A stretch of DNA of 64,000 nt from Bifidobacterium breve. GTDB taxonomy: Bacteria; Actinomycetota; Acidimicrobiia; Acidimicrobiales; Acidimicrobilacustridaceae. A program made the position numbers and the translations under genes. Location: the NCBI GenBank assembly GCA_945860545.1, contig CAMAQM010000007.1, forward strand, positions 18,780-82,779, written 5' to 3'. The notes beneath the pieces are model-generated. The model ran no database searches. It worked only from the letters and a program-made list of their open reading frames with translations, and had not been told where the DNA came from. This document shows, piece by piece, positions 1 through 64,000 of the stretch. How positions within the stretch are numbered: position 1 is the first letter of the stretch; every line of letters begins with the position of its first letter.

Positions 1-70
1 ATTCCCACAGGACGGTGAGCGTGACTGGTCGGATCATGGTCGAAGCGTACGAGAGGGGAACGGGGCGCGC

Positions 71-1954
71 TCAGCGAAGGGACTCCGCCACCAGTGCGGC
101 GTACGCAGCGGCACCCTCAGGGCGCAGGTGCATGCCGTCGTCCCACAACCAGTCGGCGTGGGGGGCGGTGGCGGCATGCCAGTCAAGCAACCGAACGCCC
201 GGGTGGCGTTCGGCACCCCGACGGATCACGTCGTTGACCTCGTCCTGCCACGTGTACTGGTTCCGGGTGGTGACCACCACGGCAGTGGGGACACCGTTGA
301 GGATGTCGGCGAGTTCGTCGAACTGCTGGTCGGTGAACACGCCGTTGTTGCCGAGGTGGACCACCACCGTGTCACCGAGGTACCCGGTGTCACGCCAGTA
401 CCGCAGCAGGTCGAGACCGACATCGACCTGACGGCTCACGGCGGCGTCGGCCACCACCTCACCGGTGAGACCCGCACCGAGGTCGTCGACGGCCCCGAGC
501 ATCACCGAGTCGCCCACCATCGACACCCGACCGGCAACCAGCGGCACCACCGGAGCAGTCGGTGGCGGGGCCGACGCAGCGGCGTCGGCGGCCTGGCGGG
601 CGAGCACCGCAGCCACCAGCGGGGGCGGCAGCAACGACAGTGCGCCGCGTACCTCCAGCTCGGGGCCCGACGCCACGGCGTCGGCGACGTACCACGGGGG
701 CGGGCCGGGCGGTTCGGCGCGCACGATGACCACCCCGGCGGCCGCCACCACAACCAACGCCAGGGTGGAGCCCACCAGCACCCGGTTCCGCAGCGAAATG
801 TCCGACGGCGACGCGGCCGCCGCCAGACGTGTGCGCAGCCGGCCGAGCGCACCGGTACGCACCGGCATCTCGACGTAGCGGTACGACAACTCGGCGAGAC
901 CGAACGTTGCGCCGACCCGGACCGCCACCACCAACCACCCCGGCCAGCTCACATCCACCTCGGGTCGGGTGAGCACGAACACCGGCCAGTGCCACAGGTA
1001 GATGCCATAGGACCGCAGACCCACCCAGCGCAATGGGGCGATGCCCAACGCCGTGCCCAAACGGGCGGCGGGATGAGCGAGCACCACCACCACCAGCGCC
1101 GAGAGCACCCCGGTCGCAAGGAACCCGCCCCGGTACAGCGCCGGGTCGAGCTCCCCGAGGTTCGCCATGACGAGCCCGAGACCGACGAGCGCCACCACCC
1201 CGACGAGGTCGAGCGTGGCCCGGCCGGCCGCCGGCACGTCACGACGCAGGCGCCACGGGGGCAGCACCAGCGCAGCGGCAACCCCCAACAGCAATCCCGA
1301 CGCCCGGGTGTCGGTGCCGTAGTAGACGCGACTCGGATCCAACTCGACCCGGTACAACAACGCCATGAGCAGCGCAGAACCCAACGCTCCGGCAACGACG
1401 CCGATCACCAGTCGACGACGACCGAGATACGAGATGCCCGCCGCGAACAGGATCGGCCACACCAGGTAGAACTGCTCCTCGACGGCCAACGACCACAGGT
1501 GACGAAGCAACGGCGGTCGGCCCGCTGCTTCGAAGTACGACTGTTCGGCGAAGATCTGGTGCCAGTTCTGCACGTACAACAGCGACGAGACGACGTCGCC
1601 ACGCAACGCGGCGAGCGTGTCGGGCAACGCCACGACCGACACGAGCGACACGACGACCAACAGGACCCCGACAGCCGGAAGCAGCCGCCGTGCCCGACGC
1701 ACCCAGAAGTCGCGGAGACTCACCTTCCCGGTTGCGGACCGTTCGGCCAACAACAGGGCGGTGATGAGGTACCCGCTGATGACGAGGAACACCTCCACCC
1801 CGAGGAACCCGCCGGGGAGCGCCACGACACCGCCGTGGTAGGCGAGCACCGCCAACACGGCGAGGGCGCGCAACCCGTCGATGCCGGGGAGGTAACCGAG
1901 CCGTGGCCCCCGGTCGGTGGCCCACGGCCCGGCCGGGGCGGACGTCTGGGTCAT
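71..1954 (-). CDS. Acyltransferase 3 family membrane protein with C-terminal SGNH-like domain (OafA/YrhL type)
   Basis: ORF contains YLPGIDGLRALAVLAVLAYHGG, FLVISGYLIT, LWSLAVEEQFYLVWPI and a C-terminal GDSVMLGA...HLGNNG...DGMHLRPEG. Probable ATG at 1954 (MTQTSAPAG); the longer ORF upstream overlaps the next gene in another frame. Confidence 0.9.
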   Translation of the reverse strand: MTQTSAPAGPWATDRGPRLGYLPGIDGLRALAVLAVLAYHGGVVALPGGFLGVEVFLVISGYLITALLLAERSATGKVSLRDFWVRRARRLLPAVGVLLVVVSLVSVVALPDTLAALRGDVVSSLLYVQNWHQIFAEQSYFEAAGRPPLLRHLWSLAVEEQFYLVWPILFAAGISYLGRRRLVIGVVAGALGSALLMALLYRVELDPSRVYYGTDTRASGLLLGVAAALVLPPWRLRRDVPAAGRATLDLVGVVALVGLGLVMANLGELDPALYRGGFLATGVLSALVVVVLAHPAARLGTALGIAPLRWVGLRSYGIYLWHWPVFVLTRPEVDVSWPGWLVVAVRVGATFGLAELSYRYVEMPVRTGALGRLRTRLAAAASPSDISLRNRVLVGSTLALVVVAAAGVVIVRAEPPGPPPWYVADAVASGPELEVRGALSLLPPPLVAAVLARQAADAAASAPPPTAPVVPLVAGRVSMVGDSVMLGAVDDLGAGLTGEVVADAAVSRQVDVGLDLLRYWRDTGYLGDTVVVHLGNNGVFTDQQFDELADILNGVPTAVVVTTRNQYTWQDEVNDVIRRGAERHPGVRLLDWHAATAPHADWLWDDGMHLRPEGAAAYAALVAESLR

Positions 1955-1958
1955 GAGG

Positions 1959-3068
1959 TCAGTGACCGACCGGACGCACCACGTCGGGCGTGAGGTCCCC
2001 GACCCTGGGCACCCCGAGCTGGCGGAGCGTGTCGGCCACCTCGTCCCGCAACAGACCCAACATGCGTTCCACACCGGCCTGACCGCCTGCAGCGAGCGCC
2101 CACAGCACCGCCCGGCCGACGAGGACCGCTGTCGCCCCCATCGCCACCGCCTTGACAACGTCGGTGCCGCTGCGGATCCCGCCGTCGACGAGCACGTCGA
2201 TGTCGCCACCGACGGCGTCGACCACCGCACCGAGTGCATCGGCGGTCGCCGGGTCGCCGTCGAGTTGGCGGCCACCGTGGTTCGACACCACGACCCCCCG
2301 GGCACCGGCATCAACGGCCCGTCGGGCGTCAGCGGCGGTGATGACCCCTTTGGGTATCAGGGGCAACGACGTCAACCCCGACAACCACTCGAGGTCCTTC
2401 CAGGTCAACGTCTGGTCGAACTGGGCGCTGAACGCCCGCAACCCCGATCCGCTGCCGCCGGAGGCGCCGAGCGACTCGGCGACGTTGGCGAGTTCCATCC
2501 CGTCGGGGAGCACGAACCGGTTGCGCTGGTCGGCGTAACGAATCCCGATGGTGGGGGCGTCAACGGTGGGCACGAGCGCCGTGAACCCGGCGGCCACCGC
2601 CCGTTCAACGAGTTCCCGGGTCAGACCCCGGTCGGTGAACACGTACAACTGGAACCACCGCGGGGCCCCGGTGGCGGCAACCTCTTCGAGTGCCACGGTG
2701 GACAGGGTCGAGTTCACCATGACGGTGCCGAGGGACGCTGCCGCTCTCGCCGTCGCCACCTCGCCGTCGGGGGTGGCGAGCCGGTGGAACGCGGTGGGGG
2801 CAATCAGCACCGGGAAGTCCACGGGTTGGCCCACCACGGTGGTGGAAGTGTCGATGGCCGACACGTCCACCAGTGAGCGACGGACGAAACACCACCGTTG
2901 CCACGCCCGTTCGTTCTCCGCCAACGTCCATTCCCGCAACGCACCGGAGCGGTAGTAGTCGTACGCCGACTCCGTCAACACCTCACGGGCGGCCTGGTGG
3001 AAGTCCTCGAAACACACCAGCCGCTCGAGGGCGGCGGGGTCGTACCCCCCGGGGTGGTCAGCGGCCAT
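1959..3068 (-). CDS. FMN-dependent alpha-hydroxy-acid dehydrogenase (lactate/glycolate oxidase family)
   Basis: YDYYRSGA..., VLIAPTAFHRLATPDGE, LPLIPKGVITAADARRAVDAGARGVVVSNHGGRQLDG, DGGIRSGTDVVKAVAMGATAVLVGR are family motifs. Confidence 0.92.
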   Translation of the reverse strand: MAADHPGGYDPAALERLVCFEDFHQAAREVLTESAYDYYRSGALREWTLAENERAWQRWCFVRRSLVDVSAIDTSTTVVGQPVDFPVLIAPTAFHRLATPDGEVATARAAASLGTVMVNSTLSTVALEEVAATGAPRWFQLYVFTDRGLTRELVERAVAAGFTALVPTVDAPTIGIRYADQRNRFVLPDGMELANVAESLGASGGSGSGLRAFSAQFDQTLTWKDLEWLSGLTSLPLIPKGVITAADARRAVDAGARGVVVSNHGGRQLDGDPATADALGAVVDAVGGDIDVLVDGGIRSGTDVVKAVAMGATAVLVGRAVLWALAAGGQAGVERMLGLLRDEVADTLRQLGVPRVGDLTPDVVRPVGH

Positions 3069-3108
3069 ACCCGACCATACCGCCGGGCCTGACGGCACCC
3101 CATTCAGC

Positions 3109-3816
3109 TCAGGTTCCGAACCCTCGCAACGCCGGGAGGTCCGGCATGGAGCGCAGCGAACGTTTCAGCTCGGCGAACGGGGCGAACCCCGCCAGGGTCT
3201 CCACCGCCTCCCACAACGCCACCGCCTCGTCGTCACCGGGGAGCCGACTGATCACCGGGCCGAAAAAGGACGAACCATCCGGTGGGGAGAACGTGATGAT
3301 CGGTGTGCCCACATCCCGTCCGGCGCGGCTCAGTGCCAGTTCCGTCTCCGCCGAAATGATCTCGTCATGGCTCTCGTCATCGGCGGCCGCCGCCAGCGCC
3401 GGATCCAACCCGGCCGCTTCGAGCACCTCGACGAGGTGGGGTGGTGTCGCGGCGTCACGACGCAACAAGCCACCCGGATCCGGTTCGCGATCCCACAACG
3501 ACTCCCCGACAACCCGGTAGAACTCCCCGACCGAGCCGTTGCCGTGGTCGGCCCGCACCGCTGCGGCCACACGGAGCAGGCGCAGACCAGCGGTGTGCAA
3601 CGTCTCGTACCCGTCGGGAAAGTCCGAGCCGTAGTCCTTGTCGGCGTTGACGATCCGCAAGGCAATGAACCGCCAGGTGACGTCGACGTCCCGCAGTCCG
3701 GCCACCTGCACCACCCAGCGCGACGTCACCCAGGCGAACGGACAGACGGGGTCGAAGAAGAAATCGATTGGTGTGGAACGTTTTGCGGTCACGCGCACCA
3801 CAACCGCTCCCGACAC
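3109..3816 (-). CDS. DsbA-family thioredoxin-fold protein, mycothiol-dependent nitroreductase (Rv2466c-like)
   Basis: IDFFFDPVCPFAWVTSRWV (CPF active site) and overall DsbA-like fold sequence; start uncertain. Confidence 0.8.
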   Translation of the reverse strand: MSGAVVVRVTAKRSTPIDFFFDPVCPFAWVTSRWVVQVAGLRDVDVTWRFIALRIVNADKDYGSDFPDGYETLHTAGLRLLRVAAAVRADHGNGSVGEFYRVVGESLWDREPDPGGLLRRDAATPPHLVEVLEAAGLDPALAAAADDESHDEIISAETELALSRAGRDVGTPIITFSPPDGSSFFGPVISRLPGDDEAVALWEAVETLAGFAPFAELKRSLRSMPDLPALRGFGT

Positions 3817-3832
3817 CGAATTGTTCCCCGCG

Positions 3833-4177
3833 TCACCCGGCGTCGAGTTGATGGGCGAGGGTCTCGCCGTCAGGGGTGGACACGCACACCCTCGCCCAAC
3901 GCGAACCGGTCAACGTCACCACCACACCGGGTCCGCGGCGCGGTGCGACCACGTACCAACGCTCACCCCGATGCCGCCAGCGACCCAGTTTGCACCGCCC
4001 CGGCCAATGGGCGCCGACCAGACGAACACCGGACACCGCAGCGATGAGGTCGCGCTCGACCGCCACGGAAGCCACCGATCCGACGGGAACGGACAACACC
4101 CCGAGGAAGCCGAAGAACCGTTCGGTCGGCGTCGGGGTCACCACGAGATGCCCGGCGGTGACGGCGACTGCGGCCAT
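3833..4177 (-). CDS. Hypothetical protein of about 114 aa
   Basis: ORF with plausible ATG (MAAVAVTAGHLVV) divergent from asnB. Confidence 0.55.
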   Translation of the reverse strand: MAAVAVTAGHLVVTPTPTERFFGFLGVLSVPVGSVASVAVERDLIAAVSGVRLVGAHWPGRCKLGRWRHRGERWYVVAPRRGPGVVVTLTGSRWARVCVSTPDGETLAHQLDAG

Positions 4178-4221
4178 GCCCCGAGTCTGCCCTACGGGGC
4201 GCGCAACTATGCTCCACGTCA

Positions 4222-6123
4222 ATGTGCGGCATTGCTGGGGTGCGACGGTTCGAACGAGGCGTTGACCACTCCGCCCAGGCCGCCGCCGCCGGTGCCGTCA
4301 TGGGTCACCGCGGCCCTGACGACGACCAGGTGTGGCACGACGAACGGCTCGCCCTCGCCTTCCGCCGCCTCGCCATCGTGGGGCTCAGCGACGGCCGCCA
4401 ACCCCTCAGCGACCACGACGGGCGCTACGTCCTCGTCGGCAACGGCGAGATCTACAACCACCTCGAGCTGCGGGCCGGCCTCGAAGCGCGCGGCCGGCGT
4501 CTGCGCACCCACAGCGACCTCGAAGTGGTGCTGCACCTCTACGCCGAGGAAGGCCCCGACGCCTTCGCCCGGTTGCGGGGCATGTACGCCGTGGCCATCT
4601 GGGACACCCACACCGGGGACCTGGTGTGCTGCCGGGACCCGTTCGGGATCAAACCGCTCTACTACCAACACGACGCCGGCGCATTCCGGTTCGCCTCCGA
4701 ACTCCCCGCCCTCGCCGAGGCGATGGATCACCTCCCCGCCATGCGACCCGAAGCGGTGCTGCGGTTCCTCACGTTCCAGTACGTGCCCGAACCCGACACC
4801 GCCGTCGAAGGGGTGTCGAAACTGCCTGCCGGTCACTACGTGCGCGTCACCGCCGACGGCGACCTGACCCTCACCCGATGGTGGACACCGACGTTCACCC
4901 CGACGACACGGTCGTTCGACGACTATGTCGAAGAGGTCCGTGCCGCCATTGCCGACTCGGTGCACATCCACCGCTCGACGGAGGTGGAACAAGGCGCGTT
5001 CCTGTCCGGCGGCATCGATTCGAGCCTCACCTCGGCGCTGGCCAACCGCACCAGCCCCACCCCGACGTTCTCCGTCGGGTTCGCCCACGGCATCGACGAA
5101 CTGACCAACGCCCGCCGCGCCGCCGAGGCGCTCGGCACGCAACACCACGAGTTGCGCATCACCGACCAGATGGCGTTCGACGGCATCGACCCGATGATCG
5201 CCCACCTCGGTGAACCCCTCGCCGACCCCGCCGCGCTCGGGTTGTTCTACGTGTCCGAACTCGCCGCCACCAAGGTCACCACCGTGCTGTCGGGCGAAGG
5301 GGCAGACGAACTTTTCCTCGGGTACCGCCTCTACGACGAACCCCGCTCGCTCACCCCGTTCACCCGGCTACCCAAGGTGATGCAATCCGCTGCGTCAGCA
5401 CTGGCGCGACGCGCCCCGGCGATGCGGGGCCGCAACTGGGTGGTGCGGGCCGGCACACCACTCGAGCGGCGCTACATCGGCAACGGCCGGGTCGGCAGCG
5501 CCGACACCCGGGCGTCGGTGCTGAACCCGGCGTGGGCCACCGCCGAAGCCCTCGCCGAGCCCTACGCCGCCTCCGACCGCATCTACGCCCAGGCCGACGG
5601 ACTCGACGGCATGGACGACGTCCGCCGCATGCAGTACCTGGACCTGCACCTGTGGCTACCCGGCGACATCCTCACCAAGGCCGACCGGCTGTCGATGGCG
5701 CACTCACTCGAGTTGCGCGTGCCGTTCCTCGACCGGGTCGTGTGGGACGCCGCGTCCCGCATCCCCGTCGACATGTCCCTCGACGCCCACACCACCAAGC
5801 GCGTGCTGCGCGCCGCGGCGGCCGACGTGCTTCCCCCCGACGTGTGCGCCCTGCCCAAACTCGGCTTCCCGGTTCCGGTACGGACGTGGATAAGCGGTTC
5901 GTGGGGAATGGCGTTGCGTGACGAACTCGCCGGTGAAGACTTCGGAGGGGTGGTGGACCCCGCAGCGGTGGTGCGCCTCGTCGACGATCACCGGGCGGGG
6001 ACCGCCGATCACAGCCGGGTGCTGTGGGCCCTCATGATCCTGGGTCGTTGGCACCGACAGTTCTCGACGCGAACGCTGCGACGACTCCCACCCCGGCCAC
6101 CTCACGCTTACACCGCAGGCTGA
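4222..6123 (+). CDS. asnB: Asparagine synthase (glutamine-hydrolyzing)
   Basis: MCGIAG N-terminal Cys glutaminase, GHRGPDD, EIYNH, SGGIDSS PP-loop, SGEGADELFLGY. Confidence 0.95.
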   Translation: MCGIAGVRRFERGVDHSAQAAAAGAVMGHRGPDDDQVWHDERLALAFRRLAIVGLSDGRQPLSDHDGRYVLVGNGEIYNHLELRAGLEARGRRLRTHSDLEVVLHLYAEEGPDAFARLRGMYAVAIWDTHTGDLVCCRDPFGIKPLYYQHDAGAFRFASELPALAEAMDHLPAMRPEAVLRFLTFQYVPEPDTAVEGVSKLPAGHYVRVTADGDLTLTRWWTPTFTPTTRSFDDYVEEVRAAIADSVHIHRSTEVEQGAFLSGGIDSSLTSALANRTSPTPTFSVGFAHGIDELTNARRAAEALGTQHHELRITDQMAFDGIDPMIAHLGEPLADPAALGLFYVSELAATKVTTVLSGEGADELFLGYRLYDEPRSLTPFTRLPKVMQSAASALARRAPAMRGRNWVVRAGTPLERRYIGNGRVGSADTRASVLNPAWATAEALAEPYAASDRIYAQADGLDGMDDVRRMQYLDLHLWLPGDILTKADRLSMAHSLELRVPFLDRVVWDAASRIPVDMSLDAHTTKRVLRAAAADVLPPDVCALPKLGFPVPVRTWISGSWGMALRDELAGEDFGGVVDPAAVVRLVDDHRAGTADHSRVLWALMILGRWHRQFSTRTLRRLPPRPPHAYTAG

Positions 6124-6241
6124 GCCACCCCGTCGACGGCAACCTTCCCCGGCACCCCGACGCCACGCGTTGGTAGGGTGCCGCCACGGCGGGCGATGGG
6201 AACGCCCGGCCAACACGAGCACGTCGCCGGGGGGAACCGAC

Positions 6242-7945
6242 ATGCCCATCCCACGTTCGTTGTTCAACCGTGACGATCCGGTGGACCACGACTTCGCTGT
6301 GGTCGGCGGTGCGTGGCCTGAAGGCCTCAGCGGTGAACTGGTGCTCAGCGCACCCCACCCCGACACGTTCGGCGGTCCGCACCCGTTCTTCGGGGACGGT
6401 GTCATGTACCGGCTGTCCCTTCAACCCGGCACCCACGGCGCGCCGACGGACCGGTTCGCCTGGCGGGCCCGGCGCATCGATTCGCCGTCAGCACGCCTGA
6501 GGGCTCGCCGACCCGACGTGTTCACCCCCACCATGATCGGGGTGAGTTCGCCGTTCGGGCACAGCAACGCCGCCAACACGGCGCCGCTCGTGTGGGGGGA
6601 CCGCCTGTTCACCACCTGGGACGTGGGTCGACCCGTCGAGGTGGACCCCGTCACCCTCGAATTCCTCGGCGAGGTCGGGCACCGCAACCAGTGGAAGTCG
6701 TTCGAAGCACTCGGGCCCCAGCCGGTGCTGCCGATGATCATGTCAACGGCCCACCCCGTCATCGACCCGGAACGCAACGTGCTGTGGACGGTGAACACCG
6801 TGTGGGGACAGCTCCACATCGTGCGATGGGACGGAACCGGAGACATCGAGATGTGGCCGGTGGACGGCGCGGCGATCCCCCAGTCGGTCCACACCATCAC
6901 CCAGACCCGGGACTGGCTGGTGGTGGGTGACTGCGCCTACAAGTTCGAGGCCCAGGTGCTCGACGGTGGAGACCGGACCGAACCGGCGAACGCCAACGGC
7001 CCGGTGTTCCTCATCCGCAAGGCCGACATCGAATCAACGCCGGCGGGGCAACCCGTCACCGCCCGACGGTTCACCATCGGTCCCGAGATCAACCACTACT
7101 ACGCCCGTTGGGACGACAGCGACGGGGTCGCCGTGCTGTTCGAACACACCGAAGCGGCCGACATCGCCATGGTGCAGTCCCCCCACGACACCGATGCCCT
7201 CGGACGACCCTGCGATCCGGCTCTGGCCGGACTGTACGGGTTCCCCATGGCACCGGACCGGACGTCGATGGTGGTGGTGAACCCCGAGACCGGCGCCGTG
7301 TTGCACCGCGCTGAACAGCGCGAACCGGAACTGTTGTGGTCCCGACAACTCAACGCCATGGACTGGAGCCTCGAAGGCCGCGACCGACCCACCCTGCACC
7401 ACAGCGTCCACCAGGGGTACCGGCCCGAAGGCATCACCCAAAAAATGTTGGCGCTGTACGGCGACCGCGTGGACCGGACCATCCTGCCCAACGCAGAGAC
7501 GGCACCGGTCGTGGCGTCAACGTCGGTACCCGACATGGAACTCGCCTCCTACTGGGAACTCGGGGTCGACGACTTTCCGTCGTCGCCGATCTTCGTGCCA
7601 CGCAACCCGTCTGCGGGCCTCGCCGGATACGGCGACAGCGGCGAAAACCCGGGCGGCCACGACGGCTGGGTGGTGGTGCCGGTGTGTAACGACAACCGGT
7701 TCCGCATCGAGGTGTTCGACGCCGCGGAGGTGGGTCGTGGACCGGTGGCGACCCTGGCGGCGGGGTCAATGACCGCGCCGTTCATGCTGCACTCGGCGTG
7801 GATGCCTCGTGCTGTGCCGTCGACGGCGTTGCCGAGGGTGCGTTTCGCCGACGAACTCGACCGGGTGGACGAACTCCCCCCCGATCTTGCCCACACGGCA
7901 CGCCAGGTGGCCGACGACCTCCTCAACGGCGCACCGCTCGTCTGA
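6242..7945 (+). CDS. Carotenoid oxygenase (RPE65/CCD) family protein
   Basis: MPIPRSLFNRDD start after GGGGGGAA; ELVLSAPHPDTFGGPHPFFGDGVMYRL; conserved spaced His residues; C-terminal VPVCNDNRFRIEVFDA. Confidence 0.88.
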   Translation: MPIPRSLFNRDDPVDHDFAVVGGAWPEGLSGELVLSAPHPDTFGGPHPFFGDGVMYRLSLQPGTHGAPTDRFAWRARRIDSPSARLRARRPDVFTPTMIGVSSPFGHSNAANTAPLVWGDRLFTTWDVGRPVEVDPVTLEFLGEVGHRNQWKSFEALGPQPVLPMIMSTAHPVIDPERNVLWTVNTVWGQLHIVRWDGTGDIEMWPVDGAAIPQSVHTITQTRDWLVVGDCAYKFEAQVLDGGDRTEPANANGPVFLIRKADIESTPAGQPVTARRFTIGPEINHYYARWDDSDGVAVLFEHTEAADIAMVQSPHDTDALGRPCDPALAGLYGFPMAPDRTSMVVVNPETGAVLHRAEQREPELLWSRQLNAMDWSLEGRDRPTLHHSVHQGYRPEGITQKMLALYGDRVDRTILPNAETAPVVASTSVPDMELASYWELGVDDFPSSPIFVPRNPSAGLAGYGDSGENPGGHDGWVVVPVCNDNRFRIEVFDAAEVGRGPVATLAAGSMTAPFMLHSAWMPRAVPSTALPRVRFADELDRVDELPPDLAHTARQVADDLLNGAPLV

Positions 7946-8000
7946 CACCCCGCGGTGCGGGCCGTCGTAGGATCCCCGCCGTGAACGGGAACGAACAACG

Positions 8001-8666
8001 GTGACCGGGCCACGGCCGACCATGGGCCTTGACCGCAACGTGGCGCGATGGCTGATCGGCGCCAGCCTGATTCTGGTGACGGTGCTCGCACTGTCGCGGT
8101 GTGCGGGCAGCGGAGACGCCGCCGAGGAACCCGACGCTGCATCGACCACCTCGTCGACGATCGCCGCCAGCGACACCACCGTTGAGGGGGCTGCACCGTC
8201 GACGGATACGACCGCAGGAGTCGACCCGACCACCAGCGTGGTCCCTGTGCTGACCCCGGGCTCCGACCAGTTCGGCGCGCCACTTGAGGATCCGGTCGGC
8301 ACCGGGCGGGAACTCGCACAACGGTTCCTCGACATCCTCAGTTCCCCCGACCCGCGTCCCCGGCTCGAGGCGTTCCTGTCCCCGGCGTTCCAACTGCAAC
8401 GCTCCAACGGCACGTTCGCCAACAAGGACGAGTATCTCGACGCCCCCGCCACCGTGGCTCGCTTCACCATCGCCGAGGACTCGGTGCGCGTCACCCAGGA
8501 CGGCCGGGTGCTCGTGGTGCGCTTCTCCGTCGAGATCCAAGAGACGATCGACGGCCGTGAACAGCGGGTCACCAGCGCCGACCGGCTCGGGGTGTTCCAA
8601 CGCGGTCCTTCGGGGTGGCAACTGGTGGCGTGGTCGAACTTCAACCCTGTCCCCACCGGGCAGTGA
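8001..8666 (+). CDS. Putative membrane-anchored or secreted protein with SnoaL/NTF2-like C-terminal region
   Basis: N-terminal TM (WLIGASLILVTVLALSRCAG), Thr/Ser-rich linker, globular C-terminus. Confidence 0.6.
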   Translation: MTGPRPTMGLDRNVARWLIGASLILVTVLALSRCAGSGDAAEEPDAASTTSSTIAASDTTVEGAAPSTDTTAGVDPTTSVVPVLTPGSDQFGAPLEDPVGTGRELAQRFLDILSSPDPRPRLEAFLSPAFQLQRSNGTFANKDEYLDAPATVARFTIAEDSVRVTQDGRVLVVRFSVEIQETIDGREQRVTSADRLGVFQRGPSGWQLVAWSNFNPVPTGQ

Positions 8667-8684
8667 ACGGGGCAAGGTGACGAC

Positions 8685-9116
8685 GTGGAACCGGTGATGG
8701 GTGTTGACGAGCTCAATGAACGACTCGCCTCGGTGTTCGAAGAGGTTCGCCCCTACGCCGTGACCGAGGTGTGGGAGAACCACGCCACGCTCGAGGTGCC
8801 GGCGTCGAGCGTCGTGATCCGCCCCGGGGGGACCGTGTCAGGTCCCACGGTCATGGCGCTCGCCGACGCCGCGGCGTGGGTGGTGGTTCTGGCCCACATC
8901 GGCTGGGTGCCCCTAGCGGTCACCTCGAACCTGTCGATCAACTTCCTTCGCAAACCCGAACCGGAGCGACTGCGGGCCACCGCCGAACTCCTCAAGTTGG
9001 GTCGACGTCTGGCGGTGACCCATGTGCGGGTGTTCGGCGGCACCGAGGACCGGCTCGTCGCCGACGCCAGCGTCACCTACGCAATCCCCGCCGACCGCGG
9101 GAACGCAGCCGACTGA
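8685..9116 (+). CDS. PaaI-family hotdog thioesterase
   Basis: PGGTVSGPTVMALADAAAWVVVLAHIG...TSNLSINFLRKPEP...; stop lies 2 bp from a convergent gene. Confidence 0.85.
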   Translation: MEPVMGVDELNERLASVFEEVRPYAVTEVWENHATLEVPASSVVIRPGGTVSGPTVMALADAAAWVVVLAHIGWVPLAVTSNLSINFLRKPEPERLRATAELLKLGRRLAVTHVRVFGGTEDRLVADASVTYAIPADRGNAAD

Positions 9117-9118
9117 AT

Positions 9119-9742
9119 TCAGGGTCGACGGACCCGCACGAGGCAGTCGATGGCGTGACGCTCCTCGGCGCCGCCATCGGTTTCCACCCGCACCGCACGC
9201 AGGACCCGTTCGGCACGCTCCACAACAAGTGCCGGATCAGCACTGTGGAGGTCACCAACGATGTCGTCGGGTCCGTAGAGCACGGCAGGATCGGGGGGAC
9301 CTCCGACCCCTTCGGTGATGTTGGTTGCGTCGTGTCCGATCACGACGAGCGTCCCGCCCGGTGCCAGCGCCGCCACCGCCACCGACATCGCTGCCCGACG
9401 CAGCGGCTCGGGAAGGTGAAGGTACGCGACGGCAACTAGGTCGAACTGCTCGTCGGGCACCCAACTCGTCGCATCGGCGCACACCCACCTGGTCTTGGCG
9501 GTCACCTCGTTGGCTTCGGCCAGTTTGGCGGCTTTGCCCAGACCGGCGTCTGAGAAGTCGACACCGGTGGCGTCCCAACCGAGCGTTGCCAGCCACACGG
9601 CGTTGCGACCCTCGCCACAGGCCAGATCGAGCGCTCTGCCCGGCGGAAGGTCGGCGACCTCGGCGGCAAGGAACTGGTTGGGTTCGGTCGACCACACGAA
9701 CTTGGCCGCGGCGTAACGATCGTTCCAGGCGGCGGCGTCCAT
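9119..9742 (-). CDS. Class I SAM-dependent methyltransferase
   Basis: ALDLACGEGRNAVWLATLGWDATGVDFSDAGLGKA. Confidence 0.88.
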   Translation of the reverse strand: MDAAAWNDRYAAAKFVWSTEPNQFLAAEVADLPPGRALDLACGEGRNAVWLATLGWDATGVDFSDAGLGKAAKLAEANEVTAKTRWVCADATSWVPDEQFDLVAVAYLHLPEPLRRAAMSVAVAALAPGGTLVVIGHDATNITEGVGGPPDPAVLYGPDDIVGDLHSADPALVVERAERVLRAVRVETDGGAEERHAIDCLVRVRRP

Positions 9743-9781
9743 GCGTCAAACCTACCGGGAGGTCCGGACGGAGCGTTGCGC

Positions 9782-10987
9782 TCAGTCTGCTTCCGACGCC
9801 GTCACGTCGGCCCGGCGGAGGGCACGACGGCGCCGCACGATGACCACGACGGTCACGGCCGCACCGACGACCACGATGAACCCCACCGCCAACCAGAACA
9901 GTTGCGCCCATGTGCGTTGCGCACCGATGCGTTCCGGCACGTCGTTGGTGACGGTGATGTCGTCGAGGTAGAGACGACGCTCACCGCCCGGTGTGTTGAC
10001 CTGACCGGGCAACCAGCCGTGATACACCATCCACACCTGACCGTCGGCGGAGAAGAACTCCTGTCCGCCAGGGCCTTGAGCATCCGACGTCGACGTCATC
10101 CACGCAGAGGTCTCAGGCTTGGTGCACGGGCCCGTCACCGAGTCACACACGGCGTACCCAATGGCGTAGTCCGACGACGCCCAGTTGTTGGCCGAGTAGA
10201 AGAGCAGGTACTTGTCGCCGACGGCCACCATCGAGGGCGCCTCGGTGTTCCCACCCTCCCACGACTGATCGTCACTGATCAGTTTGGTGGGCTGACCGGC
10301 GAGGGACAGTCCGTCCGACGACAGGGGCACCGACCACACCGACGTGGTGATGCCACAACAGTTCCCGTCGTTCTTGTACAGCAGGTACGTCGTACCGCTG
10401 TCCACCACCACCGACGGGTCGATGGCCCCGCCGAGATCCAGCGGGCAGACAAATGGCTGCGACGAGTCGTCCACGAACGGCCCTGCTGGTGACGACGAGA
10501 CCGCCCGCGACACGCACTGCCGACCCGATGGGTTGTACAGGGCGGCGTAGTACATGACGTACTGACCGTCGGATCGGGCCAGCACGGCAGGAGCCCAGAT
10601 GAAGTCCTTGGAAGTCCACGACGGAATGTTCGGCATGGCATCACCGAGGTACGTCGCCTCCCGATACCCCTCGAAGCGGGTGACAGGGACATTGGCAGAG
10701 GTGGTGTTGGAGGCGTAGCCGTAGGCGACGTCACCGAGGTCCAAGATGAACGGGTCGGCGAAGTCGGCATCTAGGATCGGTTCGCCGTCGAGAAGGCCGC
10801 TGATGGCATTCAACTTCTCGACCGTGCCCGGCCCACCCACGGGGCCTTGGGATGGTGGCCGCTGGGTGGCGCTGACATCCGGCGCCGTGGACGGCGCACC
10901 GCCGCCCCCGCAGGCCGAGAAGCCGAGACCGGCCACGACAACGAGTGCCACCAACCGGATGACGGATGGGATCAACGCCGAGGGCAT
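9782..10987 (-). CDS. Glycoside hydrolase family 43-like secreted or anchored protein
   Basis: DADFADPFILDLGDVAYGYASN, SKDFIWAPAVL, GGAIDPSVVVD..., WEGGNTEAPSMV; N-terminal lipoprotein-like signal (FSACGGGG) and C-terminal TM. Confidence 0.85.
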   Translation of the reverse strand: MPSALIPSVIRLVALVVVAGLGFSACGGGGAPSTAPDVSATQRPPSQGPVGGPGTVEKLNAISGLLDGEPILDADFADPFILDLGDVAYGYASNTTSANVPVTRFEGYREATYLGDAMPNIPSWTSKDFIWAPAVLARSDGQYVMYYAALYNPSGRQCVSRAVSSSPAGPFVDDSSQPFVCPLDLGGAIDPSVVVDSGTTYLLYKNDGNCCGITTSVWSVPLSSDGLSLAGQPTKLISDDQSWEGGNTEAPSMVAVGDKYLLFYSANNWASSDYAIGYAVCDSVTGPCTKPETSAWMTSTSDAQGPGGQEFFSADGQVWMVYHGWLPGQVNTPGGERRLYLDDITVTNDVPERIGAQRTWAQLFWLAVGFIVVVGAAVTVVVIVRRRRALRRADVTASEAD

Positions 10988-11051
10988 GGCGTGAAACGTA
11001 GTCCCCGAATCCGCCGGCGGTGGTCCCGACCGCGGCTTACCTCCACAACGC

Positions 11052-11081
11052 ACGAACCGCCGGACAAAGCCGGCGGTTCGT
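11052..11081 (-). terminator. Perfect 12-bp stem hairpin downstream of csp (no U-tract)
   Basis: ACGAACCGCCGG-ACAAAG-CCGGCGGTTCGT, located 3' of the csp stop at 11125 on the minus strand. Confidence 0.65.
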
Positions 11082-11124
11082 CACACTGGAGACCAAAGGC
11101 GGTCCCCACACTGATGGCAGGAAT

Positions 11125-11325
11125 TCAGATGGCCCGAACGTTCTGGGCCTCGTCACCCTTGCGGCCAGGACCAACGTCGAACTCGACGGTCTGACCTTCC
11201 TCGAGGGAGCGGTAGCCGCTGCCCTGGATGTTTGAGTAGTGGACAAACACGTCCTCGCCGCCCTCACGGGAGATGAATCCGTAGCCCTTTTCCGCATTGA
11301 AAAACTTCACTGTTCCTGTCGGCAC
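11125..11325 (-). CDS. Cold-shock domain protein
   Basis: [69 protein letters not shown] start at 11325 preferred to the extended ORF. Confidence 0.95.
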
Positions 11326-11456
11326 TGCACTCTCTATCTCTTCGATGCGGACACTGGTGGACCCGCGACTGTTTCCAAGCCTAGGTCCCCGGGGGCGTCC
11401 GCGCCATCGGATGTCCACATCGGCCACTATTGGTGGAACTGACGACGGGAGTTGAG

Positions 11457-12374
11457 ATGAGTGGTTGGCAGCGAAGTCGGGAACTGACGGCGGCGACGTA
11501 CGGCCTCGTGCAAGCCGAACGCGACCTGAAGACCTGGTCGATCAAGGCGCTGGTGTTCGGCGTGGGCTTCGGAGCGCTCGGCGTTGTCCCTGGAGCCGTG
11601 ATCCTCGCCATCGGTGCAGCCATGGGTGACGAGACTGGCCCGAGCGCCGCAGCGCAAACCCCTGAGTCAGGTGCTGTGGCCCTCATGGTCGTCGGCGCCG
11701 TGCTGATCGTGCTCGGATGGATTGCCGGCGCCACCGCAGCAAGCCTCCAGATGGCCGGGTTGGTCGCCGCCACCGATGACCTGCTCCACGACCGCCCCGT
11801 CGATACCGCTGCGTGCCGGGCGAGGGCCCGCCAGCGGCTCGGCGCGCTGATCGGCTGGGGCGCCATCTCGGCGGCGGTGGGTGCCCTCGTGTCCGTCATC
11901 AGGGGTGACGGTGGCGGCGGCGTCGTGGCCAGTTTGCTGCGGGGACTTCTCGCCGGGCTGGTCGCCGCAGCGTGGAGCGTGGTCACGTTCTTCGTTCTCC
12001 CGGTGATCGTCCTTGAGGAGTTGGGTGCCGTTGCCGCCGTCAAACGATCCTCGGGCATTGTGCGCCACACCTGGGGGGAGGCGATCGGCGGGTCCGTGCG
12101 CATCGGTGCGCGTTTCGGCCTGCTCTACGTCCTGCCGGGAGTTTTGGCCCTCGCCGCCGGCGTCGCCATTGCGCTCATCGCCGGCGGCCCGGCCGTCGTG
12201 CTCGGCGTGGTTCTGGTCCTTGTGGGATTGGCCCTGATCGGCACCGGTGGCGTGCTCGGCGCCACCTGCCGCGCCGTGTTCGGTGTGGCGCTCTACCGTT
12301 GGACGACCGACGGGACGGCACTGGGGCCGTACACGTCAGATGACCTGAGTACCGCAGTCCGTCAGCGTTCCTGA
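11457..12374 (+). CDS. Multi-pass membrane protein (DUF6159-like)
   Basis: Several hydrophobic helices; [38 protein letters not shown]. Confidence 0.7.
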
Positions 12375-12429
12375 CGGCCACCCTGCCCCGCCGCCATAGG
12401 CGACCACGCACTCAACACCGGAGCGAGCA

Positions 12430-14928
12430 GTGACGACCGACACCACGACCATGGATGACTACGAAAGCCCCGAGGAGACGGACGAGGGCCGTTCGGGACG
12501 GACGTTCCATCTTGAGATCTTCCTCATGGCGTTCGCCTCCCTGCTGTTGGAAGTGGCGTACACCCGGATCATCTCGTTCAAGCTGTACTACTACTACACG
12601 TTCCTCGTGATCGGCCTGGCGCTGTTGGGCATTGGTTGCGGTGGTGTGGCGATGGCAGTGTCCAAGCGACTCCGGCGGGCGTCGACTGAAGCCATCATCA
12701 AGTGGGGCCTGGTGGCGGCGGCGGCAAGCGTGCTCGTCGGGTTCGTGGTGGTGGCACTCACCCCGGTCGACACCCTGGCGATCTGGCGGTACGGCAGCGG
12801 GGCGTCGCTGCGGAACCTGGCGCTGCTGGTCGTGATCTGCCTTGCGTTGTTCGCCTCGTTCATCAGCATCGGCATCATGCTGGCCACCCTGTTCGGTCGC
12901 CGCACCGCCCAGATCGGTCGCCTCTATTTCGCCGACCTTCTCGGTGCCGGCCTCGCCTGCGCCGTCGTCGTATTCGCCCTCTACTGGGTGGGACCTGCCG
13001 TCACCATTCTCGTCGCAGGACTTCTCATGGCCGCCGGGGCGTTGCGCATGTCGCTCACCGCCCCGAACCCGAAAGGGGGCTCCGGCCGCACCGACCGCAA
13101 GGGACTCCTGGCGTCAGGTGTGGTTGGCGCCATCCTCATCGTGCTGCTCGTCGTTCCCGCCCTCGTGCCAACGGTGCGTCCGGACTCCACCAAGAACATC
13201 GCCGGGAGCGAAGGCGTCGAGGCGGACTACACGGGCTGGGGGGCGCTGTTCCGGGTGGACGCCTACGACATTGGTGACGCGTACTTCCTCTTCCACGACG
13301 GCATGCTCGGCTCGGCCATCCACCGCTACGACGGTGACCCCGCCAGCCTCACCCGCTTTGACACCGACCCCCGTCTCTTCGCCTTCACCGGCGACGGCGC
13401 ACCCCGCGACGACGTGTTGATCATCGGCGCCGCCGGAGGCAACGAAATCCTGGCCTCGCTCCACTTCGGCGCAGACTCCATTGACGCCATCGAGCTGAAC
13501 CCGATCACCCACTCACTGGTCACCGACCGGTTCGCCGACTACGCCGGACGGATCGCCGAGGACCCCCGCGTCAACTACCTCCAAGGTGACGGCCGGACCT
13601 TCCTCAGTCGATCCGACGACGAGTACGACCTCATCTGGTATCCGGCGCCCGACAGTTACTCGGCCACCAACGCTGCAGCCTCGGGGGCGTTCGTGCTGTC
13701 GGAGAGTTACCTCTACACCGCAGAGACCGTGACCGAGTCGCTCGAACACCTTCGGGACACCGGCGTACTGGTGGCCCAGTTCGGCGAACTGGACTACGAC
13801 GGCAAGCCGAACCGGACGAGCCGCTACGTGGCAACGGCACGCAAAGCCCTCACCGATCTCGGCGTTGAGGATCCCGGAGCGCACATCGTCGTTCTCAAGA
13901 GCCCCGCCGCCGAGGTGGCGTCATACTCCACGGTGCTGGTCAAGCCCACACCGTTCACCGACGGCGAGATCGCCGATCTCGCCTCGGCGGTGGGTGTGGT
14001 GACCGGGTCGGAGGTGCGTTACGCCCCCGGTTCGGTGCCCGTCATCACCGCCGATGCCCCCGCACAGATCGCGTCAGTGCCACAGGCCGAACTGGCGGCC
14101 TACCTGGCGTCGCTCCCCTATGAGGTTGACGCCATCACCGACAACGGGCCGTTCTTTTGGCACTTCGCCCCGTTCGGCGACGTCCTCGCCAACTACGCCA
14201 CCCCGATATCCGCCGACCTTGAGGACTCCCTTGGTGAGCGGGTACTCATCTTGTTGTTGGGTCTGGCGATCGTCCTCGGCGCAGTCTTCCTCCTCTTGCC
14301 GTTCATCATCATTCGCGACGAGTGGCGCCAGCTCCCACGCAAGGGAACGTCGCTCATCTACTTCGCCTGCCTCGGCCTCGGGTTCATGTTCTTTGAGATC
14401 AGTCTGATTCAGCGACTCGTGCTCTTCCTGGGCTTCCCCACCTACTCACTCACCGTGACGCTGGCCTCGATTCTCATCTTCACCGGCGTCGGGGCTCTCC
14501 TCAGTGGGCGCATCGCCCATCGTGGTCAACGACTGCTGGCCCCGTTGGCGGCCGTCATCGTGGCGCTCACCGCGTTCTACATGCTGGCGCTCAGCCCCAT
14601 CACCGACGCCCTTTTGGGACTTCCTCTCGCAGCGAGGGTGGCGGTGGCGTTCGTGGTCCTCGCCCCGCTCGGGATCACGCTCGGGATGTTCATGCCGCTC
14701 GGACTTGGCGCTCTCGCCGGCATGACCACCCTCCACCGGGAGTACGTGGCGTGGGGTTGGGCCATCAACGGGTTCGCCTCCATCACCGGCGCGGTACTGA
14801 CCACCGTGCTCGCCATGATCTTCGGGTTCGGGGTCGTGATGCTTGCCGCCCTCGCGCTGTACATCATCGCCCTGCTCGCACTGCGGGTCCTCATGGGGTC
14901 GTCATCGGGCGCTGTCCCCGCGGCGTGA
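12430..14928 (+). CDS. Integral membrane protein with embedded spermidine-synthase-like domain
   Basis: N-terminal and C-terminal multi-TM blocks flanking DDVLIIGAAGGNEILASLHFGADSIDAIELNP...YLQGDGRTFLSR. Confidence 0.85.
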   Translation: MTTDTTTMDDYESPEETDEGRSGRTFHLEIFLMAFASLLLEVAYTRIISFKLYYYYTFLVIGLALLGIGCGGVAMAVSKRLRRASTEAIIKWGLVAAAASVLVGFVVVALTPVDTLAIWRYGSGASLRNLALLVVICLALFASFISIGIMLATLFGRRTAQIGRLYFADLLGAGLACAVVVFALYWVGPAVTILVAGLLMAAGALRMSLTAPNPKGGSGRTDRKGLLASGVVGAILIVLLVVPALVPTVRPDSTKNIAGSEGVEADYTGWGALFRVDAYDIGDAYFLFHDGMLGSAIHRYDGDPASLTRFDTDPRLFAFTGDGAPRDDVLIIGAAGGNEILASLHFGADSIDAIELNPITHSLVTDRFADYAGRIAEDPRVNYLQGDGRTFLSRSDDEYDLIWYPAPDSYSATNAAASGAFVLSESYLYTAETVTESLEHLRDTGVLVAQFGELDYDGKPNRTSRYVATARKALTDLGVEDPGAHIVVLKSPAAEVASYSTVLVKPTPFTDGEIADLASAVGVVTGSEVRYAPGSVPVITADAPAQIASVPQAELAAYLASLPYEVDAITDNGPFFWHFAPFGDVLANYATPISADLEDSLGERVLILLLGLAIVLGAVFLLLPFIIIRDEWRQLPRKGTSLIYFACLGLGFMFFEISLIQRLVLFLGFPTYSLTVTLASILIFTGVGALLSGRIAHRGQRLLAPLAAVIVALTAFYMLALSPITDALLGLPLAARVAVAFVVLAPLGITLGMFMPLGLGALAGMTTLHREYVAWGWAINGFASITGAVLTTVLAMIFGFGVVMLAALALYIIALLALRVLMGSSSGAVPAA

Positions 14929-15052
14929 TTCCCGTCACCCGCAGGGACCGAATCACGCCAAACGGCAGGGGACAAGGCCACCCACCACAAGGAAATTCCC
15001 GCTGAGGGGGGACACGGGCGGTCATCACGACTAGATTTCAAAGCCGTTACCT

Positions 15053-16282
15053 ATGTTGCGCTCTCGTTACAACCACGACGCTGAGGTACGGACGAACCGC
15101 CGGGCATCCGCCACGGCGGTGATCGCCCGGCGGGTGGCACTCGCCACCGCAGCCTTCGCCGTGATCGTGGCAACGATCCCCGGCGGCGCCGTCGACGCCC
15201 AGTCCGGCAACGCCCGGGCACAGCGCGAGGCGGTCCGCCAGCAAAAGACGAGCACCGCCGCGGAACTCAACACCCTCGAGGCCGAGGACGCCGTGCTCGA
15301 GGCGGCTGTCGCCGAGCTCAATGCCAACGTCGCCGCTCAAGAGGCGCGGGTTGCCGACGCACGCCGGGCCACCGCCGACGCGCAGGCCTCAGCAGACCGG
15401 CTCGCTGCCGAGGTCGAGGCCACCGAGCGTCGGGTCGACGCACTCGAAGAACTGCTGCGGGATCGGGCGGTGGAGTCCTACATCAGCCAAGGGCTCGGGC
15501 AAGGAACGGCCGGTGAGGCGCTTCTTGACGCCAGCAACCCAACCGACCTCGAGCTCCGCAAGGTCCTCATCGAGACGGTGCAGGGATCCGATCGCGACGC
15601 CATCGACCAGCTGTCGCTGGCCCGCCAGCAACTCGACCGCCAACGTGAAGAGGTGGCGGTCGCCATCGCCGAAGCTGAACGGCTTGAAGCAGAGACCCAA
15701 GCCCGACTCAACGAACTCGACGCCGCCAGGGCGGAACAGCAGCGGCTCAAGGACGCACTCGACGCCCGGATCAGCAAGGTCCAGTCCGAGGTGGCGGCCC
15801 TCGCCGCTGAGGAGCAGAACCTCACCGCCATCATCGCGGCGGCGACCGCGGCCGCGGCTGCCCAGTCGAGCGGGGGCGGGAACGCCGCAGCCAACGTCGA
15901 GCGCCCTGCTTCGGCGGCAGGGCTGATCTGGCCCACCTCAGGCCCCGTCACCTCCGGGTACGGGATGCGGTGGGGTGCAATGCACGCCGGTCTCGACATT
16001 GCGCCGCCCTACGGAACTGGCGTCTACGCCGCCAATAGCGGCACCGTCATCCTCGCTGGCGGCCAGGGCGGCTACGGCAACCTGATCCTCGTCGATCACG
16101 GTGGCGGGTTCGTCACCGCCTACGCCCACCTGTCGGGCTTCGCCGTCGGCGTCGGCCAAAGTGTGGGCCGGGGGTCGCTCATTGGTTACGTAGGCAGCAC
16201 CGGTGACAGCACCGGGCCACACCTGCACTTTGAGACCCGCGTCGGCGGTGCAGCGCAGAACCCCTACAACTTCCTGCCCTGA
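15053..16282 (+). CDS. M23-family murein hydrolase/activator with N-terminal coiled coil (EnvC-like)
   Basis: Signal sequence, long coiled coil, then MRWGAMHAGLDIAPPYGTGVYAANSGTVILAGGQGGYGNLILVDHGGGFVTAYAHLS...STGDSTGPHLHFETRV. Confidence 0.92.
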   Translation: MLRSRYNHDAEVRTNRRASATAVIARRVALATAAFAVIVATIPGGAVDAQSGNARAQREAVRQQKTSTAAELNTLEAEDAVLEAAVAELNANVAAQEARVADARRATADAQASADRLAAEVEATERRVDALEELLRDRAVESYISQGLGQGTAGEALLDASNPTDLELRKVLIETVQGSDRDAIDQLSLARQQLDRQREEVAVAIAEAERLEAETQARLNELDAARAEQQRLKDALDARISKVQSEVAALAAEEQNLTAIIAAATAAAAAQSSGGGNAAANVERPASAAGLIWPTSGPVTSGYGMRWGAMHAGLDIAPPYGTGVYAANSGTVILAGGQGGYGNLILVDHGGGFVTAYAHLSGFAVGVGQSVGRGSLIGYVGSTGDSTGPHLHFETRVGGAAQNPYNFLP

Positions 16283-16365
16283 CACCGCTTTCGTTCTTTC
16301 GCCACCCGGTCTGGCGCGCAGCGATCGCCCTGACCTGAGCAAACGGCTCGGCCGGGACCGGTCTG

Positions 16366-18381
16366 TCAGATGTCCCGGGCCATGTTGACGAACTTGGTGT
16401 AGTGCTCAAGGAACGCCAGTCGGACGACACCGGTCGGCCCGTTGCGCTGCTTGGCCACGATGATCTCGGCCATACCCCGGTCAGGTGAATCGGGGTTGTA
16501 GACCTCATCGCGGTAGATGAACATCACGATGTCAGCGTCCTGCTCGATGGAGTTGTGCACGACGATGCCGTTGGCGACGAAGTTGTGGGTGCCGGGCACC
16601 GTGGCGTCGTAGACCGGCTCGTCGCCCAACTCGGTCACCGCCACGATCGTCTCGAACCGGATGTCGCCTGCGGCGAGATCGGTGAGGCGGCGGTCCCCGA
16701 CCGCCTCGGCGACCATCTGCAGTTGCTTTCGGTCGAGCGCATCGGCGTAGAGGTCCCCGACGAAGTCGGTGACCGGCACCCGGTCGGCGAGATCCGCAAC
16801 GGTTCGTCCCTGGGCGCTGAGTACCCGACGCAGGTACGGCCACACCTCGCGCGGAACGACGGCGTCACCGGCCGCGTCACCGTCGGTGCCGACCGATCCG
16901 GGCCACACGCCACCGACCGGAACCGCCACCTGGTCGCCCACGTCGAGGTCCTCAAGCGCGAACCATCCCTCAAGGGCGAAGAAGGGGTGGTTGGCCGAGG
17001 CCTTCACCGTGCGCCCCGAGGCCAGCGTGAGTTCGTACACGGTCTTGGTCCCCGTCGGGAACACCCGCGACATCGTGGACCGGCGCATCCTGAAGCTGCG
17101 ATCAAGGGTCCAGATGGGGATGTCCGTCTCGCCCGAGGAGGCGAGCGACGCCATGGTGACCTGTTCTCCGGTGTCCGCCCGGGTGATGAGCGTGTCGCCG
17201 GTGAGACACCCCGACTCGCGAAGGTCGGCGAGGATCGGTCGCTTGTCCGCCCGGAGTTCAAGGTTTCGGGACAACTGGGAAAGCGCCAGCACCGGGCATT
17301 CCAGCTCGCGGGCGAGAATCTTGAGACCACGACTGATCTCTGACACCTCCACCTGACGGTTCTCCGCCCGGGAACGCCCGCTCATGAGCTGGAGGTAGTC
17401 CACGACGATGAGGCCGAGGTCGCCGACGCGGCTGCGAAGTCGGCGGGCCTTGGACCGGATCTCCATGATCGTGAGGTTGGGGTTGTCGTCGATCCAGAGC
17501 TTGGCGTCGGCCAGACGGCCGGTGGCGTGGGCGATGCGCTCCCAGTCGGTGGTGGTGAGTCCACCGTTGCGAACCCGTTTGGAGTCCACCCGGGCCTCGG
17601 CGCACAACAGACGCTGGGTCAACTCGAGGTGGCCCATCTCCAACGAGAAGATCAGCACCGGGCGACCAGACTCGAGTGCCGCGTTGGAGGCAATGGAGAG
17701 TGCCAGTGCGGTCTTGCCCGCCGACGGCCGGGCACCGAGCACGACGAGGGCGTTGGGCTGAAGGCCCGACGTCAGTTCGTCGAGATCGGCAAAGCCGGTC
17801 GGTGTGCCGGTGATGGCGTCGCCGCGGGTGTAGAGGTGTTCGAGGTGGTCGAGGTTCTCACTGAGAAGATCGTCGATGGACGCCATCGTGTCCACCACTC
17901 GTCGTTGGGCAACCTCAAAGACGCGCGACTCGGCCCAGTCGACGGTCTTGACCACGTCGTCGGGCAGCTCGTACGCCGCCTCGGCAATCTCGCCGGACAC
18001 GCCGATGAGTCGGCGCAACAAGGAGTGCTCCTCGACGATGCGGGCGTAGTGCTGGGCGTTGGAGGTCGCAGGGGTGTTGGTCTGCAACGCCACGAGGGTG
18101 GCGACACCCCCGATGGCGTCGAGCACGCCGGCACGGCGCAACTCGTCGGCGACGGTCACCGGGTCGGCAGGTTCGCCCGCCGCGGTCAGTGAGCAGACGG
18201 CGTCGAAGATGTGGGCGTGGGCAGGTTTGTAGAAGTCGTCGGGGGAGAGCATCTCCGACGCCACCGAGATGGCGTCACGGGACAGCAGCATGGCGCCGAG
18301 CACGGATTCCTCTGCCTGGAGGTCGTGCGGCGGGACGCGGACGGGTGGGGTCTGGGACGGCCGGTCGTCTGACGTGCTCAT
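16366..18381 (-). CDS. dnaB: Replicative DNA helicase DnaB, interrupted by an intein
   Basis: PPHDLQAEESVLGAMLL, GARPSAGKTALALSIASNAA, FSLEMGHLELTQRLL, intein, then SIEQDADIVMFIYRDEVYN. Confidence 0.97.
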   Translation of the reverse strand: MSTSDDRPSQTPPVRVPPHDLQAEESVLGAMLLSRDAISVASEMLSPDDFYKPAHAHIFDAVCSLTAAGEPADPVTVADELRRAGVLDAIGGVATLVALQTNTPATSNAQHYARIVEEHSLLRRLIGVSGEIAEAAYELPDDVVKTVDWAESRVFEVAQRRVVDTMASIDDLLSENLDHLEHLYTRGDAITGTPTGFADLDELTSGLQPNALVVLGARPSAGKTALALSIASNAALESGRPVLIFSLEMGHLELTQRLLCAEARVDSKRVRNGGLTTTDWERIAHATGRLADAKLWIDDNPNLTIMEIRSKARRLRSRVGDLGLIVVDYLQLMSGRSRAENRQVEVSEISRGLKILARELECPVLALSQLSRNLELRADKRPILADLRESGCLTGDTLITRADTGEQVTMASLASSGETDIPIWTLDRSFRMRRSTMSRVFPTGTKTVYELTLASGRTVKASANHPFFALEGWFALEDLDVGDQVAVPVGGVWPGSVGTDGDAAGDAVVPREVWPYLRRVLSAQGRTVADLADRVPVTDFVGDLYADALDRKQLQMVAEAVGDRRLTDLAAGDIRFETIVAVTELGDEPVYDATVPGTHNFVANGIVVHNSIEQDADIVMFIYRDEVYNPDSPDRGMAEIIVAKQRNGPTGVVRLAFLEHYTKFVNMARDI
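16552..17208 (-). other. DnaB mini-intein (219 aa), inserted between ...LRESG and SIEQ...
   Basis: Starts CLTGDTLITRADTGEQV, block B GRTVKASANHPFFALEGWFALEDLDVGDQVAVP, block F/G EPVYDATVPGTHNFVANGIVVHN followed by Ser+1. Confidence 0.95.
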
Positions 18382-18441
18382 GATGCCTCCACTCTGCCGC
18401 ACAATGGCTGTGGGCCGACAGGGGGAAAACCCCGAAATCAG

Positions 18442-18493
18442 GGTGGATCACCCTGTGGATGAACTGTGGACAACTGCCGGTCGATGTGGATTG
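18442..18493. promoter_or_regulatory. Cluster of direct-repeat DnaA-box-like sequences upstream of dnaB
   Basis: GGTGGATCA (18442), TGTGGATGA (18454), TGTGGACAA (18465, revcomp TTGTCCACA), TGTGGATTG (18485). Confidence 0.5.
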
Positions 18494-18616
18494 TCCGCTC
18501 GCCTCACCGCTGTGGGACGACCCGGCCCGAAAACCCTCGGGACGCGCCGAACACACCGGCAGTACACCTCAGTCTCCAACCGCGCTGCGACATCGACGAC
18601 GACGCCCGAGCGGGCA

Positions 18617-19069
18617 TCAACCGGCGGCTGACACCTCGACGGTGATCTGGAACTGCACGTCAGCGTGCAGGCGGGCCTGAACCCCGTGGGTCCCGACCTC
18701 ACGAATCGGCTCGTCAATGTGGAGTGCCTTGCGATCGAGCTCGATGCCGAACTGGTCGCGCACGGCCTCGACCACCTCGGTGGTCGTCACCGAACCGAAC
18801 AACTTGCCCTCGGCACCGGCACGCTCGACGATCGTGACCACCGCAGGAACGAGCACCCGGGCCACGTCCTCAGCCGCGGCGCGATCGGCCGTGTCGCGCA
18901 CCTGGCGCGAGCGACGCATCGCCTCAGCCTGACGTTCGACACCAGCGGTGGCCGCGATGGCCAGACCACGGGGAACGAGGAAGTTGCGGGCGTAGCCGTC
19001 AGCGACATCAACGATGTCACCCTTGTTGCCAAGACCCGAGACGTCTGAACGCAGCAAGAGCTTCATCAC
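18617..19069 (-). CDS. rplI: 50S ribosomal protein L9
   Basis: [36 protein letters not shown]. Confidence 0.97.
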
Positions 19070-19542
19070 GATTCCTCCGCGGCTTCCACGATCTCGTCCA
19101 CCTCAACCTCAACGACGACGTCCTCGACGATCGCAGCTGCCTCGGCCATGGCCTCGTCGGCGAACACGGCGTCGGTGGTCGCCACGGCGGCATCATCACG
19201 TCCGCTGTCACGTTCCGGGCGGTCGCCCCGCTCGCCTCGGTCACCTCGGTCACCTCGGTCACCGCGCTTGCCGCCACGCTGCTGGGTGACACGACTGGCG
19301 TAAGGCAGCAGCGCCATCTCACGGGCGTTCTTGATGGCCATGGCGATGTCGGACTGCTGCTGGGTGTCGTTACCGGTGACCCGACGGGCACGGATCTTGG
19401 CCCGGTCGGACATGAACCGACGCAGCAGGTTGACGTCCTTGTAGTCGACGTACTGCACACCTTCGCTGCGCAGGACGCTGACCTTCTTCTTGGCGCGCCG
19501 GGCGTTGTCCCGGTTCTTGCCACGGGGGGCTGGACGGGCCAT
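19066..19542 (-). CDS. rpsR: 30S ribosomal protein S18 with long C-terminal extension
   Basis: [51 protein letters not shown] followed by GDR repeats and an acidic tail. Confidence 0.95.
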
Positions 19543-19988
19543 CAGAACGGCTCCTCTTCGTTGTCATAGGCGGTTGGGGGGCTCGAGGGGGTGCCGCCAC
19601 GAGGGGCGCCACCGCCGTCGGAACGACCGGCACGTTCAATGGAGGCGGTGGCCCACCGAAGCGACGGGCCGACCTCGTCGGCGATGATCTCGACCTTGGA
19701 GCGCTTGTCACCATCGGGGGTCTCCCACGACCGCTGACGCAGCGTGCCCGACACGATGACGCGGGTGCCCTTGCTGATCGACTCGGCCACGTTTTCCGCC
19801 AGTTCCCGGAAACAGGTCACGTCGAAGTAGGAGGTCTCGCCGTCCTCCCACTGGCCGGTGTCGTTGTTGCGCCGGCGCTGGTTGATGGCGACACCGAACC
19901 CGGCCACCTGCATCCCGCCATTGGTGTAGCGGAGCTCGGGGTCACGGGTGCAGTTGCCGATGATGGTCACTGCGTTGTCATTGGCCAC
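19542..19988 (-). CDS. ssb: Single-stranded DNA-binding protein
   Basis: [41 protein letters not shown]... and acidic tail DNEEEPF. Confidence 0.97.
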
Positions 19989-20023
19989 GATGAATTCCTC
20001 CTGGATCTCGGAGTTGCGGGCCG

Positions 20024-20353
20024 TCAGGCCGAGGCGCCCAACAGGCCGCGACGTGCAGCTTCGTTGTCGGGGAGTCGGAGAAGCTTGTGACGCACGACGT
20101 CGTCAGCAAGCCGAAGGGAGCGTTCCATCTCGTCGAGGGCGTTGCCACCCGGGCCGAGGAGTTCCATCACGAAGTAGGTCCCTTCCCACTTGTGGTTGAT
20201 CTCGTAGGCGAAACGGCGGCGACCCCACATATCGGTCGACTTCACCTCACCGCCAGCGGCAGCAACTGCCTCGGTGATCTTGTCCCGGAACGACTCAGCA
20301 ACGCCTTCCTCAGCGTCGCCGTCGATGATGACCATGAGTTCGTAGGCTCGCAT
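20024..20353 (-). CDS. rpsF: 30S ribosomal protein S6
   Basis: MRAYELMVIIDGDAEE...WGRRRFAYEINHKWEGTYFVMELL; AGGAGG upstream. Confidence 0.97.
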   Translation of the reverse strand: MRAYELMVIIDGDAEEGVAESFRDKITEAVAAAGGEVKSTDMWGRRRFAYEINHKWEGTYFVMELLGPGGNALDEMERSLRLADDVVRHKLLRLPDNEAARRGLLGASA

Positions 20354-20377
20354 GGCGAGCATCCACCTCCTTCGGAC

Positions 20378-20423
20378 CCGGCGGTGCCGGGGCCCCGCGA
20401 CTTGCGGGGCAGGAAACCGGGGT
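20378..20423 (-). promoter_or_regulatory. Structured rpsF 5' leader, candidate S6:S18 autoregulatory element
   Basis: Minus strand CCCCGG-TTTCCTG-CCCCGC-AAGTC-GCGGGG-CCCCGGCACCG-CCGGGT: outer stem, inner hairpin, 3' bulge containing CACCG. Confidence 0.45.
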
Positions 20424-20537
20424 GCTGACGCATCCCGGGATATGGGCGAAACGAGACCTTAGCGGAGCAGACCCCCGCCGCGCCCATTCGCCACCCGGCG
20501 ACAGGTGTCAGCCGCCGAGGGTGGTCATACTTGCGGG

Positions 20538-21422
20538 GTGAACCGCCGCAACGCCGTCACGACCCATTCACGCCGCAAACCGTCCATTCGCCGTCACACC
20601 GCCCGAGCCGTGGTGGCGACCGCCACCCTCGCCCTGCTGGCCGCCTGCGGCTCAAGTGGCACCGAGACTCCTGTTTCCGGCTCGGCTATTTCCGGCTCGG
20701 AGACAACCCCGGTCACACTCCGCTACGAGATCCTCGACGAGATCGCTCACGACGACGATTCGTTCACCCAGGGACTCACCTTCTCCGCCGACGGCCGGCT
20801 TTTTGAGAGTTCCGGAGGCTACGGGACGTCGTCGGTGCGCGAGGTGGACCCCGCGACGGGGAAGGTCCTCCGGTCCAGGGCGCTCGACCCCTCATGGTTC
20901 GCCGAGGGTCTCGCCGTCGTCGAGACAACCGATGGCGAGGTATTGCAGTTGATCACCTATCGGGAAGGGGTCACGGTCACCCTCGACCCGGACGATCTCA
21001 GCGAGCGCCGGCGGACCACCTACCCGGGGGAAGGCTGGGGCCTGTGCCAACTCGATGCGGGCACGATGGCCATGAGCGACGGCACTTCAACGTTGACGAT
21101 GCGCGACGTCGCGACCTTCGCCCCGATCCGCACCGTGGAGGTCACCCGTCAGGGGAGACCGGTGCCCCGACTGAACGAACTCGAATGCGTCGACGGGCAG
21201 GTGTGGGCCAACGTCTGGCAGACCGACGAGATCGTCGTCATCAACCCCACCGACGGCCGGGTGGTGGCGGTGCTCAACGCCGGAGGCCTCGTCGACGCCA
21301 ACCGCACCTCGTCAGCGGCCGTGCTCAACGGCGTCGCCCGCATTCCCGGAACAACCGACGAATTCCTCATCACCGGCAAGTTGTGGCCGGTGACCTATCG
21401 CGTGCGGATCACACCGGGGTGA
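20538..21422 (+). CDS. Glutaminyl-peptide cyclotransferase (secreted lipoprotein-like)
   Basis: Signal with LLAACGSSG lipobox; EILDEIAHDDDSFTQGLTFSADGRLFESSGGYGTSSVREVDPATGKV...LNELECVDGQVWANVWQTDEIVVINP. Confidence 0.92.
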   Translation: MNRRNAVTTHSRRKPSIRRHTARAVVATATLALLAACGSSGTETPVSGSAISGSETTPVTLRYEILDEIAHDDDSFTQGLTFSADGRLFESSGGYGTSSVREVDPATGKVLRSRALDPSWFAEGLAVVETTDGEVLQLITYREGVTVTLDPDDLSERRRTTYPGEGWGLCQLDAGTMAMSDGTSTLTMRDVATFAPIRTVEVTRQGRPVPRLNELECVDGQVWANVWQTDEIVVINPTDGRVVAVLNAGGLVDANRTSSAAVLNGVARIPGTTDEFLITGKLWPVTYRVRITPG

Positions 21423-22316
21423 TCAAGCCGTGCGGCTGTCCCCGGCGGCACCGTACAGACCGATGGTTGCGCCTGGATCCTCGGGGTAGTGGTCGGCGTC
21501 AACGCCGGCCGGCAGGTGATACGACTCACGCTCTGCGGGGAACCCCCCGGTGCGGACGTCATCGGCCCACGCCGCCATCGCGGCAACCGCGTCGGCCTTG
21601 AGGTTGGCGTAACGCCGCACGAACCGGGGGGTGATGCGGTCTTCGATCCCGAGCACGTCATGGAACACCAACACCTGGCCGTCGCACACCGGCCCGGCAC
21701 CGATCCCGATGGTCGGGATGTCCACCGCAGCGGTCACGACCCGGCCAACCTCGCTCGGGATGCCCTCGAGCACCAGTGAGAAACACCCCGCATCCTGCAG
21801 GGCGAGGGCGTGCTCGACGAGCACCTCGGCGGCACCCTGCTCACGGCCCTGCACCTTGAAGCCACCCATGGCGTGGACTGACTGCGGGGTGAGTCCAAGG
21901 TGACCCATGACCGGGATTTCGGCGTCGACGATGGCGCTCACCATGGGGACCCGTTTGGCCCCACCCTCGAGCTTCACCGCACCGGCACCGGCACGGATCA
22001 ACGCCGCAGCGTTCCGCACGGTGTCCTCGACTGAGAGGTGATAGCTGAGCCACGGCATGTCGGCGACGACGAGACAACGGGTTCCCGCCCGGGCGACCGC
22101 TGCGGTGTGGTGCACCATCTCGTCCACGCTGACCTCAAGGGTGCTGTCGTGGCCGAGCACCACCATGGCCACCGAGTCACCAACGAGGATGACGTCGACC
22201 CCGGCCTCCTCGGCAATGCGGGCACCGGGCGCGTCATATGCCGTCACCATGACGATGGGTTCAGCCCCGGCGCGGACCTTGCGGGCACGCACAGAGGGCA
22301 CGGTCACCTTGCCCAT
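21423..22316 (-). CDS. panB: 3-methyl-2-oxobutanoate hydroxymethyltransferase
   Basis: MVTAYDAPGARIAEEAGVDVILVGDSVAMVVLGHDSTLEVSVDEMVHHTAAV...GHLGLTPQSVHAMGGFKVQGR. Confidence 0.96.
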   Translation of the reverse strand: MGKVTVPSVRARKVRAGAEPIVMVTAYDAPGARIAEEAGVDVILVGDSVAMVVLGHDSTLEVSVDEMVHHTAAVARAGTRCLVVADMPWLSYHLSVEDTVRNAAALIRAGAGAVKLEGGAKRVPMVSAIVDAEIPVMGHLGLTPQSVHAMGGFKVQGREQGAAEVLVEHALALQDAGCFSLVLEGIPSEVGRVVTAAVDIPTIGIGAGPVCDGQVLVFHDVLGIEDRITPRFVRRYANLKADAVAAMAAWADDVRTGGFPAERESYHLPAGVDADHYPEDPGATIGLYGAAGDSRTA

Positions 22317-22452
22317 GGGAACCTCCTAGCCGTCCAGTGCCCTGATGGCTACCGGCGGAACGTCCCTACCCTATCCGCCGGTCGGTTTCGTACGCCACGT
22401 CAGCGAACCGCCGGTAAAGACCTGTGACTGGTGACCGGGATAGCGTCAGGCC

Positions 22453-22656
22453 ATGGCTGACGACCCGCCGCAGTGCTGCGGCAGCTGTGGCGACGAGACC
22501 GAGGACCTCGTTCACGTGCGCCGGTTGTACATCCTCACCACGCCACGCCACGAACTCGACGGCGGAGTCGAGGGGGTCACACCGGAGATGACCGAGGGTG
22601 ACCTTGAGTGGTGGTGCGAGGTGTGCCGCATCCACTACCCCCACCGCACCGCCTGA
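22453..22656 (+). CDS. Small Cys-rich putative zinc-ribbon protein (67 aa)
   Basis: MADDPPQCCGSCGDE...LEWWCEVCRIHYPHRTA with paired CxxC motifs; TAGCGT-N6-ATG upstream. Confidence 0.65.
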   Translation: MADDPPQCCGSCGDETEDLVHVRRLYILTTPRHELDGGVEGVTPEMTEGDLEWWCEVCRIHYPHRTA

Positions 22657-22665
22657 CGCCGGGGT

Positions 22666-24867
22666 CTAGGGGTTGGCTGGCCTTGGCGGGACGGTGGATG
22701 CGGTCGTTGTCGTGGAACTTGGCGGCGGGGGCGGCGCCACGGTGGTCGTTGGACGAGGCACCGTGGTGGTGGGTCGGGGCACCGTCGTCGTCGGGCGCGC
22801 AGGAGTGGTGGTCGACGAGGGCGGGACCGTCGACGTGGTACTCGGGGCGAAGGGGTCCTCGGTGTTGTTCGAACTTCCCGGACGCTCGAAATCGCAGGAT
22901 TCGAGACCGTCGGTGGCTTCAAGCATGAACTTGCGCCAGATCTGGGCGGGGAAGGAACCACCCACCACTTCAATCCCGTGCACCGAGTTCATGTAGCGGG
23001 TCTCGGTACCGGCGTAGCCAACCCATACGCCTGCGGTCAGGCGACACGTGTACCCAATGAACCAGGCGTCGCGGAAGTTCTCCGCCGTGCCCGTCTTGCC
23101 GGCGGCGACCTGATCGATGCGCGCCGAGGTGCCGGTGCCGTTCTCCACCACCTGACGCAACACCCAGTTCATGGTGTCGGCCACCTCGGGATCGAGCACG
23201 CGCTCCCGGTTGAACGGTGCCTCCCACAGCACCGTGCCGTTGGCGTCGGTGACCTTGCGCACCGGCCACGGCCCCACCTTTTCGCCCCGCTGGGCGAACA
23301 CCGAGAACGCCGTGGTCATGTCGAGCACGGACACGTCCGCTGCTCCGAGCGTGATGGCTGGCACCTCGGGAATGTCGGCGGTGACACCCATGCGGGTGGC
23401 CATGGCGGCGACGTCGCCGGCTCCGACGTCCATGATCAACTGGGCGTACGCCGTGTTGGAAGAGTTCCGGGTGGCGTCAACAAGGTTCAGTTGCCCCATG
23501 CCGCTGTCGGCGTAGTTCCCGACGTCCCATTCGCCACCACCCCCGAGGTCGATCTTCATGCGACCCGGTGAGTCGTAGGTCCGCGACAGGGGCACGCCCT
23601 CCTGCAGTGCGGTGGCCAGCGTCAGCGCCTTGAACGACGAGCCGGGCTGGCGACCACTGCCGCCGCCGAACGTTCCGGTGGCGAGGTTCACCTGGTCACC
23701 TGCGAAATCGAACCCGCCGATCATGGCGGTGATTCCACCGGCGTCATCGAGCGACACCAGTGAGGCCTGCGGGTCGTCAGGGCGGTCGAGGGTCGACCGG
23801 ACGGCGTTGGCCGCCGCCTCCTGGTCGCCGAGGTCAATGGTCGTGTAGATCCGCAGACCGCCGCCGTAGATCTGGTCGTCGGTGAAGATGCCGCGCTCGA
23901 CCAGCCACCGCCGGGTGTAGTCCACGAAGTATTCGGTGCCGATGTCGGCACCGACCACCTTCCCGTAGTTGGTCTGTGTCTCGCGGGGCGAGACGTAGTC
24001 CCACCCGCCTTCCTCCACCTCGTCGCGCTGTTCGGGAGTGATCCACCCCAGCGACACCATGGCGGCGAGCACCGCAGAGCGACGCACCGTGGCGGCCTGA
24101 CGCTGATCGGCGAACAGCGGATCGTCAGGCTGACGGTTGGCGTCGGCGGACTCGGGGGAGCGGATGATGCCGGCGAGATAGGCGGACTGGGCGAGGTTCA
24201 GATCCTCGACGTTGACCCCGAAGTAGGTGCGGGCGGCAGCCTGGATGCCGTATGCCCCACGCCCCCAGTAAATGGTGTTGAGGTACCGCTCGAGGATTTC
24301 CTGTTTTGGCAGTTCGCGTTCCAGCTTGATGGCGAGCACCGCCTCGCGGATCTTGCGTTCCCAGGTGCGCTCGGCGGTGAGGTAGGCGTTCTTGACGTAC
24401 TGCTGGGTGATTGTCGACCCGCCCTGGCGCAGGTCGTCGTCACGCAGGTCGGACACCAGCGCTCGTGCGACGGCGAACGGGTCGACGCCAGCGTGTTCGA
24501 AGAACTGCCGATCCTCGGTGGCCAACAGCGCCAGGACGAACACGGCGGGGACCTGTTCGTATGCCACGCTGACCCGGTCGACTCCGCCGCTGAGCTGCGC
24601 CATCGAGTTCTCGAAGCTGCAGTCGGCATCGACGTCGGAGGCACACATGTAGGTGGTCTGTTGCAACGGTGGTTCGCCCGAGGGAAGCGGGATCTGCCAC
24701 ACGACGTAGATGAGTCCCGAGCCGGCGGCAATGCCGATGAGCAGCACGCTGAACACGAGCCTGCGCAACCACACCCCGGACCGTCGCCAGACGCGCCGCG
24801 ACGTGCGTGGGTCACTGGCGGCCGCTGCGTTGCGACGTGGAGCGGAGGGAGGGCGGGGGTTGCTCAT
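22666..24867 (-). CDS. Bifunctional class A penicillin-binding protein (transglycosylase/transpeptidase) with PTTTV-rich tail
   Basis: ATEDRQFFEHAGVDPFAVARALVSDLR...GGSTITQQYVKNAYLT..., GRQPGSSFKALTLATAL, GKTGTAENFRDAWFIGYT. Confidence 0.96.
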   Translation of the reverse strand: MSNPRPPSAPRRNAAAASDPRTSRRVWRRSGVWLRRLVFSVLLIGIAAGSGLIYVVWQIPLPSGEPPLQQTTYMCASDVDADCSFENSMAQLSGGVDRVSVAYEQVPAVFVLALLATEDRQFFEHAGVDPFAVARALVSDLRDDDLRQGGSTITQQYVKNAYLTAERTWERKIREAVLAIKLERELPKQEILERYLNTIYWGRGAYGIQAAARTYFGVNVEDLNLAQSAYLAGIIRSPESADANRQPDDPLFADQRQAATVRRSAVLAAMVSLGWITPEQRDEVEEGGWDYVSPRETQTNYGKVVGADIGTEYFVDYTRRWLVERGIFTDDQIYGGGLRIYTTIDLGDQEAAANAVRSTLDRPDDPQASLVSLDDAGGITAMIGGFDFAGDQVNLATGTFGGGSGRQPGSSFKALTLATALQEGVPLSRTYDSPGRMKIDLGGGGEWDVGNYADSGMGQLNLVDATRNSSNTAYAQLIMDVGAGDVAAMATRMGVTADIPEVPAITLGAADVSVLDMTTAFSVFAQRGEKVGPWPVRKVTDANGTVLWEAPFNRERVLDPEVADTMNWVLRQVVENGTGTSARIDQVAAGKTGTAENFRDAWFIGYTCRLTAGVWVGYAGTETRYMNSVHGIEVVGGSFPAQIWRKFMLEATDGLESCDFERPGSSNNTEDPFAPSTTSTVPPSSTTTPARPTTTVPRPTTTVPRPTTTVAPPPPPSSTTTTASTVPPRPANP

Positions 24868-24957
24868 GGGATTGGCGGGTGGGAACCCTCATTCACGCTA
24901 GACCCCGATGCGTCGGGTTCCCACGCGACCCGGCGAATAACGACCCGGGCCGAAGGG

Positions 24958-25356
24958 TCAACTGGCGGCGGTGAGGGGGTAGGTGCGGATCACGTGGTTC
25001 CAGCCGCACTCGGTACAGACCTCGACCTCCCAGGCCTCGTGGCGGCCCGCACGGGCGGCGAGGGTGGTCAACTCCCCCGGTGAGGTGATGCACCGGCCCG
25101 ACCGGGGGAGGCGGGGGCCAAACACGTAGGTGACCTCGACGAGGTGACGGTGGTCGCAGATCGGACAGGTCCGTCGGGTGCGTCGGCTGCAGGCACGGGC
25201 GTTGCGGAGCAATTCCGGTTGGGCGTCACAGACCTCGGCGCGGCTGGCCCGGCCGGTCCGGAACGAGGCCAGCTTGGACGCTCGGGCAAGGCGAAAGTCG
25301 ACCTCGCCGGGCCGGGAGCCCGCTGGGCGGGGTGGTGCACCAAAGCCTGATCCCAC
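24958..25356 (-). CDS. DUF5318-family zinc-ribbon protein
   Basis: TCPICDHRHLVEVTYVFGPRLPRSGRCI...EVCTECGWNHVIRTY; position next to PBP1 matches the mycobacterial Rv0049-Rv0050 order. Confidence 0.8.
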   Translation of the reverse strand: MGSGFGAPPRPAGSRPGEVDFRLARASKLASFRTGRASRAEVCDAQPELLRNARACSRRTRRTCPICDHRHLVEVTYVFGPRLPRSGRCITSPGELTTLAARAGRHEAWEVEVCTECGWNHVIRTYPLTAAS

Positions 25357-25421
25357 GCCGACAGGGTAGCGACCGGCCGCCGACGACGCCCGGCCCCGAC
25401 GGCTCGAGGATGTGCGCAAGA

Positions 25422-25438
25422 TATATCGAATCGATATA
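25422..25438. promoter_or_regulatory. Palindromic operator candidate TATATCG-AAT-CGATATA in the PadR/DUF5318 divergent promoter
   Basis: Perfect 7-bp arms, AT-rich island, 10 bp before the PadR GTG at 25449. Confidence 0.7.
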
Positions 25439-25448
25439 ACATGATGTT

Positions 25449-26210
25449 GTGAGTGACGCGGCAACCACGAACAACGCTGAAACTGGCGGCAGTGGACCGG
25501 TTGATGGCGCCGAACGGCGACGTCCCAACCGGGTGGGCCGCGGCGGATCACTGCTCGAGTTCGCCCTCCTCGGGGTCCTCGCCGACGGCGAACTGCACGG
25601 CTACGAACTGAAAAAGCGCCTCGACGGGGTACTCCCCAGTTGGTCGGCCGTCTCGTTCGGTTCTCTCTACCCAACACTCGGCCGCCTCGAACGGGCCGGC
25701 GACGTCGTCGCCGTCGAGGGCGAACCGACCCCGGTGGCGCCCATGACCGGGGCGCTCAGCGGCGAGATCGCTGCGTTCCGGGCACGACGTCGCGAACGCA
25801 GCTCCCTCCCGGCACGCTCCCGGCGGGGGCGCAAGGTCTACGGCATCACCCCGAGCGGACGAACCCGACTGGTGGACCTGCTGACGTCACTCGACCCCAG
25901 TGACGACCGGGCCTTCTCACTCATGGTGGCCTTCAGCGGGAACCTCTCGGGCGACCAGCGCATCGCCGTGCTGGCCCGGCGCCGCGCCGAGCTGGCGGCC
26001 CGCCTCGACCAGTCCCGCACCGCTGCGCCGGCGCTCGACCGCTGGCGGGCATCGCTGCGAACCCACGCCATTGCCACACTCACCGGCGAGATCGCCTGGG
26101 TGGACGAACTTCTCGCCGCCGAACGGCTCGAGGGGACGTCCCCGACCACATCACCAACCGACCACACCACCCCCGCCACGGCCGGGGACACCACCGGAGG
26201 AACGACATGA
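25449..26210 (+). CDS. PadR-family transcriptional regulator
   Basis: [52 protein letters not shown]...[12 protein letters not shown]. Confidence 0.93.
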
Positions 26211-27289
26211 CCGAGACGCGCAAGGTACGACTGGCGATCGCCGGGGTGGGCAACTGCGCCAACTCCCTCGTGCAAGGTCTCACCTACTACGCCGACGCCG
26301 ACCCCGACGACGAGGTCCCCGGCCTCATGCACGTCGTGCTCGGCGGCTACCACATCCACGACATTGAGGTCGTCGCCGCCTTCGACGTGGACGCCGCCAA
26401 GGTCGGGGTCGACGTGTCAAAGGCCATCTGGGCATCACAGAACAACACCATCAAGTTCGCCGAGGTCGGTCATCTCGGCGTCGTCGTGCACCGGGCGCCC
26501 ACCCTCGACGGGTTCGGCGAGTTCTACACCGCAACCTGTGAGGAGTCCCCCGAACCCGCCGTCGACGTCGCCGAGGTCCTGCGGGCCAGCGGTGCTGATG
26601 TGCTGGTGTCCTACCTCCCGGTCGGGTCGGAAGAGGCTCAGCGGTACTACGCCGAAGCCTGTCTCGAGGCGGGCGTGGCGTTCGTGAACGCCATTCCGGT
26701 GTTCATCGCCTCGGACCCCGAATGGGCGGCGCGCTTTGAGGCGGCAGGCATCCCCATCATCGGCGACGACATCAAGAGCCAGGTCGGCGCCACCATCACC
26801 CACCGGATGCTGACCCGCCTGTTCGAAGATCGCGGCGTGACCGTCGACCGCACCTACCAGCTGAACTTCGGCGGCAACATGGACTTCAAGAACATGCTTG
26901 AGCGTTCACGCCTCGCCTCCAAGAAGGTCTCCAAGACCCAGTCGGTGACCAGCCAGCTCGACCACCCCATCGAGGCCGAGTCGGTCCACATCGGACCCAG
27001 CGACCACGTTCCGTGGCTCGACGACCGCAAGTGGGCGTACATCCGCGTCGAGGGCCGCAACTTCGGTGACGTGCCCCTCAACATCGAACTCAAGCTCGAG
27101 GTGTGGGACTCCCCCAACTCCGCCGGTGTGATCATCGACGCCGTTCGGTGCGCCCGGGTGGCCATGGACCGCGGAATCGGCGGGCCGCTGCTCGGACCGT
27201 CGGCGTACTTCATGAAGAGCCCCCCGGTGCAGTACCGCGACGCCGAAGCACACGAGATGGTCGAAGTCTTCGCCAACGACGGGGAGTAA
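26207..27289 (+). CDS. ino1: Inositol-3-phosphate synthase
   Basis: [19 protein letters not shown]..., [41 protein letters not shown]. Confidence 0.95.
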
Positions 27290-27298
27290 CGTCCGGAC

Positions 27299-28006
27299 AT
27301 GGATCAGCGACCCGTTCCGGTGTTTCCCGACGGCATCCCCGACGGGGACACCGTCGTGTACGGGCCCGACATTGCCGACGAGGGTGCCCTGCGCCTGCTC
27401 GGCGGCGTGGAGGGTCGACGCATCCTCGAACTTGGGGTCGGCACCGGCCGCAACGCCGTGGCACTCGCCCGACAGGGGGCCAAGGTCATCGCCGTGGACA
27501 CCGACGCCGCCCGCATTGACCGGGCCCGCGCCCTCGCCGACCGCCACGACGTCAAAGTCGAGTTCCACCACACCGACCCCGCTGAACTGGCCTTCATCCG
27601 GGCCGACACGGTCGATCTGGTCCTCAGCGTCCACTCCTCGGCCAACGTCCCCGACACCGACCGGCTGTTCCGTCAGGCACACCGCGTGTTGCGGACCGAA
27701 GCACCGTTCGTGCTCAGCATCCCCCACCCGGCGTGGAACCTCATTGACGCCCGGTCCGCTGACTCCTTGCGGATCACCCACTCGTGGTTTGACACCACCC
27801 CCCGCGACGGCGGGAGCTGGCAACCATCGGTCCACCCGGTGACCTTCAGTGACCTCTTCGGGGGCCTCTACCGGGCCGGGTTCCGCATGGAGGTGGTTCT
27901 CGAACCCGAACCGGTCACCTCCGGGCCCCGCAGCCCGTGGTGGAACGAAGCCATGCGCATGCTTCCCGCCACCCTCGTCGTGCGGGCCCGCAAACTCGGT
28001 CTGTGA
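27299..28006 (+). CDS. Class I SAM-dependent methyltransferase
   Basis: RILELGVGTGRNAVALARQGAKVIAVDTDAARI. Confidence 0.88.
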   Translation: MDQRPVPVFPDGIPDGDTVVYGPDIADEGALRLLGGVEGRRILELGVGTGRNAVALARQGAKVIAVDTDAARIDRARALADRHDVKVEFHHTDPAELAFIRADTVDLVLSVHSSANVPDTDRLFRQAHRVLRTEAPFVLSIPHPAWNLIDARSADSLRITHSWFDTTPRDGGSWQPSVHPVTFSDLFGGLYRAGFRMEVVLEPEPVTSGPRSPWWNEAMRMLPATLVVRARKLGL

Positions 28007-28031
28007 GCACCGGGGCCTCGCCCCGAAACCC

Positions 28032-29432
28032 TCAACCCTGCGACTGATCCGCCCACCACGCACGCAGGCGCTGCTCGGCCTCGTCGGCACCAAGTGGACC
28101 CTCGTCGAGACGTAACTCGGTGAGGTACGCCATGGCCCGCCCCACCCCAGGACCCGGCGGAAGTCCCAGAATCTCCATGACCCGGGTGCCGTCGAGGTCG
28201 GGACGAACCGAGGCGAGGGCCTCACGTTCGTTGAGCTCGGCGATCCGTTCCTCAAGTTCGTCCATGCGCCGGGCCAACTCATCAGCCTTGCGTTTGTTGC
28301 GGGTGGTGCAGTCACAACGCGTCAGCTCAATGAGCTCGTCGGTAAGTGGTCCGGCGTCCCGCACGAACCGCCGAACCGCGGCGTCGGTCCAACCCATGCC
28401 GTAGGTGTGGAAGCGCAGGTGCAGGTAGACGAGTTGGCTGACGGCCTCGACATCAGCCTTGGAGTACCGCAACGCCCGCATCCGTTCCCGGGTCATCCGG
28501 GCGCCCACCACCTCATGGTGGTGGAACGACACCCCTTTGGGTCCGATGCTGCGGGTCTGGGGCTTGCCCAGGTCGTGGTAGAGCGCCGCCAGCCTCGTGA
28601 CGCGGTTCGACGACCCGTCCGCCTTGCGGGGCTTCACCCCGGCCACGACGGCAAACGTGTGGGTCAGCACGTCCTTGTGCCGGTGAATGGGGTCCTGTTC
28701 GACCCGCAAGGCGGGGACCTCGGGGAAGAACTCGTCGATGAGGCCGGTGTCAACGAGGAACCACAGACCCGCAGTGGGGTCGTCAACCACCATGAGCTTG
28801 TCGAACTCGTCACGGATCCGTTCAGCCGACACGATCGACAACCGGTCCCGCAACGCCCGCACCGCCACCACGAGATCGTCGGTGGGGATCAACCCGTACC
28901 CGGCAATGAACCGGGCGGCGCGCAACATCCGCAGCGGATCGTCACTGAAACTCTCGGTGGCCGACAACGGGGTGCGCAACGTCGACGCCGCCAGATCCGC
29001 CGCACCGTCGAACGGGTCGACCAGGCGCGGTTCAGGCAGTTCGATGGCCATGGCGTTGACCGTGAAATCCCGGCGGGACAAGTCGGCCTCCACCGCCTCG
29101 GCGAAGCGCACCTCGGGTTTGCGGGAGTCGGGGTGGTACGCCTCAGCCCGGTGGGTCGTCACCTCGAAGTCACGCCCGTCGACCCGCACCCCAATGGTGC
29201 CGAACCGCTCCCCCTGGGTCCACATCGCCTCGGCGATGGGGGAGAGCAACTCACGGATCTGACCCGGATGGGCGTCGGTGGTGAGATCGATGTCGCCGTC
29301 GCCCAAGGGCCGGTCCAACAACAGGTCGCGCACGATGCCCCCGACGAGGTACAGGCGGTGCCCGGCCTCGACGAACCGGTCGGCGAGAGGTCGGGCGGCG
29401 TCGAGCACCGGTTGGAGACGTTCGGGAACCAC
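28032..29432 (-). CDS. CCA tRNA nucleotidyltransferase (with HD domain)
   Basis: LYLVGGIVRDLLLDRPLGDGDIDLTTDAHPGQI..., RDFTVNAMAIEL, DVLTHTFAVV, LAALYHDLGKPQTRS. Confidence 0.95.
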   Translation of the reverse strand: MVPERLQPVLDAARPLADRFVEAGHRLYLVGGIVRDLLLDRPLGDGDIDLTTDAHPGQIRELLSPIAEAMWTQGERFGTIGVRVDGRDFEVTTHRAEAYHPDSRKPEVRFAEAVEADLSRRDFTVNAMAIELPEPRLVDPFDGAADLAASTLRTPLSATESFSDDPLRMLRAARFIAGYGLIPTDDLVVAVRALRDRLSIVSAERIRDEFDKLMVVDDPTAGLWFLVDTGLIDEFFPEVPALRVEQDPIHRHKDVLTHTFAVVAGVKPRKADGSSNRVTRLAALYHDLGKPQTRSIGPKGVSFHHHEVVGARMTRERMRALRYSKADVEAVSQLVYLHLRFHTYGMGWTDAAVRRFVRDAGPLTDELIELTRCDCTTRNKRKADELARRMDELEERIAELNEREALASVRPDLDGTRVMEILGLPPGPGVGRAMAYLTELRLDEGPLGADEAEQRLRAWWADQSQG

Positions 29433-29494
29433 GAGGCGGAGGCTACCGGAGGTGGTGATGTGGTCAGGACCGGGTTCGCGCCGTCAACGGGGCG

Positions 29495-30532
29495 TCAACG
29501 GTGCCCCAACGCGGCGAGACGTTGGCCAACGTCGACCACGACCTCACCACCCGGCCCACCCGAACTGACCCGCAGGTCGGCGGCGAGGTCCGGGTTGCCG
29601 ACAACGGACGGCACCGTGCCCGCCAACGCCGACACCGTCGCCGCAGTGGCGTGGCGCAACACGTCGAGGTCGTAGCCGCCTTCGAGGAACACCAGGGTTC
29701 GACCCGTCGGAACCCATCGCAACATGCGGCGGGTGAACTCACCGAAATCCCCCGAAGACAAACCGAGACCGGTGAGCGGGTCGAGTCGGTGACCATCGAA
29801 GCCGGCAGACACCAACAGCCACGTCGGGGCGAACCGGTCCACCACCGGCACCACCAGATCCTCGAGTGCGGCCACCACCACGTCACCGGTGGCCCCCGCC
29901 GGCAACGGCACGTTGATCGTCGTGCCCTCCGCCCCCGACCCACCGATCTCATCGGCGGCACCCGTCCCCGGATACAGGGGGTACTGGTGCGTGGAGACGT
30001 ACACCACCCGCGGATCGGACCAAAAGACGTCCTGGGTGCCGTTGCCGTGGTGGGCGTCGTAGTCCACGATCAGCACCCGTTCACCACGGTCGGCGAGCAG
30101 ACGCGCCGCCACCGCCACGTTGTTCAGCAGACAAAAACCCATGGGTCGACGCGGGGTGGCGTGATGCCCTGGCGGGCGGACCACACACAACCCGGCGTCC
30201 CCCTCACCGCCGGTCAACCGCTCAACGAGTTCGAGACCCGCCCCGGCGGCATACAGAGCCGCCTCGAACGAGCCGGGCGACACAACGGTGTCAGCATCGA
30301 GGTGACCCCCCGTCGCACACGCCGCCTCAAGGTCGGCGAGGTACCGGCCCGGATGGACGACGGACACCAAGGAGGGATCGGCCGGCGAGGGCTCCACCTC
30401 GATGACGGCCTCGCCGACGCCCGAAGCGGCGATGCCGCCGAGCACCGCGCCGATGCGCGCCGGTCGCTCAGGATGGCCGGGACCGGTCTCGTGCCGGGCG
30501 AAACGCGGGTCGCTGGCCACCAACAGGCGCAC
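29495..30532 (-). CDS. Histone deacetylase/acetoin utilization family deacetylase
   Basis: RPPGHHATPRRPMGFCLLNNVAVAAR, VLIVDYDAHHGNGTQDVFW, YPLYPGTGAADEIG. Confidence 0.93.
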   Translation of the reverse strand: MRLLVASDPRFARHETGPGHPERPARIGAVLGGIAASGVGEAVIEVEPSPADPSLVSVVHPGRYLADLEAACATGGHLDADTVVSPGSFEAALYAAGAGLELVERLTGGEGDAGLCVVRPPGHHATPRRPMGFCLLNNVAVAARLLADRGERVLIVDYDAHHGNGTQDVFWSDPRVVYVSTHQYPLYPGTGAADEIGGSGAEGTTINVPLPAGATGDVVVAALEDLVVPVVDRFAPTWLLVSAGFDGHRLDPLTGLGLSSGDFGEFTRRMLRWVPTGRTLVFLEGGYDLDVLRHATAATVSALAGTVPSVVGNPDLAADLRVSSGGPGGEVVVDVGQRLAALGHR

Positions 30533-30626
30533 CGCTTCAGGCTAGTGGTGTGCTGTCGTCGTATCCTTCGGACCATCACCCGCACCTTCGCCGACCTCGC
30601 GTGACCCGGCACGAACGATCGCACCC

Positions 30627-31358
30627 ATGACCCGACCCCATCCCCGCCCATGGCGAACAAGCACCACGGCGAACCTTCGGGTCATCGCGTGGAGGGGACG
30701 CGACGACGTGGTGCTGTTGGGACCCACACCGGGCACGGCCCCGTCCCCCCGTCAGCTACACACCGCCGTCGAGGGTCTGCGCGACGCCGGCATCCGCCAG
30801 GTGTTCACCCCCGCTCTCGGCCCCACCGAACAGGATGCGTTCCTCACCGTTGGGTTCACCCACCATGAACACCTGCACCTGCTCACCCACCACCTCGACG
30901 CCGTCCCCAACGTCCCCGGTCCGGCTGGCACCCGACGCCTGCGTCGCGGCCGGTGGCGGGACTACGGAGCCGTGCTCAACGTGGACGGAAGAGCGTTCGA
31001 CGCCTTCTGGCACTTCGACGCCAACGCCCTCACCGAGGCACGCCGGGCCACCCCCACCAACCGGTTCCGCGTGGCCGTCGACACCGATGACGGTGGGCGC
31101 CGCGTGACCGGGTACGCCGTGACCGGGCGGTCACGCACCACCTGCTACCTCCAACGGCTCGCCGTCGACCCCGACCACCAGCGACGCGGCACCGGGTCGG
31201 CGCTGGTGTGTGACGCGCTGGCGTGGGCACGGGCGCGTCGCGCACGTCGGATGCTCGTGAACACCCAGGAACGCAATGCGGACGCACTGGCGCTGTACCT
31301 GCGCCTGGGATTCACCCAGGAACCGGTCGGACTCGACGTGTTGCGGTGGCCGGCGTGA
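30627..31358 (+). CDS. GNAT family N-acetyltransferase
   Basis: TTCYLQRLAVDPDHQRRGTGSALVCDALAWARARRARRMLVNTQERNADALALYLRLGF. Confidence 0.9.
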   Translation: MTRPHPRPWRTSTTANLRVIAWRGRDDVVLLGPTPGTAPSPRQLHTAVEGLRDAGIRQVFTPALGPTEQDAFLTVGFTHHEHLHLLTHHLDAVPNVPGPAGTRRLRRGRWRDYGAVLNVDGRAFDAFWHFDANALTEARRATPTNRFRVAVDTDDGGRRVTGYAVTGRSRTTCYLQRLAVDPDHQRRGTGSALVCDALAWARARRARRMLVNTQERNADALALYLRLGFTQEPVGLDVLRWPA

Positions 31359-33436
31359 CGTCGCGCACCCGCCGGTCGGCGGCGGTGGTGTTGCTCATGG
31401 CGGTCGTGCTCGGCGCAATGGTCGTCGGTGGCGCAGCGTCGGGTCTGCGCGGTGCCGGCAGCGGATCGGTGCCGCTTCCCCGACCGATCAACGCCGAGGG
31501 GATCGTGCTCGAGGCCCAAACGACGTTCGTCGGCGCCGCCAGCCCCTTCACCATGGACCTGCGGCTGGGAACCACCGAGGGCACGCTGAGCATTGCCCTG
31601 CACCCCGCCGTGACCAGCCGCACCCAGTTCGGCGCCACCCTCGCCGGTGAACAGCTCGGCAACCCCATCCAGCGTTTCGACTCCATCCCGCTCGACACGC
31701 TGGCACCCGACGCCAACGGGGTGACCCGCATCCAACTCGTCACCTCCGGTGACGAGCCGCCCACACCGTTCACTCTCCGAACCGACGAACCCGGGGTCTA
31801 CCCGTTGTCGGTCACGGTGTCGGGCCCCTCGGGCGACGAACGGCTCATCACCCACGTCACCCGTCTCGAGAACTCCCCGTCGCCCACCGCCAACGAGTCA
31901 CGTCCCGCCCGACCGACGTTCACCGTCGGGGTGCTCGTCCGCCTCAACGCCCCCACTCCGGTCGACGCGGACGGATCCCCCGTGCTCGACGAGCGCGACG
32001 AGCAACGATTGCGGGCGGCGGCGACCGCAGTCGCCGCCAACCCGGAGGTCCCCGCCACGGTGCACACCACCGGCGCCGTGATCGATGCGCTGTCGGCCCG
32101 ATCCCCCCTTGACCGCAACGTGGGTCGCAACCTGTTGCGGCCCACGTGGGTTCCGGTGGACCTCGCCAGTCTCACCGCCGACGACCTTGGACGGTTCGTC
32201 GACCGGCAACTCCTCGCCGGCAACGCCGCCGCCGAACGGTGGCTGCTCGGACCCGGCGACCCGTCCACGTGGGTACTCGACGAGACCGTGGACCCCGCCG
32301 CCCTGGCGCTGCTCGCCGAACGAGGGGTGCAGCAGGTGATCGTGCCCGAGGACCTCACCGAACCACTCAACGCCCAACAATTCCCCACCACCCTCACCCA
32401 GTCGTTCACCGTGACCGACGCCGCCGGTGGATCACTGCCGGCCCTGCAGACCGACACCGCCCTCACCGCCCTCCTCGGGTCGACGAGCCAACCGGCGCTC
32501 GCCGCCAACCGGGTCCTCGCCGACCTGTCGGTGCTCGCCTTTGACTACCCCGACGTCCGACGGGTGGCGGTGGTTGACACCGGCGACGACCCCGACGCAG
32601 CGCGGGCGCTTGGCGCCCTGCTCACCGGGCTGAACACCGCCGCCACAGCGCCTCCCGGGAGTGAACCGCTCCTCGCCACACGTTCCCTCGGGACCTTGTT
32701 CGCCGCCAGCGAACCCGTCGGAGCGATCCAGGGTCAACCCACCCTCGACCGGGACTGGTCACACCTCGGACCGACCTCACTCGGATCGTGGCCCACCGCC
32801 GCACTCGCCACCGAGACCGACGAACGGTCGCTGGCGGTCACCGTGCTCCCCGGACCTGACGCTCCGGTGGCGAACGCCACCGTCCTGTCGGCCGAACGGC
32901 TCGTGTTGGCCTCGGGTGCCACCGCGCTCGACGACGACGAACGTCAGGCACTGCTGGAGGGGGCGAACACGGTCATCAACGACGCCCTCGCACCGATCGG
33001 CATACCCACACAGGGCACGGTCACGCTGACCGCGTCGACGGGGGTGGTCCCCATCACGTTGGAAAACGGCCGGCCCGAACCCGTTGCGGTCCGGGTCACA
33101 CTGCAGTCCGACAAACTCGAATTCCCCGACGGGTCCACCGTCGAGTTGCGACTCGAGCCCGGTTCCACCCGCCACGAGGTCGCCGTTGAGGCCCGCGCCT
33201 CGGGCGCGTTCCCCGTCGAGGTCACGCTGCGCACCGGGGACGACACCCGCCAACTCGCCCAGGGTCGATTCACCGTGCGCAGCGGGGCGGTGTCGGGTAT
33301 CGGCCTCATCTTGTCCATCGTGGCCGGTGTGTTCCTTTTGGGTTGGTGGGCCAGGCACCTGCGTTCAGCTCGCCGCAGCAGACAACTCATCGACCGGGGC
33401 AACCCCGGCTCCGTGTCCGAACCGGTGGACCGGTGA
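31355..33436 (+). CDS. Large extracytoplasmic single-TM protein (DUF6049-like, Rv3909 position)
   Basis: N-terminal TM, long extracytoplasmic region, C-terminal TM (IGLILSIVAGVFLLGWWARHLR); GTGA overlap with the GNAT stop. Confidence 0.75.
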   Translation: MTSRTRRSAAVVLLMAVVLGAMVVGGAASGLRGAGSGSVPLPRPINAEGIVLEAQTTFVGAASPFTMDLRLGTTEGTLSIALHPAVTSRTQFGATLAGEQLGNPIQRFDSIPLDTLAPDANGVTRIQLVTSGDEPPTPFTLRTDEPGVYPLSVTVSGPSGDERLITHVTRLENSPSPTANESRPARPTFTVGVLVRLNAPTPVDADGSPVLDERDEQRLRAAATAVAANPEVPATVHTTGAVIDALSARSPLDRNVGRNLLRPTWVPVDLASLTADDLGRFVDRQLLAGNAAAERWLLGPGDPSTWVLDETVDPAALALLAERGVQQVIVPEDLTEPLNAQQFPTTLTQSFTVTDAAGGSLPALQTDTALTALLGSTSQPALAANRVLADLSVLAFDYPDVRRVAVVDTGDDPDAARALGALLTGLNTAATAPPGSEPLLATRSLGTLFAASEPVGAIQGQPTLDRDWSHLGPTSLGSWPTAALATETDERSLAVTVLPGPDAPVANATVLSAERLVLASGATALDDDERQALLEGANTVINDALAPIGIPTQGTVTLTASTGVVPITLENGRPEPVAVRVTLQSDKLEFPDGSTVELRLEPGSTRHEVAVEARASGAFPVEVTLRTGDDTRQLAQGRFTVRSGAVSGIGLILSIVAGVFLLGWWARHLRSARRSRQLIDRGNPGSVSEPVDR

Positions 33437-34572
33437 GCGGCATCGAGCCGTCCGACCCCCGCGGCATGGTCGGCACGCTGTTGTGCGGCCGCTACCGGTT
33501 GGTCCGCCACCTCGCCAGTGGGGGTATGGGCGAGGTGTGGGCGGCCACCGACGAGGAACTCGGTCGGAACGTCGCCGTGAAACTTCTCCACGACCACCTC
33601 GCCGGAAACCCCGAGTTGGTCGCCCGTTTCCGCCGCGAGGCCCGAGCTGCGGCCCGTGTCCAACACCCCGGCATCGTCACGGTGCACGACACCTGTTCGA
33701 GTGACGGGCGTGAAGCCATCGTGCTGCAGTTGATCGACGGCCCCACGTTACGGACGTACCTCGACCGGTCCGGTCGGCTCCCTGACGAGGCGGTCATCAC
33801 CATCGGCCGGTCGGTCACCGAAGCCCTCGAGGTCGCCCACCGTGCCGGGTTGGTGCATCGAGACATCAAACCGGCGAACATCCTGTTCGGACCGGACCGG
33901 GCCATGCTCACCGACTTCGGTGTGGCCAAAGCCCTCGACGAGGCCGACCACACGACGACGGGAACCGTGCTCGGCAGTGTCCGCTACCTCAGCCCCGAAC
34001 AGGTTGAGGGCACACCCCCCGACGGTCGCAGCGACGTGTACTCACTCGGCGTCGTCCTCTACGAATGTGCGACGGGTTCGACGCCGTGGGTGGGCGACAC
34101 CGCAGCGGCGACCGCACTGGCCCGCCTCGATCAACCGCTCGTGCCGCCAAGAGCGCTGAACCCGTCGATCTCGCCGGCGCTCGACGCGCTCATCACCAGG
34201 TGTCTCGCCCGCCGCCCCGAGGACCGCTTCGCCACCGCCGGGGACCTGGTGGTGGCCTTCGACGCCGTCGCCAGCGGTGTAGTTCCGCTCACCCCCGAAC
34301 CGGACTCCGACCTCACCGTGGCCGTCGACGCGACACCACCACCGCCGGGCGCCACCGACGCCACGGTGGCCGCCGGGGGGCCGTGGCCGACACCGGGACC
34401 AGGAGAGTTCGACGAGTGGAACGACGACCCCGGGTTCGACCCTCAGCCCGAGTGGGCGCGCCGATCGTGCGCCGGACCGTTGCTGATCGGCGCGCTGATC
34501 GTGGTGGCGGTCGCTGTGGCGGTCGTACTGGTGGCCAACACCGCGATGTGGCAGTCGCTCACCGGCGGCTAG
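33433..34572 (+). CDS. Ser/Thr protein kinase (Hanks type) with C-terminal TM
   Basis: ASGGMGEVWAATDEELGRNVAVKLL, HRDIKPANILFG, DFGVAKALDE, SVRYLSPEQVEG; C-terminal LIGALIVVAVAVAVVLVANTA; GTGA overlap with the previous gene. Confidence 0.95.
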   Translation: MSGIEPSDPRGMVGTLLCGRYRLVRHLASGGMGEVWAATDEELGRNVAVKLLHDHLAGNPELVARFRREARAAARVQHPGIVTVHDTCSSDGREAIVLQLIDGPTLRTYLDRSGRLPDEAVITIGRSVTEALEVAHRAGLVHRDIKPANILFGPDRAMLTDFGVAKALDEADHTTTGTVLGSVRYLSPEQVEGTPPDGRSDVYSLGVVLYECATGSTPWVGDTAAATALARLDQPLVPPRALNPSISPALDALITRCLARRPEDRFATAGDLVVAFDAVASGVVPLTPEPDSDLTVAVDATPPPPGATDATVAAGGPWPTPGPGEFDEWNDDPGFDPQPEWARRSCAGPLLIGALIVVAVAVAVVLVANTAMWQSLTGG

Positions 34573-34600
34573 GTCCCGCTCCCAGCGTTAGCATGACCCC

Positions 34601-34963
34601 ATGACTGCGCCGGGGGACCCACACGCCCGTGCCCTGCCCGGCACCACCGACGGACCACCACCCGCGTCGGGGTCCGACGGACCGGACTGGCCAGTTGAAG
34701 CCACCCGTTCGATCGTCAAGGCGGTCGACACCGTGCGGGACAAGACGTCGGGCCCGGCGATCACGGCGGTGGCCGCCATGGTCTACGGCATCGTCGCCCT
34801 CACCGCGCTGACTGTGCTGACCATCGTCCTCACCGCAGCGACCATTCGTGGTCTTGAGTTGCTGTTGTGGCGCAAGGTGTGGCTGGCCTACCTCGTATTG
34901 TCCGTGCTGCTGTTCGTTGGCGGTCTCGTGTGCTGGTCACGCCGGGCCACCGTCCCCGACTGA
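34601..34963 (+). CDS. Small membrane protein with two TM helices
   Basis: AVAAMVYGIVALTALTVLTIVLTAATIRGLELLLWRKVWLAYLVLSVLLFVGGLVCW; TAGCAT-N6-ATG upstream. Confidence 0.7.
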   Translation: MTAPGDPHARALPGTTDGPPPASGSDGPDWPVEATRSIVKAVDTVRDKTSGPAITAVAAMVYGIVALTALTVLTIVLTAATIRGLELLLWRKVWLAYLVLSVLLFVGGLVCWSRRATVPD

Positions 34964-35005
34964 GCGCACCCCCGCAGTCCCCCAACCCCGAACCTGAGGC
35001 GATCC

Positions 35006-35974
35006 ATGTCCACGTCACCCAACGAACCACGCAAGGTCCTCATCGTCGGCTCCGGTCCGGCCGGGCTGACCGCCGCGGTGTACACCGCTCGGGCCAGCCT
35101 CGCCCCACTGATGCTCGAGGGCGAACCGTCGTCCACCAGTGACCAGCCCGGGGGGCAGTTGATGCTCACCACCGAGGTCGAGAACTTCCCGGGGTTCCCC
35201 GACGGCATCATGGGCCCCGAACTCATGGAGCGGATGCGGGCCCAGGCGGTCCGGTTCGGTACCGAGATCATCACCGAGAAGGCCAGTCGGATCGACCTGT
35301 CGAGCCGACCGTTCAAGGTCTGGGTGGGCGACCCCGCAGCCACCGAGCCGACCTACACCGCCGAATCGATCATCATCGCCACCGGGGCGCGATCGCTCAT
35401 GTTGGGCCTCGAGAACGAGAACCGGCTCATCGGCCATGGCGTCTCGACGTGTGCCACCTGTGACGGCTTCTTCTTCCGCGGTCAGCACATCGCCGTGGTG
35501 GGTGGCGGTGACTCAGCCGCCGAGGAAGCGCTGTTCCTCACCAAGTTCGCCGACACGGTCACCCTCGTTCACCGACGCAGCGAATTGCGTGCGTCACGGA
35601 TCATGCAGGACCGCCTGTTCGCCAACGAAAAGATCCGTTTCGCCTGGAACAGCACGGTCGAGGAAATCATGGGCGACCAACAACTCACCGGTGTCCGGTT
35701 GCGCAACCTCGAGTCCGGTGAGACCACCGAGCTCCCCGTCACCGGTCTGTTCGTGGCGATCGGGCACCAGCCCAACACCTCCCTGTTCGACGGCCAACTC
35801 GCCCTCGAGGACAACGGGTACCTCATCACCGGCCCCGGCAGCCACACCTCGGTCGAGGGCGTGTTCGCCTGCGGCGACGTGCAGGACCACACCTACCGTC
35901 AGGCCATCACCGCGGCCGGTTCGGGATGCATGGCCGCCATCGACGCCGAACGGTGGCTCGAGGGCCAGCACTGA
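35006..35974 (+). CDS. trxB: Thioredoxin-disulfide reductase
   Basis: [52 protein letters not shown]. Confidence 0.97.
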
Positions 35975-36126
35975 CCAACACCATGGGATCGCTCCGTCGG
36001 AAGCGCCCATCGTCGGGGTAGCGTGACGGTGGCGACCGAACCGGTCGGTCGCCGGGGCGACGCCCCCAATCGGAACGGCGGGTTGTCCCCCGTGCGTTCG
36101 ACCATCCACGACCCGAGGACCAGACG

Positions 36127-36453
36127 ATGGCTGAAAACCTGACCACCCTGACCACCGCAACCTTCACCGAGACCGTTGCGTCGTCGACCGTGCCCATGCT
36201 CGTGGACTTCTGGGCCGAGTGGTGTGGGCCGTGCAAGATGATCGCCCCGGTGCTCGAGGAGATCGCCGCCGAACATCCCGACGCCATCCATATCGCCAAA
36301 CTGAACGTCGACGACCACCCCGACATCGCCCGTGAGTTCTCGGTCATGAGCATCCCGACGATGATCGTGTTCCGCGACGGCCAGGAAGTGAAGCGGCTCG
36401 TCGGCGCCAAGGGCAAGGGTCAGATGCTCCAGGATCTCGACGAGTTCCTCTGA
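36127..36453 (+). CDS. trxA: Thioredoxin
   Basis: MLVDFWAEWCGPCKMIAPVLEEIA. Confidence 0.98.
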   Translation: MAENLTTLTTATFTETVASSTVPMLVDFWAEWCGPCKMIAPVLEEIAAEHPDAIHIAKLNVDDHPDIAREFSVMSIPTMIVFRDGQEVKRLVGAKGKGQMLQDLDEFL

Positions 36454-36513
36454 GTCGACCGGCAGGCTCGGCCCGATACCGGGCCCTCGCCAACACGCCT
36501 AGTCTCGGTTGCC

Positions 36514-37524
36514 GTGAGTTCGCCATCCCCTGACGATCGACTGTGGGCGTCCCAGGACCTCCCCCTCCGAGACGGAGATCACGGTGAGGCGGTGCGGGAC
36601 CTCCAGCGTCGTCTGGTCAGCCTCGGCCTGACCCCCGGGCTCGACGGCACGTTCTGTGAGCACACCGTGACCGCAGTGGCGGCGTTTCAGGCGTCACGCG
36701 GTTTGTTGGACAGTGGAATCTGCGATCAGGCCACCTGGAATGCCGTGATTGAGGCCGGTCACCGCCTCGGGGACCGGCTCCTGTACCTGTCGCGGCCAAT
36801 GCTCCGGGGCGAGGATGTGACCGCCCTGCAGCGTCGCCTCGGCGGTCTGGGGTTCGACGCCGGCCGGGTTGACGGCATTTTCGGGCCCGACACCGACGCT
36901 GCATTACGGGAATTTCAGCGCAACGCCGGCCTCAGCGTGGACGGCGTGTGCGGTCCTACGACATTGATGGACCTCGAGAGGTTCGCCAACCGGATCAGCG
37001 AACCTGCCGCCGTGGCCGGTGTGCGCGAACGCGAGAAACTCCGCTCCGGCCCGCGGGGTCTCGATCAGCGCACGGTCGTCATTGCCCACGCCGGAGGCCT
37101 CGACGCCATTGCCCACGCCGCCGCCCGGGCGCTGTCGGACACCGGTGCTGAGACGGTGGTCCTCCAGCACCACGACCCCTCGGCACTCGCCGATCAGGCC
37201 AACACCCTCCGCTGCGACCTGCTCGTTGACCTCGAGGTGGGCGACCCACCGTGTTGGTGCGCGTTCTACCAGTCAGGTGACTTCGAATCCTCTGGCGGCC
37301 GGCGTCTCGCCGAGCTGTTGACGAGCGCCCTTGCCGACATCGGCCTGAACCCCGGTCCGAGCCGAGGTCTGCGCCTCACGTTGTTGCGCGAGACGCGCAT
37401 GCCCGCCGTCGTCGTCCACCTCGGCCCGGTTGATCGGGTCGTCACCGACCCGACGTCAATCACCGAGGCCTGCACCCGGGCGGTTGCCGACTGGGCCAGG
37501 GAGCCGCTCGCACCCGAACACTGA
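36514..37524 (+). CDS. CwlM-like protein: two peptidoglycan-binding repeats plus degenerate N-acetylmuramoyl-L-alanine amidase domain
   Basis: DGDHGEAVRDLQRRLVSLGLTPGLDGTF and GEDVTALQRRLGGLGFDAGRVDGIFGPDTDAALREFQ repeats; amidase-like fold text with zinc/catalytic positions lost; sits 3' of trxA as in mycobacteria. Confidence 0.8.
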   Translation: MSSPSPDDRLWASQDLPLRDGDHGEAVRDLQRRLVSLGLTPGLDGTFCEHTVTAVAAFQASRGLLDSGICDQATWNAVIEAGHRLGDRLLYLSRPMLRGEDVTALQRRLGGLGFDAGRVDGIFGPDTDAALREFQRNAGLSVDGVCGPTTLMDLERFANRISEPAAVAGVREREKLRSGPRGLDQRTVVIAHAGGLDAIAHAAARALSDTGAETVVLQHHDPSALADQANTLRCDLLVDLEVGDPPCWCAFYQSGDFESSGGRRLAELLTSALADIGLNPGPSRGLRLTLLRETRMPAVVVHLGPVDRVVTDPTSITEACTRAVADWAREPLAPEH

Positions 37525-37718
37525 GCGCGAACCCGGTTCTGGTCCGACGACGGCGACGTTGTATCGGCCGACTGGGTTTCCCCGCCCCTCGGGGTCGCCG
37601 TCGGGATCGGATCCATGACGGGTTCGTCTCGATCGCATCCGACGATGCAGGTCGACCACGTCCGCACCTGAGGTCGAGGGTTACCGGGAGAGACGTGAAG
37701 TTGAGGTTGACCACAGGT

Positions 37719-37741
37719 TCTTCCACAAGCTGTGGAGAAAC
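37719..37741. terminator. Inverted repeat between convergent cwlM-like gene and parB (imperfect)
   Basis: GTTCTTCCACA-AGC-TGTGGAGAAAC; also resembles opposed DnaA boxes. Confidence 0.35.
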
Positions 37742-37795
37742 CCGTCGTTGTGGGTTGACGAGTTCGCCACAAGGGACCCGGCGTGCCACAAACAC

Positions 37796-38698
37796 CTAAA
37801 TTTCAGGGGATTCCGTCTCTCTCCCGGACACCATGACCCGGTAGATGCGTTCGAGGTCGTCAAGGTTGGCGAACTGGACCGTGACCTTTCCACCCTTGCC
37901 GGTGAGTCCAACCCTCACGCGCGTGTCGAGGTACTCCGACAGCAGGTGCTCGAGTTCGAGCAGGGCCGCCGGCCGGTTCCCCGGGGCGGGGTCCCCTGCG
38001 GGACTGTCGGGGTCACCGGCATAGCGGGCCGCCACGAGGCGTCGAACGGCGTCCTCGGTCTCACGAACGGTGAGGCCCTCATCGACCACCCGGGTCGCAA
38101 GCATCTCCTGTTCCTCAACGCTCTCGAGCGCCAGGATGGCCCGGGCGTGACCGGCGGTGAGACGGCGTTCGGTGAGCAGTTGCTGCACCGATGGCGGCAG
38201 CGCCAGAAGTCGGAGGGTGTTGGCGACCGTTGACCGGCTGCGACCAACGGCGACGGAGACGTCCTCCTGGGTCAGCGAGAACTCCTCCATCAGCTGGCGG
38301 TATCCCGCTCCCTCCTCAAGAGGGTTCAGGTCCTCTCGAAGCAGGTTCTCGACCAGCGCTTCTTGTAGCGATCGGTGATCGTCCACCGTCCGCACCAGCG
38401 CCGGGATGACCTCCAGGCCAGCGATCTGTGAGGCCCTCCACCGGCGCTCCCCAGCGATCAATTCGAAGGATTCCGGCCCCACCTGACGTACCAAAATGGG
38501 TTGGAGAACGCCAATTTCCCCCACTGAGGCCGCAAGTGACGCGAGGGCTTCGTCGTCGAATTCGACCCGTGGCTGGTAGGGATTCGCCGTGATCTGGGCC
38601 ACGGGAAGCTCCCTGAGTTCCGTGCCTTCAGGCGCCGTGACGGGTGCATCCGGCAACAGAGCGCTCAAACCCTTACCCAATCCGCTCCGGCGTACCAT
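37796..38698 (-). CDS. parB: Chromosome partitioning protein ParB
   Basis: LPVAQITANPYQPRVEFDDEALASLAASVGEIGVLQPILVR...FELIAGERRWRAS. Confidence 0.97.
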   Translation of the reverse strand: MVRRSGLGKGLSALLPDAPVTAPEGTELRELPVAQITANPYQPRVEFDDEALASLAASVGEIGVLQPILVRQVGPESFELIAGERRWRASQIAGLEVIPALVRTVDDHRSLQEALVENLLREDLNPLEEGAGYRQLMEEFSLTQEDVSVAVGRSRSTVANTLRLLALPPSVQQLLTERRLTAGHARAILALESVEEQEMLATRVVDEGLTVRETEDAVRRLVAARYAGDPDSPAGDPAPGNRPAALLELEHLLSEYLDTRVRVGLTGKGGKVTVQFANLDDLERIYRVMVSGRETESPEI

Positions 38699-39629
38699 TG
38701 CTCACCTCCTTGGCGAGTTCCCGGTAGGCGACGGCCCCCCGGGCTGTGGGGTCAAACGTGGTGATGGGCTGGCCGTAGGACGGCGCCTCGGAGAGACGCA
38801 CCGTTCGGGGGATCACGGTCTGGCACACCTTCTCCCCGAAATGGTTCCGAACCTCCTCAACGACCTGGCTTGCGAGCCTCGTGCGCCCATCAAACATGAC
38901 GAGAACCACCGCACTGATCTCCAGGGTCGGATTCAGGTTCCGCTTCACCAGATCCACGTTGCCCAGCAGTTGCCCCAGGCCCTCAAGGGCGTAGTACTCG
39001 CACTGCAGGGGCACGAGCACCTCCGATGCCGCAGCAAAGGCGTTAATCGTCAGGAGGCCCAGAGAGGGCGGGCAGTCGATGATCACGAAGTCGTAGTCAT
39101 CCCGGACCGCCGCCAGAGCGGTGCGCAGCCGGTGTTCCCGGCTGAATGCCGGCACCAACTCGATCTCGGCACCCGCAAGGTCGAGATTCGACGGGGCCAC
39201 GAACAGTCCCTCGACCGAGGTTGGCTGGATGCACTCGGCCAGCGGAACGTCGTGCAACAAGACGTCGTAGACCGTGGCCGACAACTGCCGGATGTCGACC
39301 CCCAGGCCAGTTCCGGCGTTGCCCTGAGGGTCGAGGTCCACCACGAGTGTGCGAAAACCTTGCTCGGCGAGGCTGGCAGCCACGTTCACCGCCGTGGTGG
39401 TCTTGCCCACACCGCCCTTTTGGTTGGCGATGGCAATGATTCGGGGAAGGGTCCGTCCGGCGCCCACCTGATAGGAGGGGCTTTGCGGACCGTCCAGCCC
39501 GGATTCCGGGGGGGACGACTCAGCAGAATCGGCCCCCGAGGCCACATCCGGCCCGCCCTCAACTCCCTCACCGACTCCGGAATCGGCCTCTACTGGCCGG
39601 TCCTCGTCCCCCACACCTTGCGAATCCAC
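38673..39629 (-). CDS. parA: Chromosome partitioning ATPase ParA
   Basis: RIIAIANQKGGVGKTTTAVNVAASLAEQGFRTLVVDLDPQGNAGTGLG. Confidence 0.97.
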   Translation of the reverse strand: MDSQGVGDEDRPVEADSGVGEGVEGGPDVASGADSAESSPPESGLDGPQSPSYQVGAGRTLPRIIAIANQKGGVGKTTTAVNVAASLAEQGFRTLVVDLDPQGNAGTGLGVDIRQLSATVYDVLLHDVPLAECIQPTSVEGLFVAPSNLDLAGAEIELVPAFSREHRLRTALAAVRDDYDFVIIDCPPSLGLLTINAFAAASEVLVPLQCEYYALEGLGQLLGNVDLVKRNLNPTLEISAVVLVMFDGRTRLASQVVEEVRNHFGEKVCQTVIPRTVRLSEAPSYGQPITTFDPTARGAVAYRELAKEVSNGTPERIG

Positions 39630-39662
39630 CCGTCATCTCCCTTGCTCAGAACCCAGCCCTCG

Positions 39663-39678
39663 TGTTTCACGTGAAACA
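39663..39678. promoter_or_regulatory. parS site (perfect TGTTTCACGTGAAACA)
   Basis: Exact 16-bp parS consensus palindrome. Confidence 0.97.
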
Positions 39679-39782
39679 CGACGACCGCCGGACCAGGCCC
39701 TGAGAGAGCCTCGTCATGGCCGGCGGCGCAGACTAGCGCGGAGCGATCCAGTGCGGCGAGGGGATACACGGTCGGCGGTGAC

Positions 39783-39798
39783 TGTTTCACGTGAAACA
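39783..39798. promoter_or_regulatory. parS site (perfect TGTTTCACGTGAAACA)
   Basis: Exact 16-bp parS consensus, starting 120 bp after the first. Confidence 0.97.
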
Positions 39799-39844
39799 GT
39801 TGTTGATGGCGGATCTCGACCCGGAACCTCAGGGGTCCTGGAGC

Positions 39845-40543
39845 TCAGAACAGCGGTCGTTTGGCGGGAAGGCCGATCCGGCGAGGGAACTCCTCTGGCG
39901 TCGACTGGCGGCTGCGACACACCATGACGCCATCCTGGACGCCGAGTGGTTCAACGCCCAGCCCGGAGAGTGCGACAGCCGGCCAACGCTCGCCCTCGCT
40001 TCCCGGGGGTTCACTGACCACCAACAGGCCCTCCTCGACCAGTAGTGGCGCGCCGCACTCGGCAACGACGGCTGGCTGACCGAAACTGCGAGCCGTGACG
40101 ACCGCACAGGCATTCCTCAGCGACAGGTCTCTGCCCAGCGCTTCCGCCCGAACGGTACGGACCTCAACCCGATCCGCAAGGCCCAGTACTCCAACGGCCT
40201 CGGCGAGGACCACCGTCCGCCGTTCCATGGCGTCGACAAGAATCCACTCCGAGTCGGGGAGGACCACCGCCAGCACCAGGCCCGGCAGTCCGGCGCCCGA
40301 ACCGAGATCGACCCCGATAGTGAGGCCGGTGGCGATGAACGCCTCCGACACCGGGTCAACGAAGCGCAAGGCGTGACGGATGTGGTCGGCCACGTCCCCA
40401 GGACCGGTAAAACCCAGTTTCCGGGCGCGACCCAGGACCTCGTTGAGGCCCGGATCGGACTCGACGACCTCCCGGTCCACCATCTTCATGGGCGGGAAAG
40501 TACCAGCAGGGGCGACGTCACGGACCCGCACAACCCTCGCCAC
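39845..40543 (-). CDS. rsmG: 16S rRNA (guanine-N7)-methyltransferase RsmG (GidB)
   Basis: IGVDLGSGAGLPGLVLAVVLPDSEWILVDAMERRTVVLAEA; parA-rsmG order. Confidence 0.93.
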   Translation of the reverse strand: MARVVRVRDVAPAGTFPPMKMVDREVVESDPGLNEVLGRARKLGFTGPGDVADHIRHALRFVDPVSEAFIATGLTIGVDLGSGAGLPGLVLAVVLPDSEWILVDAMERRTVVLAEAVGVLGLADRVEVRTVRAEALGRDLSLRNACAVVTARSFGQPAVVAECGAPLLVEEGLLVVSEPPGSEGERWPAVALSGLGVEPLGVQDGVMVCRSRQSTPEEFPRRIGLPAKRPLF

Positions 40544-40582
40544 ACCAACCCGGGGTTGAGCAGGGTGGGTTCAGGGAACGTC

Positions 40583-41500
40583 TCAGTCGGGAAGAACCAC
40601 GACGCGACGCCGGCGATCCTCGCCTTCGGAAGCCGTGCGAACACCTTCCACGTCAGTGAGGGCGTCGTGCACGACCTTGCGGTCGGGCGGGGACATCGGC
40701 TCGAGCATCTTGGGTGTCCCCGTGCTCTTGACGTCCTCGGCGACCTGAAGGGCGAACCGGGTCAGTGCCTCGGCCCGACGCTTGCGATATCCCGAGACAT
40801 CGAGCCGGACCCGACCCTGGTGCGGACCAGCCAACTGGCGCTGGGCAACGGTCCTGGCGAGCTCCTGCACCGCCGCCAACGTCTGGCCCTTCGGACCGAT
40901 CAGCAGCCCCAGATCCTCACCCTCGATGCGGATCTCGACGATCTCGTCGTCGACTTTCTCGCTGGAGACCTCACCACTGAGCCCGAAGGCCTCAACGAGG
41001 CCGTCGAGGAACTCCTCCATGACCTCTACCTGCTGCTCAAGTGTGACTTCTTCCACTTTCTCACCGTCCTTGTCCACTGCCGGTCGCTCGTCAACCGATC
41101 CATTCCGACGCCGTGACGATCCGCCCCGTGCCCCCCGGCCACGACTGGGGGGCGAAGCGTCGCCCTTTGTTACATCTGAGCCACCGACGTCACCATTTGC
41201 CTCTGGGGTGGCCTCCACGCCAGATTCGCTGGTTGCCCCGGAGCCTGCCCCAGATCGGCTGCGTTGTCCACGCCCGCCGCCATCTCCACGTCGGGTCCGG
41301 CGCCGCTCGACCTTGGCGCGGGGTTGGGTGGGACGAACGCGGGCACGAACACGGGCCTCCCGTCGGACCATGCCGAACAGGCCGGCCTTGGGTTCCTCGA
41401 CGACCTCGAACTCGGCGTCCTGATCATCGACACCGAGTTCATCAAGGGCACGCTCTTTGGCTTCTTCGACCGTACGACCGGTTGTTTCAACCCATTCCAC
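40583..41500 (-). CDS. jag: Jag/KhpB-type RNA-binding protein (Jag_N, KH, R3H)
   Basis: MEWVETTGRTVEEAKERALDELGVDDQDAEFEVVEEPKAGLFG; GEDLGLLIGPKGQTLAAVQELAR; R3H-like MSPPDRKVVHDALTDVEGVRTASEGEDRRRRVVV. Confidence 0.93.
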   Translation of the reverse strand: MEWVETTGRTVEEAKERALDELGVDDQDAEFEVVEEPKAGLFGMVRREARVRARVRPTQPRAKVERRRTRRGDGGGRGQRSRSGAGSGATSESGVEATPEANGDVGGSDVTKGDASPPSRGRGARGGSSRRRNGSVDERPAVDKDGEKVEEVTLEQQVEVMEEFLDGLVEAFGLSGEVSSEKVDDEIVEIRIEGEDLGLLIGPKGQTLAAVQELARTVAQRQLAGPHQGRVRLDVSGYRKRRAEALTRFALQVAEDVKSTGTPKMLEPMSPPDRKVVHDALTDVEGVRTASEGEDRRRRVVVLPD

Positions 41501-41503
41501 GCG

Positions 41504-42661
41504 TCATGACCTCTTCTTCTTGCGCCCACGAGGCTGAACGGACGGGGCGGGCGGTGCCCCTCGAGATGGTCGCCGAGCCTTGTTCCCTGAGGCTTTCTTC
41601 CCAGAGGGCTTGGTGCCCCCTGACGTCCTCGAGGGTCCACCGGTCCGGGCCTTGGGTGGTCGACCACCTGCGCCTTCAGCACCTGTTGAACCATTTGTTT
41701 CCTTGTCACCCTTGGGTGACCGGCCGCGATTGCGGCTTTTCTGCTTCCCACCGTCACTCGCGGCACTCTCAGTGGTTTCCTCTGCGGTGGTCAGCACAGC
41801 TGCCGCCTTCCCACCGGATTCCCTGGCCCGCTTGGTGTCGATGTCCTCGCCGCGCTGGATGCCGTAGATCTTCCTCGTGATGAACCACTGCTGGCCCACC
41901 CGATACATGTTCGACACCGCGAAGTAGATGATGAGACCGCCAGGGAGCGTGAAGCTGAAGATCGGCAACATGATCGGGAGGATCTTCATGATCATCTGCT
42001 GCTGACTGTTGACCTGCCCCTTGGGGACCCGGCCCTGGATCTGACGCTGCTGCACGAACCCGGTCACGGCGACGACGAGGATGAGCAGGGCGTAGGGAAT
42101 GAACGCCACCACCGACTCGCCAAGGACCTTCTGCGGGGAAGCGGCGAGGTCGATACCAAAAGCCCGCATCTCGTTGGTCTGGGACAACGATCGGTACATG
42201 TCCGTGTCGGGACTCAGGTACGCCGGGTCGAAGTTCCGAAGCCATTCGGGGGGTTTGGAGGGGGAGCCCGTGTCGAATCCGCCTGACACCCAACCCGGGA
42301 AGTAGCCGACTTCGCTGATCCGACGGGTCAGGCCCCGCAGGACGGTGTACAACACGATGAAGACCGGCGCCTGCACCAACAAGGGAAGACAACCACCGAC
42401 GGGGTTGATCTGGTTCTCCCGGTAAACCGCCATCAACTCCTCGTTGAGTTTCTGGCGGTCGTCCTTGTACTGCGCCTGAATCTTGCGGATCTCGGGTTGC
42501 AGTTGCTGCATCATCATCATCGACCGGGTGCCCTTGAGGGTCAACGGAGTGACGATGACCATGACGACGAGGGTCAACAAGACAATGCTGATCCCATAGT
42601 TCGGGATCACCGAGTAGAAAAAGGCCATCAGGGCGGCCATGGCGTCAAATAGCCACTGCAT
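41504..42661 (-). CDS. yidC: Membrane protein insertase YidC with long basic C-terminal tail
   Basis: NYGISIVLLTLVVMVIVTPLTLKGTRSMMMMQQLQPEIRKIQAQYKDDRQKLNEELMAVYRENQINPVGGCLPLLVQAPVFIVLY. Confidence 0.97.
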   Translation of the reverse strand: MQWLFDAMAALMAFFYSVIPNYGISIVLLTLVVMVIVTPLTLKGTRSMMMMQQLQPEIRKIQAQYKDDRQKLNEELMAVYRENQINPVGGCLPLLVQAPVFIVLYTVLRGLTRRISEVGYFPGWVSGGFDTGSPSKPPEWLRNFDPAYLSPDTDMYRSLSQTNEMRAFGIDLAASPQKVLGESVVAFIPYALLILVVAVTGFVQQRQIQGRVPKGQVNSQQQMIMKILPIMLPIFSFTLPGGLIIYFAVSNMYRVGQQWFITRKIYGIQRGEDIDTKRARESGGKAAAVLTTAEETTESAASDGGKQKSRNRGRSPKGDKETNGSTGAEGAGGRPPKARTGGPSRTSGGTKPSGKKASGNKARRPSRGAPPAPSVQPRGRKKKRS

Positions 42662-43005
42662 CAGTGCTTCCCTCCCGGGCTGTGGTGGTGGCAGTCCTCA
42701 CCGTCGTGGGTTGCGACACCGGCTCTAGGGGGAACCGGGTCCCAGCCGGACCCTCCCCATGGATGACACCGACCGATTCTGCGGATCGCCAACCACGACC
42801 CACGGAAGAAACCGCGCTGTTCAAGGGCGTCGAGGGCGTAACTCGAGCACGTCGGAACGTACCGACACGGGGACGGCCGGCCGGCGAACAGCGCCTGGTA
42901 CAGCTTCACCATCCGATGAACCGCCCGGGCCCCAAGTGACATCGGTGGTTGTCCGGTCATCTCGAGCGGGCGCACGTCGGCGGCGGGAGTTGGTCCTTCA
43001 GGCAT
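42661..43005 (-). CDS. yidD: Membrane protein insertion efficiency factor YidD
   Basis: [58 protein letters not shown]. Confidence 0.94.
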
Positions 43006-43378
43006 GGGTCGCCCCTTGAGCGCCAAGCACTCCGAGCGCCCCGTCAAGGGCCTCGCCGAGTTGCATCGCTGACCACTCGCCAGCTGGCGGACGGGCCACG
43101 ACGAGCCAGGCGCCAGACGCCAGGCTGCCGTTGGCGACCCGGTCCCCGAGTAGGGCTCGTAGGCGGCGGCGGACCCGATTGCGCATGACGGCTGGCCCCA
43201 CCGCCCGCGGGATAGCAAAGGCCACTCGAGGTGGTTCTGCCGGCTGATCAAAGCCCGATATCCCTTTGTTTTCAACGTTTTCAGCCAGGTACACGAGCGT
43301 GAGCGGCCCAGAGGAGGCGCGGCGACCACGTCGAGCCAAGGCGGCGAACGTCGCCCGATCGCGGATGTGCCAGATCAG
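42998..43378 (-). CDS. rnpA: Ribonuclease P protein component (non-canonical start; CTG at 43378 proposed)
   Basis: [27 protein letters not shown]...[27 protein letters not shown] (RNR motif); position after rpmH; no ATG/GTG/TTG near the homologous N-terminus. Confidence 0.88.
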
Positions 43379-43509
43379 GCCGATAGTTGGGCACGGCCGC
43401 GCTGGCGCCGGGCACGGAGAATGCGGCGGCCGGCCTTGGTCGACATGCGGTGACGGAACCCGTGACGACGGGCCCGGCGGCGGGTGTTCGGTTGGTAGGT
43501 CCTCTTCAC
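43375..43509 (-). CDS. rpmH: 50S ribosomal protein L34
   Basis: [47 protein letters not shown] start with GGAGG 6 nt upstream. Confidence 0.97.
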
Positions 43510-43728
43510 GAATTGCCTCCTCGTGCAGTGTGCGAGCACGCTGCTGAATCCTTCGGCCGCCAGCCAGCAGGAATCTGGCGCCAGACGAGGCCTCTCCGAC
43601 GGGAGCCAAGCTCCGATCGCAGAGGCGCCCGCGAACCGACTCACGCTAGATGTTGACCGTCCGTCACGGCAACCTGACCGCCGGATCCGGTCGATCCGCG
43701 GCGTCACCGTCACCCGTTGAGACGTCCC

Positions 43729-43737
43729 TGTGCATAA
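43729..43737 (-). promoter_or_regulatory. DnaA box (TTATGCACA on minus strand)
   Basis: TGTGCATAA; matches TTWTNCACA. Confidence 0.7.
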
Positions 43738-43882
43738 GTCGCGAGCCGGTGCTACGGTCCGCCACCCGGCCCAGAACCAACCGTTGGTGCACCGGACCCA
43801 CCAGGGTCGTTCGCAACCGACACGTCTTGAGCCGGCTCCGCCAGTCCGGGCGTGCCACAGCACGCTGTCACAGGCCTGACGG

Positions 43883-43891
43883 TTATCCACA
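43883..43891 (+). promoter_or_regulatory. DnaA box (perfect TTATCCACA) upstream of dnaA
   Basis: Exact consensus. Confidence 0.85.
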
Positions 43892-43941
43892 GTTGTGGAG
43901 GGTTCTGTGGACCCTCCCCGGGCGGGAAGGCGTTGCTGCAG

Positions 43942-45378
43942 GTGGAAGAGGCGGAACTCCTGTGGAAAGCATGCACCGAAACGTTGAGGGACCGGGTCAC
44001 CGACCCGGTGTGGTTGACCTCATTCAATGCTGTGGTCCCGATTGAACTGACGGACAGTCGATTCGTCATTGCGGTGCCGAGCGCGGTGTTCCGCGACCGG
44101 ATCGACAGCCGGTACCGCGACCTGTTGATCCAGGCGCTCGCCGACGCCGGTGTGGACGACATTGACGTGGTCATCGAGGTGCAGGCTCGAGCGGAACCGG
44201 GCACCGACACCCTGGCCGATGAAACTGACCGCGATCCTCGTGACGACACCTCACCGCCGTCACCGGGCTCCGGTGATGGTGCGACCCGGGTTACCACCTC
44301 GCCGTCGGGTCGAGGGGAAACCTCCCTTGGGGCGAAGGAGCCCGGGACCGACATCAACCCCCGCTACACCTTCGATGATTTCGTCACCGGGACCTCAAAC
44401 CGTTTCGCCCACGCTGCGGCTCTGGCTGTTGCTGAAACGCCGGCCCGTTCCTACAACCCACTCTTCATCTACGGCGAGGCCGGTCTCGGCAAGACCCACC
44501 TGCTCCAGGCCATTGCCCACTACGTGCGCGAGCACTACCGCTCGTTCGTCGCCCGCTACGTGACCACTGAGTCGTTCCTGAACGAGTACGTGGAGACCAT
44601 CCGAACTGGCGATTGGACGAACTTCAAGAGCCGCTACCGCGACGTTGACGTACTTCTCCTCGACGACATCCAGTTCATCGAGGGCAAGGAGGGCCTCCAG
44701 GAGGAGTTCTTCCACACGTTCAACCACCTCCATCAGGCCAACAAACAGATCGTTCTCTCCTCGGACAGGCCGCCCGATGCCCTCTCCACCCTCGATGACC
44801 GCCTGCGAAGCCGGTTCAAGTGGGGACTGACCACGGAAATCAACCCGCCTGACGTAGAGACCCGCCTCGCGATTCTCCGGAAGAAATCCGAGAGCGAACG
44901 GCAATCTGTCGCACCTCCCGATGAGGTTCTCGACTTCATCGCCACGAACATCACCAACAACATCCGCGAACTCGAGGGTGCCCTCATCCGGGTGACCGCC
45001 TACGCGAGCCTCACCAATGAACCACTCACTGTGGAACTTGCCGGTCGGGTGCTTGACGACGTCATCTTCGAACGTGGTCCCCGGCCCATCACTCCTGAAG
45101 TGATTCTCAACGCCACATCTGAACTCTTCGGGTTTCCCGTTGAGGAGATCCGCGGCAAGAGCCGTCGCCGTCCGTTGGTGACCGCACGGCAGACCTCGAT
45201 GTACGTGTTCCGACAACTGACCGAACTCAGCTACCCAGCCATCGCCCGCGAGTTCGGTGGTCGGGATCACACCACGGTCATCCACGCAGTCGACAAGATC
45301 GAGGCGTTGATGAAGGAACGCCGTCAGGTGTTTGACCAGGTCACGGAATTGACCCGGATGATTCGGAACGATCAGTGA
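43942..45378 (+). CDS. dnaA: Chromosomal replication initiator protein DnaA
   Basis: [27 protein letters not shown]..., [60 protein letters not shown]. Confidence 0.98.
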
Positions 45379-45615
45379 TCACCGCCTGTGGAGAACCCAC
45401 CCGCGATCATGGGGACCACGGGCGTTCCGCGGTTGATAACCAGGCGGTCGTCCACCGCGTGACCCCCGGCGGTCCGACATGATGTGGATGACGGTGGATA
45501 ACGATGGGACAACAATTCGTGGCCTGACCTGCACCAACACCTGGTCATCCACAATCCACAGCTCTTATTACCCCTACTACTCTTCAATCCAACCTGAGGA
45601 GAAAGTGAGCGCGCG
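45379..45615. other. Probable oriC: DnaA boxes plus AT-rich triplet run between dnaA and dnaN
   Basis: TGTGGAGAA 45387, TGTGGATGA 45483, GGTGGATAA 45493, TCATCCACA 45545, CAATCCACA 45552, then CTTATTACCCCTACTACTCTT. Confidence 0.8.
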
Positions 45616-46710
45616 GTGAAGTTCCGATGCGAACGTGACGTCCTAGCGGAAGCACTGACGAGCGCCAGTCGTGGCGTCAACAACCGTCCGTCCTTGCCAG
45701 TACTGAGCGGACTCTTGTTGGACCTCCACGGCGGGAAGCTCCGTGTTACAGGCAGTGACCTCGATCTCACGATCAGTGTGGCGATCCCCGTTGACACCGA
45801 ACGTGAGGGTGTCACGGTGGCGAACGCCAAACTCATCACCGACATCGTGCGATCACTTGACCCAGGCGCGGTGATGTTCTCCGTCGACGATGACGAGGCA
45901 TCGGTGACAGCTGGGCGGTCGGCATTCTCGGTGCGAACCATCGCTGCCACCGAGTTCCCGAACCTTCCAGAACCCTCAGGTTCCTCCGTCGCCGTCGACG
46001 CCCAGGCCTTCGCCGCGGCGGCACGACAGGTCGTCTCTGCAGCCAGTCGGGACCAGGACCGCCCGATTCTCGGCGGTGTGCAGATGGAGACCGAGGGCGA
46101 AGGATTGCGGCTGGTCGCGACGGACTCGTACCGGCTTGCGGTGCGCGACCTGCCCGGGGTCGTAATCCTCGACGACTCGCAGTCGGTGTTGGTTCCGGCG
46201 GAAGCGCTTCGCAACCTGGTCCAACTCATCAACGACGAAGACGAGTTGCGTCTGCGGATTGGTGAGCGCGATCTGACCTTCGAACTGGGTGAGGCCCGGA
46301 TCATGACGCGACGCATCGAGGGCCAGTTCCCCAACTACCGCACGCTCATCCCCAAGGATCACCCCAACAAGCTGACCGTCGAGCGAGGACCATTCGTCGA
46401 GGCGGTCAAGCGAGTGAAGTCCGTCGTGCGTGACAGCGCGACTCCGATCCGGCTCGTGATGAAGGCTGACGGACTCGAGTTGTCGGTGACGACCCAGGAC
46501 TACGGCGCAGGCTTCGAGCAGCTCGACGCCAAGTACGAGGGCACGGAACTGGCGGTGGCCTTCAACCCGCAGTTCCTTATCGACGGAGCCGAAGCTGCTG
46601 GCGGCGAGGAAATCACCATCGAAACCGTGGACAACCTCAAGCCTGCGCTGCTCGTGTCGTCGGAAAGCCCCGATTACCGCTACGTCCTCATGCCGGTGCG
46701 GTTCCCCTAA
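45616..46710 (+). CDS. dnaN: DNA polymerase III beta subunit (sliding clamp)
   Basis: MKFRCERDVLAEALTSASRGVNNRPSLPVLSGLLL... ends YRYVLMPVRFP. Confidence 0.98.
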   Translation: MKFRCERDVLAEALTSASRGVNNRPSLPVLSGLLLDLHGGKLRVTGSDLDLTISVAIPVDTEREGVTVANAKLITDIVRSLDPGAVMFSVDDDEASVTAGRSAFSVRTIAATEFPNLPEPSGSSVAVDAQAFAAAARQVVSAASRDQDRPILGGVQMETEGEGLRLVATDSYRLAVRDLPGVVILDDSQSVLVPAEALRNLVQLINDEDELRLRIGERDLTFELGEARIMTRRIEGQFPNYRTLIPKDHPNKLTVERGPFVEAVKRVKSVVRDSATPIRLVMKADGLELSVTTQDYGAGFEQLDAKYEGTELAVAFNPQFLIDGAEAAGGEEITIETVDNLKPALLVSSESPDYRYVLMPVRFP

Positions 46711-46712
46711 AG

Positions 46713-47792
46713 GTGCACCTACAGCACATCTGGTTGCAGGATTTCCGTTGCTACCAGGAGGCGGAACTCACACTGGCCGACGACCTCACGGCGATCGTCG
46801 GAGACAACGGTCAGGGTAAGTCCAGTCTGCTTGAGGCGGTGAGCTACCTCGCGACACTGCGGTCTTTTCGGGGTGTTCCCACCGAGGCTCTGGTGCGACA
46901 GGGCGCGACCGCTTCGATAGTTCGCGCCGAGGGCGAACGCGACCACCGGACGTTGTTGATCGAGGCGGAGATCTCGTCGAACGGTCGGAACCGCGTCCAG
47001 GTGAACCGGCAACGCCTCCAGCGAACGAGGGACCTTCTCGGGTTCCTCCGGGTAAGCGTGTTCGCACCTGATGACCTCGAGTTGGTCAAGGCCGGTCCGG
47101 GGATCCGTCGCACCTACCTCGACGACACACTCGTTGCACTCAACCCATCAATGCACCAGTCGTTGAGCGACCTTGAGCGCGTTCTCCGACAGCGAAACAC
47201 CTTGCTCCGCCAGGCGCGTGGTCGCCTGACGACCGAGATTGAGACCACCCTCGATGTGTGGGACACCCAACTTGCCCAACTGGGGGACACCATCGCAACC
47301 GAACGGGTGGGCCTCGTCGACCAACTCGCGCCCCTCCTCAATTCGGCCTATGCGTCCGTCGCGGGAAAGCCGGTGCAGATCGGGGTCATCTACGAGCCAA
47401 CCTGGCTGGTGGAGGGTCTGGCCGAGGCACTGGCTCGTGTCCGGGTTGAAGATCTTCGCCGCCAGGTCACCACGATGGGCCCTCATCGAGATGACGTGTG
47501 GTTCACGGTGGCGGGGTTGCCCGCCCGCACCCATGCCTCCCAGGGCGAACAGCGATCGCTCGCCCTCGCCTTGCGACTGGCGGCACACGATCTGGTTTCA
47601 ACGGTCACGGGAAGCAGTCCGGTGCTCCTTCTCGACGACGTGTTCTCCGAGTTGGACCCCCAGCGCTCGGATGCCCTCGTTGCGTCGCTGCCGCCAGGCC
47701 AAACCCTGCTGACGACCGCTGGGGCGTTGCCCTCCGGTGTCACCCCGGACCAGACCCTCCGGGTCGTCAATGGTGAACTCTTTGCGGTTTGA
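46713..47792 (+). CDS. recF: DNA replication/repair protein RecF
   Basis: HLQHIWLQDFRCYQEAELTLADDLTAIVGDNGQGKSSLLEAVSYLATLRSFRG... ASQGEQRSLALALRLA, LLLDDVFSELD. Confidence 0.97.
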   Translation: MHLQHIWLQDFRCYQEAELTLADDLTAIVGDNGQGKSSLLEAVSYLATLRSFRGVPTEALVRQGATASIVRAEGERDHRTLLIEAEISSNGRNRVQVNRQRLQRTRDLLGFLRVSVFAPDDLELVKAGPGIRRTYLDDTLVALNPSMHQSLSDLERVLRQRNTLLRQARGRLTTEIETTLDVWDTQLAQLGDTIATERVGLVDQLAPLLNSAYASVAGKPVQIGVIYEPTWLVEGLAEALARVRVEDLRRQVTTMGPHRDDVWFTVAGLPARTHASQGEQRSLALALRLAAHDLVSTVTGSSPVLLLDDVFSELDPQRSDALVASLPPGQTLLTTAGALPSGVTPDQTLRVVNGELFAV

Positions 47793-48151
47793 ACACCTAC
47801 TGGCACAATGGAGACGTGCCATGGGAACCGCTTCCGGGATCAGGCCAGGATCCCGTCGACCTCGGTGCAGGCCTGACCCGGGTGCTGCGATCCCTTGATG
47901 CACCCGCACCGACCACGCTGGGCACGCTTTTTGAGGAGTGGACCGAAATCGTGGGGGACCGCATGGCGGCCCATGTCCGACCGGTCCGGTTGCGTGGCAC
48001 GACCCTGTTGCTGTCGGTCAATGAGCCGGGCTGGGCCGCGCAGGTCCGGTGGATGGCATCCGAACTCCTGGAGCGTCTTGACGCCGGTCTGGGCCCGGGA
48101 GTGGTCACCGAGGTCGAAGTCCGCGTCGACGCCGGCTCACAGCGCCCCTGA
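47789..48151 (+). CDS. DUF721/DciA-like protein
   Basis: TTLGTLFEEWTEIVGDRMAAHVRPVRLRGTTLLLSVNEPGWAAQVRWMASELLERL; position between recF and gyrB. Confidence 0.88.
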   Translation: MNTYWHNGDVPWEPLPGSGQDPVDLGAGLTRVLRSLDAPAPTTLGTLFEEWTEIVGDRMAAHVRPVRLRGTTLLLSVNEPGWAAQVRWMASELLERLDAGLGPGVVTEVEVRVDAGSQRP

Positions 48152-48184
48152 GGGGCACTGATTCCCTCTCAGCCCGCCCCGTGA

Positions 48185-50284
<2,100 letters not shown>

Positions 50285-50313
50285 GCGACGACACGGACCT
50301 GACGGGACACCCA

Positions 50314-52794
50314 ATGAGCGACGATCCAACTGAAGAAACCGCAGCGTCGACTGCAGCCACCGATGACGGGGACACTGAGCGCCTCGCCATTGAGCCCATC
50401 GAGATCCAGGTCGAGATGGAACGGTCGTTCCTCGACTACGCCATGTCGGTCATCACGTCGCGCGCCTTGCCCGACGCTCGTGACGGACTCAAGCCAGTCC
50501 ACCGGCGAATCCTCTGGGGCATGTACTCAAGTGGGGCCCGCCCCGACCGTCCGACGGTGAAGTGCGCCCGCGTCGTCGGAGACGTCATGGGCAAGTACCA
50601 CCCTCATGGTGACTCTGCGATTTACGACGCCCTGGTCCGACTTGGTCAGAGCTTCTCGCTGCGACACCCGCTCGTGCAGCCGAAGGGCAACTTCGGCTCA
50701 CTTGACGAGCCGCCGGCGGCAGCCCGGTACACGGAGTGCCGTTTGGCGCCTGTCGCCATGCGGATGCTCGACGGCATCAACGAGGACACCGTCAACTTCA
50801 CCCGGAACTACGACGGTCAGGACACCGAACCTGAGGTGTTGCCGGCCAGGTTCCCGAACTTGTTGGTGAATGGAAGTCAGGGCATCGCCGTCGGCATGGC
50901 GACGAACATCCCGCCACACAACATGGGTGAGGTCATCGACGCCGTTCGCCACCTGTTGGACAACCCGGACGCCACCAACGACGACCTCATGGCGTTCGTC
51001 AAGGGTCCGGACTTCCCGACAGGCGCGCAGATCATGGGTCGCCAAGGGATTCTTGACGCCTACCGGACAGGCAAGGGGTCGATCCGGATGCGAGGCCGGG
51101 CCGAGATCGTTGAAGGGCCGCGTTCGGACCACATTGTCATCACCGAGTTGCCCTACCAGGTCAGCCCCAACGCCGTGCTCACCAAGATCCGAGACCTTGT
51201 CGAAAACAAGGAACTCGACGGCATCGCCGACCTCCGCGACGAGTCAGCCAAGGGAAAGACGCGACTCGTGGTCAAGCTCAAGCGTGACGCTCCAGCGCTC
51301 GTCGTGCTCAACAACCTCTACAAGCGCACACCGCTGCAGACCAACTTCGCGGTGAACTGCGTGGCGCTCGTCGACGGCGTTCCTCGTCTGCTCGACCTGC
51401 GTGGTGCGCTCGTCGCCTACACCACCCACCAGGCCGAGGTGATTCGCCGCCGCTCGGAGTTCCGGCTCGAAAAGAGCCGGGCCCGCGCCCACATTGTCGA
51501 GGGTCTCATTCGAGCCCTCGACCTCATCGACGAGATCATCGCCACCATCCGAGCGTCCGATGACACGGCGTCGGCCCGTGAGGCACTCATGGCCGAACCG
51601 TTCTCGTTCAGTGAGGTGCAGGCCCAGTACATCCTCGACATGGCCCTCAAGAGCCTCACCCGTCTGGGGCGCAGCCAACTGGAGGAGGAACTCGCCGAAC
51701 TGCAGGCCACGATTGCTGAACTGGAAGCAATCCTCGCCGACGAGAGCCGACTCCGGGCGGTGATCTCCACCGAGCTGGCCGAGGTTCGTGAGGAGTTCGC
51801 CAACCCGCGCCGCACCGAGATCGGTTTCGAGGTGGGGGACCTGGATCTTGAGGACCTCATCGACGACGAGGATCTGGTCGTCACCATGTCGGCCAAGGGA
51901 TACGTCAAGACGGTGTCGGCGGACGCATTCCGTGCCCAGGGCCGGGGTGGTCGAGGTGTGGCTGGAGCGAAACTGCGCGACGAGGATTACGTCACGCACA
52001 TCGTCCACACGACGGCACACGCCTACCTGTTGTTCTTCTCCAGCCGCGGACGCGTCTACCGGCTCAAGGCGCACGAGATCCCGATGAAGGAACGCACGGC
52101 GCGAGGCACCGCCATCGTGAACCTGTTGCCGTTGCAGCCCGGGGAGAAGATCCAGTCGATCATTGACACCCGGGACTACGAGACCAATCAGTACCTGTTC
52201 TTCGCAACGGCGAACGGTCAGGTCAAAAAGACCAAGTTCCGTGAATATGACTCCTCGTTGCGGGCCGGCATCATCGCCGTCAACCTTCGTCAGGGGGACG
52301 AACTGGTCAGGGTGATCCCGGTCAACGACGGGGATCACATCTTCATGGTGTCCCACAACGGCATGGCCATCCGGTTCAGCGGCGACGACGTGCGTTCCAT
52401 GGGACGCAACGCGGCGGGTGTGCGTGGCATGAAGTTGCGTGAGGGCGATCGTGTCGTGTCGTGTGACGTCGGACGTGATGACTCCGCCATCCTGGTCGTC
52501 ACCGACGCCGGGTACGGCAAGCGCACCCAGCTCGACAAGTTCAACCCCCAGGGGCGCGGCGGTCAGGGTGTGCGAGGCATCAAGATCACGGCCCGCAAGG
52601 GTCACGTGGTGGCGGCGTTCATGGTCGGCCTTGAGGACGAGATACTCGTCATCGCCACCGGAGGGGTGGTCATTCGAACCCAGGCACGGGAGATCTCCTC
52701 ACAGGGTCGCGACGCGACCGGTGTGCGGGTGATGAACCTCACCGAGGGCCAGTCGGTCGCTGCGGTGGCTCCTGTGCTCGCTAGCGACGACTGA
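50314..52794 (+). CDS. gyrA: DNA gyrase subunit A
   Basis: SFLDYAMSVITSRALPDARDGLKPVHRRILWGMYSSGARPDRPTVKCARVVGDVMGKYHPHGDSAIYDALVR; GyrA C-terminal repeats. Confidence 0.98.
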   Translation: MSDDPTEETAASTAATDDGDTERLAIEPIEIQVEMERSFLDYAMSVITSRALPDARDGLKPVHRRILWGMYSSGARPDRPTVKCARVVGDVMGKYHPHGDSAIYDALVRLGQSFSLRHPLVQPKGNFGSLDEPPAAARYTECRLAPVAMRMLDGINEDTVNFTRNYDGQDTEPEVLPARFPNLLVNGSQGIAVGMATNIPPHNMGEVIDAVRHLLDNPDATNDDLMAFVKGPDFPTGAQIMGRQGILDAYRTGKGSIRMRGRAEIVEGPRSDHIVITELPYQVSPNAVLTKIRDLVENKELDGIADLRDESAKGKTRLVVKLKRDAPALVVLNNLYKRTPLQTNFAVNCVALVDGVPRLLDLRGALVAYTTHQAEVIRRRSEFRLEKSRARAHIVEGLIRALDLIDEIIATIRASDDTASAREALMAEPFSFSEVQAQYILDMALKSLTRLGRSQLEEELAELQATIAELEAILADESRLRAVISTELAEVREEFANPRRTEIGFEVGDLDLEDLIDDEDLVVTMSAKGYVKTVSADAFRAQGRGGRGVAGAKLRDEDYVTHIVHTTAHAYLLFFSSRGRVYRLKAHEIPMKERTARGTAIVNLLPLQPGEKIQSIIDTRDYETNQYLFFATANGQVKKTKFREYDSSLRAGIIAVNLRQGDELVRVIPVNDGDHIFMVSHNGMAIRFSGDDVRSMGRNAAGVRGMKLREGDRVVSCDVGRDDSAILVVTDAGYGKRTQLDKFNPQGRGGQGVRGIKITARKGHVVAAFMVGLEDEILVIATGGVVIRTQAREISSQGRDATGVRVMNLTEGQSVAAVAPVLASDD

Positions 52795-52802
52795 GCGGGA
52801 TC

Positions 52803-53126
52803 GTGCGGGGGTCACCCCGTTCACGGCGGGGGTCACCTGACCTTGGTCAGGGAGGCTTCGTCGTGGTCGCTGTCGTGGCGGCCACCGTGGTCGTCTCGGC
52901 GCTGGTGGTCCAGGCCGGTGGGGTCGCGACCGAGCGGGCCTTGGCCCGATCAGCCGCCGATGCGGCCGCCTTGGCACTGGCGGTTCAGGGTCCGGCCCAA
53001 GCCAGCGAATCGGCCCGCCGTAACGGTGCTGAGATCGTTGCCTTGGCGGTGGTCGACGGTCGGGCACAGGTAACCGTCAGGGTGGGTCGGGCCGAGGCCA
53101 CAGCCGTCGCGGACCGTTCACGGTGA
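52803..53126 (+). CDS. Small TadE/Flp-like (pilin-like) membrane protein
   Basis: GQGGFVVVAVVAATVVVSALVVQAGGVATERALARSAADAAALALA. Confidence 0.65.
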   Translation: MRGSPRSRRGSPDLGQGGFVVVAVVAATVVVSALVVQAGGVATERALARSAADAAALALAVQGPAQASESARRNGAEIVALAVVDGRAQVTVRVGRAEATAVADRSR

Positions 53127-53629
53127 CCTCCCCACCTACACTGGCAGCCGTGGCAACCTCCAACGCCAGGTCTTCTGCCCGAGCGGAGACGACCCAGTGG
53201 ACCTTGGGCTGGGTGTCACCTCGGTCCGTCGCCCGTGTTGCTGCCCTGTTGTGGGCGTGTTTGTGGGTCGTGGTCGTCATCGCCGGACTGGTGTTGTGGC
53301 AGGTCGGGCAGGCCACCGGCCTCATCTCCAACGCCGAGTCGTTCTGGGCGCAGGCCACCGGTCAGTCTTCGGCCTCATTCAACGGGGTGGCCCTCCTGGT
53401 GGCCGTCGTACTCGGTGGCCTCGTTGTGGTCGCCGTGGCCACCGTGTTGAGCACGCTGGGAGCGATGCTGTTCAACGCCGTGTGTGATCTGACCGGTGGT
53501 GTCCGCGTGTCGGGAACCCCTGTTGCGTCGCGTCGCGGACCGCGACTGGCCCCCGAATCTGGGCAGATCAACCCGCCGCCACCCCGACCGGCCCCATCTG
53601 AAGTGGCTCGGCCGACCACCAACGGGTAG
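53123..53629 (+). CDS. DUF3566-domain membrane protein
   Basis: WTLGWVSPRSVARVAALLWACLWVVVVIAGLVLWQVGQATGLISNAESFW; conserved position after gyrA. Confidence 0.88.
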   Translation: MTSPPTLAAVATSNARSSARAETTQWTLGWVSPRSVARVAALLWACLWVVVVIAGLVLWQVGQATGLISNAESFWAQATGQSSASFNGVALLVAVVLGGLVVVAVATVLSTLGAMLFNAVCDLTGGVRVSGTPVASRRGPRLAPESGQINPPPPRPAPSEVARPTTNG

Positions 53630-53645
53630 CGTTTACGACTCGGTC

Positions 53646-53719
<74 letters not shown>

Positions 53720-53765
53720 CAATGCCGCCCGCACCGACTGGTACGGGTTTCGATCGGGAGGCCTC

Positions 53766-53906
53766 GTGTTGAGATTGCTCCGCGGTGCGCTGGTTGCGCT
53801 CGGTGTTGCCGGTCTTGTCGCTGGTGTGCTCCGGCTGCGCAACCCCGGAACGCCACCGGTTTCGGGTGGTGGCTGGCGGGAACTCTCGGGCCCGGAGATG
53901 ACCTGA
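53766..53906 (+). CDS. Small single-TM protein (46 aa), below the ORF-track cutoff
   Basis: GGGAGG upstream of GTG; VLRLLRGALVALGVAGLVAGVLRLRNPGTPPVSGGGWRELSGPEMT*; TGA abuts the next GTG. Confidence 0.65.
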   Translation: MLRLLRGALVALGVAGLVAGVLRLRNPGTPPVSGGGWRELSGPEMT

Positions 53907-54923
53907 GTGGGATCGTCGTCGTCGATACGGGCGGTGGTGGTGGGTGTTGGCGCCACCGGCGCACGAGTCGCCCGCCAACTGGCCTCCTCGCCGACGGTGG
54001 TCGATGTCGTGGTGCGCGACCCTGAGGTCGCCCGGGTCGCCGCCGTGGTCGAATCCATGGCCCCCCAGGTTCGCAGCGACGGCGCCGACCCGACCGACCT
54101 CGTGGACGCCGACGTCGTCGTTCTGGCCGGCCCGGTTGGCACCCACGCCTCCCAGGCCGCCGCCTGGGTCGCGGCCGGGATCCCCGTTGTTTCCACCACT
54201 GATGACCTCGGCGAGGTCGACGAGTTGCTCGCCCTTGATCCCGTGGCCCGATCCAACGGTGTCGGGTTGGCCGTCGGCGCTGGGTTCGCCCCCGGTCTGT
54301 CCGATGTCCTGGCGGTCCACGCCGCGTCACGTCTCGATCAGGTCGAGGAGATCCATGTGGCGCGAAGTGGGGCAGGCGGCCCAGCGTGTGCACGTCATCT
54401 GCTCGCCGCCCTCGGCGCCCATGCGCTCGACTGGCGCGACGGGCAATGGGTGCGACGACCGGGTGGGTCGGGTCGCGAACTGGTGTGGTTCCCCGATCCC
54501 ATTGGTGCCAGCGACTGCTACCGGGCCGAGATGCCCGACGCCCGCCTGTTGGTGCCGGCCTTCAGCGGAGTTCGTCGGGTCACGACCCGGGTGGCGGCCC
54601 GTCGGTCCCAACTCGTCACGGCGCGACTGCCGGGGTTGCACCGGCCCCCCGAAGACGGCGCACCGGGAGCGATCCGGGTGGAGGTGCGCGGCGTCGTCGG
54701 TGGTTCGTCAGCCACGGTGGTGATGGGCGCCATGGATCGGCCCGCAGTGGCCGCAGGAGCTGTCGCTGCGGTGAGTGCCTTGGCGTTGGCTTCGGGGGAG
54801 TCACGCCGCAGCGGCGCCGGCGGGTTGGCCGAACTCCTCGACCCGCTTGCGGTGCTCACCGATCTGGCGCGTCGTGGGGTGCGATGCGCCGTGTTCGACC
54901 CTTCCGGGGTCGGTCCCGGCTAG
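53907..54923 (+). CDS. NAD(P)-binding oxidoreductase (saccharopine dehydrogenase-like)
   Basis: IRAVVVGVGATGARVARQLASSPTVVDVVVRDPEVARVAAVVE..., GVGLAVGAGFAPGLSDVLAVHAA. Confidence 0.75.
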   Translation: MGSSSSIRAVVVGVGATGARVARQLASSPTVVDVVVRDPEVARVAAVVESMAPQVRSDGADPTDLVDADVVVLAGPVGTHASQAAAWVAAGIPVVSTTDDLGEVDELLALDPVARSNGVGLAVGAGFAPGLSDVLAVHAASRLDQVEEIHVARSGAGGPACARHLLAALGAHALDWRDGQWVRRPGGSGRELVWFPDPIGASDCYRAEMPDARLLVPAFSGVRRVTTRVAARRSQLVTARLPGLHRPPEDGAPGAIRVEVRGVVGGSSATVVMGAMDRPAVAAGAVAAVSALALASGESRRSGAGGLAELLDPLAVLTDLARRGVRCAVFDPSGVGPG

Positions 54924-55672
54924 TAGCGGGCGGCCGCCTGGTAGCGGTCGAGCACCGTGGTGTCACCGAAGGTCTCGAGCCGGTCGGTGCCGACTCGACC
55001 CCACGCCCACAACAGCAGATCTGACGCGCTGGCTCGCGCCGCAACGTCGCCTTTGGCGTGAATGCGTTCGGTGACGGTGCCGTCGGGGCCGATGTGGATC
55101 AGCCATTCCCCGGCGTCCGCCGTTCCCGGTGTCGCGTCGCTGGGCGTGTCGGTGCAGTGCAGGTGGATGGTGGCCGCCGGGCCGAACCGTTCGAGGTCGA
55201 GGCGTTGGGCGGCGAACACGGTGAGGGTCTCGTCGATGGCGTCGGTGGCCAACCAACGGGGGATCGGCGGTGCGGTGCCGGTCGCCGCCGCAGCGTCCCA
55301 GGCGTGCAGCACCGTCTCGTGTGTCGTCCGTCGTTGCCACCACGAGGCGGGTTGCGCCCATCCCGGGGCGCGGACCGCTCCGTTCGGTCCGACCCGCGCA
55401 AACGCCTCGAGGAGGTGGTTCGCCCCGTCGATGAGCCACGCGGCGACGTCCGTCCCCGCCGCCGGTCGGGCAACGGCGGGAACGGGTCGATCGTCGGGAG
55501 TGTCGAGCGCCACCGCCACCCACCGGTGGATGCGGCCCACGTGGATGGCGAGACGTTCCACCGTCCACCCCGGACAGGTAGGGACGGGCAGGTCGGCGTG
55601 GCGGGGGACGAGGGTGGCGATGCGCGACGACGCGTCCATCAGTGCACCAGCGGTGTCTGCGTTGGCGGTCAC
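54920..55672 (-). CDS. Maleylpyruvate isomerase/mycothiol-dependent (MDMPI, DinB-like) family protein
   Basis: VPTCPGWTVERLAIHVGRIHRWVA...RRTTHETVLHAWDAAAATG. Confidence 0.85.
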   Translation of the reverse strand: MTANADTAGALMDASSRIATLVPRHADLPVPTCPGWTVERLAIHVGRIHRWVAVALDTPDDRPVPAVARPAAGTDVAAWLIDGANHLLEAFARVGPNGAVRAPGWAQPASWWQRRTTHETVLHAWDAAAATGTAPPIPRWLATDAIDETLTVFAAQRLDLERFGPAATIHLHCTDTPSDATPGTADAGEWLIHIGPDGTVTERIHAKGDVAARASASDLLLWAWGRVGTDRLETFGDTTVLDRYQAAARY

Positions 55673-55953
55673 GGTTTGTTCGATCGGTGACGGAGGTAGA
55701 GGACGATCACTCCGCCGACGACCACCACGAACACGACGCCGAGCACGATCAGACCGGCAGTTCCCCCGGCGCGGGCGCCGGTGGTGTCACCGTCGGCGCC
55801 GGGGGACGTCGAGGGGAGTTGCGCCCCGGCGCTCACCGTCATGATCGAGGTCACGATGAGGGCGATGACCATCGCGGTCACGCCCATCCATGCCGTGGTG
55901 CAGGCACGCTGGGCGTTCGGTGATGCCTGGTCAAGGTCGGTACTCATGGTCAC
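55669..55953 (-). CDS. Small membrane protein (two TM)
   Basis: AWMGVTAMVIALIVTSIMTV and GLIVLGVVFVVVVGGVIVLYLRHRS. Confidence 0.65.
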   Translation of the reverse strand: MTMSTDLDQASPNAQRACTTAWMGVTAMVIALIVTSIMTVSAGAQLPSTSPGADGDTTGARAGGTAGLIVLGVVFVVVVGGVIVLYLRHRSNKP

Positions 55954-55954
55954 C

Positions 55955-57673
55955 TCAGTTGTTGATCGGGACGTTGAACGTGGTTCGGCGTTGCTCGAAG
56001 GTGCCGATGCGGCTCACGACCTCGATCCGCCACAGTCCGGCCACGGCGAGATTTTCGGTGCGCAAGAGGTAGTGACCGGGTCCGATGGCGGCGCCACCGA
56101 TGATGATCGGACCGATACCTGCCGCGTCGAGGGTCATTTCGACGGTGACGGACTCGACCCGGTCGGTGAGCAGCCCGGCGTCGTCAATGTAGAGGACATG
56201 TACCTCGTTGAGGCCCGGAGCACCCGGGGTCACGTACAGGTTGACATCGACCCCGTCGGTGACCGGCACGGTCTGGTTGAACGGTTGCGGCCCGGCTGCG
56301 GCGTTGCTGGGAGGCGCGGTTTCGACGAGTACCGAGGTGATCAGGATCGCCGCCACGAGCAGGATCACCTCGACCCGGACGGTCTTGCGGAGTTTCGTCA
56401 CGGTGTCGTCGGTCTCGTCGCCACCAAGTCGGGGGACGAGTTTGCGTCGGTTCCAGCCGGCGATGACGAGGGTGGCGACGACCACCACGAGTTTCGCCAC
56501 GAGAATGCGCCCGTAGTCGGAGTCGAACAGGGCGGAGAACTCCCCGACCGTCCACCAGGCCTGAATCACACCGGTCACCCACAGCAACGCCACCGAGACC
56601 GCAGCGACGGTTGAGAACCGGGTCACGACCTCGACACCCGCCTGTGCGGGCGAGCCCGGGGTGGTCGCGTCGGAGTGGGCCGGTGGGCCCAGCACCAGCG
56701 CGGTGCCGACAAGACCACCGAGCCACACGGCGCCGACCAACAGGTGCACCACGTCGGCGAGGCCGAACACCAGCATCGGCTCGCTCGACGCCGTGTGACC
56801 CGTCAGGGCGAACGATCCGGCGGTCACCAGGGTCCCGTAGACCACCAGCGCCTGGCGGACGGGTCCGGGGCGGAGTCCGACACTGACGTAGGTGATGGCG
56901 AGGCCGACGAGGACACCGGCCAGCCACCAACCCGTGTTGGCCTGCCGGAGGACCTCGCCGAGCACTCCGGACTCGAACACCGTGGCCGGACTTCCTCCGG
57001 TGCCCTCGCCTGCCCGGGTGGCCACGTGCCCGAACGCTCCGATGGCCCCGATGATCACCGCGGCGCGGGCGATGGTGACGTGCCGGCGAACGTCGAGGTT
57101 GCGTCCGGCAACGAACAGGATGAACAGGGCGAGACCGAGAGCGGTGAGCACACCGGTGTAGAGCAGGACGCCCGACACCACGCCGACCACGGCGGTCACC
57201 GGGTTGCGGTCCGCCTCAAGGCCCTCCACTGCAGCCCGGTCGGCCTGCTCACCGACGGCGAACACGGTGGCACCGGTGACGATGTGACCGTCGGCCGACA
57301 CGACCCGGTAGCCGGCGAGGTACGTGCCGTCAGGGAGGTCGGGTCGCAGATTGACGCGCACCTGGTTGGGCGCCGGTCGGGTGGTGACCCCCTCGTCGAC
57401 CCGGTCCCCGTTGCTGTTGAGCACCGTGATGCCACCGAGGCCGACGGTGACCTCCTCGTTGAATGCGAACGTGACATCCGCCGGGGACGTTTCGAGACGT
57501 TCACCGTCAGCGGGGGTGGACGACACGAAGGCGGCGTGGGCGCCTGCGTGTGGGGCGGGAACAAGGGTGATCAGGGCGAAGGCGAGCACGACCAAGGTGG
57601 CGGCTCGTCTGGCGTGTCTGCGCCGGTGTGGGCGTCGCGCCGGTGTCGAGAGGGCTTCGAGCTGGTCGTCCAT
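55955..57673 (-). CDS. CopC-CopD fusion (copper resistance/YcnJ-like)
   Basis: N-terminal HAAFVSSTPADGERLETSPADVTFAFNEEV...GTYLAGYRVVSADGHIVTG (CopC), then multi-TM CopD. Confidence 0.92.
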   Translation of the reverse strand: MDDQLEALSTPARRPHRRRHARRAATLVVLAFALITLVPAPHAGAHAAFVSSTPADGERLETSPADVTFAFNEEVTVGLGGITVLNSNGDRVDEGVTTRPAPNQVRVNLRPDLPDGTYLAGYRVVSADGHIVTGATVFAVGEQADRAAVEGLEADRNPVTAVVGVVSGVLLYTGVLTALGLALFILFVAGRNLDVRRHVTIARAAVIIGAIGAFGHVATRAGEGTGGSPATVFESGVLGEVLRQANTGWWLAGVLVGLAITYVSVGLRPGPVRQALVVYGTLVTAGSFALTGHTASSEPMLVFGLADVVHLLVGAVWLGGLVGTALVLGPPAHSDATTPGSPAQAGVEVVTRFSTVAAVSVALLWVTGVIQAWWTVGEFSALFDSDYGRILVAKLVVVVATLVIAGWNRRKLVPRLGGDETDDTVTKLRKTVRVEVILLVAAILITSVLVETAPPSNAAAGPQPFNQTVPVTDGVDVNLYVTPGAPGLNEVHVLYIDDAGLLTDRVESVTVEMTLDAAGIGPIIIGGAAIGPGHYLLRTENLAVAGLWRIEVVSRIGTFEQRRTTFNVPINN

Positions 57674-57710
57674 GTTTTGTCATCCGCCCCAGGTGGGCCA
57701 CACTGGGCCG

Positions 57711-58517
57711 ATGACATCGGCGGCAGTCGTGCGGGACGCAGCGGTTCGACGGGGGCCGCGACCCGTGCTCGACGGGGCGACCTTCACCGTACCCGCCGGC
57801 GCCGTCACGGCAGTCATCGGTCCCAACGGCTCGGGCAAGTCCACGCTGTTGTATCTCCTCGCCGGTCTGCTCGACCCCGTCACCGCCGAGTCCGCTGGTG
57901 ACACCCAACCTGTGGTCGAGGTCCTTGGCGCCACCCCCGGGTCCCGTCGGGACCAGGTGGCGTTGGTGCTCCAGACGACCGAGGTAGCCGAGCACCTTCC
58001 CTTGACGGTGCAGGAGGCGGTCGCCATGGGTCGCTACGCCCATCGGGGCATGTTCGCCCTGCCCCGTCGGCGTGATCGTCGGGAGAACCGTGTGGCGGTG
58101 ACGGCGGCCATGGAACGCATGGAGGTGGCGGATCTCGCCAACCGGCAACTCGACGAGTTGTCCGGCGGGCAACGCCAACGGGTGTTCGTCGCCCAGGGTC
58201 TCGCCCAACAGGCGGACCTGCTGTTGCTCGACGAACCGGTGACGGGCCTTGACATGGTGTCCCGCCAACGGATTCTCAACGTCGTGGCCGAGGAGGCGGC
58301 GCGTGGTGTGGCCGTGGTGATGACCACCCACGACCTCAACGAGGCGGCCGCCGCCGACCACGTCCTGTTGCTCTCAGAGGGCACCGTGGTGTCCGGCCCA
58401 CCCGACGAGGTTCTCGTCCCTGACGTGCTGCGGCGTGCCTACGCCGGCCGCCTGCTCGTGGTCGGTACTGATCACACGGTTGTGGTTGACGACCCTCACC
58501 ACGGCCACGCCCACTGA
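57711..58517 (+). CDS. ABC transporter ATP-binding protein (metal-type)
   Basis: AVIGPNGSGKSTLLYLLAGLLDP, LSGGQRQRVFVAQGLAQQADLLLLDEP, TTHDLNEA; His-rich end DDPHHGHAH. Confidence 0.93.
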   Translation: MTSAAVVRDAAVRRGPRPVLDGATFTVPAGAVTAVIGPNGSGKSTLLYLLAGLLDPVTAESAGDTQPVVEVLGATPGSRRDQVALVLQTTEVAEHLPLTVQEAVAMGRYAHRGMFALPRRRDRRENRVAVTAAMERMEVADLANRQLDELSGGQRQRVFVAQGLAQQADLLLLDEPVTGLDMVSRQRILNVVAEEAARGVAVVMTTHDLNEAAAADHVLLLSEGTVVSGPPDEVLVPDVLRRAYAGRLLVVGTDHTVVVDDPHHGHAH

Positions 58518-58526
58518 CCACTGCGT

Positions 58527-59285
58527 TCAGCGGAGCAGTGTGAGCAGATCGTCGTGGACGGCGCCGTTGGTGGCGACCCCGCCGGTCCCGTCGATGCGGG
58601 TGACGCCATCGAGATCGCTGAAACGGCCGCCGGCCTCGCTGAGGATCACTGGCATCGGGGCCATGTCCCACACCGCAAGCTGCGGGTCCACCATGGCTTC
58701 GATGCGACCGGTGGCCACGAGCACGAAGCCGTAGCCGTCCCCCCACGTTCGCAGGTGCGCCCCGGCGGCCTTCACCGCAGCGATCTGGTCCACCGACCAG
58801 TGTTCGAACCCACTGGAGGACACGACGGATCCCCGCAGGTCTGTTCGGTCACTGACCCGGGCGGGCAGACCGTTCTCAAAACACCCGAGTCCCCGACCGG
58901 CCCACACCGTGATGCCCAGCGCCGGCACGTTCACGATCCCGATCACTCCGCCGTGCTCGTCGTGGAGGGCCAGCAGGTTCGTGTAGAGCGGAACCCCGGC
59001 GGTGAACGCCTTCGTGCCGTCGATCGGGTCGATGATCCAGGTCCGGCCGGTCGTGCCGGCACGGTCTGGGTGTTCCTCGCCCACGATGGCGTCCCCCGGC
59101 CAGCGCTGGGCGATGCGTTCGCGCAGGAAGGTTTCCGCCTCCCGGTCGGCGACGGTCACCGGTGTCCCGTCCCGTTTCTCGTCAACGACGAGTTCAGGTG
59201 AGCGGAACCACCGCAGCGTGAGTTCGCCGGCGGCGCGCACGAGCCCCACGGCATCATCAAGTTCGGTGCGGTTCGCTGGCTGCAC
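58527..59285 (-). CDS. hisN: Inositol monophosphatase family/histidinol-phosphatase
   Basis: GEEHPDRAGTTGRTWIIDPIDGTKAFTAGVPLYTNLLAL, VWDMAPMPVILSEAGGRFSD. Confidence 0.88.
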   Translation of the reverse strand: MQPANRTELDDAVGLVRAAGELTLRWFRSPELVVDEKRDGTPVTVADREAETFLRERIAQRWPGDAIVGEEHPDRAGTTGRTWIIDPIDGTKAFTAGVPLYTNLLALHDEHGGVIGIVNVPALGITVWAGRGLGCFENGLPARVSDRTDLRGSVVSSSGFEHWSVDQIAAVKAAGAHLRTWGDGYGFVLVATGRIEAMVDPQLAVWDMAPMPVILSEAGGRFSDLDGVTRIDGTGGVATNGAVHDDLLTLLR

Positions 59286-59352
59286 GCCCCGATCATGGCA
59301 CGACCCATCGCTGACGACGGACGCCGTTGGCGGCGCCGGTTAGGTTCCGGAC

Positions 59353-60165
59353 GTGGAATTTCTCCAGGGGGCGCGCCGCAAACTCGTCGCCGACCGGGTG
59401 AGCGGCCTCGCCGCCGAGGTTGCGTTCTGGGCGGTGCTGAGCGTGGTGCCGGCGCTGCTGGTCCTCACGTCGCTGGTCGGTCTGGTCGGTTCGGCGTTCG
59501 GCGAGGACGTCTCCCAACGCGTCGAGCAGCAACTCGTCGAGGTCGTCGACGGCACGTCCCCGGGCGGACCGGACGGGTTGGCGCGTTCTGTTACCAGCTT
59601 GTTCGACGAGCCCCGGCCGGGCTTGTTCAGCGTGGCGTTGGTCGTCACGTTGTGGGCCGCGTCGCGTGCAGCGGCGTCACTGGTTGGAGCGTTGGATGTC
59701 ATCAACGGCTCGGGACGTCAGCGGTCGTGGGTGAACCGGCGGTTGTGGGGGTTGGGTGTGGCGTTGGGGTCGGTGGTGGTGGTGACCGCCGTTCTCGTGG
59801 TGTTCGCCCTTGCGCCGGCGTTCGTGGCCGGCGTGTGGGCGGTCGTGGCGTGGGCGCTGGTAGCGGTGGCCTGGATCACCGTGGTGTTCACGGTGGCGTC
59901 GGATTCGGCGTTGGGGTGGCGCCACCACGTGGTTGGTGCCGCCGTGGCGGTGGGCCTTGCTGCGGTGTTCACCGCCGGGTTCCGGATCTACCTCGGCGTG
60001 CAGGCCGGCAACGTCATCCTGTTCGGTCTCGGCGGGGTGTTGGTGGCGTTGTTGTGGTTGTACCTGCTCGGCCTCGGGGTGCTGGTGGGCGCCGTCGTGA
60101 ACGTGTTGCGGATTCCCTACGCTGGGGGTCATGACCACGACGGATCTGAGTCCGCCCACCCCTGA
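59353..60165 (+). CDS. YihY/BrkB family membrane protein
   Basis: VSGLAAEVAFWAVLSVVPALLVLTSLVGLVG..., ILFGLGGVLVALLWLYLLGLGVLVGAVVN. Confidence 0.9.
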   Translation: MEFLQGARRKLVADRVSGLAAEVAFWAVLSVVPALLVLTSLVGLVGSAFGEDVSQRVEQQLVEVVDGTSPGGPDGLARSVTSLFDEPRPGLFSVALVVTLWAASRAAASLVGALDVINGSGRQRSWVNRRLWGLGVALGSVVVVTAVLVVFALAPAFVAGVWAVVAWALVAVAWITVVFTVASDSALGWRHHVVGAAVAVGLAAVFTAGFRIYLGVQAGNVILFGLGGVLVALLWLYLLGLGVLVGAVVNVLRIPYAGGHDHDGSESAHP

Positions 60166-61984
60166 CGACGACCTCGCTGCTTTGGGGGTGGCGTGGGACA
60201 TTGACACGCTGCTCGGCGCTGACACGGTCGACGCACTGTTGGATCGGGCCGATGCGCAGGTGGCTGGCCTCGAACAGTGGCGAGGACGCCTCGCCGGGGT
60301 GGACGCCGGCGGCCTCGAACAACTCATGGGTCAGCTCGCCGATCTTGAGGACACGCTTGGACGGGTGGGTTCGTACGTCGGGTTGCGACTGGCGGTCGAC
60401 ACCCTCGACCCCGAAGCGGGGGCGCTCATGGCCCGGGTGTCCGAGCGCGCCGCCCAGCTCGCCACCCGCACCGTGTTTCTCGAACTCGAGTGGTCGGCGT
60501 TACCCGACGAGCAGGTCGCCACGCTGCTCGCCGACGATCGGTTGGCGTTTTGCGCTCACCATCTCGCCAACCTCCGTCGTTATCGCTCGCACCTGTTGAG
60601 CGAACCCGAGGAACAGTTGCTGGCCGAGAAGCAGGTGTCGGGAGGGTCGGCGTGGGTGCGCCTGTTCGACGAACTCACCTCGTCCATCGAGGTGTCCCTT
60701 CCGGCGGACGTTGCCGCGGCGGCGGGTCTCGGTGACGGTGGCGAGCGGGTCGTCGCCGGTCTTGAACAAGGTTTGGCCCTGCTCGCCCACCCCGACCGGG
60801 ACGTGCGCCGCGCCGCTGCGGCGGCGGTGACCGACGGGTTGACGCCGGGTCTGCGGACCCGGGCGTACGTGTTCAACACCCTGTTGCTCGACAAGTCGGT
60901 GGATGACCGGTTGCGGTCCTACCCCAACTGGTTGTCAGCCCGGAACCTCGCCAACGAGGCGTCCGATTCGTCGGTGGCGGCACTCGTGGAGGCGGTCACC
61001 GCCCGTTACGACCTGCCTCGCAAGTGGTACCGGCTCAAGGCGGACCTGCTCGGCGTCGACCGTCTCGCCGACTACGACCGGATGGCGTCGTTGGCGACGA
61101 CCGAAACCCAGATCGGTTGGTCCGAGGCACGCGAGGTGGTTCTCGACGCCTACCGGTCGTTCTCACCGGTACTCGCCGACGCCGCCCAACGGTTCTTTGA
61201 CGAGCGGTGGATCGACGCTCCCGTTCGGCCCGGGAAGCGTCCGGGCGCCTTCTGCGCCTACACCGTGCCGTCACACCACCCGTATGTGTTGTTGAACTGG
61301 ACGGGCCGCACCCGTGACGTCGCCACCCTGGCCCACGAACTCGGACACGGTCTGCACGCCCTGTTGGCGCGCCCACAAGGGGTGTTCCACCAGACGACGC
61401 CACTGACGCTGGCCGAGACGGCCTCGGTGTTCGGTGAGACCGTCACCACCAACGCGCTCCTCGCCTCCCTCGACGACCCTGCCGACCGGCTGGCGCTTTT
61501 GGCGTCGTCGTTGGAGGACTCCATCGCAACCGTGTTCCGTCAGGTGGCCATGAACCGTTTCGAGGACGCCGTGCACACGCATCGCCGGGCCGAGGGCGAA
61601 CTGTCCGTGGAGCGGTTCGGTGACCTGTGGGTTGCCGCACAGTCGGAGATGTTCGGGGATTCGGTGGAGATCACTGAGGGCTATCGATCCTGGTGGAGTT
61701 ACATCCCCCATTTCATCGGGAGTCCCGGGTACGTCTATGCCTACGCCTACGGGCAGCTGTTGGCGTTGTCGGTCTACGCCCGTTACGCCGAGCGCGGTCC
61801 TTCGTTCGTGGAGGACTACCTGGCGTTGCTCGCCGCCGGCGGATCGATGGACCCGGTGTCGCTTGGGCGCATCGTGGATTGCGACCTTGAGGATCCGTCG
61901 TTTTGGGACGCCGGTTTGGACATCGTCGCCGCCCAACTCGACGCTGCCGTCGACGCGGCGCGGGCCTCGGGGCGACTCGCCTAG
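60131..61984 (+). CDS. pepF: M3 family oligoendopeptidase F
   Basis: VATLAHELGHGLHALLARPQGVFHQTTPLTLAETASVFGE (HExGH variant of the M3 motif). Confidence 0.94.
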   Translation: MTTTDLSPPTPDDDLAALGVAWDIDTLLGADTVDALLDRADAQVAGLEQWRGRLAGVDAGGLEQLMGQLADLEDTLGRVGSYVGLRLAVDTLDPEAGALMARVSERAAQLATRTVFLELEWSALPDEQVATLLADDRLAFCAHHLANLRRYRSHLLSEPEEQLLAEKQVSGGSAWVRLFDELTSSIEVSLPADVAAAAGLGDGGERVVAGLEQGLALLAHPDRDVRRAAAAAVTDGLTPGLRTRAYVFNTLLLDKSVDDRLRSYPNWLSARNLANEASDSSVAALVEAVTARYDLPRKWYRLKADLLGVDRLADYDRMASLATTETQIGWSEAREVVLDAYRSFSPVLADAAQRFFDERWIDAPVRPGKRPGAFCAYTVPSHHPYVLLNWTGRTRDVATLAHELGHGLHALLARPQGVFHQTTPLTLAETASVFGETVTTNALLASLDDPADRLALLASSLEDSIATVFRQVAMNRFEDAVHTHRRAEGELSVERFGDLWVAAQSEMFGDSVEITEGYRSWWSYIPHFIGSPGYVYAYAYGQLLALSVYARYAERGPSFVEDYLALLAAGGSMDPVSLGRIVDCDLEDPSFWDAGLDIVAAQLDAAVDAARASGRLA

Positions 61985-62514
61985 GACGTCGCTGCGACGT
62001 AGTCGGCCGCCACGTGGATGGTGATGGGCGGCTCGGGACTCAACGGGGGTGTCGGGTCGGCCAGCAGCGCCTCGGCTTCGCGTCGGTCGTCGTCGTCGAG
62101 TTGGCGGGTGTCTGCGCACCATTCCACGAGGATGCCGTTGGGGTCGGTGGCGTAGAGCGATATGCAGAACCCGTGGTCGACCTCGACGACGTCGACGCCG
62201 TTGGCCAGCCAGCGGTCCCGGTGGTCGGCGAGGGTGTCGACGGTGGCGTGGAAGGCGACGTGGTTGACCCACGCCGGTAGACCAATACCTGTGGAGATGG
62301 CCGGGTCGAACGCCGGGAGGCGTTCGTCGTTGAGTTCCCAGAACGCCATGAGGCCGTCACCGCCCGTGTCGTAGAACACGTGTCGGGCCCAGCCGCCCTC
62401 GTTCCCGGTGGGGGTGACTTCGGTTTTGACGAGCGTGAATCCCATGGTCTCGGTGTAGAACCGGTGGGTGGCGCCAAGGTCCCGGGTGGCGAGGGCCAGA
62501 TGGTGGAAAGCCAT
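61981..62514 (-). CDS. VOC (glyoxalase/bleomycin resistance) family protein
   Basis: MAFHHLALATRDLGATHRFYTETMGFTLVKTEVTP...GFCISLYATDPNGILVEW. Confidence 0.92.
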   Translation of the reverse strand: MAFHHLALATRDLGATHRFYTETMGFTLVKTEVTPTGNEGGWARHVFYDTGGDGLMAFWELNDERLPAFDPAISTGIGLPAWVNHVAFHATVDTLADHRDRWLANGVDVVEVDHGFCISLYATDPNGILVEWCADTRQLDDDDRREAEALLADPTPPLSPEPPITIHVAADYVAATS

Positions 62515-62581
62515 GGTGTCACTGTTCCACAGCGACCGGTCGGGCGCACGGCTTCGACCTCGGCCACGGTAGGGTCCGGAC

Positions 62582-62833
62582 ATGTTCGGTGTGCATCGTG
62601 TGTTCGCCCAGAGCACCGAGGTCGAGACGTTCCTCGGTGACGACCTGTTGGCATGGCTGGCGCTGGCCATCGGTGCGGCGTTGGCGCTCGGCACGCTCAT
62701 GGCCATGATTCGGCCTCCGGCCCGACACGAGTCCGGTGATCTCGAACGGCCACCGCTGTCTCGAAGCGTGCTGATGATCGCCGTCGGCACCGTGGCTGCG
62801 GTGTGGGGGTTGGCCACCCTGCTGTCTGGTTGA
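62582..62833 (+). CDS. Small membrane protein (83 aa)
   Basis: Two TM segments; TAGGGT-N6-ATG upstream. Confidence 0.65.
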   Translation: MFGVHRVFAQSTEVETFLGDDLLAWLALAIGAALALGTLMAMIRPPARHESGDLERPPLSRSVLMIAVGTVAAVWGLATLLSG

Positions 62834-62880
62834 GCGGCTGACCACCGGCGTGGGGAACCGGGCCGCAGTAGCGTCACGGC

Positions 62881-63603
62881 ATGACCCCTGAACTCGCAGC
62901 CAGTGCATCCGCTGCCGCCATTGGTGGTGTGCCCAGTCACTTCATGTTGGATCCCGCCACGTACGCCACCGGTGCTGAACTCGGGTTCCCGGGAATGTCG
63001 TTCTACGTTGGTGGCCGTGGCGGCGCCCTCGGTGACGTGTCGGCCGAGGTGGTCACGGCGGCGTTCGTGTTCTTCCACCCCGACAACGTCGCAGACGGGT
63101 GGTCGCAGTCGGCGGGCGCCATGGGTCGCATCGAAGCCGCCGAAGCGTTCGCGGCGTGCTCACATCGGTGGGCGCGCCAGCACCTCGCTGGCGACCTCGA
63201 CGTCGGTCGTCTCGCCGAGCTGGCGGGCAAGGTCTCGGCGGCGGCGTCCCCCGCTGGCGCACCGTTGTTCGCTGCGTGGCGGGCGTTGCCCGAACCCGAT
63301 GACGCCCCGGCACTGGCATTGCACCGCATGAACGTGCTGCGTGAGTTGCGGGGCGGGTTGCACGGCTGTGCCGTGCTCGCCTCGGGTCTCGCCCCCGAGG
63401 ACGCCCTGGCCGTGCGGACCCCGTTTATGGCGGCCCTGTTCGGTTGGCCCGAACCGGGTGACGCCAGCGTGCACCAGTCGGCGTGGGATCAGGCGGAGGC
63501 GGCCACCGACGTCGCCATGGCCCGCGTGCTCTCCGTGTTGAGTGAAGCGGAACGGGCCGAGTTCGTGGCGCTGTGCGGTGAGGCGATCGCAGCCACGACC
63601 TGA
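62881..63603 (+). CDS. SCO6745-like actinobacterial conserved protein
   Basis: FHPDNVADGWSQSAGAMGRIEAAEAFAACSHRWARQHL...LHRMNVLRELRGGLHGCAVLASGL. Confidence 0.7.
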   Translation: MTPELAASASAAAIGGVPSHFMLDPATYATGAELGFPGMSFYVGGRGGALGDVSAEVVTAAFVFFHPDNVADGWSQSAGAMGRIEAAEAFAACSHRWARQHLAGDLDVGRLAELAGKVSAAASPAGAPLFAAWRALPEPDDAPALALHRMNVLRELRGGLHGCAVLASGLAPEDALAVRTPFMAALFGWPEPGDASVHQSAWDQAEAATDVAMARVLSVLSEAERAEFVALCGEAIAATT

Positions 63604-63607
63604 ACGG

Positions 63608-64000
63608 TCACGCCGTGGCGTCAGCGGCGAAGGTGCGCACCCACTCGGGCGGTCGCACGGGCCGCCCGGTCGAGTCGACGCAGGTGTGCACGGTCACCGC
63701 CGTCGCCCTCGGTTCGTCGTCGACACTCAGCAGGTATCCCACCTGGAAGGTCATACGGGTTTGTTTGGCCGCCATGAGGTGCACGTCGACGAGTTCGTCG
63801 AACCGGAGGGGTTTGCGGTACTGGACGAACAATTCGATGACGGCGAGATCCACTCCGTCGTCCCGGCCCTCGGCGTAGCTGTGTCCGAGGTGCCGCATCC
63901 ACGCCACCCGGGTCTCCTCGAGATATAGCGGGTAGTTGGCGTGGTGGACGACACCCATGGCGTCTGTCTCGGCGAACCGGACCCGAATCGTGTGGTGGAA
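63608..64000 (-). CDS. Acyl-CoA thioesterase (hotdog, 4HBT-like), N-terminus beyond the window edge
   Basis: Open frame continues past the internal ATG at 63958: FHHTIRVRFAETDAMGVVHHANYPLYLEETRVAW (conserved FxETDAxGVVHHxxY). Confidence 0.9.
   Translation of the reverse strand, partial: FHHTIRVRFAETDAMGVVHHANYPLYLEETRVAWMRHLGHSYAEGRDDGVDLAVIELFVQYRKPLRFDELVDVHLMAAKQTRMTFQVGYLLSVDDEPRATAVTVHTCVDSTGRPVRPPEWVRTFAADATA

Follow-up and report, generated by a model that had tools for sequence, protein, structure and literature searches.

The rpmH-rnpA locus

The window, a stretch of 64,000 nucleotides, comes from an assembly that looks metagenomic and comprises 69 contigs with 2.1 Mb in total. The genome probably belongs to the actinobacterial class Acidimicrobiia; one hint is that its class includes a genus with genomes of 1.0-1.1 Mb, like Actinomarina. 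Its minus strand carries a chain of four genes, rpmH, rnpA, yidD, and yidC (41504-43509), in which all neighboring pairs overlap, by 4, 8, and 1 nt. The first gene, rpmH (43375..43509), encodes ribosomal protein L34 of 44 amino acids, and its product scores 63.8 bits with TIGR01030 and 72 bits with PF00468. It starts with GTG at 43509 and ends with TCG GCC TGA. A Shine-Dalgarno-like site of rpmH, AGGAGGCA (43514..43521), was read from the sequence. At the other end of the chain, yidD (42661..43005) starts with ATG at 43005 and shares 8 nt with the end of rnpA (ATGCCTGA), and yidC (41504..42661) starts with ATG at 42661, sharing 1 nt with the yidD stop (TGATG). The rnpA gene (42998..43378) has its TGA stop at 42998 and would encode 126 amino acids from a proposed CTG start at 43378-43376.

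The product of rnpA is a bacterial RNase P protein. Started at the CTG, it scores 54.2 bits with PF00825 (cut-off 22.3) and 38.4 bits with TIGR00188, the NCBIfam rnpA equivalog model, which is barely above the cut-off of 38.35. An AlphaFold2 model of the 126 amino acids, built from an alignment of 47, has a mean pLDDT of 90.9, with a short strand at residues 3-4 and helix alpha-1 at residues 8-17. All 16 Foldseek matches in the PDB with E <= 0.001 were RNase P proteins, and the RNR motif is present as RNRVRRR. In a profile match, position 3 of RnpA is aligned to residue 8 of the B. subtilis protein. According to the model, the CTG-started protein would begin directly before the folded domain. 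The RNase P RNA was identified in the same genome as RF00010 (type A), with 219.9 bits and an E of 4e-72.

The sequence-only reading of this DNA had claimed that the homologous N-terminus of RnpA has no ATG, GTG, or TTG start, and direct reading of the letters agrees with this. The distant ATG that it placed at 43609 is a TTG. This is the first canonical codon in frame upstream and would give 203 amino acids. The next canonical codon in the rnpA frame is the TTG at 43339 (43337..43339; 113 amino acids), followed by a GTG at 43294 (98 amino acids). The TTG at 43339 is codon 14 of RnpA and is the canonical start closest to the start of the domain; it stands 13 codons inside the conserved RnpA domain and within predicted helix alpha-1. 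Two unusual starts had also been suggested, and both were found in frame where they had been placed. One is the CTG at 43378, which overlaps the rpmH stop as CTGA (43375..43378) and gives the 126 amino acids. The other is an ATT at 43513 (43511..43513), which follows GAGGAGG immediately, precedes the rpmH GTG by 4 nt, and would give 171 amino acids. A scan for other CTGA overlaps in the window gave output that was dominated by spurious ORFs.

Junctions in the family, class, and phylum

RnpA was located with PF00825 in relatives, the family, the order, the class, and the phylum. Among named genomes, one scan gave only a distant Paenibacillus RnpA. The DNA was fetched and the junctions were read by script. 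The class-level set consisted of 183 junctions with a recognized rpmH. A junction was placed in the overlap frame when the rnpA triplet was formed by the last base of rpmH and the TG or TA of its stop. The rnpA frame is in this 4-nt overlap in 102 of the 183 junctions, a count from related genomes that are not independent of each other. The triplet is CTG in 69, TTG in 17, GTG in 12, and NTA in four; ATG was not found among the 102, and NTG amounts to 98. In the window's family (33 genomes), there are 31 CTG overlaps, one TTG (G3), and one junction that does not overlap (G4). The CTG overlap is present in 19 families of the order, with the window's family included, and in nine genomes from other orders of the class. 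Within seven families, CTG is exchanged for TTG or GTG.

No canonical start was found from -20 to +1 codons of the homologous rnpA start in any of the 69 CTG genomes, whereas 66 of the 81 non-overlap genomes have one. For 27 of the CTG genomes, ATG, GTG, and TTG are absent all the way from the upstream in-frame stop to about codon 11. Among family representatives, pairwise identity in the rnpA frame rises from 0.28 in the 20 codons before the CTG to 0.48 in codons 2-11. An indel at the junction had been named as a possible cause. An indel or base error is rejected because the relatives share the CTGA; 30 further genomes of the family have it in the same frame. In the phylum sample outside of the class, CTG was in the overlap frame at the aligned start in one of 50 genomes read (G459), and nearly all but that genome have a nearby ATG, GTG, or TTG. 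The arrangement had been called unusual for an actinobacterium. This is true of the phylum, but in the window's class it is the commonest state among the overlapping junctions sampled.

Some junctions are of other types. Three genomes, G41 (L012), G218 (L107), and G194 (L120), have a CTG start beyond the rpmH stop, outside of the rpmH coding region, with an in-frame stop 3 or 4 codons upstream and no canonical rnpA start at these sites. In G218, a short stretch of the junction is repeated ahead of the CTG (TCGGCC TGA TCGGCC CTG). These three genomes speak for CTG as a start of rnpA. Neither a canonical start nor a CTG was found near the homologous start in G4 (L046), G85 (L129), G87 (L138), and G169 (L101), and the class may thus have further start types or sequence errors. 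At the site, G220 (L128) reads GTA ATC and has neither an NTG nor a canonical start. These five genomes possibly use GTA, ATC, ATA, or ATT starts, or contain assembly errors. In family f70, which belongs to another order of the class, the rnpA frame also has no nearby canonical start (L154, L156, L158, L160, and L153). Four genomes of f70 (G334, G374, G383, and G356) have a CTG five bases before the rpmH stop, which is a different overlap geometry.

An NTG at the overlap requires TGA as the rpmH stop. TGA is the stop in 98 of the 102 overlaps and in 40 of the 81 other junctions (P 8e-14). When only N = C is counted and each family contributes a single genome, the counts are 28/29 and 23/40 (P 2e-4). 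The bias was checked against GC content and persists in three of four GC3 strata. Four exceptions are NTA. Of these, G181 and G354 offer a canonical start a short way downstream, G75 reaches its nearest one, a GTG, only after a few codons, and G220 lacks one. L34 ends in an alanine codon whose third base is C in 18 of 19 non-redundant family members, and this base is the least variable fourfold site in the family after the start codon. Selection for a weak start was considered from the depletion of A and G before TGA (10% vs. 34% at internal alanine codons, P 2.5e-6) and was rejected. The depletion is equal in non-overlap TGA genomes (4/32, P 0.75), so codon choice before TGA explains it better. 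Tolerance of CTG fits the data equally well as selection for CTG as such, since non-overlap genomes share the pyrimidine bias before TGA.

At the DNA level, the comparison of the 183 junctions gives good support to the CTG on the rpmH stop, the first of the two suggested starts. Thus far, it appears very probable that rnpA is a gene of normal length that starts at CTG 43378 and overlaps the rpmH stop as CTGA.

Other possible starts of rnpA

RnpA could begin one codon later, at the AUC of NTG ATC, with the CTG being only the end of rpmH. AUC is a near-cognate start known from infC-type genes. Of the 69 CTG genomes, 57 have ATC as their second codon, so AUC initiation is possible in many of them, and G220 has its GTA ATC with no NTG at the site. 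However, codon 2 is AGC, ACC, ACG, or AAA in nine CTG genomes, and the non-overlapping CTG is followed by CTC in G41 and by GTC in G218. TTG and GTG also occupy the NTG position with the same ATC behind them. A start at AUC would tolerate TAA as the rpmH stop, but TAA makes up 3 of 101 TAA and TGA stops in overlaps vs. 12 of 52 elsewhere (P 2e-4). This start is considered unlikely. A shortened protein from the TTG at 43339 or the GTG at 43294 is highly improbable, even though both codons are canonical and in frame. Such a protein would lose part or all of predicted helix alpha-1 and of the most conserved N-terminal stretch, its TIGR00188 score falls to 30.8 bits (TTG) or 28.5 bits (GTG), and most relatives have no such codon before codon 11.

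The longer proteins would both be read through rpmH. With the ATT at 43513, rnpA would be nested with rpmH as in Thermus, starting next to the rpmH Shine-Dalgarno site and reading rpmH in a second frame. Here the ATT is well spaced after GAGGAGG, and the congener G1 has ATC at this triplet. The other 31 family members have no near-cognate start there (CCT, CAA, CCC, TCC, CGA, and others), stops in the rnpA frame are found within rpmH in 22 CTG genomes, and the 171-amino-acid protein scores 37.2 bits, below the 38.35 of the rnpA model. The ATT is judged to be coincidental, and a nested start very improbable. The frame had been reported as open through rpmH. It is open, but this is partly an effect of codon composition and is not special to this locus. 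The deficit of stops in this frame is equal where rnpA does not overlap rpmH, and codon-level constraint, which had been proposed as a check, showed nothing extra in the rnpA frame inside rpmH when compared with non-overlap genomes. The TTG at 43609 was picked as the start by a mechanical ORF finder. It needs the whole of rpmH to be translated out of frame, and in-frame stops block this in many relatives; a 203-amino-acid RnpA is thus extremely unlikely.

Throughout the class, the -1 frame of rpmH contains fewer stops than expected from synonymous shuffling, with or without an overlap. Codon context within rpmH itself seems to be the cause. Hidden coding inside of rpmH was considered as a reason for the deficit and was rejected, as non-overlap genomes have the same deficit.

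Proposed initiation at the overlap and its meaning

The CTG on the rpmH stop remains the preferred start of rnpA, and the surroundings of the junction can indicate how it is used. Of 96 overlap genomes, 81 have a 5- or 6-base substring of AGGAGG upstream of rpmH. No Shine-Dalgarno site, taken as an AGGAGG substring of at least 4 bases, precedes the rnpA NTG in 93 of the 96. The missing site is suggestive of rnpA translation that depends on translation of rpmH. The Shine-Dalgarno site of rpmH is strong, and rnpA has none of its own. Ribosomes that finish L34 at the TGA probably slip back and reinitiate on the overlapping CTG, and the CUG would then be decoded as Met by the initiator tRNA, which places Met at position 1 of RnpA. 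The N of the NTG doubles as the third base of the alanine codon (GCN) with which L34 ends. This base is mostly C because GCC is the commonest codon at the terminal alanine, and rnpA appears to tolerate the C. The CTGA arrangement is probably old in the class.

In standard bacteria, CTG initiates poorly, which counts against this start. It is speculative that a weak CTG start has the purpose of limiting RnpA relative to L34. A broader proposal can be made, which is tentative and somewhat doubtful. In this proposal, a CUG start has been kept for a long time across the class and works only because it lies on a stop codon. Ribosomes that reinitiate at NUGA would not distinguish the first base of the start in the way that newly initiating ribosomes do, rnpA would drift freely between CUG, UUG, and GUG as the codon usage of L34 dictates, and the output of RnpA would be held low relative to L34.

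Spacings of -4 nt with an NTGA stop/start are the commonest between neighboring genes in prokaryotes, and such coupled pairs have been reviewed (PMC12548453). Reinitiation is one of the two mechanisms that have been proposed for translational coupling, and neither "CUG" nor "near-cognate" occurs in the text of that review (PMC12548453). Translationally coupled pairs at -4 nt have also been tested (PMC6728339). The rpmH-rnpA junction has the same 4-nt geometry and a downstream gene with no Shine-Dalgarno site of its own. It differs from the coupled pairs in its start, which is a non-standard CTG here and in 68 other genomes; 29 have TTG or GTG. To our knowledge, the recognized NTGA coupled pairs use ATG, GTG, or TTG. 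Judged by its sequence, rpmH-rnpA may function as an NTGA coupled pair that has a near-cognate start.

In Thermus, rnpA encloses rpmH, and the two AUG codons belong to a single initiation site, AUGGAUG (Feltens et al., 2003, as cited in PMC9841429). As far as it is described there, the Thermus arrangement has the same two genes, overlapping and in the same operon order. Unlike in that account, only the last 4 nt of rpmH overlap rnpA here, and the nested frame is unconserved. Neither a conserved start at the ribosome-binding site of rpmH nor a constrained open frame through rpmH, as in the Thermus type, was found. The second of the suggested starts, the Thermus-like ATT, was thus not borne out. 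In Salmonella, proteoforms started at CUG are alternatives beside annotated starts (PMC11005335). These resemble rnpA and infC in having a start other than ATG, GTG, or TTG, but for rnpA, which is essential, no start other than the CTG is plausible, and this is so in many families. A literature search, which covered few subscription papers, found no paper that joins rnpA with "CTG start codon".

Near-cognate starts of infC are AUU, AUC, and AUA. From the in-frame TGA upstream to the conserved VNDRIRAREVRL, the infC of the same genome (L252, on G000:C30) has no ATG, GTG, or TTG. It reads TGA CCG GCC ATA GCA CCG, and it most likely starts at the ATA. Near-cognate starts are therefore probably used elsewhere in this organism.

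If the CTG start is correct, gene finders normally leave out the very start codon that an essential and near-universal gene has used in no fewer than 19 families of one order and in several families elsewhere in the class. The expectation that gene callers would lose or truncate rnpA has indirect support, as only the CTG version, of those scored, passes the cut-off of the NCBI rnpA model. The N-termini of RnpA would be systematically mis-annotated, or the gene reported as missing, in these genomes, as the borderline TIGR00188 score illustrates. The junction also opens a testable question, whether termination-reinitiation at NUGA relaxes start-codon discrimination. Natural TTG, GTG, and CTG variants of this one junction exist among close relatives.
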